Positions 1 to 64,000 of a stretch of DNA of 64,000 nucleotides are shown here, one piece after another. Origin of the DNA: Nannochloropsis salina CCMP1776 (taxonomy: Eukaryota; Sar; Eustigmatophyceae; Eustigmatales; Monodopsidaceae); contig SDOX01000010.1 of the NCBI GenBank assembly GCA_004565275.1, positions 567,446 to 631,445 of the forward strand. The letters run 5' to 3'. Positions within the stretch are counted from its first letter, which is position 1. Each line of letters opens with the position of its first letter. Under the pieces are notes generated by a model. It was not told where the DNA came from. It worked only from the letters and a program-made list of their open reading frames with translations, and made no database searches. Both the position numbers and the translations under genes were made by a program.

Positions 1-745
1 AGGCAGCATATTTTGAATGGCCTTCATGGTATTGGCTGTGTAGCGGAGGGAAAGTGAGTACAGACTTGACATCGACCTGGACAGCCAGAATACCAGAAAG
101 AATTTTGGGCGCTTTGAGCGCGTGGCGCGGGGTTCCCGGAAACATGGGCACGAGGAAAACGAGGGGGATAGCCAGGTGCCGCGACGTCGCAGGCGGGGGC
201 CATGCTTTCCCCGGCCGCGGAAAAAGAAGCGTCAGCTGACGCATGACGTCATCGGACCCCGGGCCCTCGCCAGGCCTCGCCCTCGAGGCAGGGGGTGCAC
301 CACCTCAGCAGAATGTCCCACAACGGCAATGCACGCGTGCCTGCGCCGTCGCGACCTGGGTCAGGGGATCTTGCCTCGAAGCGGCTTTGAAACGTCAAGG
401 AGGATCTGGGGTGCGTTCGATGAACATTGTGCCGCGTATGCGTTCTCATACGCAGCCACGTCGTCCTCATCTCGCCTCCGAGTGAGAGGAACACGTATTG
501 AGGTCGGACTCTGTCTTACCCCCGCGCCTTTCTTCTTCTGGAAGTTCATGCCTTCTCCTTTCCGAAAGGAATTGTACCTGTCCAGTACAATCGGTTGTGC
601 TGTACCTATGACTTACGTACATCAAACACTGCATTTTTTTCATTTTCCTCTTCACCTGTTCAGAAGGATCCAGATCTAGATCGCCACCTCAGATCGAAAG
701 ACACGTTCGAAGAGGAACATCGACATCACGCCTCAGTGTGTCTCA
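1..745. other. Left edge and upstream region of the sigma factor gene
   Basis: No gene can be supported here. The stretch is GC-rich in its first 500 bases and several frames on both strands are open by chance. A minus-strand frame from about 147 to the left edge reads protein-like but has no recognisable family, so it is recorded as rejected. The last 200 bases presumably hold the promoter and 5' leader of the sigma factor gene. Confidence 0.5.
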
Positions 746-2092
746 ATGCCAATGGGTCGCATACAACGCAAGACAGTCACGCACCATCATCTTCTAGCCG
801 CGCTTCTGGCCATCGCTTCTGTGGGCATGACGCAAACTAGAGCATTCCTCATGCCCCCTCCTGGTGTCGCGGTCAGAAAAGCCGGAACACGCACGCCTCC
901 GAACACGTACGCCGCAGTTATGGACGCACCTGTCTCTACCGGTGCATTGGTAGACACTCAAGGCCCCCGAATAAGTACACAGAAGAGCACAGGACGGCGT
1001 GGACGTAGACGGCCAACCAGTGCACCACCCTCCTCGTCAGCCTCCCACCCCACCAACGACCATCCCCGCCAAAACGAAGTCATCCATGCACCCGATTCCC
1101 ACGCATCCTCCACCGAACATGACATCTTAATGCAGGGGCGTATCAATGCCGTGCAGCGCGCAGCAGTTGCGATTCAAAAGCAACGGAGTCTGAGCAAGAC
1201 TCTCGGCCGCGCGCCCACAGGTGCAGAGTGGGCCCAGGCCCTAGGAGGTGTCACAGAGGAGGGGCTCGGGCCCCTTTTGAGACAAGGAACCGTTGCGCAA
1301 GCGGAGCTGGTGAAAGGATGGGAGGGCCTGGTCACCATGTTTGTTGGAAAGTACGCACAATCCTTGTCGGACTCGGAGCTGCAGGACTTGGTCGTCGAGG
1401 GGCAGATGGGGGTGGTGGAGGCGGCCCTCCGTTTTCAGGGTGGACAAGGCGCCACCTTTAAGACCTACGCATTTTACTGGGTCCGAAAGCGCGTGATGGA
1501 TGCGGCAGCCATGTACGACCGCTCGACGTTCGCTGGCGCCCACGAAGCGAGGCAGGCGTCGCTAGTCAAGAAGGCGGTGCAATCACATGAACGTGAGACG
1601 GGGGGTAAAATCTTGAGCACGCCGGAGATCGCCGACAAAGTTGGAATACCATCGGCGAAGGTGGAGCAGCTCGCTCGGCGGGGCAAGCGGTATGGGCTCA
1701 TGGAGAGGAGCAGTGGTCAGGATGGATTGGGTAGGGGGACAAGCCTGAGGTTCTCCGACACCCTCCAGGACACCGAGTATGTAGGAGGCGACCAAGTACG
1801 AGTATTGGACTCGATGTACGTCTCAGAGGTGGAGGAAGCAGTGCGTTTGGCAGTGGCGCGATTGCCGCAGGAGGAGCGGACTGTGCTAAACCACCGGCTG
1901 GGGCTGGAGGACGGGCTCCCCAAGACGTGGGAGGAACTAGGGCAGGTGATGGACGGATGCAGCGTTTCGTACATGCGGAAGGTGGAGGCGAAAGCGAAGA
2001 CGCACTTGCGCCGAAACGTGGATGTTGTTCGGTTAGTACACCGGCGTCCAGCCTCGTTTGACGAGACTTTTGTGGCGGCTGGAGGTGAATAG
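746..2092 (+). CDS. Plastid-targeted sigma-70 family RNA polymerase sigma factor
   Basis: Sigma factor predicted to direct the bacterial-type RNA polymerase to promoters in the plastid. It is 448 residues from the ATG at 746, without an intron. Residues 1-35 hold a basic start, a hydrophobic segment (LLAALLAIASVGM) and then TRAFLMPP, which resembles the Ala-Phe site of heterokont plastid presequences. Residues 40-185 are a low-complexity linker. Region 2 lies at about 188-258 (LQDLVVEGQMGVVEAA, FKTYAFYWVRK), region 3 at about 268-315 and region 4 at about 360-428 (ARLPQEERTVLNHRLGL, then a helix-turn-helix). Region 1.1 is absent, as in most plastid sigma factors. The family call is strong. 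Plastid location is inferred from the presequence. Confidence 0.93.
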   Translation: MPMGRIQRKTVTHHHLLAALLAIASVGMTQTRAFLMPPPGVAVRKAGTRTPPNTYAAVMDAPVSTGALVDTQGPRISTQKSTGRRGRRRPTSAPPSSSASHPTNDHPRQNEVIHAPDSHASSTEHDILMQGRINAVQRAAVAIQKQRSLSKTLGRAPTGAEWAQALGGVTEEGLGPLLRQGTVAQAELVKGWEGLVTMFVGKYAQSLSDSELQDLVVEGQMGVVEAALRFQGGQGATFKTYAFYWVRKRVMDAAAMYDRSTFAGAHEARQASLVKKAVQSHERETGGKILSTPEIADKVGIPSAKVEQLARRGKRYGLMERSSGQDGLGRGTSLRFSDTLQDTEYVGGDQVRVLDSMYVSEVEEAVRLAVARLPQEERTVLNHRLGLEDGLPKTWEELGQVMDGCSVSYMRKVEAKAKTHLRRNVDVVRLVHRRPASFDETFVAAGGE

Positions 2093-2792
2093 AAAGCGCG
2101 ACGGTGCCAGGAACAGGGAATGTGTCGATATTGATAGATTGAGATAGTTTGGCAGCAGCGGTTAGATGCGGTGTGTGGACTTGTTCAGAACCCTGAGAAA
2201 CGTGAGTTTCCGGAGGACTCGTCTCCGTGTGAGGACAGTGAGTCCTGTCCCATCACACCGCCGGCTTAGTTGGTATTATGCCACCTTTGCGTTGGTTGAG
2301 GTTAGGCGATGGGCAGTCAGCTTGAAAGGTGGTCAGAGTGTTTCTCTATTGAAGAGAGGATACACATCCCTTAAAAGAGAGACGAAGGATAACAGTCGTT
2401 TCGTGTGAAATATGTACAGCAGTGCAACAGTTGCAGCTAACTTCTGTTCGATTTGAATGCAATGAAGGCAAGAATGTAAGGCAGTAATCTATGCTGGGCC
2501 TAGACTCTGAATTTTGTCTGCTTTGCTTGGCTGCTGTTGCTCTACTCCCGCCTTCCCGTCTCTCCTGCTGCTTATCCCCTCCCTCTCCCCGAACGTGGTC
2601 CGAGGCTCCCGCTCCAGTCGTGCCATCATAAGTATGCGCAGACCTCACCACCACTCCTACATATTCTCCAGTTTGCATTATGTAGTATATCACGTGTTGT
2701 CCTCTAGTCATTCGTCATGTCTGGCACCATAAGCGCTGTCTTCTCGGTGCATTTTTGAGCCAGATGCTCACTTCTGATACGGGCAAATCGAG
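2093..2792. other. Convergent 3' region between the sigma factor and TMEM14 genes
   Basis: The two neighbouring genes end toward each other. No coding frame with family similarity and no RNA gene is visible. It presumably holds the two 3' UTRs. Confidence 0.5.
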
Positions 2793-3152
2793 TTACTTCT
2801 TATCTTTCTTGGGAGGCACAGGCACTACGACACGGTACATCAAGAAAACTGATACCAGACCTGAAGTGGACGCAAAGATGGCCGGGGCCAAGCTCCCGTT
2901 AGTTTTCGCACATTTCAGCCCCATGGCTATTGTCATGCCTCCCGAAACGAGGAGAGAGAGGAGCGTCCATTTCCGGGTGACGGTCTGCGTCTTTTTATAC
3001 TCCTGCAATTCCCCGTACCCTAGCATTGCCAATCCGCTTCCCAAGCCAAGGCCCGCAAGAAGGGAGGGTAACGAGCCCGCTTTCACGTAGCCAATAATAC
3101 CGCCCAAGGCGACGATGCCCGAGTAAGGGATTGTGATACAGAAAGAGTACAT
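2793..3152 (-). CDS. TMEM14/FAX family small membrane protein
   Basis: Small integral membrane protein of 119 residues from an ATG at 3152, the usual length of the family. It has four hydrophobic segments separated by glycine-rich turns (GGIIGYVKAGSLPSLLAG, LGSGLAMLGYG, LLSLLVSGGMTIAMGL, APAIFASTSGLVSVFLMY) and a lysine-rich end. TMEM14 proteins include mitochondrial TMEM14C, linked to haem precursor transport in animals, and the plant FAX proteins, which export fatty acids from plastids. No plastid presequence is present, so a mitochondrial or ER location is more likely. The substrate cannot be told from sequence. It is divergent from the p24 gene, with 471 bases between them. Confidence 0.85.
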   Translation of the reverse strand: MYSFCITIPYSGIVALGGIIGYVKAGSLPSLLAGLGLGSGLAMLGYGELQEYKKTQTVTRKWTLLSLLVSGGMTIAMGLKCAKTNGSLAPAIFASTSGLVSVFLMYRVVVPVPPKKDKK

Positions 3153-3623
3153 GGAAGGGAACTTCGACGCTTTGCTTTAAGAGCAAAAGTATAGGAGGGA
3201 AAGATGGCAAAGAGAATATGATCGTGAGCCCTCTCAGTATGTAAACATGTTTAAGGACGATTTAAAGCACAGATGCGATGATACCGCGGAGAAAAATGGA
3301 TGGGGAAACGGGGTGCCGGTTGTCTTTTGAAGGCATCTTGGCGCCTCTCTTGAAACCAGCGCTACTTCTCAGGCTCAGACAAGTTACGGAGGCACGAAAA
3401 TGTAAACCTGGTCTTTTGCAAGGAGCACTAAGTCGCGCGGTCATCGACTGGGATGGGCCATGGCCCTATGTCCCCGTGACCATCGTCTCGTTGTGATAAT
3501 CGCTCAAATGGAAGCAATTCGCCCTCGGGGAAAGGAGGGAAGAACCCGAGACTTGAGCACAGACGAGCCAAGGCACCCACGAATACAATTTACCACCCAA
3601 TCACAGGATTATATTTGTGCGTG
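3153..3623. other. Divergent upstream region between TMEM14 and p24 genes
   Basis: A shared 471-base head-to-head interval. A short open frame at about 3278-3496 has no recognisable content. It presumably carries both promoters. Confidence 0.5.
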
Positions 3624-4448
3624 ATGGCACTTTCAAGACGGCGACCAAGGCCCCTGGATCTTGCTTTGCCGTTGTTCGTGCTTTTCCTTATTCCCTCGCC
3701 TACGCATCCGCTCAGCCTGGAAGTACCGCCCCGTGACAAAGTATGCTTGTATCAGTACTACGATGTTGGGGAGACAGGCAAAGCAGAGGTGTTCGTCGTC
3801 AATGGAGGCAATCTTGACATTGGCGTCAGTGTGGAAGGGCCTTTCACGGACGACGTGCACGGTACACCGAGCAAAACAACACAAGAGACTAAGACGGTGT
3901 ATGACGCTATTGTGGCATCTTCTAGCGCTTTTCTCAACCAAGTGCACCCGGCGGGAGTCACAGTATCGCCGGACGGAGTCGAAATTAGCTGGCCAGCACA
4001 ACCCGGTGCCTACGCTTTGTGCCTCGACAACACCATGAGTCACGTCCAAACTAAAGTGATCGAGTTTTCCTTCCCAGCATCCAAGGAGGGTGCAGGTACG
4101 GATGACTTCGACTTGGACGCCGCCTTGGCGGCTGCAAATGAGGGCAGCGGTACGAATGATACCATTTCAGAGAACATAAAGCAATCTTACAAGGCCGACC
4201 TGGCCCTTCTGAAGCGTAGCGCGCAGCGGATCGGCCGTACTTTAACGGACGTGCAGCATAAACAGGTGAAAGAACGACATCGCCTCGCCCTTCAAACGGC
4301 AGCCAACCAGAAGAATCACCAGAAGATGGTTGTGTCTTCCGTATTTGAAACCGTAGTTTTCATCGGCGTGTCTCTTTTCCAACTTTTCTGGGTGCGGAGG
4401 TGGTTCGAGGGCCGGGGCCTGCGGGCCCGGTCACGGGAATGGGCATAA
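3624..4448 (+). CDS. p24 family (emp24/gp25L) GOLD-domain cargo receptor
   Basis: p24 proteins cycle between ER and Golgi and help pack cargo into COPII and COPI vesicles. The ATG at 3624 gives 274 residues. An N-terminal signal peptide (LALPLFVLFLIPSPTHPLSL) is followed by a GOLD domain at about 30-150. The domain holds the expected cysteine pair (KVCLYQYY and GAYALCLDN). Next come a coiled-coil region at about 190-235, one transmembrane helix (VFETVVFIGVSLFQLFW) and a short cytosolic tail starting VRRWF. The tail has aromatic and basic residues as in p24 tails but ends in a longer basic stretch than usual. Subfamily was not determined. Confidence 0.9.
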   Translation: MALSRRRPRPLDLALPLFVLFLIPSPTHPLSLEVPPRDKVCLYQYYDVGETGKAEVFVVNGGNLDIGVSVEGPFTDDVHGTPSKTTQETKTVYDAIVASSSAFLNQVHPAGVTVSPDGVEISWPAQPGAYALCLDNTMSHVQTKVIEFSFPASKEGAGTDDFDLDAALAAANEGSGTNDTISENIKQSYKADLALLKRSAQRIGRTLTDVQHKQVKERHRLALQTAANQKNHQKMVVSSVFETVVFIGVSLFQLFWVRRWFEGRGLRARSREWA

Positions 4449-4889
4449 GGGAAAGGGCGACGCGGTGATATTACAGAATAAAGCATGCTCTCCATTATAA
4501 AGAAATCGCACGAAGAAATCGATCAGAAACGTGGGGGAGAAAAATGTGCCACTTTCAGTACGGTATCGATGGGCGGTCCCAAAAAAGCGAAACCCTCTCT
4601 TCCATCTCAACGCTTTTTTCTTTTCCTGCCTATGATCCCTCTATCGACTCCATATTTTGGCGTAGTCCCTAGGCCTGGTTCGTCTCAGCGCCGATAGATC
4701 AGAAGGAAAGGTTTCGACGAGGCCTTTCTCTTCATTCGCCAAGTCTCTCTGTCACACCCGCCCCCGCCGACCTGTCCCCCGTAGTAAAGCGACATGCTCC
4801 CAGGACCTAATTCCGCCTCGGGCAGTCAGAGATACAGCTCATTCCTTCCGCCCATTCTGGATACTCGTGACACAGCACCGTCCGGGGCT
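4449..4889. other. Convergent 3' region between p24 and uL14 genes
   Basis: The genes on either side end toward this interval. It contains no supported coding frame or RNA gene. Confidence 0.5.
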
Positions 4890-5482
4890 TCAGACAATCG
4901 TGCCAGAGTTGGAGGCGATACGAGGCCACAGGTCCGCGCATTCCTTCGCCACAGGGCCTGTGATGGCCGACCCCTTCATCTCCCCCTTGTTGTTGACGAT
5001 GACTCCGGCGTTGTCCTCGAAATAGATGAAAATCCCATCTTTTCTGCGCCACGCCTTCCGCTGCCGGATCACCACAGCAGGCATCACCTTCTTACGCAGC
5101 TCGGGCTTCCCTTTTCGCACGGACGCCATGACCATATCCCCCAGACTTGCTTGGGGCAGCCGATTCAATCGGCCTTTCACCCCTCCCACGGCAATGATGT
5201 GCAAGTTCTTGGCTCCGGTGTTATCTGAAGACAAGCATAGCGCCATTTAACACGGAAGGGAGAGAAAGTGTGAGGAAGAAAAACAAGTCTCCAAGCTTTG
5301 ATAACCAAATCGAGAGCACTGTCGAACAAGCACAGAAACAATTTCTGCTTGAGTCCACATTTACGCCCTTTTGCATCCTCAGCGTGCTTACCGGCGCAGT
5401 TGATGACGGCCGCTACAGGGAGACCCAGGGTCGTGCGGAATTTGGCACCAGTGGTACCCCCGCGTCCACGTTTAGAAGACAT
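4890..5482 (-). CDS. RPL23: 60S ribosomal protein uL14 (L23), two exons
   Basis: Large-subunit ribosomal protein uL14, which sits near the subunit interface. The coding sequence joins exon 1 (5482 down to 5392) and exon 2 (5224 down to 4890) across a 167-nt intron (GTAAGC...TTCAG). The junction restores the conserved stretch VINCA-DNTGAKN. The product is 141 residues; the family is about 140. Exon 1 begins [20 protein letters not shown], and the C-terminus [19 protein letters not shown] is nearly invariant in eukaryotes. The exon 2 frame has an ATG of its own at 5246, but this lies inside the intron and is not the true start. Confidence 0.97.
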
Positions 5483-6268
5483 GATATCTGTTCTTTGCAA
5501 CGATGGAATGAAAACATTAGAACAGTATTGAGCATCATCTGAGCTCCACAACCTGGTGACTTGTTGAGAGGCCCGAGGTAGTCTGCCTTCCGAAGCTTCC
5601 ACAGGGACGAGGCCCGCCCCCCCGTGCGGTATCGAAGACCACACATTGATTAAGATCATACATTTTGCTTTCGTTTTACACATGGACGATCAATGGTCAC
5701 GCACAATCGTTGTAATTATGACCAAGGCTGGGAAGAAACAGGTTCGGCGGTGAGAGAGAGCGAGGCTTCCGAGCCCTCCATTCCCCTGGGTCTGCCCCCA
5801 CTCGCTCAACCAAACAATTTGCAATACGCCCATTCACTGCGAGCAATCCATAACACCCTTCCGTCTCCACCGCACCACAATCGTGCACACGAGCACACGC
5901 GCTCCGCGGGTCACACCCAACCCGGGGTCGGCCCTGCGCTTGCCACCACCCAAGCCGGCGGGGCCTTGCGGGCGCTAGAGGAGTCTGGCCATCAAGTGGC
6001 AAGCAACCTCCCGGGCGAAGGACAACACAAAATGGAAAAGACGCCCGCCGGAGGCCAGGCGCACCGCATGACCGGCCTGGCCCTGGGTCTGCGTGGGATG
6101 AGGGGATTACGATGTTATGCATGATTCATGAGTGCTATCGTGTACCCATCACGCACGCTCTTACTGCTTTCATTTTTTCAACAAGCATTTATTTCCCCTG
6201 GCAGGTTAGACACTCCCAGCACGTCACATCCGCGCGTCGATCCTCCCATCCCGCGCCCTGTACCCGCT
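5483..6268. other. Divergent upstream region between uL14 and MutS2 genes
   Basis: A GC-rich interval of about 790 bases. Frames of more than 140 codons are open on both strands around 5693-6124 but mirror each other and match no family, so I treat them as chance. Promoters of both neighbours should lie here. Confidence 0.45.
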
Positions 6269-9243
6269 ATGGAATGGCAAAACCATAGAAAAATGGTGCT
6301 TTCATGGCTTTTGATCGATCTTTTTCTTACGACCGGTGAGTCTTCATTGCGATATCGTGCAGAAATTTGGGTGGTGAGCTGAGGCTTTCAAGGGAGGAGT
6401 CTCTCGTGGGGCCACGTACCCACCTTCTAACATAATGGCCCTCCATTTGCATATTAGTGGGTGCCTTTTACAGAACGACCTCTCCTATAAGTACGAGAAT
6501 CCTTGCCAACGGATGGAAAACTGTACAAAGAATAAATCCTCCTCCTCTTGACGCTGTATTTTCTCGCCACTCCGTGATCACGACCTCTGCGTCGCTGTCC
6601 GACGCAGAGCTTCTTCGCGCCGCTCGGATCAGGAAAAATAGCAATCGATACCAGAAGAACAAGGGCTCAGACGACTCAGATACCAAACCTGCGGACACTG
6701 CGCCCCTTCCTGTCGGCCTGGAGGATATTGTCAGGAACCTGCACGAACGTACGTGGGCCTCTATGGACTTACACGTGGTTCAAGACCGCCTAGCGGGCCT
6801 CTGCGACACGGTCCGCGCCAAGGAACTGGCCCGATCTCCATGTTTGGCAGAGAATGTGGAGGAGGTGCGTCGGCGGTACAAGGCTGTGGAGGAGATCTGG
6901 CAGTCCGCGGACGTCATCCCCCTCAACGACCCCATGGACATCGCGCCCGCTGTCGCCTTTGCGGCGCGGGGCAACGTCCTCGAGCTTCCCGACCTCCGGT
7001 CCATCGCCAAGGCCCTCATAATTCTGGCCACGCTGCGCGACTTCGTCCAGGCGCCCGTGCGTAAAGAGCGCTTGTCCCAGCTGTCGCAGTTTGCCGAGGA
7101 CATCGACTTACCCTTTGAGCTTGTAGACCTTTTGAGCGACGCTTTCGACCAGGACGGCCGCCTCTCCGGCGTCAAATTTCCACAGCTCAAGCGCCTGCGT
7201 GACGAAGTTGATAGGCTGTATGGGAGCATTAAGAACACGGTGGGCCAGCTTATGAAGAGCACGGGGATGAGTCAGATGGTCACCGATGAGTACATCGCCC
7301 AGCGGAACGGCCGCTTTGTCCTGCCCATCAAGAACACCTACAAACGCGCGGGACTGGGCATTGTGCACGACCAGTCCAACACGGGCCAGACCGTGTACGT
7401 GGAGCCCGTGCAGGTAATCGAACCGACCAACGACATGAAGCGCCTCGAGCTGGAGCTGCTGCAGGAGGAGGCCCGCATCGTCGGGGAGATGACGCGGCTG
7501 GTGGCCGTTTCCAAGGACCAGATCCTCCGAAGCCTGGACGCAGGGGCTTTGATCGACATATCTGTGGCCCGCGCCAAGCTGGGCGACCTGATGGGGGGCG
7601 CGGTGGTCCCAGAGGTGGGCACGGACGGCTGCATCTCGGCCGAAGACGCCCGCCACCCCGTCCTCCTCCTCCGCAACCGGAACCCCATCGGCAACACCCT
7701 CCACATCGACCCCGCCAAGCCGGGCCTGGTCCTCACGGGGCCGAACGCGGGCGGGAAGACGATCGTGCTCAAGACCTTGGGCCTGCTGGCCTTGCTGGTC
7801 CGCCTGGGCATTCCCGTCCCGGCCCGGCGGGGGGTCCGGGTGGACTTCTTCTCCCCCATCCTGGCCGACATCGGGGACATGCAGAGCGTCACGGGCGATC
7901 TTTCCACCTTTTCGGGCCACCTGCTCGTCTGCCGCGAGGTCCTCTCGAACGCCGCGTCCGGGGCCTTGGTCTTGATGGACGAGATGGGGAGTGGGACCGA
8001 TCCCGCCCAGGGCGTGGCCATCGCGCAGGCCTTGCTGGAAGCGCTCTTGGAGACGGGGGCGCGCGTGGCCATCACCACTCACTATTTGCAGTTGAAGGAG
8101 TTGGCGCAGAAAGACGACCGCTTCACGGTGGGGGCAATGGAATTTTTGAACGGGAAACCCACCTACCGGTTCCGTGAGGGAGCGATCGGGGAGTCGTACG
8201 CCCTGGAGGTGGCTGAGCGCTTGGAGCTTCCCGCCTCCGTCTTGGCCCGCGCCAAGGGTCTGATGGGGGGCGGCGCCCTGAGGGTGACGGAGCTGATCAA
8301 GGAGCTTGAGGACCAGCGGGACGCCTTGCAGGGAGAGATGGAGGCGGCGCGGGCGAGGGAGGAGGAGCTTCGGGCGGCGCAGGAGGCGGTAGAGGCCCAA
8401 AAAGTTGAATTGGGAGCCCGGGAGGTGGAGCTGGACAAGATGAAATACCGGGCCAAATTGGAGACCGCCGACGCGTTCCTGGCCCAGCTGCAGGAGAAGG
8501 AGAAGAAGCTGGAGGCGATGATGAAAGATGTGGGCTTGGGAGACACGAAGACAAGCGTGGAGGAGGCGCTGAAGGAGCTGGCGGCCGTGAAAGCGAAGGT
8601 GGCAGAGGAAAGCAAGCCGGAGGTTGTGCACGTTCCGGCCAATCTGGTGCTGCTGAAGCGTGACGATATCCTGAAGGAGGGCGAGGTGGTGGTCTGCGCA
8701 GGCGACCAATTGAACTCGGACAGGGCGGGGAAAGTGGTCAAGGCTTCGGGGCAGAACGTGGACGTGATGTTCAGCAAGGGCGGATTGGATATCGTCATCA
8801 CTTTCAAAAAAACGGACCTGGCGCGAGCTCCGTCGGAAACGGCCGCAAGGGTGAACGCGGGACCCTATGCGGGCCTGGCCAAAAACAAGGACAGGAAGAA
8901 GAAGTGGACCAAGGCCGACGAACGAAACCTGAAATTGCTTGGACAGGAAGTTAGACACGCCTCTACTCCAGCAGCCATCACCTTGAATGCCATGCGGACC
9001 TCTTTTAATACAATTGACGTACGCGGCCTGCGCCTCCGAGATGCGGAGGCCAAGGTGGACAACTTCATCAAGGTCGGCATTCCACAGAAGCGGAAAGTCG
9101 TGTATATATTGCACGGCCATGGTACGGGCCAACTAAAAGAAGGGTTGCGAGAGTTTATGAAACGCCATCCTTACGTAAGTCGCCACCGTGCCGCTGACGA
9201 CTCTGATGGAGGGGACGCATTCACGCAAGTGTTCTTGAAGTAG
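6269..9243 (+). CDS. Plastid-targeted MutS2 (MutS-family ATPase with Smr nuclease domain), two exons
   Basis: MutS2 binds branched or colliding DNA or ribosomes in bacteria and limits recombination. The large frame from 6458 has no ATG near its beginning. A short exon (6269-6335) ending at a GTGAGT donor joins in frame to the acceptor at 6457 across a 122-nt intron, giving 950 residues. The new N-terminus is a hydrophobic signal (MVLSWLLIDLFLTT) followed by VGAFYRTT, a plastid-type Ala-Phe site. Walker A (LTGPNAGGKTIVLKT) is at about 448, Walker B (LVLMDEMGSGTDP) at about 525, a coiled-coil clamp region at about 615-760 and the C-terminal Smr domain at about 873-950 (IDVRGLRLRDAE, LHGHGTGQLKEGLREF). 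There is no mismatch-recognition domain, as in other MutS2 proteins. The exon join is inferred. Confidence 0.92.
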
Positions 9244-9653
9244 GGCGCGAGAGGCGCAAAAATGTAAACTAAAGTCAGAGACCTCGAAGAAATGTGCATT
9301 AAAAGATTTAAAATCCGATGTTTGGCTTGCTGTCGTTTATTTCCGACGCTTTGGAAGGCTGGCGGCGGAGCGTACGCGGGGGGTATGGGCCATCCCGCGT
9401 TTGAATTCCAAGGTTAGTGTGTAACTAGCTCGTCCATGGCTGCGCCAACCAACTCCCTCCCGTGGGCGCCTTGCTCTTCGCGAGCATCCTACGGCAGGAA
9501 TTCTTATGAGCCTGTTCATGTCAAGCTTAGTCCTGCATGCTCATGTCTTTTCTCGGTCGCCGCTACCAGCAGGGTTTTCGCGCTTTGAGGCTTCTTCCTA
9601 GCAAGCCGTGACCTGCGCAGCAGTCTTCATTGCATCTACAGAATTTGACCTCT
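9244..9653. other. Interval between MutS2 and cyclophilin genes
   Basis: This 410-base stretch holds the MutS2 3' end and the upstream region of the next gene in the same direction. No coding frame or RNA gene is visible. Confidence 0.5.
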
Positions 9654-10550
9654 ATGGACTCATCGATGGTCTACAAATTTTTGCAGCGGCTGCTCTTGTT
9701 TTTCTTCCTGTCATTATCCCATGCGCAAGAACATCGGGGCGTTACTGAGATAAACGGGACGCTTGTCAAATGTCATACGACGGCAGCGAACGGTGCGGCA
9801 TTCATCTTTGAAATCAAATCTGAATGGGCTCCTTTTGGAGCAGAACGTTTTTTGCAGCTGGTAGATTCTGGGTACTTCACAGATGTGCCTTTTTTCCGCG
9901 TGGTACCAGGATTCTTGACACAATTCGGCATCCCTCCGCCATCGGCCGTGCGGAAACGCTGGCGTGAGGAAGGCTCAATACCCGATGATCCTTCTCAAAA
10001 TCGACAGATCCTTCGGGGCTACTTAAGTTTTGCTGGCGCGGGTCCAAATACACGGGACACACAGCTATTCATCGCCTTAGCTGACAGTTCATGGTTAGGG
10101 AAGTCTCCATGGGAGGTGCCCGTAGGTCGAGTCATAGAGGGAATTGATGTGATCGATGCTTTGTATGCCGGTTACGGTGAGATTTCACCGTTCAATAAAG
10201 AAGGAGTGGAACAACACAAAATATGGGCAGATGAATATTATTTGCAGAGGGATTTTCCGAAATTAGACTACATGAAAGACTGTGCTATCATCCCAGCTTC
10301 TGCCAAGAAAGCCTCAATTCAGGAGAATGAAGGCCGGCATGAAGAAAACAAGAGAGTAGTTGACGGCGGTGAGCAAGTCCCCGTAAAAACCCTGAATGCA
10401 TTGTCGAATGCGAGAGATAAAGAGCCTATGCGGACGGAAGAGTGGCCTTACACCTGGTGGGGCTTCCTCTGGGTTCTCGGAGTAATGTTCGGGTTCTTAA
10501 CCATGATGTGGAAGTTAAATAACGTCAAGAGCCTGGGTAAAGCAAGATGA
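9654..10550 (+). CDS. Secretory-pathway, membrane-anchored cyclophilin-type peptidyl-prolyl isomerase
   Basis: Cyclophilin fold protein of 298 residues from the ATG at 9654. It has an N-terminal signal peptide (FLQRLLLFFFLSLSHAQ), a cyclophilin domain at about 25-200 and a C-terminal transmembrane helix (WWGFLWVLGVMFGFLTMMW) with a short basic tail. The domain therefore probably faces the ER lumen or another secretory compartment. The core motif FFRVVPGFLTQFG corresponds to the usual F-H-R-V-I-P-G-F-x-x-Q-G-G. The catalytic Arg and the following Gln are kept, while the His and the Gly-Gly are altered. TQLFIALADSSWLGKSPWEV matches the substrate-binding strand and the W of cyclosporin-binding members. 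Activity is likely but divergent. Confidence 0.88.
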   Translation: MDSSMVYKFLQRLLLFFFLSLSHAQEHRGVTEINGTLVKCHTTAANGAAFIFEIKSEWAPFGAERFLQLVDSGYFTDVPFFRVVPGFLTQFGIPPPSAVRKRWREEGSIPDDPSQNRQILRGYLSFAGAGPNTRDTQLFIALADSSWLGKSPWEVPVGRVIEGIDVIDALYAGYGEISPFNKEGVEQHKIWADEYYLQRDFPKLDYMKDCAIIPASAKKASIQENEGRHEENKRVVDGGEQVPVKTLNALSNARDKEPMRTEEWPYTWWGFLWVLGVMFGFLTMMWKLNNVKSLGKAR

Positions 10551-11383
10551 AAATATCTCTTGCCTACCGTTGGCTTATCTCTTTGTACACATTTAGTGCG
10601 TTATTTTTAAATGTGCAGTAACTGATGTGGTTTCCAGAATGAACATGAACACGAATGCCACGCACGCCGTCCGCACACTCTGCATTTTTGAGCCCGTATA
10701 TGCTCAGTCTAGCGTCTTTGTGCTACTTTTCCGGACCGTGGCCGTTCAGCAGGACTCAATTGTGATGATTAATGCATACTGGATAAAAAGACGACGCTGG
10801 AAACCAGAACGTAACACCTGTATATTCACATCTATGCTACAACCTCCTTTGTGAACATGTCCGAGATTATAACAGCCAGTTAATTTACCTTCAGGATGGA
10901 CAGCTGCCGTAACGTGACAACCTCCCTCCCTTGATTATGAGTACATCTTGCGTTTGCCGTGTGCACGTGATACACGAACGACGCTCCTCGTGCGGCGCCA
11001 CAGTTGTTCTTACCAATGGTCAGGAGAAAGCATCGCACGGGTGCTGGTTGCCCGAGACTGGTAATTTTGAGCCCCTCTTGGGTCTTCGTCTCTGTAACGT
11101 GCATCTTTCTGCACAAGGACTATCAAGATTTCCCCTCGCTTATGCATGCACTCCTACACAAGTTTATGTCCTATTCATATACACCGCTCAAGAACCGGTT
11201 TCAATATCCTACATTCCTGCTTTTTTTCGATGAAATCTACAAATGCAACAAGGTGGCTTTCCGAGATGTTACTCTACGATGAGTAAGAGTAAACGAGACC
11301 GAGGAAGCCTCCAAAATTTCATACAAAGCGTGTCGGGTCCTTCTCTGGGCGCGACCATGCGTGGCGTACTTTGGTCCCTAATC
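10551..11383. other. Convergent 3' region between cyclophilin and ATG11-like genes
   Basis: An 830-base AT-richer interval. Short frames at about 10931-11282 have no recognisable content. I see no gene in it. Confidence 0.45.
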
Positions 11384-13012
11384 TCACGATTTTTCTTTGG
11401 ACGACACGCCGGCTCTGTTCGCTTTCGTGTCGCTGCTGCTGCCGGCACTGCCGAGGCTCACAGACTCGCTCAGTCCCTTGATGGGCTCCACCGAAACCAC
11501 GGCGTACCTGGTCCCTGGAGCCAGGCTGAAGGGAGTCGCCTTTCCCTCGCCCTCCCCTTCCCCCACCCTGCCCTCTTCCTCCTCCACGGTGGGGACCTGA
11601 CACTTGACTAGCCTGGTGATCCTGCCCAGCACGTAGTACTTCCGAAAATGCCGGTCCCTCCCTATCCAAGCCTTGGCGTCCTCCGAAAGGTAGTAGTGCG
11701 GGCAGCCCACGTTGAAAGCCAGGTAGTCGCCCGCCGGGGTGGGGAAAAATAGGGCCACGTGCCCGAGGGCGAAGCGCTGGAAATGGATGACGAAGGAAGG
11801 TGGGGAGGAGGGGCTGGACGGCGACGGGGAAGGAGGAGGCAAGGCCGGAGCAGCATCCCTGCCGCCGAGGTCTCCGACTTTTTGGGTCCTTTTGCCCAGC
11901 GGTAGCAACTGCTTCTCAAGCGCCATCAAGCCGAGCTCGATGCTCTCCAACACAGATGTCTGGGCCCGAGTTCCCCCCCCGGCCCCGCCCTCCTTCCCCT
12001 CCGCCCCTGTGGAAGCACACCCACCGATCGCCTCCTTGCTTGCCACGGCAGGGAGGGCCGCGACGTCCATCCCGAGCCCGACCATAATCCGTTCCACCCT
12101 TGCATACATGGAGGCAAGCACCTCGCCCCGCGACACGGCCGTGCCCTGTTGAGCGCTCAATTGGGAGCGCAAAGAGATGCATTCCCTCTGGCTCTTCCCG
12201 CTCGCGTGCTCCGCTTCCTTGGCCCGCGCCTGCCAGTAGGCCGCCTGCTGCTCTGCTTCATCCAAACGGGCACGAAATTGCCGCTGCAAATGCGGCTCGG
12301 ATGTGCTCGTCCCCGCGACACCTGTCACGGTCGCCGTGTCCGAGGTGGAGGCGACGGAGGTCGAGGGGGAGGAAGAGGCCGCATGGCTGCGCGCCACCCC
12401 ACTCCCGCTCCCTCCGACACTCCCACCAGTGCTTCCACTCCCACTCCCACTGCCCTCCATCATTCCCAAGCTGCTGCCGACCCCACTGCTGCTCCGGTCC
12501 GTATGCATCGGGTGGCCGGGCGCCGGCGGGGGCGTGCCTCTCATTCCAGCACTCAATCCCGAGAATTCCCGCGCCAAGGAAAGGATGTTACCAGGACTGC
12601 TACTGTGTGTGATGGTTGACGAGCGGTGATGTCCATGATAATTGCTGTGCTGAGGTTGAAGCAGCTGCTGAGACGTCTTGGGTGCCTGACTGCTGCGGTG
12701 GTGTTGGCCGCGGGGGATGTCCAGGCTCATCGACCGCCGCCGGTGCTCCGCCATGGAGAGAAATTCTCTCGACGCCGAGGACGACGACGGAGAGCACGAT
12801 GCAGGGCCCCTAGTGCAGCGCTGGTCCAACAGGGTCCAGTCCGTGCCGTGTGCACTCCCACCTTCACCGCGGGCATCCTCCCTGCTGCTGCTACCGCCTG
12901 CAGGCCCGTGGCCGCTGTCTTCACCTGGCCCCAATGGTCGGGGAGATGAGCTCTTAAACGGTGAGCGACCCAGCGCACCAAAGTTCTGTGGTGGCGATCG
13001 TCCCCAACTCAT
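11384..13012 (-). CDS. ATG11/FIP200 C-terminal (claw) domain protein
   Basis: Likely selective-autophagy scaffold. The ATG at 13012 gives 542 residues. The first 220 or so are low complexity (Ser, Gly, His, Pro). A coiled coil follows (RQFRARLDEAEQQAAYWQAR), and then the conserved C-terminal domain at about 400-520. Its pieces are ALGHVALFFPTPAGDYLAF, NVGCPHYYLSEDA, YYVLGRITRL and PFSLAPGTRYAVVSVEPI, matching the Atg11 domain order (F-x-x-G-D-x-A-L-F, A-F-N-x-x-x-P-H-Y-F-L, V-G-R-I, P-x-G-T-x-Y). Known ATG11 and FIP200 proteins exceed 1000 residues, so this one is short; extra upstream exons cannot be excluded. The domain call is confident, the cellular role inferred. Confidence 0.82.
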   Translation of the reverse strand: MSWGRSPPQNFGALGRSPFKSSSPRPLGPGEDSGHGPAGGSSSREDARGEGGSAHGTDWTLLDQRCTRGPASCSPSSSSASREFLSMAEHRRRSMSLDIPRGQHHRSSQAPKTSQQLLQPQHSNYHGHHRSSTITHSSSPGNILSLAREFSGLSAGMRGTPPPAPGHPMHTDRSSSGVGSSLGMMEGSGSGSGSTGGSVGGSGSGVARSHAASSSPSTSVASTSDTATVTGVAGTSTSEPHLQRQFRARLDEAEQQAAYWQARAKEAEHASGKSQRECISLRSQLSAQQGTAVSRGEVLASMYARVERIMVGLGMDVAALPAVASKEAIGGCASTGAEGKEGGAGGGTRAQTSVLESIELGLMALEKQLLPLGKRTQKVGDLGGRDAAPALPPPSPSPSSPSSPPSFVIHFQRFALGHVALFFPTPAGDYLAFNVGCPHYYLSEDAKAWIGRDRHFRKYYVLGRITRLVKCQVPTVEEEEGRVGEGEGEGKATPFSLAPGTRYAVVSVEPIKGLSESVSLGSAGSSSDTKANRAGVSSKEKS

Positions 13013-13849
13013 GATCAAGCCTCGCGTGGAAAACCCAAGTTGCCTTCGAAAATGTCACGTTTGCGCTGGCTTCACTGTTCTTCGACTTTCTGCATTCGAA
13101 AAGTAACGAGGTTGACGAGAAAAGACTTTTTAATCATGTGTCGGCATTTCTACGGTTCAAAGCACTCTTGTTGACCGATGGAATGCACCAGAGCTTTCTT
13201 GCGAGGATGACACACACAAAGGAAGGCCTCCGGCACCAGTTCCTGTGACCAGCCCCCGTGCCCCCTTTCCCGGCCTCACCGTCATCGTCGCCCGAGCCTG
13301 ATTGCCATAGATCACGTCACGAAAAAACATGCCGCCCTTCACTTCATTCAAGCCTCAGGTGGCAAGAGGTGCGCGTGCCGATTACAAATGATGTGTCAAA
13401 TTTGTGGTGATAGAGTAAAATCACTCGATTATATTTAAAGAGGTGGGATGGCCGTAATAAAGGAGGGTAGACTCACGGTCACGTCAGCAATCTCATGAAG
13501 CTTGGGGCCCGCGGCCCATTTTTTCCCCGCCACCAGAATGCTTCTTTTTACGAAACTCTCATTTTGGAGCCATACTGTCACCTCCAAACGATACAAGATA
13601 TCTTGATCAAGTAAGACACTTATTCATTCGGGGACTTATCTGTGAGCTTTGAAGCGAGACATGTCCCACGCTGGAAAAGACATGGAAGGGGGCTTGACAT
13701 GAACACGCTCAATGTCGATTTTTGTCATCGCACCTTCTCCTACGCTTTACTTTTTTGGGTAACGTTGGTAAATTCAGCTCAGTCAGATGGAACTTTGCGT
13801 ATTAAGAATTCCCGCACTGTATAATTGCAAGCCTATTTCAGGACACTTA
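13013..13849. other. Interval between ATG11-like start and SPO11 3' end
   Basis: Both neighbours run on the minus strand, so this region is downstream of SPO11 and upstream of the ATG11-like gene. No coding frame with family similarity and no RNA gene is apparent. Confidence 0.45.
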
Positions 13850-15505
13850 TTACGTAAGATAATCACCAGAGAGCAAGGCCGAAACAACGTACTGGCTCAA
13901 AAAATCCCGTCGACCCTTGCTTCCTGAGAAAGTGTTCAATGCCTCTAGTTCACATTTTAGGTGCTCGGAGGCCTGTGGGAAGTGGACGAGGTGAACTGAT
14001 TGACGACATTGGAGACCTTACACAAATATAATCGACTGCCCACGTACCATCGTTTCTACCTCCTCTCTCCATGGTATATGCGCTTGACAGAACGGTGAGT
14101 CCATCAATGAGCTGCTCTTACTGACATCACCTTCGGAAAAGGCCTGAAAGGTGTCGTCGGGAAGGTCAAAGCGTCGCTTAAGCTGCGAGGGACGCAGGCC
14201 TAGCCAGCATAAGGGAATACGGTAGGCTTGCGACTCAGGCATACGGAAAGATCCACATTTGTATGTCAGAAGGAGAGCAATACCGTGACTGTACACATGT
14301 CGATGACAACGAATTGGAAAGATGAAGGAAGAAATTAAGAAAAATGAAACAAGGCGGGTAGTTAAGCCTCTACTGGAAAATCAGGGCGCAAAGTTTCTCA
14401 CGTACGGATTGCAATCGCAAAGGCCCACCACCGGCACGGCAAATGCGTCGACTAGCGCCTTTACGCACGCCCGCGTCGCCAAATCTGGGTAGCCTTTTCC
14501 AGTGATAAGAACAATGCCTCCCGCCTGTCCTAGCAAGCCATCGCCAATTAGCCGCTTGAACACACACTCCTTCTCAACAACCACAATATAGCGGGGACGA
14601 TGTTTACCGAGATACTCCACCTCCATCACATCCGTGATCCAACAACTGTCGATCAGTGTACCGCCACAGCCGAGACCCCCTTTCCCGTCTCCACCACCCC
14701 CATCACACTCGTTCCATGCTCTCCCACTCCCCAAAACACGGAATCGAAAATGCCCGGCCAGTAGACCTTTAGCTGCACCTACAATTCCCAACTGGTGCCT
14801 TGCCACACCCAGCAGTGAAGCAGCATCCAAGACTGCTCTATCACAATCTGCCTGACTCTTGAAGCATGAATGCGATGCCTTGTAGTTGTACCACACTTCT
14901 CGACTGGTAGCTATTTGGTTTGACAGCAAAATTCGATGAGAAAATGCCAAAATGGCAAATATTGCGGCGTATGAACGAGCAGAACCTCTTCCGCCTTCGG
15001 AAAGCTTCTTGATCACCACTCCATCCCCTTGTTTCAGTCCGGGAAGTTGTTGACATGAGTCTCCATTTTCTCTCTCCCCTGGATAGTAAATTGTATTTGC
15101 CTTTGTGCGTCGACGGACCTCAAAAGTGGGGGGCTCAGATATGTCGTTGTCGCTGAGTGTCGCTATCCAGGCGCAAATGAACTCCTCAATTCGGCCAATC
15201 ACTTCTTCTCTTGCAATGTCATGGGTGACCCCGCTTGCATCATGAGAAGATTGGTCGATTCTAGCAGGAAAGGAAGTGGTATTAGGAAATGAAGAAGTCG
15301 ATGAAGATAAATCGTCGTTGTGCTTGCCGTTTGCTGAGGTGAGGAGGCTGGAAGGTTGAGCAACAGGAGAAGGAGGAGGAAAAGGAGGATGGATTGAAGA
15401 AGAGAAGGCAGCTGCATATGAAGGGAGCCCCAGACGTTCACGAGCTTGCATCTTGTCTGCGGGAATCGCGAAGGCCTTTGCATCATGAGTGAACGTAAAC
15501 TCCAT
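13850..15505 (-). CDS. SPO11: SPO11 / topoisomerase VI subunit A-like meiotic break protein, three exons
   Basis: SPO11 makes the DNA double-strand breaks that start meiotic recombination. Exon 1 (15505-14406), exon 2 (14288-14048) and exon 3 (13972-13850) join in frame at GTACGT donors and CAG acceptors to give 487 residues. The winged-helix 5Y-CAP motif is ATSREVWYNYKA with the predicted catalytic Tyr at about 206. In relatives the residue before it is usually Tyr or Phe; here it is Trp. The Toprim part shows VVVEKECVFKRL (metal-binding Glu) and TGKGYPDLATR, and the exon 1-2 junction restores CDCNPHGIALLLTYKCGS. In other SPO11 proteins this is D-x-D-P-H-G; here the second acidic residue is Asn (366). 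Exon 3 encodes the conserved tail ending in SALLSGDYLT. The first 110 residues are partly low complexity. Confidence 0.93.
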
Positions 15506-15631
15506 GAAAAATTAACCTCCTACCCCCCCGAAGCCAGCATGCTTCAGGTAGAGCGATGCAGCGATTTGCTCCCCGCCTGCACCACCAACTCACTCTAACC
15601 GCTTCGAACTTACTATGATCGAATCACAGAT
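15506..15631. promoter_or_regulatory. Short shared head-to-head region of SPO11 and Hsp33
   Basis: Only 126 bases separate the two start codons, so both 5' leaders and core promoters must fit here or overlap the genes. A bidirectional promoter is an inference from spacing alone. No core element was identified. Confidence 0.5.
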
Positions 15632-17133
15632 ATGGGCAGAAGCAAGATCAAGATACTTCCTACGCCTCATATTCTGCGTCGCTTGCCTCTACTGTGTTCT
15701 ATTTTACCGTTTTTATCTATGGCGTCGGCATTCATTCCCTTTACCTCCCGGCTACGAAACTCTCCACTTGTGAGAGTTTACCGACGTACCATGCACCCAC
15801 CGACTTTAAGCATGCGCGAAGGGATGAGTTTTAATAGCCCACCATACACCCGCAATAATAATCGACCAACGTCTTGCGGACCGTCGTTTCGGCTTTTCAA
15901 AACCAGTGCGCCACTGCACGCCAACGCAGGGGGCACGAATAACGACGACTTTGTGCCAATCTCCCCAGCAACTTTGAATTGGGAGAAAATTGGGCCGGAC
16001 CAGGATGTCTTCATTAGTGCTTTGTCTCAAAATGGCCAAGTGAATGTCAAGGTCATCTCCGCGAAAAAGATGGTGCAAGCCATCCGGGATAAGAGAGAGC
16101 TCTCTGCAGTCTCTACGGAACTCCTGGGGCGTGTCATGCTAAGCGCCATGCTTGTCGCCAACGGCATCAAGGACGAAGAAACCTTACAACTAACATTCAG
16201 CGGGGACGGTGCGGCGAAAGGCGTGATGGCTATATCCGATGGAGCTTGCAACGTGCGTGCCTGGATTGGCAACAGCGATCTCGACGACCTGAAGGACCCG
16301 GAGACGGGGAGGGCAGACATCAAGGCCGCCGTGGGGAAAGGGACGCTACAGGTCGTCAAAAACCATCCCTCCTGGCGTATTCCATACAACGGCGTGGTGC
16401 AGATTGCGTCGGGAGAGGTAGCGCCGGACGTCGCCTTCTATCTGGCCTCCTCGGAGCAGCGGAATACGGCTCTGGGCGTGGGCTTGTCCTTGGACCCAAA
16501 AACGGGAGAAGTGGAGTCAGCGGGAGGTTTTTACATTGAAATGATGCCTGGTGTGGAGGAAGAGAGCGTGTTGAAGGTGGAGGTGAATTTGGCGGTGCTG
16601 AAAGAACGCTTTGGGAGCGTGGACCCTGGGGTCTTGTTCGCGGGGAAGCAGCCGGTCACCCCCTACATGCTGGTCAAGATGCTCCTGGACGGTAGGTGGA
16701 ACGACAATGAGGGGGTCAAATAGCTTTATGTCGTCGCAAGTAGGCGACCTGTCAGCAGAGGGGCTATGGGAGCCATGGAGGCCACCAGGCACCCGCCACA
16801 ATTTCCCGGGCTCACGACCGGGCCCCGCCTATATGACCCATATTCCCACCCCCAACCCTTTTTCTCCGAACACGCCTGACAGGTTTGGGCGTGGGGATGG
16901 CGGAAGAGACCCAGCCCGCCTACCGTTGCACGTGCTCAGCCGAGAAGGTGTTTCGAGCCGTTAGCCTGCTGGGAGAGGAGGAGGTTGAGAGCATTCTGGC
17001 CCAGGAGGGGATGATCGCGGCAAAGTGCGAGTTCTGCGCCGAGAAGTACGAGCTCTCGCGGGAGCAGCTTGTGGCCTTGAGAGAAGAGGCGTTGGCGGCC
17101 GCGGAGGCAGGAGAGCCGTGGCCGGCGCGTTGA
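15632..17133 (+). CDS. Plastid-targeted Hsp33 redox-regulated chaperone, two exons
   Basis: Hsp33 is a holdase chaperone switched on by oxidation of zinc-bound cysteines. Exon 1 (15632-16691) ends at a GTAGGT donor and exon 2 (16883-17133) begins after CCTGACAG; the phase-1 join gives 436 residues. Without exon 2 the protein would lack its redox switch. Residues 1-35 are a basic start, a hydrophobic stretch (LPLLCSILPFLSMASA) and the Ala-Phe site ASAFIPF of heterokont plastid presequences. The substrate-binding domain is at about 120-330. The C-terminal zinc centre shows CTC (in YRCTCSAEK) and CEFC (in AAKCEFCAEKY), that is, C-x-C plus C-x-x-C as in bacterial Hsp33. Family certain; plastid location inferred. 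Confidence 0.95.
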
Positions 17134-17684
17134 GGGTGGGATCCAGGGAAGCAGAAAACGTCGAAAATTCTGGTCAAATACAGGATTGAAATAAAACGTA
17201 AATGAAGCAACCAGGGTGTGTGGGGCGCAGCGGAACGTTGCGTGGTATTTGTTCGCTTCCATTTGCACATTTTCCACCTCGGCCACGCACCTCCCAGGCC
17301 CGTACATTCCATCTCTCCCCCGCGCTTCTTTACCCCTCTTTTTACACGCAACTTTCAAGGCTCTTTCGCATACATATACCTTCAAGTCAAGGTAGCTCGT
17401 ATCGACATTGCTATGCCTGGCAACTGGCGACTGCTGCCTGCTCACTCCCACACAAATTGAGACGAAAGACATAGTCCCTCCCGGCGTGGGCACTCCCCCC
17501 TCCCCTCAAATCGGCGAGTTTGTCAAGAAAATACCTTTGGCAGTATCAGTCATGAATTTAACACCATGTGCACATCGCACCTTTCAACTCTCGGCTTGCG
17601 ACGGAGCGATTGGAAGGCCTTAAGGCCATCACAGCTACCCAGACACTATTTAGCACCCTCATGCACCCGTTTCATCTCTGTATC
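17134..17684. other. Convergent 3' region between Hsp33 and HscB genes
   Basis: A 551-base interval with neither coding similarity nor an RNA gene. It presumably holds the two 3' UTRs. Confidence 0.5.
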
Positions 17685-18891
17685 TCAAGCATGCTGCACC
17701 TCCTCCCTGTCCATAGCCTCACGCCTCCTGTCCTCGGCCTCGCCTTCAAGCAACTCAAGCCTCTCCCTTGCCTCGAAGTCCACTTTACTCAGATACTGGA
17801 GCCGGTTCGTCAGCGATACCATATGCGACCAATCCTGAGAGGGGGATGAATGGAAAATGGTCAAAAGGCGCACCATGGGAACAAAAAGAAGAAGCCCCCA
17901 ACCGGCTTGCCATCAGTTGACCTCCGTCCAGGGATAACACGAAGATATCACGGCTTAATTGAACACAGGAACACCCACACCCACACCGCTACGCCTTGGT
18001 GCGGACCCCTTGGCATCCCCTCGCCGCCCTTCTCACCTTTTGCCTGCAGCGCGCGGTCAGCTCCTCCTTCACGCCTTCCATCGCCCGCCGGTTTCGAGCC
18101 ATCAAGGCGCGCAAGTTCTCGGCCGAGCAGCTCTCCTCCACCTCCTCCCGGAGCTCCATCACCTCCATCAAGAGTGCCGGGTCCGCAGTCTTGCTCCTCT
18201 CGTCCAGGGCCTTCACGCCTTCCAACTGCAGCAGGTACTTGGCGCGCGAAATTGGGTCCTTCAAGGTCCGGTAGGCCACGTTCAAGTAGGTGCTGTTCGA
18301 CCTGGAGAAGTCTTGCTCCGTGGAGGACTTTTGCCCGTATCGATCCGGGTGCATCGTCTTCTGGAGGTTGAAGAAGGTCTGCTCGAGCTGCTTCACGTCC
18401 AAGTCGTACACCTTGGGCAAACCGAAGGTTTCGAAGTAACTGCAGTGCCCGATTAACGGCTGAATTTTCCCGCAGGCACAAAAGAAATTGCAACACCCTG
18501 TGGGCTTTCCGCACGCCCAGCAGGGAGGGAGATCTTCCGTGTGGGAGTGCGGGTGGTTATGTTTGCCACTACTGTCATCATCGTGGGATTGCTGATGTTC
18601 GCAGTTCGGATTGCCGCAACAGAAGGGAGGTTGATGGTACGTATCGTGATTGTGGGCAGTCGACGCGAACCGATCTGATCCCACTGTGCTCGGTGGCCGT
18701 GGCCGTCGTCGTGTCCGTGCCCGCATGCTTATCAGACACTCCAAAACGCCCGAGGGCGGTGCACGGCGGCTTTGGCGCAACGCCGTTGTCTTGCTGGTGT
18801 GGAGCGACGCACAGATGAAGCGGGATTGCTTTGCCTCCGCGTTCCATATCCTTGTCACAAGCGCTCCCGAGCGAAGCATATGGCGCGACAT
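17685..18891 (-). CDS. HSCB: Mitochondrial HscB/HSC20/Jac1 iron-sulfur co-chaperone, two exons
   Basis: HscB is the J-protein that hands the Fe-S scaffold ISCU to the mitochondrial Hsp70. Exon 1 (18891-18037) and exon 2 (17834-17685) join at GTGAGA and CTCAG in phase 0, giving 334 residues. The N-terminus is basic and Ser/Thr-rich with few acids (MSRHMLRSGALVTRIW), as for mitochondrial import. A cysteine-rich part follows (CWACGKPTGCC, CACGKIQPL), resembling the zinc-binding N-domain of animal HSCB. The J-domain at about 155-230 contains HPDRYGQKS. The C-terminal three-helix domain that binds ISCU is split by the intron and ends with RLQYLSKVDFEARERLE. A His/Asp-rich stretch at about 95-120 is unusual. 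Confidence 0.93.
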
Positions 18892-20036
18892 ACTTTCGCA
18901 GCAGCTCCTTTCACACGTTAACCCTGAAGGACTACTATGTGGGTCTTGGGCCTTGACTTATGTCCTGTCAAATGATCAGGCGTGAAGATAATCAGCAAGG
19001 CAAGCACATCTAGTACGCCGTCACGAAGAACAGAAACGCCCCACCCCTTGCGAGATTGTACGCGATCATTTTTTGATTGGCGTTATGTCGATATCTGACA
19101 ACAAGACTTAAGGCAAAGCGGTTATTTATCGCAATTGTAGCCACGACAACTCCCCGCCGAACTTGCACTCACTGCACAGTCGGCATCGCCAGCCTGCGCG
19201 CAGGAGAGACAGGGAGTCACGTACGTTCTGGCGCGCGCGTGGAGATACGAATTTCTGGCTTGAGATATATCGCCGAGAGAGGGTCCAGGCGGGGCTGTGG
19301 GACTCGGAAGGGCCTTGCACAACGCGTTGGACATTCAGGTCAAAATTCATGAAACACCTTCCACCTTTGTGTAAGTGTTTCGCTCAGGAGCGTGAAAAGG
19401 GTGCAGGAACTCGTTGCTTCTTGTTTTAATGCGACTTAAAAAAGCGACTCTCCCCTGGCACTGTTAAGGAGGACAGCATCCTACTCACCTGCATCCACTG
19501 CAGACTTGACATGACATATAAAACGCACAGGGACAGAGGCTCCGATTGATTCAAATTCAATCACCAGATTATTCAAATGTTGATAATCTCTACTCGAAAA
19601 CTGAGTCATTCGATTGTCATGATGAGGATTGTTTTCAGGAAGTTCACATGTTCCCGGGCCTCATCGTGGCGTGGTTGCCTGGTCCTCGCATGCCATAATG
19701 TCTAGAGAATTAGGTTTACTCAGAAATGAGCACAATCAGCGTGCATATATAATATTGTTTAGGTCTTTTAGTGTTGCTGTCCCCAAGGTGTGTGATCCAA
19801 GCACAAGCGTGACCGTTGCCGCGCTGCCTGGTCGTTCCTAGAGAGTATTAGGACGGTAGATCAAGGAATCTCGTTCCAAGCATTACTTGATCTTCCAATC
19901 AAACAGAGCACCACCCAAAAGGAAACGATGTATTTAAGATAAGAATGCTTTTACACAACTTTCGCTCACTCCTGCAAGGGTAATACACAAATCTAGGTAT
20001 CTCACGCACGTTCCCCAACACTAGGCGGATCGAACC
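18892..20036. other. Divergent upstream region between HscB and the kinesin
   Basis: A 1.1-kb AT-richer interval. Open frames of 60-90 codons occur but none shows a domain, a signal peptide or conserved sequence. Promoters of both neighbours are expected here. No tRNA-like structure was found by eye. Confidence 0.45.
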
Positions 20037-23000
20037 ATGTCTTCTGCCGCCCCGAGCGCTGCGGGCAACGAGGAGGGCATATGCGTGGCCATTCGGGCCC
20101 GTCCTATGAGCAGCAGGGAGAAGATCCAGGGACAACGTGCGCTGTGGAGGTGCTTGCCGGCACACGATTCGATCACTTTGACGGGACCCGATGGAAACCC
20201 CTTGCCAGATCGCAGTCCGGGCCTGAGCTTCTTCACCTACGACAAGGTATTCTCCGAGAATTCCAGCACCAGCGACGTGTACCACGCCATCGGACGGCCC
20301 ATTGTCTCGTCCGTACTGCAAGGCTTCAATGGCACCATTTTCGCGTACGGGCAGACCAGCTCAGGGAAGACGTACACCATGGTGGGGGACGAGACCGGCG
20401 GGGAGGAGGGGGTCCTGCACCTGGCCGCCCGGGACATATTTCGCCTCATCTCCGAGACCAACGACCGGGACTTTCTCCTGCGCGTGTCCTTCGTGGAGAT
20501 TTACAACGAGAACATCCGCGACCTGCTCGACCCCGAGACCCCATCCCTCTCGATCCGGGAGGACCCCCGCAAGGGCGTGTACCTGGAGGCGCACGAGAGC
20601 ATCATCACCGACTTCGACTCGATCATGACGGCGCTCAAGACGGGATCCAGGCACCGACGCGTGGAGTCGACGGCCATGAACGAGCGTTCCTCCCGTTCCC
20701 ACACCATCTTCCGGATGATCGTGGAGAGCAAGGCGCGTCCGGCCCAGAGCCCCGCCCTGGCCCCTGCCGCGGAGGCTGAAGGGGCAAACCCTGGCCCATC
20801 CCCAGGGGACGGCGACATGGACGGTGCCGTGCTGGTAGCAACCCTAAACTTGGTGGACCTGGCAGGCTCCGAGAGCGTGCGACACACGGGGGCGACGGGC
20901 AACCGGGCCAAGGAAGGAGGAAAAATCAACCAAAGCCTGCTCACGCTCAGCCGCGTCATCCACGCGCTGGGCCAGGACGGAAGCGTGCACAAGGGCTTCC
21001 GGGACTCGAAACTCACCCGGATCCTCCAGCCCAGTCTGTCGGGGAACGCGAAGATGGCCGTCGTGTGCTGCATTACGGCCGCCGAGAGGTACTTGGAGGA
21101 AACCCGGAGCACCCTCCAGTTCGCCTCCAGGGCGAAAATGGTCCGAACGCGGGCGGTCGTGAACGAGGTACTCGATGACCGGGCGCAACTCAAGCGCCTG
21201 AAGAAAGAGCTACAGGATCTCAAGGGCCGACAGCGGCAACTGGAGGAATGTGAGGCGGCCGGCGGCCTGGGGGCAAGGGGGGGGGAAGGTGGTGGGGTCG
21301 ACGAGGAGCAGGTGCACCGTTTAGAGGCGGAGAAGCAGCTGATGACGGGGAAGGTGGAAGAACTCGAGGCTGTGCGTGAGGAGCAGGCGAACAAGATCGC
21401 GCGCCTCAAGACGCTAATTTTGCAGGGCGGGGGGGTGCTTGAGGCGGCCGCGGAGACAGAGGTAGCGGAGACGGGATGCAAAATCCGTCGACCGAAACGG
21501 ACGCGTGAGACGTGGTGCCCGGGGGAGTCGGGCGTGCCCCTCCCACCGGGTGCCCTTGTCAAAAGCTCGCGAGGATTAGCGCGTGAAGGGAGGGAAAGCG
21601 CAGAATGTGGGGCTTCCAGGGTGTCCGGGGCCAGCTCTCAGAGACGCCGCACAGAATTGCTGCAGGACAGTGAAGTGGAGGAGGCGGGCGCTCAAGTCGT
21701 GGCGGGGGCGAGCGGGCATGAGAAAGGCGTTTCATCCATGGCTACTGAAGCCGAATGGAGGGAGCAGGCGGCGGCGCTGGAGGAAATGGCACAGGTCCGG
21801 GAGGTACTTTCAGTGTACAAGCGGCACTGCCAGGCAGAGGCAGGGAAAGAGGAAGAGAGCGAGGCCCCTTCTTCTGTGCTTGAAACGATCAAGTCATTGG
21901 TCGCGATGGGCAACCAAGCGGCTTCCGGACCGTATCCCTGCCTGTATGGAGACATGCTGCACAAGGAGGAGGAGGACGACCAGGAGGACGCCACGGTCCA
22001 ACTCCCCTCCCTCAGCGAAATGGAGAAGCTCGCGGCCGTGGTGGAGGACAAGGACCAGGAAGTCGCGAGGCTCGTGGAAGAGCGCGACCAGCTCAAGACA
22101 GTCATTGCCGAGAAAACTATGGAATTGGACGCCGCCGTCACGGCCCTGGCGGATGTGAGAGCGGCGGGAGCCCAAGGCCTGGGGGCCTCCCTCACGGACG
22201 ACGACGGGGACGCCACCGTCTCGCTGGACCCTGAGGTGCAAGGGCTCATGACGAGCATGGCAGAGCGAGACGCGGAATTGCGCGAGCTCCAAACTGCCTT
22301 GCAGGCGGCGGGAGAGCGGGACCAGACCTACGAAGTCGAGGTAGCCTCGCTGCAGCAGCAGCTGGCGGACGCGACCACCGCCCTCACGGGCATGATGGGT
22401 CCAGACCAGGCAGACGCCCTTCGGAGGGAGCATGAGGACGCTGTGGGCAATCTGCAGGCTCGCGTAGCGGAGCTGGAGGAAAGCCACGCCATGGCCGAGG
22501 CAGAAGTGGAAAGGTTGGTGGAGAAACAGACCACGACGGTGGACAAAGCCGAAGTGGCGGCCCTCGAGGCGGCTCACGAAAGCGCTTGGGCGTCGTTGCA
22601 GGTGCAGCTTGCCGAAGCCGAGGAGAGCAAAGCGGCCGCCTTGGCAGAAATAGAGGCTGTGCGTGCGGCGCAAGCCGGCATGATGGGCGAGGAAGACTTG
22701 CACGCCCTCCGCACAAATCATGAAGACGCTCTTGCCGAGCTCCAACGTAGGGTTGTTGACGTGACAGAGCAGCACGCCGCTGCTAGTAAGGAGATTCAGA
22801 ACTTGGTTGCCGCTCAAAGCGCGATGATCAGCAAGGGAGAGGTGCAACTTATACAGGAAAAGCACGAAAGGGCCCTGGCGGAGATGCAAAGGCAGATTGC
22901 TGAGCTGGAGGAGGCCAAGGGGGCGGCAATGGCAGAGGTGGACAGCTTATCCACCGCTCGAAAGACCATGCTGGATAAAGATGAAGTGAACTGTCTCCGC

Positions 23001-26000
23001 CTCATCCATGAGCAGGCAATAGAAGCGCTGCGGTCGGAGAACAAGGTGCTGGAGGAGGGGAAAATGCATGCGGTTGCCGAGATGGAGAAGGTGTTGGCAG
23101 CACAAAGGGTAGCGGAGGCACAAGTCGAGGAGCTTCGGGAGGAATTGTCTGGCATGGAAGCACAAAGGGAAGAACTCCAGAGGCGCGTGGAAGCGGCTGA
23201 TGCCGAGCACGCGGCTTTGGAGGATGAGAAGGCTCGTCATGAATCGAGCTTGTGTGCGCTCAGATCGGAGATCGAGGCACTAAGAGAAGAAGGAAGCCAG
23301 CAGATGACCGCACTTCAAGAGATGGTTGCAGTGTTGAAGGCGCAGGACGCGGAGGGGAGTGCCCTATCCTGTGATAAGAATTTAACCGGTGAGAGTAGTG
23401 AAGATGCGGGGCCCGAGCAAGGAGCAGCGACGGTGACAGCATCACTACAAGAGCTGGTCCAGCGTCTAACGGCCGCAAATGTGCAGCTCCAGGCGCGCGC
23501 CACAACGGCGGAAATAGAGGCTCGCGGGCACGCAGAAGAGAACGCGCACTTGAAGGGAAGGGTGGGCAAGTTCCTGCGTCGACGCGTCTCCTCCCTTCCT
23601 CTGCTCGAGGGGGCCGAGGATGGGCACGTTCAGGTGATGCGCGCCGTGCGTCGGCGCCAAGGGGGCGGGACGGAAGCGAGTAACGTCGAGTCCAATAGTC
23701 CATCGAAGGAATTGAACGCCTTCGCTCCGGCCGAGGTAGGGGAGGAGGGTGTCGAAGAGGCCAAGGAGGCTTATGGCCTGGTGGAGCGCATGACAGACAT
23801 GACGCATGAAATGGAGCAGCTTGAAGAAGAATTGGAGGGCATGACAGAGGCACTCAAAGGTAAAGAGGCCGAGCTGAGCGAGGTGAAGGCTGCGCTTGAA
23901 AGCAAGGAGGAGGATTGTAAACGCCTCACTATCGAGCTGGAGACTGCCACGGAGACGGCACATGGCGCAGAGGTGAAAGCAGCACAGAAAGTAGAGGAGC
24001 AAACCGAGCGATTAGCGGCAGAATTAGCCACGGCTCGATCGGAAATCGAAGCATTTAAGACCATTCAACTAGCTTTTCCAAATGATGACGTTACAATCGC
24101 AATGCAGCAGCCCGGTGAAGACCCGCCTGCCATCGCCGCGCATGAAGAGGCCCTGGAGGAGGCAAGCAAGCGGCTCGAGGCGTTGACTACAGAGGTCGCT
24201 GTAGTCAAGGCCCAGTTGGAGGAGAAAAACCACGAAGTTGAAAAGCTTAGATGCGACGCTTTTCATTATCAGAGGCAATTTCAGCCGATTCAAGAGAAGG
24301 AGGTGGACGCCGACGAAAAGGATGCTACCGTTGAGAACCAAAACAAGCTTCAGGGACAGCTTCTCAATGAGAAAAACGCGCGAGCTGAGGCTGAGGGTCA
24401 ACTGGCGTCAGCTATGGCGGACTTCAATCAGACCCGTGATGACTTAAGACGGGCGGTGGAGCGACTTCGGGCGAGTGATGAACTGTTGGAGAAGACGCAA
24501 GAGGCAGCACGCAAAGAGCGTGAGCGAATCGAGAACGAGTTGGCCGTGCGAGAGGCGGAAGTAGCCGCGCTCAAAGGGGAAGTCCAAGAGCTTTCCCGGG
24601 AGGTGAAGCACGCACAGGAGTCCTTATCTCAAAGGCAGATGGCTGCGCAAGGGGCGGAGCAAACCGACGAATCCCTCCGCAAACGCCTGTCGCAAATTCA
24701 AACCCAGCTCGATCTTGCGCAGTCATTGGTGGATCGACACGAAGCCCGCATCAAAGAATTGGAGGCGGAAAATTGCCGTGTCATTCGTGTGGCAGAAGAC
24801 GACGTCCAAAAAATTCGAGGTGAGCTGGAGAGGGCGACAAAGGGACAGTCTCAAGCCACAGCACGTGAAGCAGAGGTACAAATGCTGCAGGAAGCACAGC
24901 AGGCGCTCACGAAAAAGGTGACCCTGCTCCAAGCCGAAAGAGATGACGCTGAACAGCGTGCAACCGCTGCTGCTGACGCTTTAGAGAGTTTGGAGAAGGA
25001 TATGGAGGCCTCAAGGCTCGCGTCGGCCGGTCAAGAAGGCCACGTCGGTGAAATGGAGAGGTTGCGGAAAGAGCTTCAAAAGGCATGCGAGCAGGAAACC
25101 GAGAGTCGCCAAGAAGTGCAAGAGCAGCGTGTGCGACAAAAGCGTTTTCAAAACGAGGTTGCGGCTCTGCAAGACGAATGCAGCCGGGCCCGCGATGAGC
25201 TGGAGAGTGTCAGGGCGGAACTAGCGGCCGCCACAGCCGCACAGAGCGACCAACACACGGCTGCTGCTGCCGCGACCGCCGAGGTGGACATGCTCCGCAA
25301 GAAGTTGGCACAGGCTCAAAACGTAGAGGACGCTCGCACTCTGGAGGTTCAGGAGGCGTGTGCTTTAGCCAAGGCCCGGACGAACGAGTTCGCATTGGAG
25401 CTAGAGGGCGCGCAGGCACGCCTCGTCGCAGTCGAAGCTGAGTTGGAGACGACGAAGGCTACGGCGGAAAAGGCCGATAGATCTCGTGCTGAGCTCCTCA
25501 AGGAGTTAAATGCAATATTTGAGGCTAAATTTGAGGCAGAATCTAGGGTGGCGGCACTGGAGGACGAGATCCATCAACTCAAGAACAAGGTGGCTGAAGC
25601 AGCGGGCGCCGAAGCGAAGGAGAGTGAGATCGAGGAACTTCGGGCAGCTTTGGCACAGAAAGAAGACGATGGCTATCGTACAAAGCGGGAATTGGCCGAA
25701 TTAAAAGAAGCCGCAGAGGCAGCCGAAGAGGCCATGGGGACGCAGCAGACGGAGGTAGCTCGCCTGCAAGCGGAAAGTCGTGCCAAGGATGAGCGCATCA
25801 GGAAATTGGACGCGGTGAAACTCACGACAGACCAGGTGGAGAAACTCAGAAAGATTAAGGCCGAGCACGCACAGTTCAGCACAACCAATAAGATGCTGAG
25901 AAAAGAATTAGAGGCGTTGCGTCAGCAACAAGAAGCCAAGACAGTCGCCCCCGGCAGAAGCTCTGGACAGGCTTTGGAGGCTCAGTCTCACACAATTTCG

Positions 26001-26930
26001 GATCTCATGGCAACTCGCGACAGCCTCCAAGAAAAGTTACACGCGAGCATGGCAGCATGTCGAAAGCTGGACTTGGAGCGCCTGAGCGTGCAAGAGACGC
26101 TCCGAGAACTTCCTTTATTCGAAAACGACGGGGAAGCAGGTCTGGGGTTTGAGGATGATGTTCCGGATGACCTGGGGGTGGCGGTGGGTGTCGTGGTAGA
26201 AAAGGCGCGTTTGCGTCTCCTTGCGAAGCATGCCAGCGGTGCACATCAAGCGGAAGAGAGGGCAATGATGCTCAAGGAAATTGAGACCCTGAAAGTGGAA
26301 AAAGACGCCCTCAAAGCACGGTTGGAGGACACGGAGGCAGGGGTAGACGGAGCACACGAGGCAGAAGGTGTTTTCCGGGGAAAGTTTGCCGCGGCCAGTG
26401 AGAAAATAAAGGCACTTGAAGAAAGTAACGAAGCGGCTGCGATGAAAATGAAAGAGGCGGAAATGGACAGACAAATGGCTGCGGAGGAGACCGCACGGAA
26501 TATCAGGTTTTTAGAGAAGGAAAACTTGGAGCTGATGATGGAATTGAAGAAGCTGCGGGAGCAAACGTCCAAATTACAGGCTGAATTAGATAGAGGAGCG
26601 TCATCAAGTGGATTGGTATGCGGTACAAACGCACTCAGACCCATTTACAGCCAAAAATCCAACGTGGACGCGGGTTCGTCAACGTCTCAGGTGTCGGCGG
26701 CGGATGTGAATCCTCTTAAAACGGAGACAACCTCTTCCTCGAATATTTCGTGCCCTCTGCCGTCGTCCAAGACGCTTCCGGCAATGACCTCTCTCTCGGC
26801 TGCGGACAAGGAGAATATGATGGCAGTCGGACAAAAGCTGCTCCCCGTGAAACACGACGAGACGGCACCACCCTTCCAGTCCCTTGCTGACGACGAGACG
26901 CATGACACCAACCAGTGCAAGCAGTCGTAA
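20037..26930 (+). CDS. Very long N-terminal-motor kinesin, CENP-E (kinesin-7)-like
   Basis: Microtubule motor of 2297 residues in one uninterrupted exon. The motor domain occupies about 14-365: IAYGQT-type Walker A (GQTSSGKT, about 104), switch I NERSSRSHT (about 215) and switch II DLAGSE (about 274), then a neck (FASRAKMVRTRAVVNEVL). The motor sequence FTYDKVF...VYHAIGRPIV and the length and architecture (an N-terminal motor followed by about 1900 residues of coiled coil) fit CENP-E, the kinetochore kinesin-7, but the subfamily is an inference. Residues 786-1025 are five tandem 48-residue units. The tail after about 2200 is Ser/Thr-rich and disordered. Head-to-head with HscB. Confidence 0.93.
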   Translation: MSSAAPSAAGNEEGICVAIRARPMSSREKIQGQRALWRCLPAHDSITLTGPDGNPLPDRSPGLSFFTYDKVFSENSSTSDVYHAIGRPIVSSVLQGFNGTIFAYGQTSSGKTYTMVGDETGGEEGVLHLAARDIFRLISETNDRDFLLRVSFVEIYNENIRDLLDPETPSLSIREDPRKGVYLEAHESIITDFDSIMTALKTGSRHRRVESTAMNERSSRSHTIFRMIVESKARPAQSPALAPAAEAEGANPGPSPGDGDMDGAVLVATLNLVDLAGSESVRHTGATGNRAKEGGKINQSLLTLSRVIHALGQDGSVHKGFRDSKLTRILQPSLSGNAKMAVVCCITAAERYLEETRSTLQFASRAKMVRTRAVVNEVLDDRAQLKRLKKELQDLKGRQRQLEECEAAGGLGARGGEGGGVDEEQVHRLEAEKQLMTGKVEELEAVREEQANKIARLKTLILQGGGVLEAAAETEVAETGCKIRRPKRTRETWCPGESGVPLPPGALVKSSRGLAREGRESAECGASRVSGASSQRRRTELLQDSEVEEAGAQVVAGASGHEKGVSSMATEAEWREQAAALEEMAQVREVLSVYKRHCQAEAGKEEESEAPSSVLETIKSLVAMGNQAASGPYPCLYGDMLHKEEEDDQEDATVQLPSLSEMEKLAAVVEDKDQEVARLVEERDQLKTVIAEKTMELDAAVTALADVRAAGAQGLGASLTDDDGDATVSLDPEVQGLMTSMAERDAELRELQTALQAAGERDQTYEVEVASLQQQLADATTALTGMMGPDQADALRREHEDAVGNLQARVAELEESHAMAEAEVERLVEKQTTTVDKAEVAALEAAHESAWASLQVQLAEAEESKAAALAEIEAVRAAQAGMMGEEDLHALRTNHEDALAELQRRVVDVTEQHAAASKEIQNLVAAQSAMISKGEVQLIQEKHERALAEMQRQIAELEEAKGAAMAEVDSLSTARKTMLDKDEVNCLRLIHEQAIEALRSENKVLEEGKMHAVAEMEKVLAAQRVAEAQVEELREELSGMEAQREELQRRVEAADAEHAALEDEKARHESSLCALRSEIEALREEGSQQMTALQEMVAVLKAQDAEGSALSCDKNLTGESSEDAGPEQGAATVTASLQELVQRLTAANVQLQARATTAEIEARGHAEENAHLKGRVGKFLRRRVSSLPLLEGAEDGHVQVMRAVRRRQGGGTEASNVESNSPSKELNAFAPAEVGEEGVEEAKEAYGLVERMTDMTHEMEQLEEELEGMTEALKGKEAELSEVKAALESKEEDCKRLTIELETATETAHGAEVKAAQKVEEQTERLAAELATARSEIEAFKTIQLAFPNDDVTIAMQQPGEDPPAIAAHEEALEEASKRLEALTTEVAVVKAQLEEKNHEVEKLRCDAFHYQRQFQPIQEKEVDADEKDATVENQNKLQGQLLNEKNARAEAEGQLASAMADFNQTRDDLRRAVERLRASDELLEKTQEAARKERERIENELAVREAEVAALKGEVQELSREVKHAQESLSQRQMAAQGAEQTDESLRKRLSQIQTQLDLAQSLVDRHEARIKELEAENCRVIRVAEDDVQKIRGELERATKGQSQATAREAEVQMLQEAQQALTKKVTLLQAERDDAEQRATAAADALESLEKDMEASRLASAGQEGHVGEMERLRKELQKACEQETESRQEVQEQRVRQKRFQNEVAALQDECSRARDELESVRAELAAATAAQSDQHTAAAAATAEVDMLRKKLAQAQNVEDARTLEVQEACALAKARTNEFALELEGAQARLVAVEAELETTKATAEKADRSRAELLKELNAIFEAKFEAESRVAALEDEIHQLKNKVAEAAGAEAKESEIEELRAALAQKEDDGYRTKRELAELKEAAEAAEEAMGTQQTEVARLQAESRAKDERIRKLDAVKLTTDQVEKLRKIKAEHAQFSTTNKMLRKELEALRQQQEAKTVAPGRSSGQALEAQSHTISDLMATRDSLQEKLHASMAACRKLDLERLSVQETLRELPLFENDGEAGLGFEDDVPDDLGVAVGVVVEKARLRLLAKHASGAHQAEERAMMLKEIETLKVEKDALKARLEDTEAGVDGAHEAEGVFRGKFAAASEKIKALEESNEAAAMKMKEAEMDRQMAAEETARNIRFLEKENLELMMELKKLREQTSKLQAELDRGASSSGLVCGTNALRPIYSQKSNVDAGSSTSQVSAADVNPLKTETTSSSNISCPLPSSKTLPAMTSLSAADKENMMAVGQKLLPVKHDETAPPFQSLADDETHDTNQCKQS
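22392..23111 (+). repeat. Five 144-bp coding repeats (48 residues each) in the kinesin stalk
   Basis: Five consecutive units of exactly 48 codons begin MMGPDQADAL, TVDKAEVAAL, MMGEEDLHAL, MISKGEVQLI and MLDKDEVNCL. Each has a conserved HE or HEx at positions 14-15, then an L-Q-x-x-V/I-A-E-x-E-E core near 21-30. Unit starts are spaced 144 bases (22392, 22536, 22680, 22824, 22968). The copies are diverged, so the array is old and under selection for coiled-coil pattern. Confidence 0.85.
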
Positions 26931-27381
26931 GGAGCGACGAAAGGGGAAGTAAAGTGACGGATATAAATCGGGCCTGAAGGCTGGACAAGTACCGGCATTT
27001 AATCGAGTTGCTAGTAATGAGGAACTAGAAAGAAAGGAAAGGCAAGCCGGACCTAAACTGTCCCGCATGGGCGGAAGAGGTTGTGTGCAGAGTTTGGTCA
27101 GGAGTCGCTAGGTTTCGTGACTTTTCTGGATCTGTGCCATGGAGAGAATCACTAGGGGGCGACCAATGCATAGATAGGGAGAGACGACAACACAAAAATC
27201 AAACATATGGAGAGATGTTATGTTTCCTTCAAGATTTCTTTCAAATCTGTGAGCACAAACACTTCCCACCCCTCGTCCACCCAGGATGCAAACAGGCCGC
27301 GTCTTTTGTCCTTCACGTCGCATACACGCATGTTGAAGTCGGTGGTCCGTGCACTATCCCTCCGATACGTTCCATTGTATT
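26931..27381. other. Convergent 3' region between kinesin and ubiquitin-eS30 genes
   Basis: A 451-base interval with no supported gene on either strand. The neighbours end toward each other. Confidence 0.5.
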
Positions 27382-28289
<908 letters not shown>

Positions 28290-28847
28290 TTATGTATCAA
28301 CGCGATGGAGGGCGAGGAGGAAACAAATATTGGCAGTGAGCGGGCTAGGTTGTCGATAATGCGACAAGTACGCTCGTCTGTACAGGATGTTGCCATGTAC
28401 ACTTATTTCCCACCCTTCCGTCCTCAGGCAAGAAGGCGATGGAGTAGGGCGAAGGGAGACTCTCGTCCTCCGTACGGTCAGAACCACAGAGAGGGAAAAA
28501 TACAGCAAACCGATAATTAAAGATTTGAACACTCATGCCTTTGTGAGCCACGAAGACCACAGTCTTGCGCCTTATCCATCACAAAAAGTCCTTCCTTGAT
28601 AGCCCAGCGTGCTGCCGGCAAGGCAGAAGGTTGGATGGCAGCGGGAGATTTCTACAGGACTTGCGGTAAAGTGCAAGGATGACAGCAGTATCCGTCACTC
28701 CCGTTGGAAATTTGCTGAAATCATCCCTACTATCGTCACACATGATAAGCCATGAAAGCTCGCGCAAGCACAAAAAGAAGGGACTCGGTCCCCGCTGGCT
28801 CTCTGCCATCCGTGTTTCGCGCAGAGAGGTGCGACCGAATGTCAGGT

Positions 28848-28959
28848 CCCTTTTCCATCACAAGGGATCGTCATCAAGGGGTCTCCGTCATCGAACAGTG
28901 GGGCCCTTTTCCATCACAGCGGACCGTCATCTCGTATTCGCTGCACGTCAAGCTGCTAA
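28848..28959. repeat. Two-copy imperfect direct repeat, 56-base period
   Basis: The 15-mer cccttttccatcaca occurs at 28848 and again at 28904, followed in both by a related stretch (agggatcgtcatc, gcggaccgtcatc). Only two copies are present. It may be a promoter-associated duplication; no function can be assigned. Confidence 0.5.
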
Positions 28960-29065
28960 ACCAGACTTGTTACTAGGACCCGTTCCAGTTTTGCAGGCTG
29001 ATGAAAGTGAAATATATGTTTGGCACGTTCTAGAAGTTGCATATCAGCACACGCTGTAATGACCG

Positions 29066-29107
29066 TTAAACGAGCATGGTCCTTGCCTCAGCGAGGTGGT
29101 CGTTTAA
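29066..29107. repeat. Small inverted repeat
   Basis: ttaaacga at 29066-29073 is matched by tcgtttaa at 29100-29107, with a partly self-complementary loop between. It lies in a noncoding interval. It could be chance or a regulatory hairpin. Confidence 0.35.
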
Positions 29108-29505
29108 AAGGGTTTCGTAACAGCATGGCCCACCTACCGGGCGCGTAAATGTGATCAATTCTGCCGCTTCATCATGACAGGGGACATTCTATCCTTTCTT
29201 CTGCGGCGCAAAAGGTCAGCTGACGACCCTACCTCGAGCAGAACCCTCCCTTGCCAACCTCCCGTACATGTCCTCTCTTCTCTCGGGCTCCCTGCGGCAA
29301 GAAAAGCAGCAGCTCCATCACGACCACCGCGACCACAGAGATGACGCCCCACCTTTTTTCGGTGCCTCCTCTACAAGTACATCTCCCCTTCGTTCTATCG
29401 ATCGCAGTAAGGTGCGCACATTCCAATTTCCTCAAGCACACCTCCTTCATGCTCAGAGTCTGATTCCCCCTCCACATTTCGTCTTCCTGACAGGCGCCCT
29501 CCAAC

Positions 29506-31749
29506 ATGGGTTTAAATTCTGTCCATCACCGTTATCAATGCGGTGACGCTCCATCAATCGCCTCGTACTCCCCAACGCACCAGCACTCGGTGCCCTCCCG
29601 CCCGCATCTCCTTGACGACTCCGTCCCTCCTGCCTCCGCCGACCCCCCCCTGTACGATTCCAGCCGTTTGCAGAGCTTGATCATGAGCAAAGAAAAGGAG
29701 CTTCACGACATCAATCAATTTCGTATCCACACCCTCGAGTCCTTACTGAAAGACCGGGAGCGCGCCCTGAAAGAAAACAACGACAAAATTCAAGGCCTAA
29801 AAGCAGATTTTCAGTATAACCTGCAGCTCATCGAAGAGCGGGATGCTGAGCTCGACAGGGCTGACGCCACGGTGGCCAAGCTGGAAGACACCGTGCGAGC
29901 GCAAGCCCATGAGAGTGAGGCCTTGAGGCAGGCGCTTGCGGAGGCGGAACAAGGGAGCAAGCGGCAAGCGGCTCGAATCGCGGCGGACATGGAAGCCGCC
30001 TTCGCCCGGCGCGAGCAGGAGATGGGCCAGGCAGCCGCCGAGCAGGGCTGTAAACAGGAAGAGGAGCTGTCGCGTCAGCATAGAGCGCACATCGAGGCCC
30101 TGAGGCAGGAGTGGGAGAGCGAGTGGCTCGCCAAGGAAGAAGCTTGGCGAGAAAGGGTCGATCGTCTGGGGGAGGAGAGGAGCCGGATGGAGAGAGAGAG
30201 GGCAGCCCGCGAGCGAGCGGTGGCCCGAGGCGTGGGACTGGAAGCCGCTCTCCAGGAGCAGCGTGGGAAATTTTCGGCTTTGGCCGCAGAGAATAAGGAG
30301 CTGCGGGCCCACATGCATCGCTTGGCGGCACGGCACGAGGAGCGGATGGAGGAGCTGTTGAGGACCTTGCGGGCTGCCGAGACGGCCTTGGAGGAGAGCC
30401 AGCGGGAGGCAGTGGCGGCCAATGCCTCCAAAGAGCGGGTGCATGAGCAGGCAATTCGAGAGGCCGTGCACAAGGGGGAGATGAGGCTGTCTGCGGCCAA
30501 GGACGAAGTCGCCCGGGCCGAGGAGCGCGCTGGGAGAGCCGACCAGGCCCTCCGGGAGGTGCGGCGGGAGATGGAGGAGAGGATGGCGGTCAGGCTGCGG
30601 GAGGAGGACGCGAGGGAGGGTCTGCACGCCCAGGAGGTGGAGAGGAAGGAGGCACTCCTTGTCAAAATGAAATCTCAGCTGTGGGAGTCGGAGGCGGAGG
30701 GACGCGAGCTGACCATGCGGGTGGGGGACCTGGGGAAGAGAATTGAGGAGAAGGAGAGGGAGCTGGTACGAACAAGGGAACAGTTGGAGCAATTTCGGAC
30801 GTTCTTGATAGAGGAGCGACAGGAGTCGGAGCGCCGAGCGGCGGAGGAGGGACAGGGGAGACACCCCGGAGGAAAGACGGTGGAGGTTGAAGATTTGAAG
30901 GCGGAGCTTCGCGCGAGTCAAAGAGAGGCGTCGACTTTGCGGGCACGCGTGGCAGGTTTAGAGGACGTTGCGCGGCGACCCACTCCGAAGGGGAATGAAC
31001 GAGCCGCGAGGCAGCAGGAAGCGGTGTTGGATGACACACTGGCGGCAAGGAGGACGGCGTCCCTGGTGGAAGAAGGAGCTTTGGTGCAAGAAAACGTCCG
31101 GTTGCGGACGATCATATCCGACATGCGCCATGAAATGGAGCGTCTCAAGCTAGCGGACAAGGGAGGGAGGGCTCGGAGTGGACAAAGCCGGGGGCAGGGA
31201 GGGGACCGGGAGGATCATGCCACTGCCGCAGGAGACGAGGCCGTGGGAGTGTCCATCCCCTTTGCCGCGACCTCGACGGAGGGAAAACTCGGCAACATGC
31301 TGCTTTCAGAGAATCGACGCCTGCGGGAGGAAAACAAGAAGCTCTCGGGCACTTGTGAGAAACTCATGGGTATGAGCAACGAGCTGAACGCGCGCTTGAA
31401 TAAGCTATCGACTTGGACGCTCCAGGGGGGGGTCGAAGAGGCAAGAGGCATCGATGGGATGGAGAAGGGGCCTGTGCGGGCAAAGGCTGGGAAGCCACGG
31501 TCGTTGCATCGCACAGATTTTCCTCCTCCTTCCGCCCAGGCGTCTTCACGAGAGGCATCCCTGAGCATAGCAGGCCGGTCTGCTGCTGTGGCCACCTCCA
31601 AGGCAGATTCTCAGGCTCCCGGCTCGTTTTTAGCCTCGGCACGGGAGACACAGGGGCAAAAAAATGCCCTCAACCGCCTGAAAAGTCGGACAGCGGCATC
31701 CGGTGTGGCCGCACTGAGGCAGAAGGTGCGAAATTACAATGAGCGATGA
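29506..31749 (+). CDS. Coiled-coil protein, CCDC57-like
   Basis: A 747-residue protein without introns. After a disordered 50-residue start it is coiled coil from about 60 to 560, then disordered with a short coiled coil near 600-650 (LLSENRRLREENKKL) and a basic C-terminal stretch. The segment around residues 60-120 (KEKELHDINQFRIHTLESLL, then DFQYNLQLIEERDAELDRAD) resembles the N-terminal part of CCDC57, which in animals is a centriolar-satellite and microtubule-linked protein needed for centriole duplication and cilia. I rate CCDC57 membership as likely but not certain because the rest is generic coiled coil. The gene is convergent with TTI1. Confidence 0.75.
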   Translation: MGLNSVHHRYQCGDAPSIASYSPTHQHSVPSRPHLLDDSVPPASADPPLYDSSRLQSLIMSKEKELHDINQFRIHTLESLLKDRERALKENNDKIQGLKADFQYNLQLIEERDAELDRADATVAKLEDTVRAQAHESEALRQALAEAEQGSKRQAARIAADMEAAFARREQEMGQAAAEQGCKQEEELSRQHRAHIEALRQEWESEWLAKEEAWRERVDRLGEERSRMERERAARERAVARGVGLEAALQEQRGKFSALAAENKELRAHMHRLAARHEERMEELLRTLRAAETALEESQREAVAANASKERVHEQAIREAVHKGEMRLSAAKDEVARAEERAGRADQALREVRREMEERMAVRLREEDAREGLHAQEVERKEALLVKMKSQLWESEAEGRELTMRVGDLGKRIEEKERELVRTREQLEQFRTFLIEERQESERRAAEEGQGRHPGGKTVEVEDLKAELRASQREASTLRARVAGLEDVARRPTPKGNERAARQQEAVLDDTLAARRTASLVEEGALVQENVRLRTIISDMRHEMERLKLADKGGRARSGQSRGQGGDREDHATAAGDEAVGVSIPFAATSTEGKLGNMLLSENRRLREENKKLSGTCEKLMGMSNELNARLNKLSTWTLQGGVEEARGIDGMEKGPVRAKAGKPRSLHRTDFPPPSAQASSREASLSIAGRSAAVATSKADSQAPGSFLASARETQGQKNALNRLKSRTAASGVAALRQKVRNYNER

Positions 31750-32065
31750 AGCTACAGCGATGTCAATCTTTATAGAATGCTACGAGCTGGGGTAGCAAAA
31801 TTGACGGTAAAGCACAGTCTTGAATGTTTGAGATTTGTTCAGTGTGGAAACAATGTACAAAAATTGAGACTTACAACCCCGGTGAATCATTGTTCCTTTA
31901 GCGAAGCTTTCCTTTTCTCTCACCTCGGACCTAAAATTTGAGGGTGAGACTAAGGTGCAAAAGCACTCAGGAGATATTGCGCTTTTACATTTTGGTAGCA
32001 AACATTTTTACAAACGTTGGGTCTACACTACCGGGGCACCATTTTAACCACCTTCTCATTCAAAT
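31750..32065. other. Convergent 3' region between CCDC57-like and TTI1 genes
   Basis: A 316-base interval without supported features; the 3' ends of both genes face it. Confidence 0.5.
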
Positions 32066-35000
32066 CTATGAGACACACCATGCCATCTCTTCAATCTCCC
32101 CACTTTCGACGTATTTTAGCAATATGTCGGCGTGGTAGCGCGCGAACTTCTCCCCCGCCTTGTCCTTCCGAACTCTCAACCCGTCTCCCTGTCCGTCATC
32201 CTCCCTCCCCTCGCCCACTCCAATCCCCTGCCTAGGAGGACGAAAGCTAACGTCCCATCCCGCAGCGGCCATCAGCAAAGGCCATAAGGCGGCCCCGTCT
32301 AAACTCGCCAAGGCACGAAAGAGGATAAGAGCGTCCCCTGCGCTTGGACTGGTCGGAGCATGCCCGAGCAAGAACAGACAACTCTGACCAATTTCGTGGA
32401 CGAGAGGAACGCAATAGCGGAAGGCGTCTTCACTCGCAACGAAAGAATGCAAGCAGTGCACCAGGGCTGCCTCGGCCCGATGTTGCAATGTTTGCCTTTC
32501 TCGCTCTCTGTATCCCTGGCGAAGATTGAGGCCATCCCACAGTGGCTCCCCGCCCAGCTGTCCTCTCCTATCACTGCCCGTTTCTGCGAGAGCCGTCTGA
32601 TCCGGGCATTGCTTGGGTAGCACGAGGCCTTGTTGGCCCAAGGCGGGCACATGAGAACTCGAAGCGGTCGATGCACCCCCAGCCATTATAGACACCCTTA
32701 TCGCCCGTGGTCCTCCTGCCCGTCGTTCATGGGAAGACGTCGCCGATGCCAACAGGAGTATCTTCAACACCGGCCAGAGCTCTTCCGTGAACTTGAAAGA
32801 AAGGTAGTCACCGCACAATCCTGCCAGCCCCGCGACCATATCGAGCGCTTCAACGACTAACAGGTACGCGGCAGATAGGTCCATATCCTTCTCGTCCTGG
32901 CCCGGGCGTCGACTTCTCGGGCCCCCAATGGAGGACGCACACGCCCGCAGCCGTGCCATCACGGCCGGCCAGACGCGGTGCACGGTCGGTAGAAGAACGA
33001 GGCGGCGCGAGGATAGTCTTGAGAGGGTCTCCCGAAGAACAGCCAATGACTGGTGCTGAATGAACAAGCTCGGGTAGGCCAGGAAGTAGCAGCAACGTTC
33101 GATGATTTCCAGGATCAAGGACTCTTCGCTGGTGGGTTTGTCGTCCTCGTCCATTTCCTCCCCTTCTTCCTCCTCTCCGCTGCCACCTTCCCAAGTCTCT
33201 TTCTCCTTGGCCCCCTTCGCGGCCTCAGGGAAAAGCTTCTCAATCTCCAATTTTTCCTCCATGGGCTCCTCGGTCTCGTGTCTTTGGGCCTTCCTTTCTG
33301 CAGCCTGGACCTGGTGGTACGCTTTGAAATATGCCTCTGGGTTTGTCTCCGAGGCGTGCTGCGCAGATTCCCCCTCAGGGTTCCCTCCATCCCCCTCCTT
33401 GCTACTTTCAAACTCGGCCAAAATCTTCGCTTTCCAATACGCAGCAGCTGGGACCCGACTCACTTTCGGCGCCTTTCTTGCCCGATTCTCCCTCCTCCCG
33501 CCCTCTCCTCCTTCCAGCGCGACACCAGCTCCTTCCCCGTCCTGGGAGCGAGGACCGTCCCCAGGCAGGGGCACCGCCTGCCCCATGGCTCGGAGGACGC
33601 GCATCATTTCGTACGCGTACCTATGGCCGCACCGAAGGCCCTCCATATCGACGACCTCCAAAACCACGCGTGCTAACTCTCGGATCAATGCCAGCGAAGC
33701 TTGCCCCCCCGCGTAGGCAACCAATGCCTCTAGCACTGACGGAGCCAAGGGAAAGGAGAGCCTCCCGCCTCCCTGGCTTCCAATCCGGCTGGTTCGCCCT
33801 TGCGACTTGCGGACGTGAGCACATAAGGCTTCCACAAGGTAGTCCAAGTTTGCCGCCAATAGTCTCCCTACGACTCCCACCTCCCCTTCCTGTAGACGGC
33901 TTCCCGCCCTGGAAACGTTAGTGTCCGCCTCTTTCCTCTTCCTTTCCTTGGCGCTTTGCCCCACCAGGGCCTCTTGGGCCCGAGCAAGACGGTATAGAGT
34001 CGTCAGTGCTGCCTGTTGCACCACCGGATGGGGGTCTCCAAGCTTCTCTACCAAGGGGAAGAGGCAGAGCATAAGAAACCGCTCCCAGGCTCGCATCCAG
34101 CGGCCCCCTATCCCTGCGCCCGTCCCTGAACCTTCCCCAGCCCCCTGCGTCCTCCTCCTTCGATCCTGCAAGAAAACCAGCTGAGCAAAGAGCGCCTCCC
34201 CGCAGTCGCCCACCCCTTCCACCAGCAGGGCCACAAGCCGGGCGTTCAGCTCCAGCACCTCGGCTGGCAACGTCCTCTGCTCCTTCGCCGTAGGGATGGT
34301 CCTTCCCCCGTCACCTGTTCCGGCCTGAAGACGCCCATTCCGCCACGCTAGTGCACTGGATGAGGGACTGTCTCCCTCCCTCCCTCCTAGGTCGGGCCCC
34401 GCCAAGCCCTGTCCTGTGACCAGGTGCCACGCTCCGCCCTCAGTCAGCAACAAACTCTCAAGAAAGAGACGGGACGCAGCCTCCAGCGTTGCCATCCTCG
34501 CTTCCTCCCCTTCTTGTTCCGAGACCTCTTCCTCTTCTTCCCTACCCTCCTCCAGGCCCTCCCCCTGCTCTTCCTCCTCCTCGTCCTCTCCCGCTTCTTC
34601 CTCCTCCCCCTTCCCCTCGAAATTCCTGCCTTCCCTCTCCTTCACGAACCCCTCCATCTCTTCCAGGTCGGGCATTCCAAACCCCGCCGCTCCCAGCAAC
34701 ACATTGTTCATGATAAACACCAAGGGCAGCCGCTCCAAGACCCATTGGGCCTCCCCCTCCCTCCCCCTGTCCTTCGCATCCGGCCCCGACGCTCGACGCC
34801 CGCGCCGCGCCTGGTTCGCGCCACGTTGGACCTGCCGCATCACATAGCTCACGACCAAATAGGGGGCCTCCAAGCCTCCTGCTCGCCCAAGCCTCCGCAA
34901 GAAGCCCTGGCATTCTCCCATGGCCGCTTCGCTCCGAACGTGTAAGAAGTTCTGAGCGTAGTAGCCAATGGTTGGGGTGGAAGAGCGGCGACACGCACCA

Positions 35001-37084
35001 GCAGGGGTCAACCCAGGTGGTCTTTCCGCCAACGCTTCCTCCCTGATGACAGCGACACCCTCTCCATTATCGCCTCCTGCGCTGTTGCTTGGAGCCTCCC
35101 CGAGGTCCATCGCAGTCTTTTTCCTTCTTCCCCCTCCTCGCCCATCGCGGGCCTCGGCGACACCGGGAGCCAGTGGCTCAATGATTTGAAGCTTTCCCCC
35201 CTCCCGACCACACTCCAGGGTCAGCGCCAGAGCTGTCATCGTCTTCTCCATCTCGTCCGTGAGCAAAATCCAGCAAGACCCGCCGGTTCCCTCCCTCCCT
35301 CCCTCCCTCCCTCCCCGCAACAAATCGACATAGCCCCTGAGAAGTCGGAGACTCGTCCGAAGGCCTCCGTCGCTGACCGCGACGGCCACCCCGGGCAATT
35401 GCTCCAAGATCTCCAGGACATGTTTCAACAGCCGAGACGGAGAGAGGAAGCTAGTAGGCTGGATAGTGGCCGTGCTGCCCTTTCCACGCCCCCGGGAGGC
35501 AGGGGATAGGACACGCCGGAGGACTCGCCGGGCTCTGGCAGCCACAGGCCGCGCCTCGTCCGCTTTCAAGCCCACCAGCACGTCCAGAACATGTACACGC
35601 AATTGCTCAGACACCACCATGCCCTGAGAGACGGACCCCTCCTGCTCCGCTCCCTCCGAGGCCAGCGCCACGAAGAGGAAATTTCCTCCTCCTCCCTCCC
35701 CCTCCTCCCACATCATCTCCTCGAGGCCCCTGACCAAGGCCTCCCTAACCCGCACCGCTTCGTTCAGAAGACATGACTGTAGGACAACAGGCAAGTAGTC
35801 CGCCATTCGCTGCTGGAGGTCACGGGCCCAAGAAAGGCTGACGTCAACGCGGATGGAGTCGGGAACTGGGATCATCAAATAAGCGGGATGAGGCGAGGAG
35901 CAAGACGACGGAGACTGGAGGATCTGGGCTTGAAATTGTCGCCAGATGGTCAAAGAGGAAGGGGTAGGAGACGGCGTGGCCTGCACAGATAGCTCTTCCA
36001 TGCCCTTTCCAAGGCCGGTGCTGCTTACCTCTGGGAGCAGCCTGGCGTTGGCCTGTGCGCTTGTCAGCACGGCTGTCACGCGCATCAACACCCGCACTGC
36101 CGCCCCAATCACCTTAGAGCCCTGCTTATAGTCGCCGAGTACCACCTTGACCAGGCCTCCAAACGTTCCCGGGAAGAAGGGCCGCCAGACGTCAGGAGCG
36201 GGCAAGAGCCGGGAGAGGAGCCGGTCCAGGCAGCCCAAGGCCAAGAGCCGCAACTCCCGCTCACGGTCCCGTGCGATCACGTCCAAGAGGCTTTGAATGA
36301 GCTGGGCCACGATGCCTCCCGATATGGCGCCCACCAATGCTCGGGCCACTTCGGCCCAATGTGCCTTCGAGAGGTCTCGAAGGGCGCGATTCGCTTCCTC
36401 TTCGTCGTCCTCCCCTTCCTCCTCCGTGTCCTCAAGGTAGTCGTCCAGGGAGGGTATTGCGGCTTCTTCTCTCAAGGAACGACTCTCAAGCTTTCTGGGC
36501 CTTGAGCGTTTCGTCCCCTCTTCTCCTTCCGGTCCGACCAGTCGTGCAGGCGGGCATTCCAAGAGGGCGGAAAGAGCCTCCAGGAGAGCCTTCTCTTCCA
36601 ACCAGCTCTCCAGGCGATGTGTTTGCCCCTCTTTACGCAATCGTGCCAAAAACATTACCAACTGCGTCACAAGTCGGAGGTAAATGGAAGGATCATCACG
36701 AATAATGCTTACTCCGCATTTTCTTGCCATCCCCGCCACGCATTGTAAAGCCACAGTCAAGGCACTTGCTTCTGCTGAAGAACGCTGATGCAAGGTAGAA
36801 GATGCCTGTTTTGAGGACAAATAGCCTTCATTGCTACAACTGATGGGACCAGAGGGAGGGACGTTCAGTACGCCTTGCAAGGAAAGCATGACGACGGCCA
36901 TGCCGTCCATAGCCTCTTCCTCCCCCTGCAACAAGCTTATGGCGTCCGTCAAGGATTTCAAATGAGGCTCTAACTGATCTAAACGGCTTTTCTCAGGGTT
37001 GCGCAGTTGAAACAAAAGGCTGATGACTGCTGCTTGCAGTGGCATCGGTAGTTGAGTGAGGGGAAGGGAAGCAGACGAAGCCAT
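32066..37084 (-). CDS. TTI1: TTI1-like HEAT-repeat protein (TELO2-interacting protein 1)
   Basis: TTI1 works with TELO2 and TTI2 to mature PIKK kinases such as mTOR, ATM and ATR. The single exon encodes 1672 residues, longer than the roughly 1100 of animals because of acidic and Gly/Glu low-complexity inserts (for example around 740-800 and 820-870). Family evidence is the N-terminal block FFPGTFGGLVKVVLGDYKQG, matching F-L-P-G-x-x-x-x-L-x-x-x-x-x-G-D-x-K-Q-G of TTI1, and the later block VEKLGDPHPVVQQAALTTLY. The C-terminal block GDALILFRALASLDGAALWP also fits. The predicted protein is almost all helical HEAT repeats. Gly-Arg-Glu-Gly runs near 580 come from a CT-rich simple repeat at about 35285-35320. 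The call rests on short conserved blocks. Confidence 0.8.
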   Translation of the reverse strand: MASSASLPLTQLPMPLQAAVISLLFQLRNPEKSRLDQLEPHLKSLTDAISLLQGEEEAMDGMAVVMLSLQGVLNVPPSGPISCSNEGYLSSKQASSTLHQRSSAEASALTVALQCVAGMARKCGVSIIRDDPSIYLRLVTQLVMFLARLRKEGQTHRLESWLEEKALLEALSALLECPPARLVGPEGEEGTKRSRPRKLESRSLREEAAIPSLDDYLEDTEEEGEDDEEEANRALRDLSKAHWAEVARALVGAISGGIVAQLIQSLLDVIARDRERELRLLALGCLDRLLSRLLPAPDVWRPFFPGTFGGLVKVVLGDYKQGSKVIGAAVRVLMRVTAVLTSAQANARLLPEVSSTGLGKGMEELSVQATPSPTPSSLTIWRQFQAQILQSPSSCSSPHPAYLMIPVPDSIRVDVSLSWARDLQQRMADYLPVVLQSCLLNEAVRVREALVRGLEEMMWEEGEGGGGNFLFVALASEGAEQEGSVSQGMVVSEQLRVHVLDVLVGLKADEARPVAARARRVLRRVLSPASRGRGKGSTATIQPTSFLSPSRLLKHVLEILEQLPGVAVAVSDGGLRTSLRLLRGYVDLLRGGREGGREGTGGSCWILLTDEMEKTMTALALTLECGREGGKLQIIEPLAPGVAEARDGRGGGRRKKTAMDLGEAPSNSAGGDNGEGVAVIREEALAERPPGLTPAGACRRSSTPTIGYYAQNFLHVRSEAAMGECQGFLRRLGRAGGLEAPYLVVSYVMRQVQRGANQARRGRRASGPDAKDRGREGEAQWVLERLPLVFIMNNVLLGAAGFGMPDLEEMEGFVKEREGRNFEGKGEEEEAGEDEEEEEQGEGLEEGREEEEEVSEQEGEEARMATLEAASRLFLESLLLTEGGAWHLVTGQGLAGPDLGGREGDSPSSSALAWRNGRLQAGTGDGGRTIPTAKEQRTLPAEVLELNARLVALLVEGVGDCGEALFAQLVFLQDRRRRTQGAGEGSGTGAGIGGRWMRAWERFLMLCLFPLVEKLGDPHPVVQQAALTTLYRLARAQEALVGQSAKERKRKEADTNVSRAGSRLQEGEVGVVGRLLAANLDYLVEALCAHVRKSQGRTSRIGSQGGGRLSFPLAPSVLEALVAYAGGQASLALIRELARVVLEVVDMEGLRCGHRYAYEMMRVLRAMGQAVPLPGDGPRSQDGEGAGVALEGGEGGRRENRARKAPKVSRVPAAAYWKAKILAEFESSKEGDGGNPEGESAQHASETNPEAYFKAYHQVQAAERKAQRHETEEPMEEKLEIEKLFPEAAKGAKEKETWEGGSGEEEEGEEMDEDDKPTSEESLILEIIERCCYFLAYPSLFIQHQSLAVLRETLSRLSSRRLVLLPTVHRVWPAVMARLRACASSIGGPRSRRPGQDEKDMDLSAAYLLVVEALDMVAGLAGLCGDYLSFKFTEELWPVLKILLLASATSSHERRAGGPRAIRVSIMAGGASTASSSHVPALGQQGLVLPKQCPDQTALAETGSDRRGQLGGEPLWDGLNLRQGYRERERQTLQHRAEAALVHCLHSFVASEDAFRYCVPLVHEIGQSCLFLLGHAPTSPSAGDALILFRALASLDGAALWPLLMAAAGWDVSFRPPRQGIGVGEGREDDGQGDGLRVRKDKAGEKFARYHADILLKYVESGEIEEMAWCVS
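35285..35320. repeat. CCCT simple repeat inside TTI1
   Basis: About nine tandem ccct/ccct-like units, coding a Gly-Gly-Arg-Glu run on the minus strand. Such tracts vary in length within populations, here in multiples that must keep frame. Confidence 0.7.
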
Positions 37085-37560
37085 TTGGGGAGGTTAGGTG
37101 GAACCGCCTCACGTCGACTGTGCAAAGTCGGGATCGAATTGGATAAGTCGCAGCAACGGCTGCGAGTATGTCTCCGTCAGAGCAACATATGTAATGGAGC
37201 ACGCCTGTATGTGTTGTACAAGGAGAAACATAGAGAGTGTAAGCCGTGGAAAAAGCTCAATGTGCACGACCGGGAAAGAGAAGCTAGTGGGCGAGACAGC
37301 GACACTGGCTAGGAAAAAGCAAATGATAGGCTTTGTGCTGAATATAGCATTATTTTTTCCCCTGTCATTCTTAGGTGAGATACTTTCCTACAACACAATT
37401 GACTCGGTGACGGCGTTATGATATATGTTATAGAGAACCGGCGATGCCTCAGTTGGTCGTCATACACTTTTCATCTAAATTACCCCCTCGCACGTTCCCA
37501 GCACCCTTGTGAAGTCATTTTAACGTCTACATGGTACACTGTACAGACTGACCCTATATC
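37085..37560. other. Interval between TTI1 start and plastid kinase 3' end
   Basis: Both neighbours are on the minus strand. The region is upstream of TTI1. No gene is seen in its 476 bases. Confidence 0.5.
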
Positions 37561-39123
37561 CTAAAAAAATAACAAGTTACGTTTGACTGCTGCTGCACTT
37601 AGCCGAGACTTGGGGTCCACGACGAGGAGTTTCTTAATAAATGCAGCACTTTTCGTGTCTCCCACCAACCTGTCTACTTGCAAGTTCACTTTCTCCTGTG
37701 TAGCTGACGCCAATGAGGTCATGATTCGACTGGATGCTTCGCCTTCGAACAAATTCTTTCCTCCGGAAGCCAGAAAGAGAAGCAGAATACCCAAACTCCA
37801 CACGTCATAACTCGGGGCTACTGTGGCTTGAGTAAGGCGGCCTTGCACATAGAGACTTGCAACTTCTGGCGGTGTCACTTCAGGCGTGCAATCAACTGGC
37901 TTTTCGTTTATAGGGACAGCACTTTCCAAATCAATCGCTTTCAGTCCGCCATTCCCTTGCATCAAAACAAAGTTTGCCGCTCGCAAGTCCGTCCAGACTA
38001 GTCTCCTTCTCTCCAACGCGAGGAGGACATCCCCGGCAGTCGCGCAAATTTTTTTCAATTCTTGGCGTGAAGATGCTCCATCTCTCTTGATCTTGGCAAC
38101 TAAATCTTCTTTTCCTGCTTCCATGACGAGGGCATGGCCACCCCGACCGTCGTAATTCTCCATAAGTTCCAAGACTTCGATGATACTTTTCTTTGCCGCG
38201 CTACCGGTCCCCCGCAATGCGATGATGTTGTTCCTCTCCCTTTGTAAAGCGGCTAGATTTCGACTTAACTTGGCCTTAAGAGGGGATATTCCTTTCCGAC
38301 TGCCACTTACAGAGTTGTCCTCCGTGACGGCGTCGAGAACGGCGCTTTTCCCACTACTTATCCGCGGCCCCTGAGACCCAGTGTTAATCACACGATATTT
38401 GCCTCCTAGTAGGAATCCAGAGACACTTGGGGAAGTAAAAGGTGCTGATGTAAATCTGGTCAAACTGCTTGCTTGCGCGGAGCTGGAGAGTGATGCGTAC
38501 GTCTTGATAAGCAGAGCCCGCCTGCTCTCGTTTGGAACGACCTGAGCCGACGCTTCCACCAATTTGTCTAGCGTCTGCCCCTTCTTACTGGCCGCATATG
38601 TTTTTAAAAATGCGATCAAAGAAGAAGCCGTCATGGCCCCCCGACTGAAAGCTAGCGCTTTGGCTTGGCACGCGTGATCAAGAGACGCCTCAGGCACTCT
38701 TCCCCTATCGTTCTCCTTCGGGCGCAGGAGCCCTCCCCAATCAAAGTTGACCAAGAAGAGTACAGCGGATGACCTTAAGTGCAGTCTTATGTCTGTGTGA
38801 CAATAAATGTGCGTCAAAGTTCATAAGAATAACAAAGAGCATCCCTTCCATCCCCTCCTCGTATGCCTTTCAAGAAGAGACACGACAGCACATAGCTCAA
38901 TGACTCGTCCCAGACAACTTCGCATATATAAAAATCCACCTAATTTGACAGAAATATTGGTCCATAAAATGATTCGATGACGAAATGACGCACCTTGCCT
39001 TGGCTGACTCGAGAACATGAAGCATTTCTCACGAAGAAGTGGCGAGGGGCGAAAAGCTGCCGCGGAAGGTGTTAAACTGACGAACGTAAATAGAATAGCG
39101 AGTAAAAAGACCGCACCACGCAT
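37561..39123 (-). CDS. Plastid-targeted divergent protein kinase-like protein, two exons
   Basis: The downstream frame (exon 2, 38792-37561) has no early ATG. A short upstream exon (39123-38994) joins to it in phase across a 201-nt intron (GTGCGT...GTCACACAG), giving 453 residues. The new N-terminus is a strong signal peptide (MRGAVFLLAILFTFVSL) followed by SAAAFRPSP, the plastid Ala-Phe site. The kinase domain spans about 155-450. The catalytic loop is LVWTDLRAANFVL: the HRD His-Arg is Trp-Thr, but the Asp (about 312) and Asn (317) remain. DFG is replaced by DLE (IDLESA, about 331), APE by PPE (VTPPEVAS), and helix F is YDVWSLGILLLFLAS. The glycine-rich loop is not obvious. It may be an active but diverged Ser/Thr kinase or a scaffold. 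I cannot assign a subfamily. Confidence 0.82.
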
Positions 39124-39690
39124 GCTTGGGTAGGCCTGTCGAAAAATTAGGCGGAATTGTGACAAACTTTAGCAAATAAGGGCTGCTTAAAGCCACGCAC
39201 GCCTCTCGTGTGGGAGTCGCATTCTCTTCGTGGCTCCGCCCGGTCGACAAACACCAAGGGCAATGAAGTGAGTGAAGCGGCTCGACAAACATCAAGTTCA
39301 ACGAAGTGAGTGAAGCGGCTCGACAAACACCACAAAGACTCACAGTGAGTAAGGGACTCCCTTTCCTCGCCGCCTTCCCCTGCAATCCCAAGGCCTGGCG
39401 CGTGACTTGGGCGCCGGTTTATCCCCAACCCCATGACATGCCATTATGCTGGTAGTGCATAATGATATAAACGAGAACATGTGGCGTTGCTGAGATGTAA
39501 TGGCCCGCCAAGGGGAAGACCGTGACATGGCTGGACTGGAGCAAGCTGCCATATGCCTGTCCGCATCTCCTATAGCTACTCCCTTACCTACTTATTGTTC
39601 ATGGCCTCATGCGCAACCACATAAAATATTCACGCTCTCCATGTACAGGCAAAAGAAGTTAGTGAATTGCCCAAGGAGCCAACGGAAAAA
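39124..39690. other. Divergent upstream region between plastid kinase and COX6A
   Basis: A 567-base head-to-head interval containing the 38-bp tandem repeat described separately and the 5' leader of COX6A. There is no coding frame of note. Confidence 0.5.
39243..39358. repeat. 38-bp tandem repeat, about three copies
   Basis: The core tcgacaaaca(c/t)ca occurs at 39244, 39282 and 39320, each 38 bases apart. The first two copies are followed by gaagtgagtgaagcgg. The array lies between two divergently transcribed genes, 120-235 bases upstream of the kinase start codon. Confidence 0.85.
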
Positions 39691-40425
39691 ATGGTAAGTC
39701 TTTCGCGTTCAAGGGGTTTCCCTTTCCGTCAGAGCAGGTCTCTTTGTCGTATACTTTCTCCTATCTCAAATGTGATGGCACGCATTTTTTATGCGGATGA
39801 TGCACTAGTAACGAATTTCGCACCATACCACAGTCCTCAGTCCTGACCCGAGCCCTTCGCCGCGTGGCCACCGTGCCCAGGAACATGCGCCGCTTCGCAT
39901 CCCAAGGAGGCGACCACGGCGGTAAGTGATAGCAGAAGTAGACTGGGTTTCGCCTGACGACGTCAAGCTTGATGCCCTTATGACATAAATGTTTGAGTAC
40001 AATTTATTTTGAATATGGTAGCGTAGCATGGATGTACTCAACGACGGGCTCTCAATCGGTGAATTGGAAACCGACATGGGAGAGCTGTCCTCATTTCCAG
40101 AGGGTCTTTCTCTGAGGCTGCCATCACGTATTTACAACTGTTTACCCTTATTTTTTGGGGGCTGTCCCTTTCAGCTGATGAGGTTGACAAATGGCGCAAG
40201 ATCTCAATCGTCGCGACGGGGGTCGTCATCCTTATGTCCGGCAGAGAGCTCTTGTCCCTATCGTCTCACGGCCACGGGGAGCACAGCGACAAGCCTTTAC
40301 CCGATTACATGCACATTCGTTCCAAACCCTTTCCCTGGGAATGCTCTGATTGCTCCTTGTTCGACACGGACTGCTTCAAGAAATGCAAGGCCGAACGTGC
40401 TGGCGAGTTGGTGGAGGAGCACTGA
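39691..40425 (+). CDS. COX6A: Cytochrome c oxidase subunit VIa (COX6A), three exons
   Basis: Small inner-membrane subunit of mitochondrial complex IV. Exon 1 contributes only the ATG (39691-39693), immediately followed by a GTAAGTC donor. Exon 2 is 39834-39921 and exon 3 is 40175-40425. The join is in frame and gives 113 residues, the usual length. Exon 2 encodes a basic mitochondrial presequence (SSVLTRALRRVATVPRNMRR). Exon 3 holds the single membrane helix (ISIVATGVVILMSGRELL) and the family signature YMHIRSKPFPWECSDCSLF, corresponding to Y-x-H-I/L-R-x-K-P-F-P-W of COX6A. The C-terminus after this (DTDCFKKCKAERAGELVEEH) has a twin-cysteine look and is longer than in plants. Confidence 0.9.
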
Positions 40426-41258
40426 GGGAACCGGAGGGAAGGTTCGGAAGGAGACGAGTGTTGGAGTGACCGCGCGCGGATCTCGACGGCTGACAAGGAT
40501 GCTAAACGTGGATAGATATGTCTTCCATGCACTCCCGTGGTGTCCCGCACGGCCTGACTCCTTTCTCTCTTGCGTCTTGTAGCTAGGTTATTACAGTCCG
40601 TTTGGGGAAAGGGAAGCAGATGGGTGGAAAGATTTGCCTGTGTCACATTCCACGTGGAGAATTGCAAGTCCCAAAAACAAAAAGAAGAGAATTATATGCA
40701 GAGACAGGGTATGACGAGCGCCTCGTGCCGGGAGGTGTGGTCGTTCTGGTCAGTGCGGTGACATCTACTTTCTCATGTCGCAAGGCCCCCCTACGATTGA
40801 AGCCACTGAGCCTAAAAACGAAAAGAAAGCACAACATATCCTTGTCCGAGTGCCACATCAGTAACTTCCCTCTCCTCAGCCATCTCTAAAGAACCCAGAC
40901 CTCCGACAGCGGGACCAAGCGGGCTCTTCCCCCGGCTGGCTCCACTTCTTTAGAATACTTTTCCCCATCGGTCGCTTGACTCCACTGACGGTTTGGCCCT
41001 CAAGCACGCCTGGAACGCTCACCTTTATCTGATCCCCTCTCCATATAATATGCAGCATACCTTGCAAAGGGATGCCAGAGTGAAAGGCAGCAAACAAGTA
41101 TCATTCTTTCCAGGCTGCCTACAAAGCCTTCTTCTCCGCCCTGTCTTTGCTCACGCCCGTGCCCGCGTCAAACCAATCAATATCTTTTCCTCCCCCCCCC
41201 ATCCCACATCATTGTATGAAAACGTATCCCTCGCTTCTCTCCTACTGTCGCCGCCTGT
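40426..41258. other. Convergent 3' region between COX6A and the AMP-binding-like gene
   Basis: An 833-base interval. Short frames at 40570-40889 lack any recognised motif. I see no gene. Confidence 0.45.
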
Positions 41259-42620
41259 CTAGTGAGCACCCCCAGCCGCCGCCGCCGCCACATTCACCAA
41301 CTTCTTGCTCAGCACGCCCGACACGACCGGCCACGCATTCTTGCTCAGCACGTCTGCATGCGACAACATGGCTCCCCTGGAGCCATCTGCCGTCACAGGC
41401 AAGAACAAGGGAGTGCTATCAGAGACCAGCGCCTGGATGGCTGGTAGGGGCGACCGCTCCGGCTCCAACGGCAAAAAGATATGTTTCAAGTTCTCCACCC
41501 CCTGGATGATATCGAAGCCCGTGTGCACAAGATATTTCAGATGGGGAAACTTGCGCGACCGGAAAGGCACGCCGAGGCCGTCGTCGTAGGAGGCCAATTC
41601 AGGAATAACGGATTGAAGGAGTGCGGTCAAATCCGTATGGCCGCGATAAGGGGCATAAATAAGCGCTCTGGCGTTTGTCTCTAGCAACGTTTTTTCCAAA
41701 CCTTCTTTGCTGATATTCCAGTCAAGGATAGCTAAGGTAATTCCGGCTTTTGCAGCACCGAATTGAGTGACATGCTGTATCCAGGAAAAAAGGAAGAAGA
41801 AGAAGGAGTCAATTACGCCACATTTTCACGATCGAGGCGAGCAAAGCGCCCCAACTTGAAGTGCACAGTGAAGTAATATCAGGCGTGATCGATGGCGGGA
41901 GTCTCTTTCCACAATATATTGAGCATTCAGACTCGCGTGTCGCGTCCCACTTGCCCCCCCCTTTGCCGTCTTACGCACCAAGTCAGCATCGTCTTCGGGA
42001 ATCCACGCGGCTATGGTATCGCCAGGCTTCAATCCCAGGTCCAGAAATCCTGCTGCAAGGCCATCTGCCGCGAGCTGAAGGGCGTATGCACGAAAATGTA
42101 TGTCCCATTGTGAGATGACATGCCATCCCACCCCCGAAAAACCTGGCCGTCGGTTGTGATTAATCTCATACCGCTCCAAGTCAATCTAACTGAACATTCC
42201 GACCCGTCTGGTTTTCCTCCTATTGTTCACCTTGATATCTGCCCGGGTCCACTTTTCTTTTCCCTTGGTATACTGCAGTGCCTCCTTCAGGGGGATTTCG
42301 AAGGTTATCTCATCCAATAAAGCTCCTACGGAGGCCATGGAGCGTACTACACAACCGTAGTCGTAAAGAGGAAACATAAATGATGATTAAAATCAAACAA
42401 AGCGAGGTTGTAGGGGACTATAGGCCTCGCAATGAAAGCTCTTACAGCTGGAGACATTTCCAGAGATCTTACCAGATTGCTGAAGAAGCAGCCGTGCATC
42501 ATGGGATCGCCCTATCCTTGCCACCGGCATGGTGCCGGATCTAGTAGTGCTGCTGGTGCTGGTTGGCTTGTTGCGAACGAGATTTCGAGAGACATTCCGT
42601 AGGGCTTGTCGGGGTAGCAT
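41259..42620 (-). CDS. Short mitochondrial AMP-binding (acyl-CoA synthetase)-like protein, four exons
   Basis: Resembles the N-terminal half of acyl-CoA synthetases. Exons are 42620-42473, 42346-42231, 42185 to about 41979 and 41775-41259; introns 1 and 2 keep phase (intron 2 is only 45 nt). The N-terminus is mitochondrial (MLPRQALRNVSRNLVRNK). Family segments are ISQWDIHFRAYALQLAADGL, LGLKPGDTIAAWIPEDDADL, GAAKAGITLAILDW and NLKHIFLPLEP. The nucleotide loop normally T-S-G-T-T-G-x-P-K-G is replaced by VTADGSRGAMLSHADV, and the protein stops about 30 residues later, so the adenylation core is missing. At the exon 3-4 junction the best splice sites (TTG-GTGCGT, TACAG-CATGTC) give HVTQF and then a one-base frame conflict before GAAKAG. 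A GC donor two bases on would keep frame instead. The total is then about 329 residues. It may be a non-enzymatic accessory protein or a decaying gene. Confidence 0.7.
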
Positions 42621-43237
42621 ATTGTGCGGTACGGGGAAGGAAATACCCAAAGCAGCTAACTGGTCTCGTTTGAGAGAGTCGAGTACGAATACCGGGGCGC
42701 GCCTTGCTTCCTGTCTTCGTACCTGACTGTAAAAGCCCTTTTTGAGAGGCCTGTGCACCGTTAATAGACAATTAAGAGGGCTGGGCGGTTTAACATGGCA
42801 AAGAGATCACAAGTGATGAGCGAGCACGACAGGTATCCCCTCGCGAGCGGGGAAATCGTAGGGGGAAATGCTCAATAATGCGGTTGAGACGGACGTGAAT
42901 ATCTGAGTCTGGAGTGACATCTCTGCCTAGCTCAATTACTCCCCACACTGAACAAAGTGGCGGGCACATTGAGCAAGAGTTTCCCAAAGAGATTCAGCCA
43001 GCCGCGCTGTGCACACAACCAAAGGCGGCGGCGCAGCTCAGAGGGGCCGCCTCCTCTCGTTGTTCTGCCACGCGGTGCATTGCCCTCGATCACGCACTCA
43101 GCAGCAAGCAACCGAGGCCCCACAACATGCGCACTTTATCCCCGTAATGGACGTAGATGAGCGAGAAGGCAAGCAAGACTTTGCCTTGTGATATGATTGG
43201 TTAATATGAATGACTCGCATTGATTTAAATTTCTTCT
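42621..43237. other. Interval between AMP-binding-like start and MNS1 3' end
   Basis: Both neighbours are on the minus strand. The 617 bases have overlapping short frames on both strands but nothing recognisable. Confidence 0.45.
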
Positions 43238-44842
43238 TTAACATTTGCTATCGTTCGGACCAATACCGTGCGCCTGCTGCACCTCTAAAGCCAAACTTTT
43301 GGGCAAGAAGGGGCCCAACCGACTGGCGTGCTCCATTAACAGGCGTTTTCTCGCCTCAGCTATGATGTTTTGCTTGTATGTGTCTGAAGCTAACCCTTCC
43401 GCAGAGGGCTCACGTACCGCGCGCCTTGCTTCCTGAGCAAGACGCCGTCCGTCTTCGATTTGCTCGCGTAACAACATTTTGTACTTCTGTTGTGCTTCAC
43501 GACGCTTCTGAGCCAAACGATTATCTTGTTGAAGCTCGATGGCATATTTAGCTTGCATTTCCGCCACGAGTTTCTCCTCTGCCAATCGAGCCAAGGCCAT
43601 TTGTTCTCCTCTCAGCTGGCGTTGCTCTTCCTGCGCTTTCCGTAGTTCCTCCTGATCCCGCCTTTTTTGGGCCAACCGTTGCTGACAAGCCTCCAACCGA
43701 GCCGCCTCTTTTTCTTCTGCATATAGCAAGTCTCGCAATGCTTCCAACTCCTCTTCCGCTATTTGCCTCTGTTTAGCTTCTGCCACGATTCTAGCTACCG
43801 CCTCCTTTTGTCGTGCTTGTCGATCGCTGTGTCGCTGTTTGTTGGTTTCCACTCGAACGGCCTGCTTCGCTTCGAACTCTCGAATACGAGCCTCCTCCAT
43901 TGCTTCTTGGCGCTCTTTCTCTCGTTGCGCCTGGACTCTTTCCCGTTCATGTTCAAGACGTCTCTTACGAAACTCCTGGTTCCTCTTCGCCGTCGCATTC
44001 AGTCGCTCTTTTTCTTGTCGTTCTTCTTTGAGCATAGCTTGCTCAATTAAGGCTTTATCTCCCGCCGCGATCATTGCCTCTTGCTCTCGACGACGGTGCT
44101 GTTTCTCGGCCAGTTGGCTCTGAATGTCGAGCTTAAATTTTTCGGGATCAAAACGCAGATCGAATTGGCGTGAACTCTCATCCTGCAGTCCTTGGTGTCT
44201 GTGCATCTCCATCAATTGGTCAAGACTTGCTTCTTCTACTTGTTGCACATGTTGAAGAAGCTTTTGCTCTTCTTGCTGGGCCGCACGTTCTTTCTTCATG
44301 TATGCCATGTTCAAGATCTTTTCCAACTCCCGCAATTCTTCACTTGTCTCGCAGATGCGTTGATATTCACATTCCTTTTTCTCCCGTTGCCTGCGCTCAT
44401 CCTCTTGTTTAGCAGCAATGCTATCGGCTTCGGCTTGCCGCCATCGCTGGGCCTGTTTCTCTGCCTCCAATGCCCTCTGCTCCTCCTTCTTAACCCGTTC
44501 TACTTCCAAACGTCGTGCCTCTTGCTCTTCCCTTTTGCTCATCATTCTGATCTCATGAGCCGCAACATGATTAAGCTTCCGGTCGTTCTTTGTTGCCGTT
44601 ATTATACCCTATTTTGGTAGATGAAGCAAACGTGTAAAAAATTGAGATGATAACGCGAGAGAAACAAGGTTATACTTTTGAACGGGAAGAAGAGAAATAA
44701 TGCGGCATAATTCGCTTAGATTAAATTTATGCTTTCGGTTTATTAATTTTCTCAAAGGTACCCTCGTACTTACATGAATTTTGGTCTCATTCGACCGCTG
44801 TCCCAAAATCCGCTGCTCTACGCGGTGGGCAGTCATCCTCAT
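43238..44842 (-). CDS. MNS1: MNS1-like ciliary TPH-domain protein, two exons
   Basis: MNS1 is a filament-like protein found inside doublet microtubules of motile cilia. The main exon runs from 44608 to 43238. A short upstream exon (44842-44774) ends in a GTAAGTACG donor and joins in phase 0 across a 165-nt intron, giving 479 residues against about 495 in mammals. The first exon encodes MRMTAHRVEQRILGQRSNET, similar in pattern to the animal N-terminus. Diagnostic blocks are SEELRELEKILNMAYMKKER near residue 110 and the C-terminal IIAEARKRLLMEHASRLGPF followed by LPK, both matching MNS1. Between them the protein is a continuous Arg/Glu/Gln-rich helix. Further in-frame ATGs upstream of 44842 (about 44860 and 44875) are possible starts. 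Exon 1 is inferred. Confidence 0.87.
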
Positions 44843-45118
44843 GGAACCCTTTCGATGCATCCCATTCCCTCGCATTGATGCTGTGAGATGATTGTCAACG
44901 TATTCAGGTCCGCGTATTATCGAGATGGAGGAAGCATCGTTACTTTTAATGAATCGCGAACTTTTAAGTTCCCCATGCAAACGCGTACGACATTCGTTCA
45001 AAACCGTTACTGCGCCGTTACTGCTGTTATCATGACCCGGTGGACAGTGCATGAAGGAGTTCGATTAAATGTGCCTTATGCTTTCGCTCTTCATACACGT
45101 GACGCAGGCATCGCCGGT
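44843..45118. promoter_or_regulatory. Head-to-head region of MNS1 and J-domain protein genes
   Basis: A 276-base interval between opposed start codons, taken as a shared promoter region by position only. If the J-protein begins at the earlier ATG (44888) the gap shrinks to 45 bases. Confidence 0.4.
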
Positions 45119-45985
45119 ATGTCTCGTGATTGTGCGGTAGCATCTCAGTCCATGGGCATCCCGTCACGTTCACCGCCGTCCAAGACATGTTCGCAAAATC
45201 CTGAGCTGCACCCCTCCGATCAGCAACAACGCATGCATGTCAGACGGGTTTTACAAGCTCAAAATGCATTCGAGGTGCTTCAGCTGCCAGTCATGTGTTC
45301 AAGTTTTGCGACTGTGCGCACCGCTTATCGGAAATTTGCCCTACTTCTTCATCCTGATAAGAATGCAGCGCACGAAGCTCAGAAAGCTTTCATTCGTCTT
45401 TCGGAGGCTTACGAAGCTCTTCGAGATACGAAAAGTCAGCAGAACATGATTTACAAGCTAAATTCTGAAAGGGAAAGACAAAGTGAGGGCTTGCACGGAC
45501 GGTCTGACACGTCGCCATCACGGAAGCCGAAATACGGAAGCACGGCTGCAAGCACGCCCGGAAAAAGCGCATCGCCCAAATCATCGGCTACATGTGTGCG
45601 AAAATCTTCTAAAAGCTTTGCAGAGGTCTTACGTGAGTGGGAAAATTTTGAAAACCAGTATGTGGAGGAGCTTCGCAATAAACAAATGTCTGTGGAAGCG
45701 CAAGCCCGGAAAGAGCTGCGGCGAAGTAGACGTGAGGATGTAGAAGAACAGCAGGCGGCCGAGCGTCGAACACTTCTGGCTCATTTGTTGGCGAATGCGC
45801 AAGATGATAGTGAGGATGATGCACCGACGGCCTTACATACACGAGTAGGTCAGGAAAGGGAGATCGAAGAGGGACTCCGGACTCCACGACCTCGCAACAC
45901 ATGGCAAACGTTCCTCAGGGGGCGGAAGCGAGGCCGGCGTCAGGAACACGTCGAGGAAAATGGGACCGGAAAGCAAGGAATATAA
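45119..45985 (+). CDS. J-domain (DnaJ-like) co-chaperone
   Basis: A 288-residue protein with a central J-domain at about 45-110: AFEVLQLPV, AYRKFALLLHPDKNAAHEAQ with the HPD triad, and FIRLSEAYEALRD. It should stimulate an Hsp70 partner. The rest is charged and helical (SFAEVLREWENFENQYVEEL), with a basic Arg-rich C-terminus (FLRGRKRGRRQ) that could be a nuclear signal. There is no zinc finger or DnaJ C-terminal domain, so it is a class C protein. The frame is open from an ATG at 44888, which would add 77 residues without recognisable content. I prefer 45119 because the earlier ATG lies only 45 bases from the MNS1 start. Confidence 0.85.
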   Translation: MSRDCAVASQSMGIPSRSPPSKTCSQNPELHPSDQQQRMHVRRVLQAQNAFEVLQLPVMCSSFATVRTAYRKFALLLHPDKNAAHEAQKAFIRLSEAYEALRDTKSQQNMIYKLNSERERQSEGLHGRSDTSPSRKPKYGSTAASTPGKSASPKSSATCVRKSSKSFAEVLREWENFENQYVEELRNKQMSVEAQARKELRRSRREDVEEQQAAERRTLLAHLLANAQDDSEDDAPTALHTRVGQEREIEEGLRTPRPRNTWQTFLRGRKRGRRQEHVEENGTGKQGI

Positions 45986-46950
45986 AAAAAGTGACATTAG
46001 TGTACAACGCACGTGGGGATGGCAAAGGCAGGGAAGGCGGAACGGATGCCACAATGTATATGACAACTTTTTCGAAATACTGAACTGAAACATATAGTTA
46101 ATTGTATTGAGGCAACAAGAAAAAGCAGGAAAGTTCCTTTCTGTATGTTTGGCGGCTTCATGCAAAGATACTTAATGCAAAGATAGTAAAAAAAGCAATA
46201 CGCTCTTCATTTCTGTGCTTTCCTTGACATGAATGTGAGTTAAGCTCCAGAAATATTCCGACACTTGGCAATATTCAATGCAACTTGCTTGTAAATAACC
46301 GTGCATTTTCCGCACTCAAACACGTCTTTCAGAGAAATATGAGGGTACAGTTCGTCAAGCGACTCCTCTCCTGCCTATGCTTCCCACTTCACAAGCCACT
46401 TTCGTTCTACCGCTTTAAAGGGAGTGTGCAGCCCACCTCGCGGCCTGAACGAACCGAAAATTTGAGTGAGGGACATTTTTGTAAGGTTCGTGCTGGATTC
46501 TTCTGGAGCATATTTTGAAAGGCTCCCTCCAATAAGTTAATACATCCAACGGGGGCCGTTTTTTGTCTTCTCTCTGGAATGATGATTTTGATGTTCCCCT
46601 GCAGACAAGACAATTTCCGAACTGTTGCGCTTCTTCCATTTTACGCGATCTAAACGGTGAATCGATAAATTCGTCACATAGATCGTACATGCTCAATGGT
46701 ACAAACATGTCCGCTCATGCTTCGCCGGCTTTAGACGGCACTTTTCGAGTTCTTTTAGTAAAATTTTAAACCTTCTCGACACAGAAGCACTTCCACTCGC
46801 TCGACATTCTTCAGCGAGCGACTGTAGGTGGGTCAGTCCCACCCCTATTCCTTTCAATTTGAAAAAAGAAACGAGCAGGCAGGGGCCTCTCTAAAACTTT
46901 CGAATAAAGCAACTTTGACCTCTCGTGATCGCGCACGATATACAAAACAG
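45986..46950. other. Interval between J-protein and sulfotransferase genes
   Basis: A 965-base AT-rich stretch between two plus-strand genes. The frame of the sulfotransferase is open back to 46828 but without ATG before 46951. No other gene is visible. Confidence 0.45.
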
Positions 46951-48720
46951 ATGCTTGGTAGTCGGCAGTCGCCCTATTCCTCTATGGGGCAGTTCGGCCC
47001 CCGACGGAACTATTCTACCTACGGTCGGCCATCAGCCAGGCTGCCACATCTACGCTTGGATACCATGCTAGTATTGCTCGTTGTATGCTTTTTCATGGGA
47101 ATGTATTTGCCGGGTTGGATGGGAATGGCGCCCACTGAGTCGCTGGGACGGGGCAACGACGGTTCTATGAGCCGCGAAAACTTCGCTGTAAGTACCCCTG
47201 ACTTGCTGGAGCGAGTTCAAATTTTGAAGGCTCGCATGACGGACGCCGAAAAGAAAGCTGCTGCTGTCCTCGAAGAGAATCAAAAACTCCGACTGGACAA
47301 CGAAATTGAGCAGGCAAACCTCAAGACTTTGACCAAAGCCAAGAATGAGGAGATCAGGGGACTTCAAGCCCGAATAGACAGCACCGAAGAAAAGTTGGAT
47401 GCGACCAAAAAACAGAGTGCAGATGCCAATGGGAAAGCGGAGCATCACAAGACAAGATCTGAGATAAAAGATATGGAAGACCAAATCAAAAGCCTCAAAA
47501 AACAGCTGGAGCTCGCATTGCAGAAGAGTCCTTCGGATAGTACCCACCAGCATGAGAAGGCAGCCGCGGGCAGTATTCCTTCATCGAAAAAGGAACCCAA
47601 GAAATCGGAGGTAGTTGACGTTGTCAAGAAACCGCTTTTGACTCGCAAAACCGTGTCCGTACCCGAGCCCCAACAGTTAAATCCTTTGTGGGAGGCACGC
47701 TTGCACGAGCTCTTTGACCTCGCTCAGTCGGACCCGGCCTCCCTTCTCTCCAAACTCGACAATTCCAACGCCGATCCACTGGGCGTGAATGTTGGCGGTC
47801 CGACCAACTTCACTTGCCCCCCTCCCAGCGAGAGATTGACGCAGCCGGACCTCCGACGCATGGAAGTGGCCACCCAGTTTCGCGGCGGCCACGGCTTTGT
47901 GTTCTTCCAGCACCTGAGGAAAGCGGGGGGCACGGGGTTTTGCGACATGGCGTCACGAAACATGCCCGGGCACGTTCCTTCCTACTACTGCATGCCGGAC
48001 CACCGGGGGACCCTGGCCACGCCTCCATGGACTACCTCTTGGCTGCTGGATACGATGGAGGAGAAGAGCTTCCGGGTCGCCGCCAACGAGTGGGACCCCT
48101 TCCTCCGCGCCTGGTTTGCGATTGGCGATGCCGTCTTCGCCACTACCATACGCGATCCCACCGATCGCTGGTACAGCCAATACCGTTTTGAGCATGTGGA
48201 GCATCGGGACGGCACCACCGAAGACAGCGTGCCCAAGCCCTTCGATGTCTGGTACGGACAGAAGCACTCCCACAACATGGGCCACAATTATTACGTCAAG
48301 ACGTTCCTGGGCGAGGCCACGGAGACCGAGCCATTGCAGAGGAAGGGGCCGAACGGGGTCCCTCTCGTTCATGGAAACTTCTACTGGGCATACGACAAGT
48401 ACCAGGCCCGAGTGCTGACCTGGGAGGATTTCCGGATGGCGATGGATACCTTGCTTCGTTTTCACGTGGTGCTGGTGACGGAATGGTTGGATGAGGCAAA
48501 CGCCACCATGAAATGCACTCTGGGCTGGACGGAGGCCCCCCGACAGATCTTGCCGCATGAGGTCCAGGCGGCGCGGCAGGAGAAGAAGAGTAAATCCGCC
48601 CGGGCTCTGTTGGACAAAAAAGTCTTTGACAGCATACGCGAGGCCAATGTGCTAGACCACCTCTTTTTCGAAGCAGCCCGACGGATTTTCCTGGAGAGAC
48701 ATGCTTGCGAGAGCGCCTGA
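46951..48720 (+). CDS. Type II membrane sulfotransferase-like protein with coiled-coil stem
   Basis: A 589-residue protein from the ATG at 46951. It has a short basic cytosolic tail, one transmembrane helix at about 38-57 (LVLLVVCFFMGMYLPGWMGM), a coiled-coil stem at about 85-200 and a C-terminal catalytic domain at about 300-580. This layout is that of Golgi carbohydrate sulfotransferases. The domain starts with FVFFQHLRKAGGTGFCD, which fits the 5'-phosphosulfate loop for PAPS, and continues with the 3'-phosphate motif in FATTIRDPTDRWYSQYRFEH (Arg, Asp and the following Ser). Cysteines are frequent at the domain start. The acceptor sugar is unknown; sulfated wall or mucilage polysaccharides are plausible. 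It has no intron. Confidence 0.85.
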   Translation: MLGSRQSPYSSMGQFGPRRNYSTYGRPSARLPHLRLDTMLVLLVVCFFMGMYLPGWMGMAPTESLGRGNDGSMSRENFAVSTPDLLERVQILKARMTDAEKKAAAVLEENQKLRLDNEIEQANLKTLTKAKNEEIRGLQARIDSTEEKLDATKKQSADANGKAEHHKTRSEIKDMEDQIKSLKKQLELALQKSPSDSTHQHEKAAAGSIPSSKKEPKKSEVVDVVKKPLLTRKTVSVPEPQQLNPLWEARLHELFDLAQSDPASLLSKLDNSNADPLGVNVGGPTNFTCPPPSERLTQPDLRRMEVATQFRGGHGFVFFQHLRKAGGTGFCDMASRNMPGHVPSYYCMPDHRGTLATPPWTTSWLLDTMEEKSFRVAANEWDPFLRAWFAIGDAVFATTIRDPTDRWYSQYRFEHVEHRDGTTEDSVPKPFDVWYGQKHSHNMGHNYYVKTFLGEATETEPLQRKGPNGVPLVHGNFYWAYDKYQARVLTWEDFRMAMDTLLRFHVVLVTEWLDEANATMKCTLGWTEAPRQILPHEVQAARQEKKSKSARALLDKKVFDSIREANVLDHLFFEAARRIFLERHACESA

Positions 48721-49270
48721 GGGGAATGCATGGATAGAGTGCATGGATAGAGAGTAGACGGCGTGTAGCCGATTAAAAGGCATTTTGCCTTCAAAGGATG
48801 CTAAGTTTTAGAAAGCCCGTGAAATTGCGGCCATGGGGCATGCTCGTGATAAGCGCCCGTGAAAGAATCAAAATCCCTCGACGTGCATAGACCATGCAGG
48901 TACTGTCACCCCCACCCAAGGCTGACGGGTTTCGGGCGGCATGTTGTCCTTCGGACGTGTTATCCATGGATACGATCCTTAGGAACAGTCCACCCCTCTG
49001 TGCGCATGTCACGGTGCGGCTTCCGCTGCATCTCATGCTGCCATCAGGCTTAAAACAACGACTCTTACGTGGAAGCTATGCATCAGATTGCCGTCCGCAT
49101 GCGAGTCTACCAAGAAGCCCACATGTTCGATAGTTGCATGTTTCTAATTTCTTTATACATTCGTGGAGGCCGCACCAGTCTCCGTTCTCTACAACACTAA
49201 CCCCAGCTTTTCTTCGCTGCGGCTGCCATCCCCCCCCGACCTGCACACATCCGAAACCGTAATTTCATTT
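48721..49270. other. Convergent 3' region between sulfotransferase and WDR5 genes
   Basis: A 550-base interval with only short frames. No gene or RNA is supported. Confidence 0.5.
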
Positions 49271-50488
49271 TCAATCGGCCCCGTTACATCGTGGGCGCCA
49301 AAGCCGTATCGACCTGTCTGCTGTCGTTCCTCCCGAGGCCAAGACTCCGTCGGTGGGGTGGGCTGCTAGGCTCAACACCGCATCCTGATGCCCGCCCAGC
49401 GTCTGAAGGAGAGCCTGGCTTTGCATATCCCACACATAAACCTTACCGTCCTCGGATCCGCTAGATAGATATTGAGGCCCATTCTTACGTCCCTGCCCCG
49501 AAGCCGCCGCCCCTTCCGGTGCGCAATAGCAAGCGAAGGTACAAAGCCGCAGGTTTTGATGGCCTTGGTAGGTCTTCGTCACGGCACTGGGACTGGCCAC
49601 CTTCCAGAGCCTGACGGTCGAATCCAAGGTGGAAACCAGGACACCTCTCCCGTTGGGTGCATACCTCACGTGGGAGACGGCGGGAGCCCCCTCAGCGAAG
49701 AGGGTCTTAAGGCAGTGCCCCATACCTACGTTCCACAGCCGCACCAGGCCGTCGTACGATCCCGAGACCAAACACGTGCCCTCTTCGTTGAAATCGACCC
49801 CCGTCACGGGCTCAGCATGTGCCGCCAGCGTCCGCAAGCAGCTCCCGGCCCGCAAGTCCCAGAGGTGGACACTCTCGTCGGCCGAGCCCGAGGCTAGAAG
49901 GGAGCCTTGTGCATTGAAAGTCACGCAAAACACGTACCCCGTATGCCCGGTAAACCTCCCTAATTCCTGGCCGGTCTCCGTGTCCCAGATCCGGACCGTC
50001 TTGTCGTCGCTAGCAGAGGCAAGATATTGGCTGTCGCGCGCCCATGCCACATCGGAGACGCCTTGCGTATGACCCCCTTTCAACTCCCTCACTAGCAATC
50101 GCTTTTTCGGGTCCCATATGCTGATGGCCGTGTCAGCCGAGGCTGCGGCCAGAAGCTCTCCGGAGCCTGAGAACTTGAGGGACGAAACAGCTCTACGTTG
50201 CTTGCCGAGGCTACCTGCAGCCTGATAAGGTCCCGTTTCCGGAGCGCACTCTGGCTGCCCCCCTTCCTCTTCCTCCTCAGCCTGTACGTTTTCGGGATTC
50301 ATGGATACCTCCGACAAATCTTGCAACCTTGTTGAATGATTCGATGTCGTTCGTGCGCATTCCTCTGCGGCAGCACTTGAAACAAGTAGAGCAGGTGGAG
50401 GGAGGGGAGGTGAGGGAGGGCTCGGAGAGCTGGACCCCGAGAACGTTTCCGACGAGTGATGCTGACATTCGTCCTGCAGCACTGGCAT
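49271..50488 (-). CDS. WDR5: WDR5-type WD40 protein of histone H3K4 methyltransferase complexes
   Basis: WDR5 is the beta-propeller that holds COMPASS/MLL complexes together. The 405-residue protein has a disordered Pro/Ser- and Glu-rich N-terminus of about 95 residues followed by seven WD repeats. Matches to WDR5 are close and in order: ISIWDPK, VSDVAWARDSQYLASASDDK, GYVFCVTFNAQGSLLASGSA, PVTGVDFNEEGTCLVSGSYD, YAPNGRGVLVSTLDSTVRLW and GGHQDAVLSLAAHPTDGVLA. Residues in the peptide-binding pocket were not checked one by one. No intron is needed. It is head-to-head with the plastid HU gene, 326 bases apart. Confidence 0.95.
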   Translation of the reverse strand: MPVLQDECQHHSSETFSGSSSPSPPSPPLPPPALLVSSAAAEECARTTSNHSTRLQDLSEVSMNPENVQAEEEEEGGQPECAPETGPYQAAGSLGKQRRAVSSLKFSGSGELLAAASADTAISIWDPKKRLLVRELKGGHTQGVSDVAWARDSQYLASASDDKTVRIWDTETGQELGRFTGHTGYVFCVTFNAQGSLLASGSADESVHLWDLRAGSCLRTLAAHAEPVTGVDFNEEGTCLVSGSYDGLVRLWNVGMGHCLKTLFAEGAPAVSHVRYAPNGRGVLVSTLDSTVRLWKVASPSAVTKTYQGHQNLRLCTFACYCAPEGAAASGQGRKNGPQYLSSGSEDGKVYVWDMQSQALLQTLGGHQDAVLSLAAHPTDGVLASGGTTADRSIRLWRPRCNGAD

Positions 50489-50814
50489 GCTATGCTTTTA
50501 AGTGATCCTGTGTGTGTGTGTATCCGCGGTATGGCATTGCTGAGGGGAGGATGGCTTTGGTACGATTGAGTTGAGCTTAGGCCGCAATGGGTCAAGTTGA
50601 GGAGACTCCGTCGCCGAAGCGACTACTGCGAGACGCAACCTTCTTGGAGGCGCTTCGACCGAGCCTGCATGCCGTGAAAGGCGCAGCCCCGCGGCAAGAG
50701 GCAGTCAGTTTATGCGTATCTTATGAATTCCTTGACGTATGGTCGGGCTGATTGCACCCTCCTTCCTCAATTTTCGTCCCTTCCTGCAGACCCACCTTTT
50801 CCCTCTTTAGCATC
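50489..50814. other. Divergent upstream region between WDR5 and HU genes
   Basis: A 326-base head-to-head interval, including a short gt-rich tract near 50512-50522. It presumably holds both promoters; none was recognised. Confidence 0.5.
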
Positions 50815-51639
50815 ATGCTTCGCTCTTCCACCTCCTTCTTCCTCCTCTTTTTGGCCTTGACTGCTTCCATCAGCCATGCTTTCCTTCACGTCAACATCCC
50901 AACGACTTCCCGAGGACAACCACTTATGATGGCAACGAAAGCCGAGACGGTACGATCAGTAATGGGATCAATCAGGGTGGGACGGAGCGAGATATGAGGG
51001 GAAGGGAGGACGGCAGGAAAGGACCTGTCAGAGGCCTTCTACGATCACAGTTACTTCAACACCCGACCCACTCGTACAAATCACAGTCCTTGAAGAAGAC
51101 TGAGCTCCTGGACCAGGTCGTGCAAAAATCGGGCGTGACCAAGGCAGTGGCCGACAAGGTTTTGGCTGCTGTCACTGACTCGATCGCGGAGTCCATGGCC
51201 GATGGGAAGAAGGGTGAGTGTGGGGGAAGCTTGCGAAGGAAGTTTGCTATACACGTGAGTGAATGCCGCAAAAAGCGTTTATATGCGAAGATGCGTAGCT
51301 CATATTCTTTCTAGAGCCGGAGGTGCCCGTTCGCCATCCTGACCCTCCGTGCCACTACATTCCCTCCCTGCATCCCTCCCTCTGGCAGTGTCACTGGTGG
51401 GCTTCGGTTCTTTCGGGACGTCCGTGCGGTCGGCTCGCATGGCTCGCAACCCGCGGACTGGCGAGCCCATCCAGGTGCCCGAGACTACTGTAGCCACTTT
51501 TGCGCCGTCCAAGGTACTCAAGGACAAGGTAGGTGCTTTGCATCCCGGCAGTAATATGAGCAGGCGCGCAGAGTACACATCCATATTCACGTGCTGACGA
51601 TACCCGACGCACCACCAGATCAACCACCGCGCCAGCTAA
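50815..51639 (+). CDS. Plastid-targeted HU/IHF-family DNA-binding protein, four exons
   Basis: Bacterial histone-like protein likely to package plastid DNA. Exons 50815-50949, 51087-51213, 51389-51528 and 51619-51639 join in frame to give 140 residues. Exon 1 is the presequence: signal peptide SFFLLFLALTASISHA, then AFLHV, the plastid Ala-Phe site. Exon 2 starts the HU fold (KKTELLDQVVQKSGVTKAVA), exon 3 holds VSLVGFGSFGT and the DNA-arm tip ARMARNPRTGEPIQVP with its conserved N-P-x-T-G, and exon 4 adds INHRAS. If the third intron were retained, the protein would instead end 22 residues later, so the C-terminus is the uncertain part. In several red-lineage algae HU is still encoded in the plastid; here it is nuclear. 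Confidence 0.92.
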
Positions 51640-52149
51640 ACAGCAGAAGTGGCCGTGAAAGCGATGACGAGGAGGCGTGAGGAAAGGAAAGGGAGGCTGC
51701 CACAGCACAGACTGTTCACTTCTATTTGGACGGGAATGGGAACGCTGTAATTATGGGCTTTAAGACGAAGGCTGGACGGAGAAGGTGGCAGCTTAGAGGT
51801 CTCGAGCCGCGAAGAGGGGACGGCGCCGGGGTGCTTTAAATCTTCTAACCTGGCGTGCGGTGCGATGGTACGGTCAAGGGCGCATGACGTGCGAGAGGGT
51901 AAAAAAGGAGGAACGGGGAAAGTGGGCGTGAAGGCGGTTCGCAGGGGGCGACCTAGGCGACCTGCAAGAGAAGGCTCAAACCGACCAGCTGCATGGGGAA
52001 CACTCCAAAGAACACTAAGAAAAGACCTTTGGGATGCACGTGGGGGGTGACGCCGAGACGTCGGGCAACAACCTTTTTTCTTCGATCCTCCTTACGTAAG
52101 ATTGCACGTGGGATGCAGCCCTAGCCCCTCCACCCACCCAGTCACTCCT
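51640..52149. other. Convergent 3' region between HU and DENN-MORN genes
   Basis: A 510-base GC-rich interval with no supported gene. Confidence 0.5.
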
Positions 52150-55100
52150 CTAGGAGAAATTGTGTACCCGTCCATCCTGAAAGGACAGCGTCCCCAACCC
52201 TCGCAAAGAGACGCGGTCCTTCTCCCAGAGCCCGTCGTAGATCTCCCCGTTCGCAAACACGCATTTGCCCTGTCCTGCCCGTAGACCCTCTTCCCAGTGG
52301 CCCGAGTATACGGCCCCGTTCGCGTACTTGCAGATCCCGAAGCCCTCCGGCCGGCCCTCCCGGCAAGCGCCCACAAACTGGTCGCCGTTGCTGTAGGTGA
52401 TTTTCCATTCCCCATCCTTGGCTTCATCCTGGTACCATTCCCCCTCGATCACGTCGCCAGTGGGAGACGTCCAGGCGCCCCAGCCCATGCGCTTGCCCTC
52501 GCTCCAAGAGCCTTCGTGCTTGTCCCCGGACGCCGCCAGAAAGACACCTTCGCCGTGCCACCGGTCCTGGTGCCACTCGCCCGAGTAACATCCCCCGTCC
52601 GCGTACTGGCACTGCCCGACGCCTTCCTTCTGCCCGTTCTTCCACTCCCCTATGAACACCTCACCATTTGTGCACAGGAGGGTACCCAGCCCCTCCCTTC
52701 GCCCCCGGACATGCTCCCCCTCGAAGGTATTCCCCCCCGCGTCTACATGCTTCCCCTTGCCATGATAGGCGTCCTCGAACCACTCCCCCGTATACGTTTC
52801 CTTCCCCTTGAGCATGCAATGGCCCCGTCCTGTCCTCCGGTCATCCAGCCACTCCCCGTCGTACAAGAAGTCTTTCCCCCCCGAGACCAGGACGCCATGC
52901 CCATGCCGGTGGTCCGCTCGAAAGGACCCTTCGTACCTGTTCCCTGAAGCCTTCTCCCTGTAGATGCCCTGGCCGTGCCGCTTTCCCTGCAGCATGGATC
53001 CCTCGTAGGTGTCGCCCGTGCCCGGGTACAGGATCCAACAGGCGGGGCCTGACATGCGCGCGATCTCAGCGAGCGGTGTCGGCGCCGGCCCTACTGCCTT
53101 GGATGGGGAAGTGGGCGCATGCACAAGCATGCGACGCCGGGGGTTGTCGACCGTGGCAGTCGCGTTGCCTACCGCTTTTCCTCTCCCAAGTCCGTCTTCT
53201 CCGCCTTCCTTTTCGTGGATGGATGGAATGCTGGAACACTCGCCTACTGCAGGCCGGTCAGCCACCCACATACCCTGATAGGTCTCTCCCGATGCGTAGA
53301 TGCACACTCCTTCCCCAGCCCGGACCCCGTCCTCCCATCCACCCGTGTAGACATCTCCATTTACAAATTTACAAGTACCGTGTCCGTGCGGTCGGCCGTC
53401 CAGGCACTCCCCCAGGTACTGATCCCCGCAGGCATATGTGACCTTGCACTCCCCGTCTTTCAGCTTGTTTTGGTACCACTCGCCTTCTCTCACGTCGCCG
53501 TCCGCGGATGTATGCACCCCCCATCCGTACCGCTCATCCTCCAGCCATTGGCCCTCGTACGTCTCTTGCCCGCCCTGGTCTTCCCTCGACGTGGCCTCCG
53601 GCCCCGTGGCTCTGTCAACCGCCACCACCATTTTCCCCTCCCCGCTTCGTTTCCCCTCCCGCCACTCGCCTGTATACTGGGAGCTGCCGAACTGGCAAGT
53701 CCCGAGACCATGCCTCTGACCCCCTTTCCACTCACCTGCGTAAGACTCCCCACCCGCTCTGCGCAGGGTACCCATCCCCTCCTTCAAGCCCCGGGCCCAG
53801 CCCCCCTCGTACACGTTCCCCTCCGAGTCCACAAATTTGCCCTGTCCGTGGAACTTGTTCTCCGCGAATCCGCCCGAGTACGTCGCCCGGCCGCGAATGG
53901 TGCAATGCCCTTGGCCTTGGCGTTTATCCAACACCCAGTCACCGTCGTACAAGAAATCCCGCGCGCCGGTCGTCAGGATGCCTTGGCCGTGCCGCATGTC
54001 TTTTACCCAGTCCCCCTCGTACGTGTTGCCTGTCGCGTGCTCCACGTAGCTTCCTTTTCCTTGCCTCTGGCCGCCCCGCATATCCCCCTGGTACGTATCG
54101 CCGTTGGGGTACACGTAATCGACGACACCATCTCCCGGCGCCGGCGGTGCGTCTTTTTTTAGGGCTGCGCCACTCTCTTTCGCAGAAGAGAATGGGAAAG
54201 TAGACAAAGACAACAATGTTGGCGAGTTGTGTTTGTTTTGAGGAGACGGATCATCAGGAGGCAAGCACGGGTGGGGGTATTGGTCATGCCAGATCCTGAA
54301 ATTGAGCGTGGTGGTCCACTGTCCTACCCAGGCACGATTGTAGTCCATCAACTTGACGTCGAACCCGCAAGTGGAGCGAGGGGTGGCCTGCAACAGACCC
54401 GTCATGGCCTTCCGCATCCAAGACGACGACATGGACGTCGCGGCTGCACCGTCGCGCATGAACTCATGCAGGGCCAGGGCCGCAAATTCCAAAAAGCGCT
54501 CAAAGTACGATTGGAACGATTGCCGGATCCAGCTATCACTCCCCTCCCATTCAACCGACGCACCTTCCGCCTCGCTCTCCCCTAAGAGAGACGCCCTCCC
54601 CTCTTCGTCCACCGCCTCCCGATCGTCCGGAGTCGGCAGGCTTTCCATCACTTGCTCCAGAAAGTCCACGTCCGCAGGGCCGTACTCAAAAGCGATTCGC
54701 GCCAAGTCCACCATTAACGAAGTCGGAGACACACAAGCACTCTCTCTCCCCCTCTCCGAACAGGGCTCCGAGTGAGTCGAGGCAGCACTGCTGCTGGAAG
54801 TGGAGGCATCGTCTACGACCGAACCAGCAGCTGTGAGGGCCGAGAATCGCTGGGAGTCGATCTGACACGTGTCTAGATTCACGACCGCATCAAGTCGAGC
54901 GCTTGGAAGAGCACTTATCAGAGGGTTTGACGTCCCGACTAGGAAGCCAGGGTTTTTGTCGAAGAAAGACGTGGCCTTGCTTATGACCAGCAGGGGCTGC
55001 AAAACGAATTTGTCTTCGTGGAAAATACGGAGAGGCATCCCGAATTTGCTCCACCGATAGCCGCGCAAGGCTCTCAAGGGCCCCTCCTCGTACTCTAAAG

Positions 55101-56061
55101 CTTGAGTGTAAAGGCCGGGAATCAGCGTAAGTAGCGCCAACACCGCGCTTGAGGACTTATAGGGCTTGCTTGAATAGAACAGAATTCGGCCCTCTAGCAG
55201 CAAGAGCTTCACAAGTCCCAAGACATGCTCTATACCCAGCAGCTTGACCAACCACAAGACAGGCACATCCCGACAGTGCGAGCCTGTTTCGCGGTGTAGG
55301 ATGCCCGTGGTCGGATTGGATATCGCCAAAAGAAAGGCCCGCAGATCACCGGTGTCGTCTTGAAAATTTCTGTTGAAGAAAGCAGTGGTCAAGGACATGA
55401 ACTGGTGCTGGAGCACCTCGAAACAGGGGGTTGCTGAAAGCAGCAAAACGCTGTAGGAATTTGACGGAGGCGCACGACGGCAAATGCCATAGACACGCCG
55501 ACGCCGTGCCCGTAGACTCATGTGGGATGGGATTGGAGCAGAACAAGTACCATTTTTGGTCGTACGGACGCTGTCGCCAAGCGCAGGAACAGAGGTCGAA
55601 ATCGCGGAAGGCGACGGGTAGAGGTCAGGATCGTCATCGAAAGGATTCGTGGATGGGGGTGGGGTGTCTCCCAAGTATAATATAAAATAACAACAGTCCG
55701 TTAAAGTACCCATAAGCTCTGGGGCCAAGCGCACAATGTTCGCCGCGCAAGTTGCTGGTTGAATGCCTCCATTAGAAGCCGAGTGATCCACATCGGTCTC
55801 AGTGTCCGTGACAGCAGCAGAACATCGTGTCGTGGAATAGTACATTTCTGGCAAGCACTCGAGTAATCTGCCAGACGATTCTCTCAGCATCTCCTCAATG
55901 TAAGGATTGCATAATTCCTCTTTCCGGTAGTCTGGCACCAGCTTGTGTGGCACGGGTCTGCCCCCATCCGAGTCTATGTGCTTTACCACCAAGAGGCATA
56001 CGGCAGATCGCTCCAATGCCGCCTCCTTAAGTTTAAGGTCATAGCTACTCACATGAGACAT
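52150..56061 (-). CDS. AVL9-type DENN domain protein fused to two blocks of MORN repeats
   Basis: A 1303-residue single-exon protein. Residues 1 to about 415 are an AVL9/DENN-like module: VLWLVKLLGIEHVLGLVKLL, LLEGRILFYSSKPYKSS, ALLTLIPGLY, FGMPLRIFHED and GFLVGTSNPLISAL, in the AVL9 order. DENN proteins activate Rab GTPases, and AVL9 acts in late secretory traffic. Residues 415-640 are partly disordered. From about 647 to 985 and again from about 1005 to 1295 come two arrays of MORN repeats (Y-x-G-x-W/F, 23-residue period), each of roughly 12 units, split by a disordered linker. MORN repeats usually bind membrane lipids or proteins. The two arrays match each other unit by unit (DFLYDGDW and DFLYDGEW, REGEWYQNKLKDGE and IEGEWYQDEAKDGE), so they arose by a block duplication. 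Confidence 0.88.
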   Translation of the reverse strand: MSHVSSYDLKLKEAALERSAVCLLVVKHIDSDGGRPVPHKLVPDYRKEELCNPYIEEMLRESSGRLLECLPEMYYSTTRCSAAVTDTETDVDHSASNGGIQPATCAANIVRLAPELMGTLTDCCYFILYLGDTPPPSTNPFDDDPDLYPSPSAISTSVPALGDSVRTTKNGTCSAPIPSHMSLRARRRRVYGICRRAPPSNSYSVLLLSATPCFEVLQHQFMSLTTAFFNRNFQDDTGDLRAFLLAISNPTTGILHRETGSHCRDVPVLWLVKLLGIEHVLGLVKLLLLEGRILFYSSKPYKSSSAVLALLTLIPGLYTQALEYEEGPLRALRGYRWSKFGMPLRIFHEDKFVLQPLLVISKATSFFDKNPGFLVGTSNPLISALPSARLDAVVNLDTCQIDSQRFSALTAAGSVVDDASTSSSSAASTHSEPCSERGRESACVSPTSLMVDLARIAFEYGPADVDFLEQVMESLPTPDDREAVDEEGRASLLGESEAEGASVEWEGSDSWIRQSFQSYFERFLEFAALALHEFMRDGAAATSMSSSWMRKAMTGLLQATPRSTCGFDVKLMDYNRAWVGQWTTTLNFRIWHDQYPHPCLPPDDPSPQNKHNSPTLLSLSTFPFSSAKESGAALKKDAPPAPGDGVVDYVYPNGDTYQGDMRGGQRQGKGSYVEHATGNTYEGDWVKDMRHGQGILTTGARDFLYDGDWVLDKRQGQGHCTIRGRATYSGGFAENKFHGQGKFVDSEGNVYEGGWARGLKEGMGTLRRAGGESYAGEWKGGQRHGLGTCQFGSSQYTGEWREGKRSGEGKMVVAVDRATGPEATSREDQGGQETYEGQWLEDERYGWGVHTSADGDVREGEWYQNKLKDGECKVTYACGDQYLGECLDGRPHGHGTCKFVNGDVYTGGWEDGVRAGEGVCIYASGETYQGMWVADRPAVGECSSIPSIHEKEGGEDGLGRGKAVGNATATVDNPRRRMLVHAPTSPSKAVGPAPTPLAEIARMSGPACWILYPGTGDTYEGSMLQGKRHGQGIYREKASGNRYEGSFRADHRHGHGVLVSGGKDFLYDGEWLDDRRTGRGHCMLKGKETYTGEWFEDAYHGKGKHVDAGGNTFEGEHVRGRREGLGTLLCTNGEVFIGEWKNGQKEGVGQCQYADGGCYSGEWHQDRWHGEGVFLAASGDKHEGSWSEGKRMGWGAWTSPTGDVIEGEWYQDEAKDGEWKITYSNGDQFVGACREGRPEGFGICKYANGAVYSGHWEEGLRAGQGKCVFANGEIYDGLWEKDRVSLRGLGTLSFQDGRVHNFS

Positions 56062-56464
56062 ATTTTAAGGTATTTTTGGAGGCTGTCGTCCAAATGGCTG
56101 CAAAGTTGGTGAATGTTGGGTGCCCGACGACTCTTGCTTCAAAAAGACACAGCCCTCTCCTCAGTCAACACCCATGTCATGGTCCTTTGTGCTGTCGACA
56201 AATTGTCACAAAAGTCGATGTCCTGAGTATTAAAAGCGAAAGTAAGCATGAATGCATAGGTCTTGGTTTGTGTCTTGTTTGAAGGTCATTTGGCCCAGGA
56301 CCGAAGTCATCATGTGGTAAGCGTCGCCAGGGCCTCGCGACTCGCGAGGAAGCTCGTGAGCCGTTTCTGTCCGTTACTTCCATCCAGAGTAACGGCTACT
56401 CCGGCCTAGCTGTTACCCTCTTCGGCACTGGCCAAGGGCTTAGTATGCATGTGCTCCACACGCG
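56062..56464. other. Divergent upstream region between DENN-MORN and WW genes
   Basis: A 403-base head-to-head interval; promoters of both genes are expected. No further feature is seen. Confidence 0.5.
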
Positions 56465-57604
56465 ATGCTGTCCCCATGCGAAGTAGACAGATTCGGGTTT
56501 GTTGATGGAGTGGAGCGTAACAAAAGCTTGGAGACCAATGCACACTTTTTCTTGTCTCCCTGTGCGTATCACATGAGCAGACAGAGCAGACAAACAGCAA
56601 CCAGGACTGCAGACCCAAAACAGGATAATTTCATGGCGACTCCTTCCTCGATTGAACACCTTTCGCAATTACCTCCACAATGGACGGAGTATTACTCCGA
56701 CGAAGCAGAGGCGCCGTACTACTATAATACTGAAACTGGCGAGACGACATGGGACCGTCCCGGTCCGACACATGTTTCCCTTCCTTCACCCTCACCTACT
56801 TCATCAAGTGAACCGCCGAAGGTTGAGGATGTCGTCTCCTCTGTCACAGGGTCTACTTATGGTACCATCAGCCCCAGGGTTTCTGTCGTTCAAAAGGAAA
56901 GCTCGTCATCAGTTCCCGTTACGCCGTCGGCTCGCACAGTAGCAGCTTTCGGTGTCACTACCACAGGTGCACATAACTATCAAAATGCCTTCACCGAAGA
57001 TTCGTCATCTCAGTATAATCATATGACAAGCAGCGCGCCTCGCGTACTAAACGAGCAGCAAAGTGATCAATCAGGCAAGCTTACTGAGTCTCCACATGCT
57101 TTCTCCCCGAAGCTTCCTTCCGCGTCTCCTAACTGTAAAGACGCGGATCTCAATCGCATTACCGCTGCTACCGGAAGTTATTTTTTCGATAGCTCAGAAA
57201 CACCGGCGGTAACCTCGGGGAGCTCCCAAAATGATGACCTATCCCCCAACACGGCGGCCCGGGCTCATGATCAGCTCATATCCCACTCGCAGGACCACGA
57301 GTTGGCAGAGGCGACACCACAAGTGGAGAACTACTACTATCCAGAGAACCAGCGAGTAAATCAGGATCAGCACGCAATCCAAGGGCAGTCTCATCCTCCT
57401 GTGCAAGAATTTGATAAAACACAAGCTATCGAGGGATCTGCCGCTACTTACATGCTGTCCGCCCCGACCGGCAGCGGACAAAACACTGTCGAATCGCCCA
57501 AACAGCCAAGCACCACGCCAAGTGGTCTGTCAGAAGACGCGCGCCTCGAGCGCATCGAAGCAAAGCTTGATCTACTCCTCAGTCACTTCAACATTTCCGT
57601 TTGA
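56465..57604 (+). CDS. WW-domain protein
   Basis: A 379-residue protein with one WW domain at about 69-100 (LPPQWTEYYSDEAEAPYYYN, then TWDRP), which should bind proline-rich peptides. Both tryptophans and the central aromatic triplet are present. The remainder is disordered and Ser/Thr/Gln-rich, ending with a short amphipathic coiled coil (ARLERIEAKLDLLLSHFNIS) that may mediate pairing. Three in-frame ATGs are possible starts: 56465, 56573 and 56633. The last, just ahead of ATPSSIEHLSQ, may be the true one. No fuller family could be recognised, so the role is unknown. Confidence 0.8.
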   Translation: MLSPCEVDRFGFVDGVERNKSLETNAHFFLSPCAYHMSRQSRQTATRTADPKQDNFMATPSSIEHLSQLPPQWTEYYSDEAEAPYYYNTETGETTWDRPGPTHVSLPSPSPTSSSEPPKVEDVVSSVTGSTYGTISPRVSVVQKESSSSVPVTPSARTVAAFGVTTTGAHNYQNAFTEDSSSQYNHMTSSAPRVLNEQQSDQSGKLTESPHAFSPKLPSASPNCKDADLNRITAATGSYFFDSSETPAVTSGSSQNDDLSPNTAARAHDQLISHSQDHELAEATPQVENYYYPENQRVNQDQHAIQGQSHPPVQEFDKTQAIEGSAATYMLSAPTGSGQNTVESPKQPSTTPSGLSEDARLERIEAKLDLLLSHFNISV

Positions 57605-57861
57605 AGAGCCAAGCCCAGTTGAGAGCTTACATTCCTACATAGGAATACATCTTTTAGTGTTTCCCTCCTCGATCTGCATCCATTTCTAATTGTAGAAGCC
57701 TAAGACTATGAAGAATTTGATGCAAGCTTATATCTCCACATCCCGAAGCCGCATAGATATCGGTATACGTACACACATAATCTCATAGCTTTGCCACGCA
57801 AAAGACAATATTTAAGAGCCTGTCACGGCCGCTATTGTGAACTCATGGGTCAATTGTTTAT

Positions 57862-58863
57862 TCATTTTTTCCCAAGTATCATTAGAGTCTTTTCCTCTAA
57901 TTCAGACCACGTTTTTTCATCGTTTCCAAACTCGCCGCGTATGGCAGCAAACAAAGACTTGGTAAGTAGTTCCACGTCCCGCTTTTCAAGCGTATCCTGT
58001 GTCACAAAGAAAGCACTTTTCTCTCGAAACCTCTTCATGACCTCTGTTTTCGCTACCTGAAACCCTCGCCCAAGACTAGAGAGAGTACCTGACAGCCGCA
58101 CATCAGTCCCGGCCAAGAGCATCGCGGTGCCGATGACCCGACGTAGCGCCAATTCAGCCGTGTGTACCACACTCTCGCGCACCTTCTGCCGATCCCTTTC
58201 TTTTTTCGCCTCTTCCTCCATGCAGGACCTAGGAATGAAGGCAGGAGACTCCCACCCACGCTCTACTACGGACCACATTTTATCCAAGGTAAGCGCCCCA
58301 ACCTCTTCTTCCTGCCGTTCAATCACAAGTGTGTTCGTCTCCCACCTGCGAGTGGATAAATTCGGGGCCTCCAATCTGGCATTCATACGCCTGATGACCT
58401 TCTCATCAACTCTCTGCCTCAAAGGTCGTTTCCTGTTTTGCGACAAGGCGTCCTCAATGGATATGTCTACGTGGACGCACCCGTAGCCTGCACCGTTACG
58501 GGCGGCCATTAAATAGACTTCCCGGCGCATGCTCGCATAGTACATATTGTCATCTAGTATCAGAATCCGACGAGAGGGCATGGACGGTCCAACAGGTGTA
58601 GAGCTACCCCTCTCTTGGTGTAGAATACTTTCAGCTTGTGCCAAGGCTTTGCTTCGCGCACGATGCCATACTGCTATAGGATCTAGCCCTTCATCTTCTT
58701 CGCGAAGACGAGCCTCGATAGCGTCAAACTCAATGCGTTGCACTTCACACCCTTTACCCGGATAACGTGAGGACGCAGAGTCTTGCAGACGGCATCCCCA
58801 ATAACTTTTCCCTGCAGCGGGAAGGCCACACATTACCAAAACCACTGTGGACGTATCGGACAT
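57862..58863 (-). CDS. PSTK: L-seryl-tRNA(Sec) kinase (PSTK)
   Basis: PSTK phosphorylates Ser on tRNA(Sec), the step before SepSecS makes selenocysteinyl-tRNA. The 333-residue single-exon protein has the P-loop LVMCGLPAAGKSYW at about 9-22, Walker-B-like ILILDDNMYYASMRREVY near 100, and FC-type strand VHVDISIEDALSQNRKRP, all matching animal PSTK in order (G-L-P-A-A-G-K-S, L-D-D-N-x-Y-Y-x-S-M-R-x-E-V-Y). The C-terminal half is helical, as expected for the tRNA-binding part (ELALRRVIGTAM). Its presence implies that this organism makes selenoproteins. Confidence 0.93.
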   Translation of the reverse strand: MSDTSTVVLVMCGLPAAGKSYWGCRLQDSASSRYPGKGCEVQRIEFDAIEARLREEDEGLDPIAVWHRARSKALAQAESILHQERGSSTPVGPSMPSRRILILDDNMYYASMRREVYLMAARNGAGYGCVHVDISIEDALSQNRKRPLRQRVDEKVIRRMNARLEAPNLSTRRWETNTLVIERQEEEVGALTLDKMWSVVERGWESPAFIPRSCMEEEAKKERDRQKVRESVVHTAELALRRVIGTAMLLAGTDVRLSGTLSSLGRGFQVAKTEVMKRFREKSAFFVTQDTLEKRDVELLTKSLFAAIRGEFGNDEKTWSELEEKTLMILGKK

Positions 58864-59428
58864 ATAGTCGCATACATTGCAGTAATTTTCAACCTGTTAT
58901 TGTTGGTCGTGGTGTTGACTTTTTCCAGCGTGCAGATCGTATCGAATGAGGCCGCAAACTAACACAACAGTGCCCTGAAAAATCTGTGCAGCTGACACAC
59001 ACAGACCACATGCCCCAAAAGCGTAGTAGACTTAGAGCTTGTGCGCCATGTTGATATCACACCATATCGTGACATGGCAGAATCAAACGTAAGGCACGCA
59101 TAATCAACAAGTTCCGAAATGGGGAAGCGGTATAAGGCTTCCACGATACCATTTGGGCAAATTTCTCGTGCTTCTAAAGGCAATTTGCATCGAACCAATG
59201 GCACTGCCTTATACAAGTTTGTTGCAGCATCTAACAAGACGGCAACAAAAAGATTGCCGGTGGTCCTACAACGTGCGCACGTTTTTACTAGGACAAGGCG
59301 GTGGGTCGATCCGGTCGAGGAAGGGCGAGCTTGCCCGTTTTGAGCTATTTGAAAGTAAATCTTTGTACAATTCGGCACGCATAGAAAATATAATGTCCAG
59401 TAGATAATCAAGTTAAAAAGTGAGACAG
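58864..59428. other. Divergent upstream region between PSTK and LRR genes
   Basis: A 565-base head-to-head interval. Short overlapping frames at 58959-59447 show no family content. Confidence 0.5.
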
Positions 59429-60012
59429 ATGACATCCTTGCCGTCAAATGGCACCTTTCCAGCTCAAGACGTCATCCAGGTGAGTTTAGCTAGAAACTTG
59501 TTCTTCGGCCCATTTTCCTGAAAGCCAATTCATACTTTCTCAACAAATAGCTTTCAAGCCATGGTCTCTCAGACAATGAAATGAAGGAATCACTTTCAAA
59601 ACTAGAAAACCGTCTGGGGATTCCATCAGGCTGGCAAGCAATATTTTGTGCGAAAAATTCTTTGAGCACTACCTTTCCCATGGCCGCCCTTCCTTCCAGT
59701 TTTGCCTCGTCGATTGTCGAGCTTCATTTGTCACACAACGTCATCAAAACTATTGCTGGTCTAGAAAATATGGTAAATTTATGCACACTTGATTATAACC
59801 AAATAGCCCAAAAGCGCGACCTTCGAGCAGTTTCGGGGAATAAAAAACTTCTTGCTCTTTTCCTAAATGGCAATCCAATAGCATCGTTACTGAGTAAACG
59901 CGCGCTCACAAGCTCGATCCTTCGCTTGGCCCCTCATCTGCGCACATTGAACGGTCAAACATGCTTTTCTCCCTTTACTCCGGCGCACTCCTCGAAATTG
60001 TTAAAGAAATGA
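59429..60012 (+). CDS. Small leucine-rich-repeat protein, two exons
   Basis: Exon 1 (59429-59479, MTSLPSNGTFPAQDVIQ) joins in phase 0 to exon 2 (59551-60012) across a 71-nt intron (GTGAGT...AAATAG), giving 170 residues. Exon 2 shows two to three SDS22-like leucine-rich repeats: SSIVELHLSHNVIKTIAGLE, NMVNLCTLDYNQIAQ and KLLALFLNGNPIASL, then a cap-like SILRLAPHLRTLNGQ. Small LRR proteins of this kind often sit in axonemal or phosphatase complexes, but nothing specific can be claimed. A GTAAAT donor-like site inside the second repeat could hide another intron. The start and the exon 1 join are moderately sure. Confidence 0.72.
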
Positions 60013-60857
60013 TATGCTGGAAGTTTTTCTAGCGGCGATCCAGCCAACTCTTACCTCGATTCATATAAAAAGATAAGAAACAGTGATGGAGATCACCATG
60101 AAAAAGTATGCAATAATGTAATTGAAGACGTTGTATACCATAAACTTATCATACTCAGTCCTGTGGCTGATGAAAAATACATCAGCTCTCCTTCGCAACC
60201 AAGCATGCCATTACCCTTTCCCAATGAATATCGACCCCGATACGTCCCTCCTTGGCGTCGTCCTCCGAATCCAACGCCACGAGCGTGGAATTTCATAATA
60301 TTTGTTTTGGATCAGGGGGTCGCATGGCTTCATCCGTGCGCATAGAAAACGCGCTCTCGACTGCCGCTGTAGTTGCTACACAGGACTGCTGCTCAAGAAA
60401 AAGGTCTAGTGAATTTTCTAAAGACAATGCCCCTGGAAAAAGATAAAATGTACATGCATAACATTAAAAGTATCGAGTCACTAGCATCAAGGCAAGATTC
60501 CTTTGGGAGGGGCATGGCATGTATTATTTTGTGGCAGTCGCGGTAGGAGTGTATTCCACTGTCGGTGATGGGAACCATGTCAAGAAAAGGCATCGCAGCC
60601 AGCCAGCCCAATAGGCTGTTGCAGTTGCCGCAGCAACTGCTATATAAAGCTTAAATCGTTTTAAAGTTTCCCACTCTCTTCCTCGTGAAACTTTCATTTT
60701 GTTTGTATATGAAAATAAAAGAGGAACGATTCTTGTCGGCTGAGTGCATTATCTCCACCATGCATGTCTACGCATGATCATCCATCTCACCCACCGAGTC
60801 GACTATCTAATTGCCCCCCCCCCCTTCTCAGCTACAACCTTGTTTTTTTCCTTCAAG
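60013..60857. other. Interval between LRR and RimP-like genes
   Basis: An 845-base stretch. A plus-strand frame near 60150-60345 contains a Pro/Arg-rich segment (PRYVPPWRRPPNPTPRAW) that looks protein-like and might be a further exon of the LRR gene or a small gene of its own. I cannot anchor its splice sites. A poly-C run lies at 60817-60827 just ahead of the next gene. Confidence 0.4.
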
Positions 60858-62222
60858 ATGGTTGGCTGGAGCAATTGTCTTGCATTGACTTTAGGTCTGG
60901 CCTCGAGTGTACATGCCTTCGTACCAGCTGCGCATACAAAGGCCATATGCGGAAATCCTGTGCTGCACAAGGACTATGCAACGACCCCCCACCCGCACGT
61001 TTGCACGTGCCCCGCTTGTGCGCACTCTCCGGGCAATGTTGATGGGCTACAATCAACTCCAGGAGCGCGTAGAAGAGTTGAGGCATTGGTGCTCATGGCC
61101 CGGGGTAGACGGGGACGTGGAGGTGGGGGATGGCAGCGGCGCAGGAGGCAAGATGCTAATCCGGTTGAATTTGACAAGTATGGATTCCCTATCCCGCCCC
61201 AGAAGCCCGCAAAGGAATTGGAGGAGGAGCATCGTAAGTGGATGGAGTCAATAGAGCCTCCAGAAGGATTTCCAGAATTTGACGCGGCCAAAGAGGGATT
61301 CTCACCGGAGGAAATGGAAAATGATCCTTTGTTGGACCCGGCCGTTGCTGCTACGACGGCAGAGACCGGAGCGACGACCGTGATCGACGTGACAGCAAGC
61401 GAAGAGGGGGCGGGGCAGGAGAACGAGCCAGACTGGGACAACATTCCTGAGTACGGTGGTGAGTTTCTGGGCATGGACGACCCCCTCGATGCCCCGTGGC
61501 GGTTGCAAGCTGAGGAAGTGATTCGGGGGGCCGTGACCGAGGCCGGCTACCATACCTACGACGTGACGTGGCACCTACACCATGTGAATGTGGACATTAC
61601 CAGGCAGGACGGCGGCAACGTAGAAAGTGAGGGGGAGGGAGTGGCGGACGCAGGGTCTTTGTCCTCGGACGAGATAGTGGAGGTGACGCGTGCCGTTGAA
61701 GAGGCACTCTTGCCGCACGACAACCACCTGCGGGTCCTGCAGCGCTTTCACTTGTGCGTGGGCACGCCGGGAGCCAAGGACGTGCTGACCACCGAGAGAG
61801 AGTTTCAGGCATTTCGGGGCTACGAGGTCCAGGTGTCTGTCACGAACCCGATCAATGAGAGCCCCACACCCAACGTGCGCGTGGGCCGCTTGCTGGAGCG
61901 CAACCCCATGCACACGATTTTGAACGTCAAGGGGAAGAACGTGACGATCCCTACCGGGATGGTCGTAGAGGTGCGCCTGCCATCGGCCATGCACGAGGCG
62001 GACGACTTCGAGGTAATGGATGAGGGGTGGGCGAACCTGTTTGTGGACGGAAAGGTGCCGAGCACCGTGAACGTCGAGTATGAGATGCCGGGGCTGACGA
62101 CTCTGGGCAAGGGGGTGAAGATGGTGGAGCCCGAGTACTACGTGCCGCCCTCCCTCCCGGACGAGGACGGGGAGGAAGGGGAGGGAGAGGAGTACGTGGG
62201 TGTAGAGGAGGATGAGGCCTGA
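60858..62222 (+). CDS. Plastid-targeted RimP-like ribosome maturation factor
   Basis: RimP assists assembly of the bacterial-type 30S subunit. The ATG at 60858 gives 454 residues; the frame is open upstream but has no ATG ahead of it. Residues 1-24 are a signal peptide (NCLALTLGLASSVHA) followed by AFVPAA, the plastid Ala-Phe site. After a basic and then acidic linker, the RimP-like domain covers about 245-420: APWRLQAEEVIRGAVTEAGY, VDITRQDG, EIVEVTRAVEEALLPHD, FHLCVGTPGAKDVLTTEREF and GYEVQVSVTNP. The usual RimP S-S-P-G motif before the second domain reads G-T-P-G. The C-terminus is very acidic. The family call is good, the divergence large. Confidence 0.85.
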   Translation: MVGWSNCLALTLGLASSVHAFVPAAHTKAICGNPVLHKDYATTPHPHVCTCPACAHSPGNVDGLQSTPGARRRVEALVLMARGRRGRGGGGWQRRRRQDANPVEFDKYGFPIPPQKPAKELEEEHRKWMESIEPPEGFPEFDAAKEGFSPEEMENDPLLDPAVAATTAETGATTVIDVTASEEGAGQENEPDWDNIPEYGGEFLGMDDPLDAPWRLQAEEVIRGAVTEAGYHTYDVTWHLHHVNVDITRQDGGNVESEGEGVADAGSLSSDEIVEVTRAVEEALLPHDNHLRVLQRFHLCVGTPGAKDVLTTEREFQAFRGYEVQVSVTNPINESPTPNVRVGRLLERNPMHTILNVKGKNVTIPTGMVVEVRLPSAMHEADDFEVMDEGWANLFVDGKVPSTVNVEYEMPGLTTLGKGVKMVEPEYYVPPSLPDEDGEEGEGEEYVGVEEDEA

Positions 62223-62491
62223 GGTAAAGGGGGTTTCCCTGCTTGGTTTGTAGGGAGGGAAGACCTACTGAGGAAGGGTAATCGACTTAGCAGGATAGAA
62301 GGGAAGCATGCAATACCGGCCATGCGCAGCCCGCACAAAGTAAACAGTGTGTCCGACCAGCCATGTGGAAGACTTCGACCAGTCCCGGTCAATTGTTGCT
62401 TTTCACATGTATTGAGGGCTTTGATGTTTCATTAAATTGCTGCGTAGGTCGATGAGATTTCCCTGTCCCTGGAGGCTGTCCAGTGTCAGCC
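62223..62491. other. Convergent 3' region between RimP-like and proteasome-like genes
   Basis: A 269-base interval with no feature beyond presumed 3' UTRs. Confidence 0.5.
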
Positions 62492-63805
62492 CTAGGGAGA
62501 GGTAGGGGAGGGGGGGGCAGTTTCGACCAGCCCCATCTTTCCGCACAGGTCTTCGCGGAGCTGCCGGACTTCGGCGTCCGACAGACGACGCAGGCGAGCC
62601 CGGCCCCCTTTGTCGCGCGTCAACGAGGCCATCTCCAGATGGTCAGGGAAGGCGCAGGTCTCTCTCGAGGGGTCCGTGACTTGGGATCTCCCCGTCTGCT
62701 CGTGCCTGTGCTGCGGCCGAGTCTGGACGCGCGAGCTGGAAGAATCTTCCATGACGGAGTCACATATATGGATCGCCAAGCGTTGACAATCCTCTAAGGT
62801 CAATCCTGGGCGGTACCGGGACTCCAGGAGGGCCTCGGCGCGATCACCACGCTCTCCGATTGCCCGGGCGGACCAGCGGACGAAGAGTCCGGAGGGCCCC
62901 ATCTCGTACACCGTCCAAGGCGGGTAGGTCGAAGACGCTTCCTTCGTAGGTCTGCTTGTGCCTACGTCGGTCGACGACGCAGGATTGTCGCCCTCGTTCA
63001 TCTCATCTACAGGTGTCGGAGCCCTGCTGGCAGTCAGCGGCCCTGCGAACAAGAAACCCACCCCAAAATAGCGAGCTGGTAGGCCTTCTTTTTTAAGCTC
63101 CGCCTCTGCATCCCCAATCGGGTCTACCGACGGCTTCGGCCTGATTTCCTCGAAGAAAGAAGCGCCTTTCTTTTCTCCAAGCGGACCCTCGGGTGGTAGA
63201 CGGTAGTGAGCAGACGTCAAGACCTTGCTCAGGTCCATTAGCAAACCTGGAAGTCCTACTTCTTCGCCGTATACAAACCAATGCTGTTGTGAGAGTAGAC
63301 GGCCTCGTCGAACAACGTATCGCCCGTCTGGTACTAGGCCTGCCATCACGTACGCAATATGCTGGTCCATCTGACCGATTTTGGGTGTAGGGCCGACCAA
63401 TAGAGGAGATAGGTTACGACGTGACCCAACAAGGACAACCCCGTCTTTGGCTACGAGAGCCATGGCTAAACTTCCTTTATTAACGGCTTGCTGGGCGTGC
63501 GTGAGCTGTCGAATGAGGCCTTCAGGTGTATACGGGAAAGGATGATAGACTTCGACGAGGCGGCGCCCTCCGTTGTTTCCACTTTCAAGAGCAGCATCAA
63601 CTGCGCAAACGAAATTCAACAATAGGGCAACAATAGCCAAGAGGAGACATGGTGGGTTGGTATGCCGCAGCCGGCGGAGGAAGTGGGGCGATGGAATTGA
63701 CAAGGAGGGAGAGGGGGGAGGTTGTGCGTTTGGAGGGTCTACCGGCACGTCCGGCGCAATGCTTCGTTTTATTCTCAAGCAAGCCAGGATGTCGCCGCCC
63801 GTCAT
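62492..63805 (-). CDS. Secretory-targeted proteasome alpha-2 (PSMA2)-like protein
   Basis: A 437-residue protein from the ATG at 63805; the frame continues upstream without ATG. A hydrophobic segment at about 52-70 (CLLLAIVALLLNFVCAVDA) is preceded by Arg-rich residues and looks like a signal peptide or signal anchor, though 46 residues precede it. The proteasome alpha fold covers about 86-345: YTPEGLIRQLTHAQQAVNKG, for the usual Y-S-P-x-G-x-L-x-Q-x-E-Y-A; KDGVVLVGSRR; HIAYVMAGLVPDGRYVVRRG; YFGVGFLFAGPL; MGPSGLFVRWSARAIGERGD; and TLEDCQRLAIHI. The C-terminus (ARLRRLSDAEVRQL) resembles the F-R-R-L-x-x-x-E-V end of alpha-2. A low-complexity insert lies at about 265-300. The normal length is about 235. 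A cytosolic proteasome subunit would not have a membrane segment. Confidence 0.83.
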   Translation of the reverse strand: MTGGDILACLRIKRSIAPDVPVDPPNAQPPPSPSLSIPSPHFLRRLRHTNPPCLLLAIVALLLNFVCAVDAALESGNNGGRRLVEVYHPFPYTPEGLIRQLTHAQQAVNKGSLAMALVAKDGVVLVGSRRNLSPLLVGPTPKIGQMDQHIAYVMAGLVPDGRYVVRRGRLLSQQHWFVYGEEVGLPGLLMDLSKVLTSAHYRLPPEGPLGEKKGASFFEEIRPKPSVDPIGDAEAELKKEGLPARYFGVGFLFAGPLTASRAPTPVDEMNEGDNPASSTDVGTSRPTKEASSTYPPWTVYEMGPSGLFVRWSARAIGERGDRAEALLESRYRPGLTLEDCQRLAIHICDSVMEDSSSSRVQTRPQHRHEQTGRSQVTDPSRETCAFPDHLEMASLTRDKGGRARLRRLSDAEVRQLREDLCGKMGLVETAPPSPTSP

Positions 63806-64000
63806 ACTAGTACCCTGTTTTGACGGTGACGTGACTGGAATTAGAGTTCCATTTTGGTACCTGAGGGAGAGGCGGGGATGGCGTGCCCAAGAGAGTGGGG
63901 ATCGCCGACTCCGCCGCGGAGCCGGGGAAAAATGATGAGCGAGCAAAGTAAAACACTTGCTTCCGCCTTTTCTGCGTTTTTCTAGCCTGTTTTTGTAGTT
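63806..64000. other. Right edge, upstream of the proteasome-like gene
   Basis: The reading frame of the proteasome-like gene stays open to 63946 but without an ATG. A short upstream exon or simply the 5' leader may lie here. Nothing else is seen. Confidence 0.4.

Follow-up and report, generated by a model that had tools for sequence, protein, structure and literature searches.

Why should an alga that encodes an ordinary complement of 20S proteasome subunits also carry a strongly divergent alpha-type subunit whose fold is preceded by a hydrophobic segment resembling a signal peptide? The question is raised by a gene on the minus strand, at positions 62492..63805, of a 64 000-nucleotide stretch of Nannochloropsis salina CCMP1776 DNA (hereafter the window). 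An earlier note on this DNA had described the gene as an alpha-2 homologue and had considered for its product either a place in a separate proteasome of the periplastid compartment, i.e. what is left of the symbiont's cytosol around the complex plastid, or a solitary existence as an alpha-like protein with a new role. In the light of the evidence described in the following, the gene, a nuclear one, probably specifies an alpha subunit belonging to a second and divergent 20S proteasome that acts in the periplastid compartment.

The open reading frame, with the coordinates and the length of 437 residues originally given, was confirmed, and its product matches the Pfam Proteasome family (PF00227) in two stretches with E=5.3e-22 and 78.8 bits, the cut-off being 22.4. 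The predicted model shows a full alpha-type fold at approximately residues 88-424 (62534..63544, minus strand), comprising the N-terminal H0 helix (residues 94-110), the sandwich and the last helix (residues 410-423), while the loop at residues 256-296 (62918..63040, minus strand), an insertion with respect to ordinary alpha subunits, is modelled mostly with low confidence. Lys142 (63380..63382, minus strand), a residue invariant in 35 out of 35 aligned rows, is kept and is equivalent to K66, the activator-pocket lysine of the Thermoplasma alpha subunit. The N-terminal gate is, as previously noticed, strongly altered: of the gate residues Y8-D9-P17-Y26 the sole survivor is P17, and the gene is not among the 13 genomic places that match PF10584 (Proteasome_A_N) at E<=10, even when three weak matches (E 0.83 to 2.1) are counted. 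This outcome lowers any claim of a normal gate; the assignment to the alpha type stands on fold and sequence.

Which alpha class the gene belongs to is answered with less certainty. A phmmer search of the PDB returned 214 distinct sequences at E<=0.01 and, among the best 60 of them, the top one is a chain named just ‘Proteasome subunit alpha’, alpha-5 chains dominate next and alpha-2 chains are found further down. Sequence search, spliced scoring and the tree in which the gene was added alone (95/99, with an end branch of 2.2) all favour alpha-5; in the tree with all the divergent paralogues described below, the gene joins no class firmly, the nearest by path being alpha-3. The p-AU values for the six other alpha classes range from 0.17 to 0.31, and none of them is formally rejected. 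Thus, alpha-5 appears to be the best class for the gene, a placement that stops short of proof. The alpha-2 identity proposed earlier (p-AU 0.171) was preferred by none of the phmmer search, the spliced scoring and the trees. A separate conserved alpha-2 gene exists in the genome, as does a distinct conserved alpha-5 gene.

The hydrophobic segment itself, 16-19 residues long (residues 51-69, PPCLLLAIVALLLNFVCAV; 63599..63655, minus strand), is signal-peptide-like and lies inside a modelled helix (residues 51-74). When the N-terminal region was shuffled 1000 times, its mean hydropathy of 3.00 over 12 residues was attained in 6 cases. The hydrophobic stretch reported ahead of the domain is indeed there, and no Met is found between it and the fold. 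By eye, on the basis of the -3/-1 rule, cleavage after residue 71 (VDA↓A) or after residue 68 (FVCA↓V) is equally possible; the Ala that had been placed after the cleavage site is plausible at the first of the two sites and shares its claim with the Val of the second. The first 50 residues ahead of the segment (63656..63805, minus strand) are of low complexity and are the part of the frame with the least certain coding status. In codon usage, a clear in-frame signal of coding is missing over residues 1-90 and present from residue 91 on, and the 49-52 residues that precede the hydrophobic core would make an unusually long n-region for a signal peptide.

Whether splicing could remove the segment was assessed with splice matrices trained on the 31 introns that HslV and 12 ordinary subunits provide (a modelled intron of L023 was dropped, and beta-4 and L036 were left out), for which the training minimum scores were 3.6 for acceptors and 4.4 for donors. 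The four AG sites between segment and fold reach a top score of 0.0 as opposed to the training minimum of 3.6, and the acceptors scoring at least 2 (63520, 63491 and 63451) fall within the fold. An intron removing the segment, the exon structure that the earlier note had regarded as fatal to its proposal, was accordingly discarded: among two-exon models whose donor and acceptor both score within the training range, none skips the segment yet keeps the fold. When weak sites are permitted, 17 frame-compatible two-exon models skip it, and the best of these joins a donor at 64271 to an acceptor scoring 0.0, which would give the protein a short beginning that lacks the segment. The acceptor at 63861, however, scores 14.0, so that an intron from the same donor (score 11.1, beyond the window) would sit in the leader: the 3′ part of this likely 5′-leader intron occupies 63861..64000 (minus strand), and the exon restarts at 63860. 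In this exon, ahead of the start codon, a short upstream reading frame (Met-Glu-Leu-stop; 63841-63852, minus strand) is found in a start context that is favourable by eye. On the whole, the window gene carries a candidate signal peptide: its hydrophobicity, the missing later Met and the missing training-range intron speak for it, the long n-region and the weak coding signal against it.

The meaning of such a gene depends on its companions, and the genome (26.5 Mb in 103 contigs) was therefore searched for others. Matches to PF00227 in 35 exons were grouped by reading into 22 loci and PF10584 added one more (L036); comparison with human and E. coli reference sequences, spliced models and trees divided the resulting 23 loci into 14 ordinary 20S subunits, HslV and eight divergent extras. 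The ordinary set (L009-L013, L015, L018, L019, L021, L023-L025, L027 and L036) consists of alpha-1 to alpha-6, beta-1 to beta-7 and, as alpha-7, L036 (C78:850000-855500), a divergent gene with short exons and introns rich in CCTCCCTCC, the model of which covers the N-terminal half. L036 was also considered as a ninth extra and rejected because it groups with human alpha-7 (87/95) and is without a hydrophobic leader; no better alpha-7 was present among the genome matches to a yeast PRE10 query. The HslV gene (L020; C70:365000-370000) places a bacterial-type peptidase gene alongside both 20S sets.

At the gene level, a second 20S set is present. The eight extras comprise five alpha-type genes (the window gene, L014, L017, L029 and L030) and three beta-type genes (L016, L022 and L028), which share fold and subunit classes with the cytosolic 20S of the same alga, the ordinary subunits having shorter branches: end branches in the trees are 0.4 to 3.4 for the extras versus up to approximately 0.9 for the other rows. 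The trees place L017 with alpha-6 (98/98), L029 with alpha-4 (95/90), L016 with beta-5 (100/99), L028 with beta-6 (95/96) and, more weakly, L022 with beta-1 (83/79), while L014 and L030, both of the alpha type, are placed in no particular class; among the resolved extras no class occurs twice. The catalytic residues Thr1, Asp17 and Lys33 are retained in L016 and, with one residue inserted, in L022, and three of the five extra alpha subunits have lost most of the gate residues. Divergent copies of beta-2 or beta-7 were not among the genome search results at E<=10, and the classes represented by extras come to 8 of 14. Nor were matching extra 19S ATPases or a second UMP1 seen in the genome, where UMP1 has one place and Rpt-type OB domains have five, below the six ordinary Rpts expected, so that no expansion is apparent among these places.

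This inventory also bears on the notion that the window gene is a decayed remnant, or that its product is an alpha-like protein standing alone and serving some new, non-proteolytic function. Its long branch, lost gate residues and extra loops, along with the incomplete representation of subunit classes, would agree with such a fate. However, a frame open over its whole length, a complete modelled fold and the conserved pocket lysine are found together with seven further extra paralogues in the same genome, two of which carry catalytic residues; the gene is thus not solitary, and we regard decay or a private new function as very improbable.

If the extras were sent to the periplastid compartment, signals comparable to that of the window gene would be expected in them. 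A hydrophobic stretch is indeed found upstream of the fold in all eight (best 12-residue mean hydropathy 1.81-3.15 in continuous frames), values that are to be read against a control of 89 open reading frames of at least 200 residues from the window and the loci examined, those of the extras included, of which 30% reach 1.8 and 10% reach 2.2 within their 60 N-terminal residues. When the N-terminal regions are shuffled, the observed hydropathy is attained in 1 to 372 of 1000 cases; the number stays below 10 only for L022, L029 and the window gene, and the maximum of 372 belongs to L014. Moreover, hydrophobic in-frame leaders also occur in ordinary alpha-1 (2.43) and beta-4 (2.22), and in HslV (1.85), each with a later Met. 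The extras may be nothing else than fast-evolving host paralogues that supply alternative 20S subunits to cytosol or nucleus, their hydrophobic stretches being leader, intron or chance, an explanation that we consider unlikely. The weak coding signal at the start of the window gene, paralleled in the N-terminal region of L017, is in keeping with it, and so are the later Mets that follow the hydrophobic stretch in L028 and L029 and the positions of these two genes in the tree, where L029 adjoins the alpha-4 (94/83) and L028 the beta-6 (89/73) of the alga itself.

The distribution of start codons speaks for targeting and against a cytosolic role of host paralogues. In six of the eight extras (the window gene, L014, L016, L017, L022 and L030) the continuous frame holds no Met between the hydrophobic stretch and the fold, whereas this holds for 0/11 of the ordinary subunits that have their start in the same exon (Fisher p 0.001; the starts of beta-1, beta-3 and beta-6 are unresolved and HslV was left out). 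Upstream Mets in L014 and L022 extend the n-region by approximately 17-20 residues. Other alpha and beta subunits with signal-like starts, for which a search had been recommended, are thus available in the genome. The splice test gives a more varied picture: training-range two-exon models that skip the stretch number 0 for the window gene and for L014, which again disfavours the host-paralogue explanation, and 11 for L016, 2 for L017, 3 for L022 and 9 for L030. When the same test was applied to 150 random codons in ordinary exons, with gaps of 37 to 151 bases, 15, 27, 31, 38, 61 and 66 of them could be skipped, so that the four of six extras with a skippable stretch compare with approximately 1.6 of six expected, an excess that counts in favour of the host-paralogue explanation. 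Therefore, the targeting claim is firmest for the window gene and less so for L016, L017, L022 and L030; periplastid targeting of the extras as a group is supported by these predicted features, but not proven.

A signal peptide by itself does not fix the compartment, and the extras could also be secretory proteins bound for the ER lumen, the cell surface or the plastid stroma. The usual stromal signature is ...A↓F, as in the ...ASA↓F and ...STA↓F of two antenna genes of this genome, whereas the +1 residue of most extras is, by eye, not F, W, Y or L. We know of no precedent for a proteasome in the ER lumen. In the case of L016 and L028, L or W could be found at +1, which fits the stroma, both residues being allowed there according to PMC12136025. 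With these observations on its two sides, a destination elsewhere in the secretory route or the plastid seems improbable, and the periplastid compartment is retained as the probable one. One antenna protein of the alga, it may be added, differs from VCPI-2 of PDB entry 8zo9 at 18 of 223 positions, and the VCP name is one that points to Nannochloropsis or Microchloropsis.

Periplastid proteasomes are not without precedent. With reference to Moog 2011, Stork 2012 and Lau 2016, PMC5070193 attributes to plastid-bearing heterokonts a periplastid compartment with 20S core subunits only, nucleus-encoded and equipped with signal peptides, and suggests that CDC48 may pass substrates to this 20S, while PMC5756292, where it deals with diatoms, describes periplastid 20S proteasomes without a cap. 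This kind of particle is thus already known, and the statement of PMC5070193, being a general one, could be taken to cover the present alga; the open-licence literature searched yielded no paper describing such an extra 20S set for Nannochloropsis, and PMC7302151, in its section on a proteome, lists proteasome subunits without a periplastid assignment. The published systems have host-encoded core subunits with signal peptides, lack a 19S cap and work beside the symbiont-derived import machinery, SELMA; the extras resemble them in being host-encoded, in their mostly signal-like starts, in that no extra 19S ATPases were seen and in the candidate SELMA parts described below. The extras differ in belonging to a Nannochloropsis-type eustigmatophyte and in consisting of eight very divergent subunits. 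The cryptophyte nucleomorph proteasome likewise pertains to a remnant symbiont cytosol, but, as reported in PMC5070193, it is nucleomorph-encoded and complete in most of the species named there, whereas the genes described here are nuclear and the set is reduced.

A periplastid destination presupposes a route across the membranes, and it is on this point that the published record seems to be at variance with the genome. According to the 2019 N. oceanica genome paper (PMC6610115), N. oceanica and N. gaditana lack major components of SELMA, and its authors suggest that import either proceeds by another system or is not required; a symbiont CDC48 was not found there, a symbiont-type derlin was found, with a signal peptide in N. 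oceanica only, and the main text never uses the word proteasome. In N. salina the DER1 profile identifies four genomic places, three of them above the cut-off. One divergent derlin (L051; C14:529500-534500), in which a signal-like start and then a long transit-like region come ahead of the domain, is a candidate sDer1, and the VRGG stretch ahead of its derlin domain recurs in L047. The CDC48_N profile finds L047 above the cut-off and, weakly (0.013), L048, by eye an intron-rich ordinary CDC48. L047 (C6:897500-903500) is a second CDC48, extended at its N-terminus by a lysine-rich region and a candidate symbiont CDC48, and its C-terminus, ...EEDLY, is one residue short of the exact form usual for an Hb-Y-X motif. 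This C-terminal motif is discussed in a passage of PMC5070193. A signal exon of L047 is tentative: the frame-compatible model that contains it depends on a donor whose score of 3.4 falls short of the minimum seen in training (4.4), and totals 16.7, compared with 17.5 for the model without signal. Taken together, the signal-like derlin and the second CDC48 suggest that parts of SELMA are present, contrary to the 2019 claim for Nannochloropsis.

With these components, a path for the window protein and its companions may be outlined, in which the assembly, the activity and the origin of the second 20S are what we infer from the gene content. The extra subunits would enter the ER co-translationally by means of their hydrophobic signals and would be carried across the second membrane by SELMA, and, cleavage leaving no Phe in the +1 position, they would not be imported onward to the stroma. 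The window protein and the other seven extras would then form a barrel in which the beta-1- and beta-5-like subunits cut peptides. Since no extra 19S ATPases were seen, substrates would have to come unfolded or by way of the symbiont-type CDC48 and, given the loss of most gate residues in three of five extra alpha subunits, the particle may be poorly gated. Extending the proposal to a working, stripped-down periplastid 20S of Nannochloropsis-type algae, made of approximately five alpha and three beta types, with gating largely lost, active sites of the beta-1 and beta-5 types only, no 19S and the symbiont CDC48 as likely feeder, leads to a picture that is possible, although we hesitate to call it likely. 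If true, it would overturn the published view of SELMA loss in these algae, against which the signal-like derlin, the second CDC48 and the eight extra 20S subunits argue, and the matter is testable in a cultivable alga. It is because the second set runs contrary to a published claim and looks reduced that it is of interest: if only eight subunit types assemble, they would constitute a natural experiment on the limits of eukaryotic 20S reduction, and would also inform on what feeds a 20S devoid of its 19S cap.

Outside the algal genome, viral contigs contained no relatives of the window gene. An alpha-type subunit (L058) 49% identical to the alpha-4 of this alga is encoded on a contig that bears the bacterial title Endozoicomonas sp. 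ISHI1, for which contamination or transfer is possible. Finally, the plus-strand neighbour of the window gene (60774-62222) is an open reading frame of 482 residues with, by eye, a signal-like start (...LASSVHA↓FVPAAH); its C-terminal match to the RimP SH3 domain is weak (E=0.03, under the cut-off), and it is possibly a plastid ribosome maturation factor.
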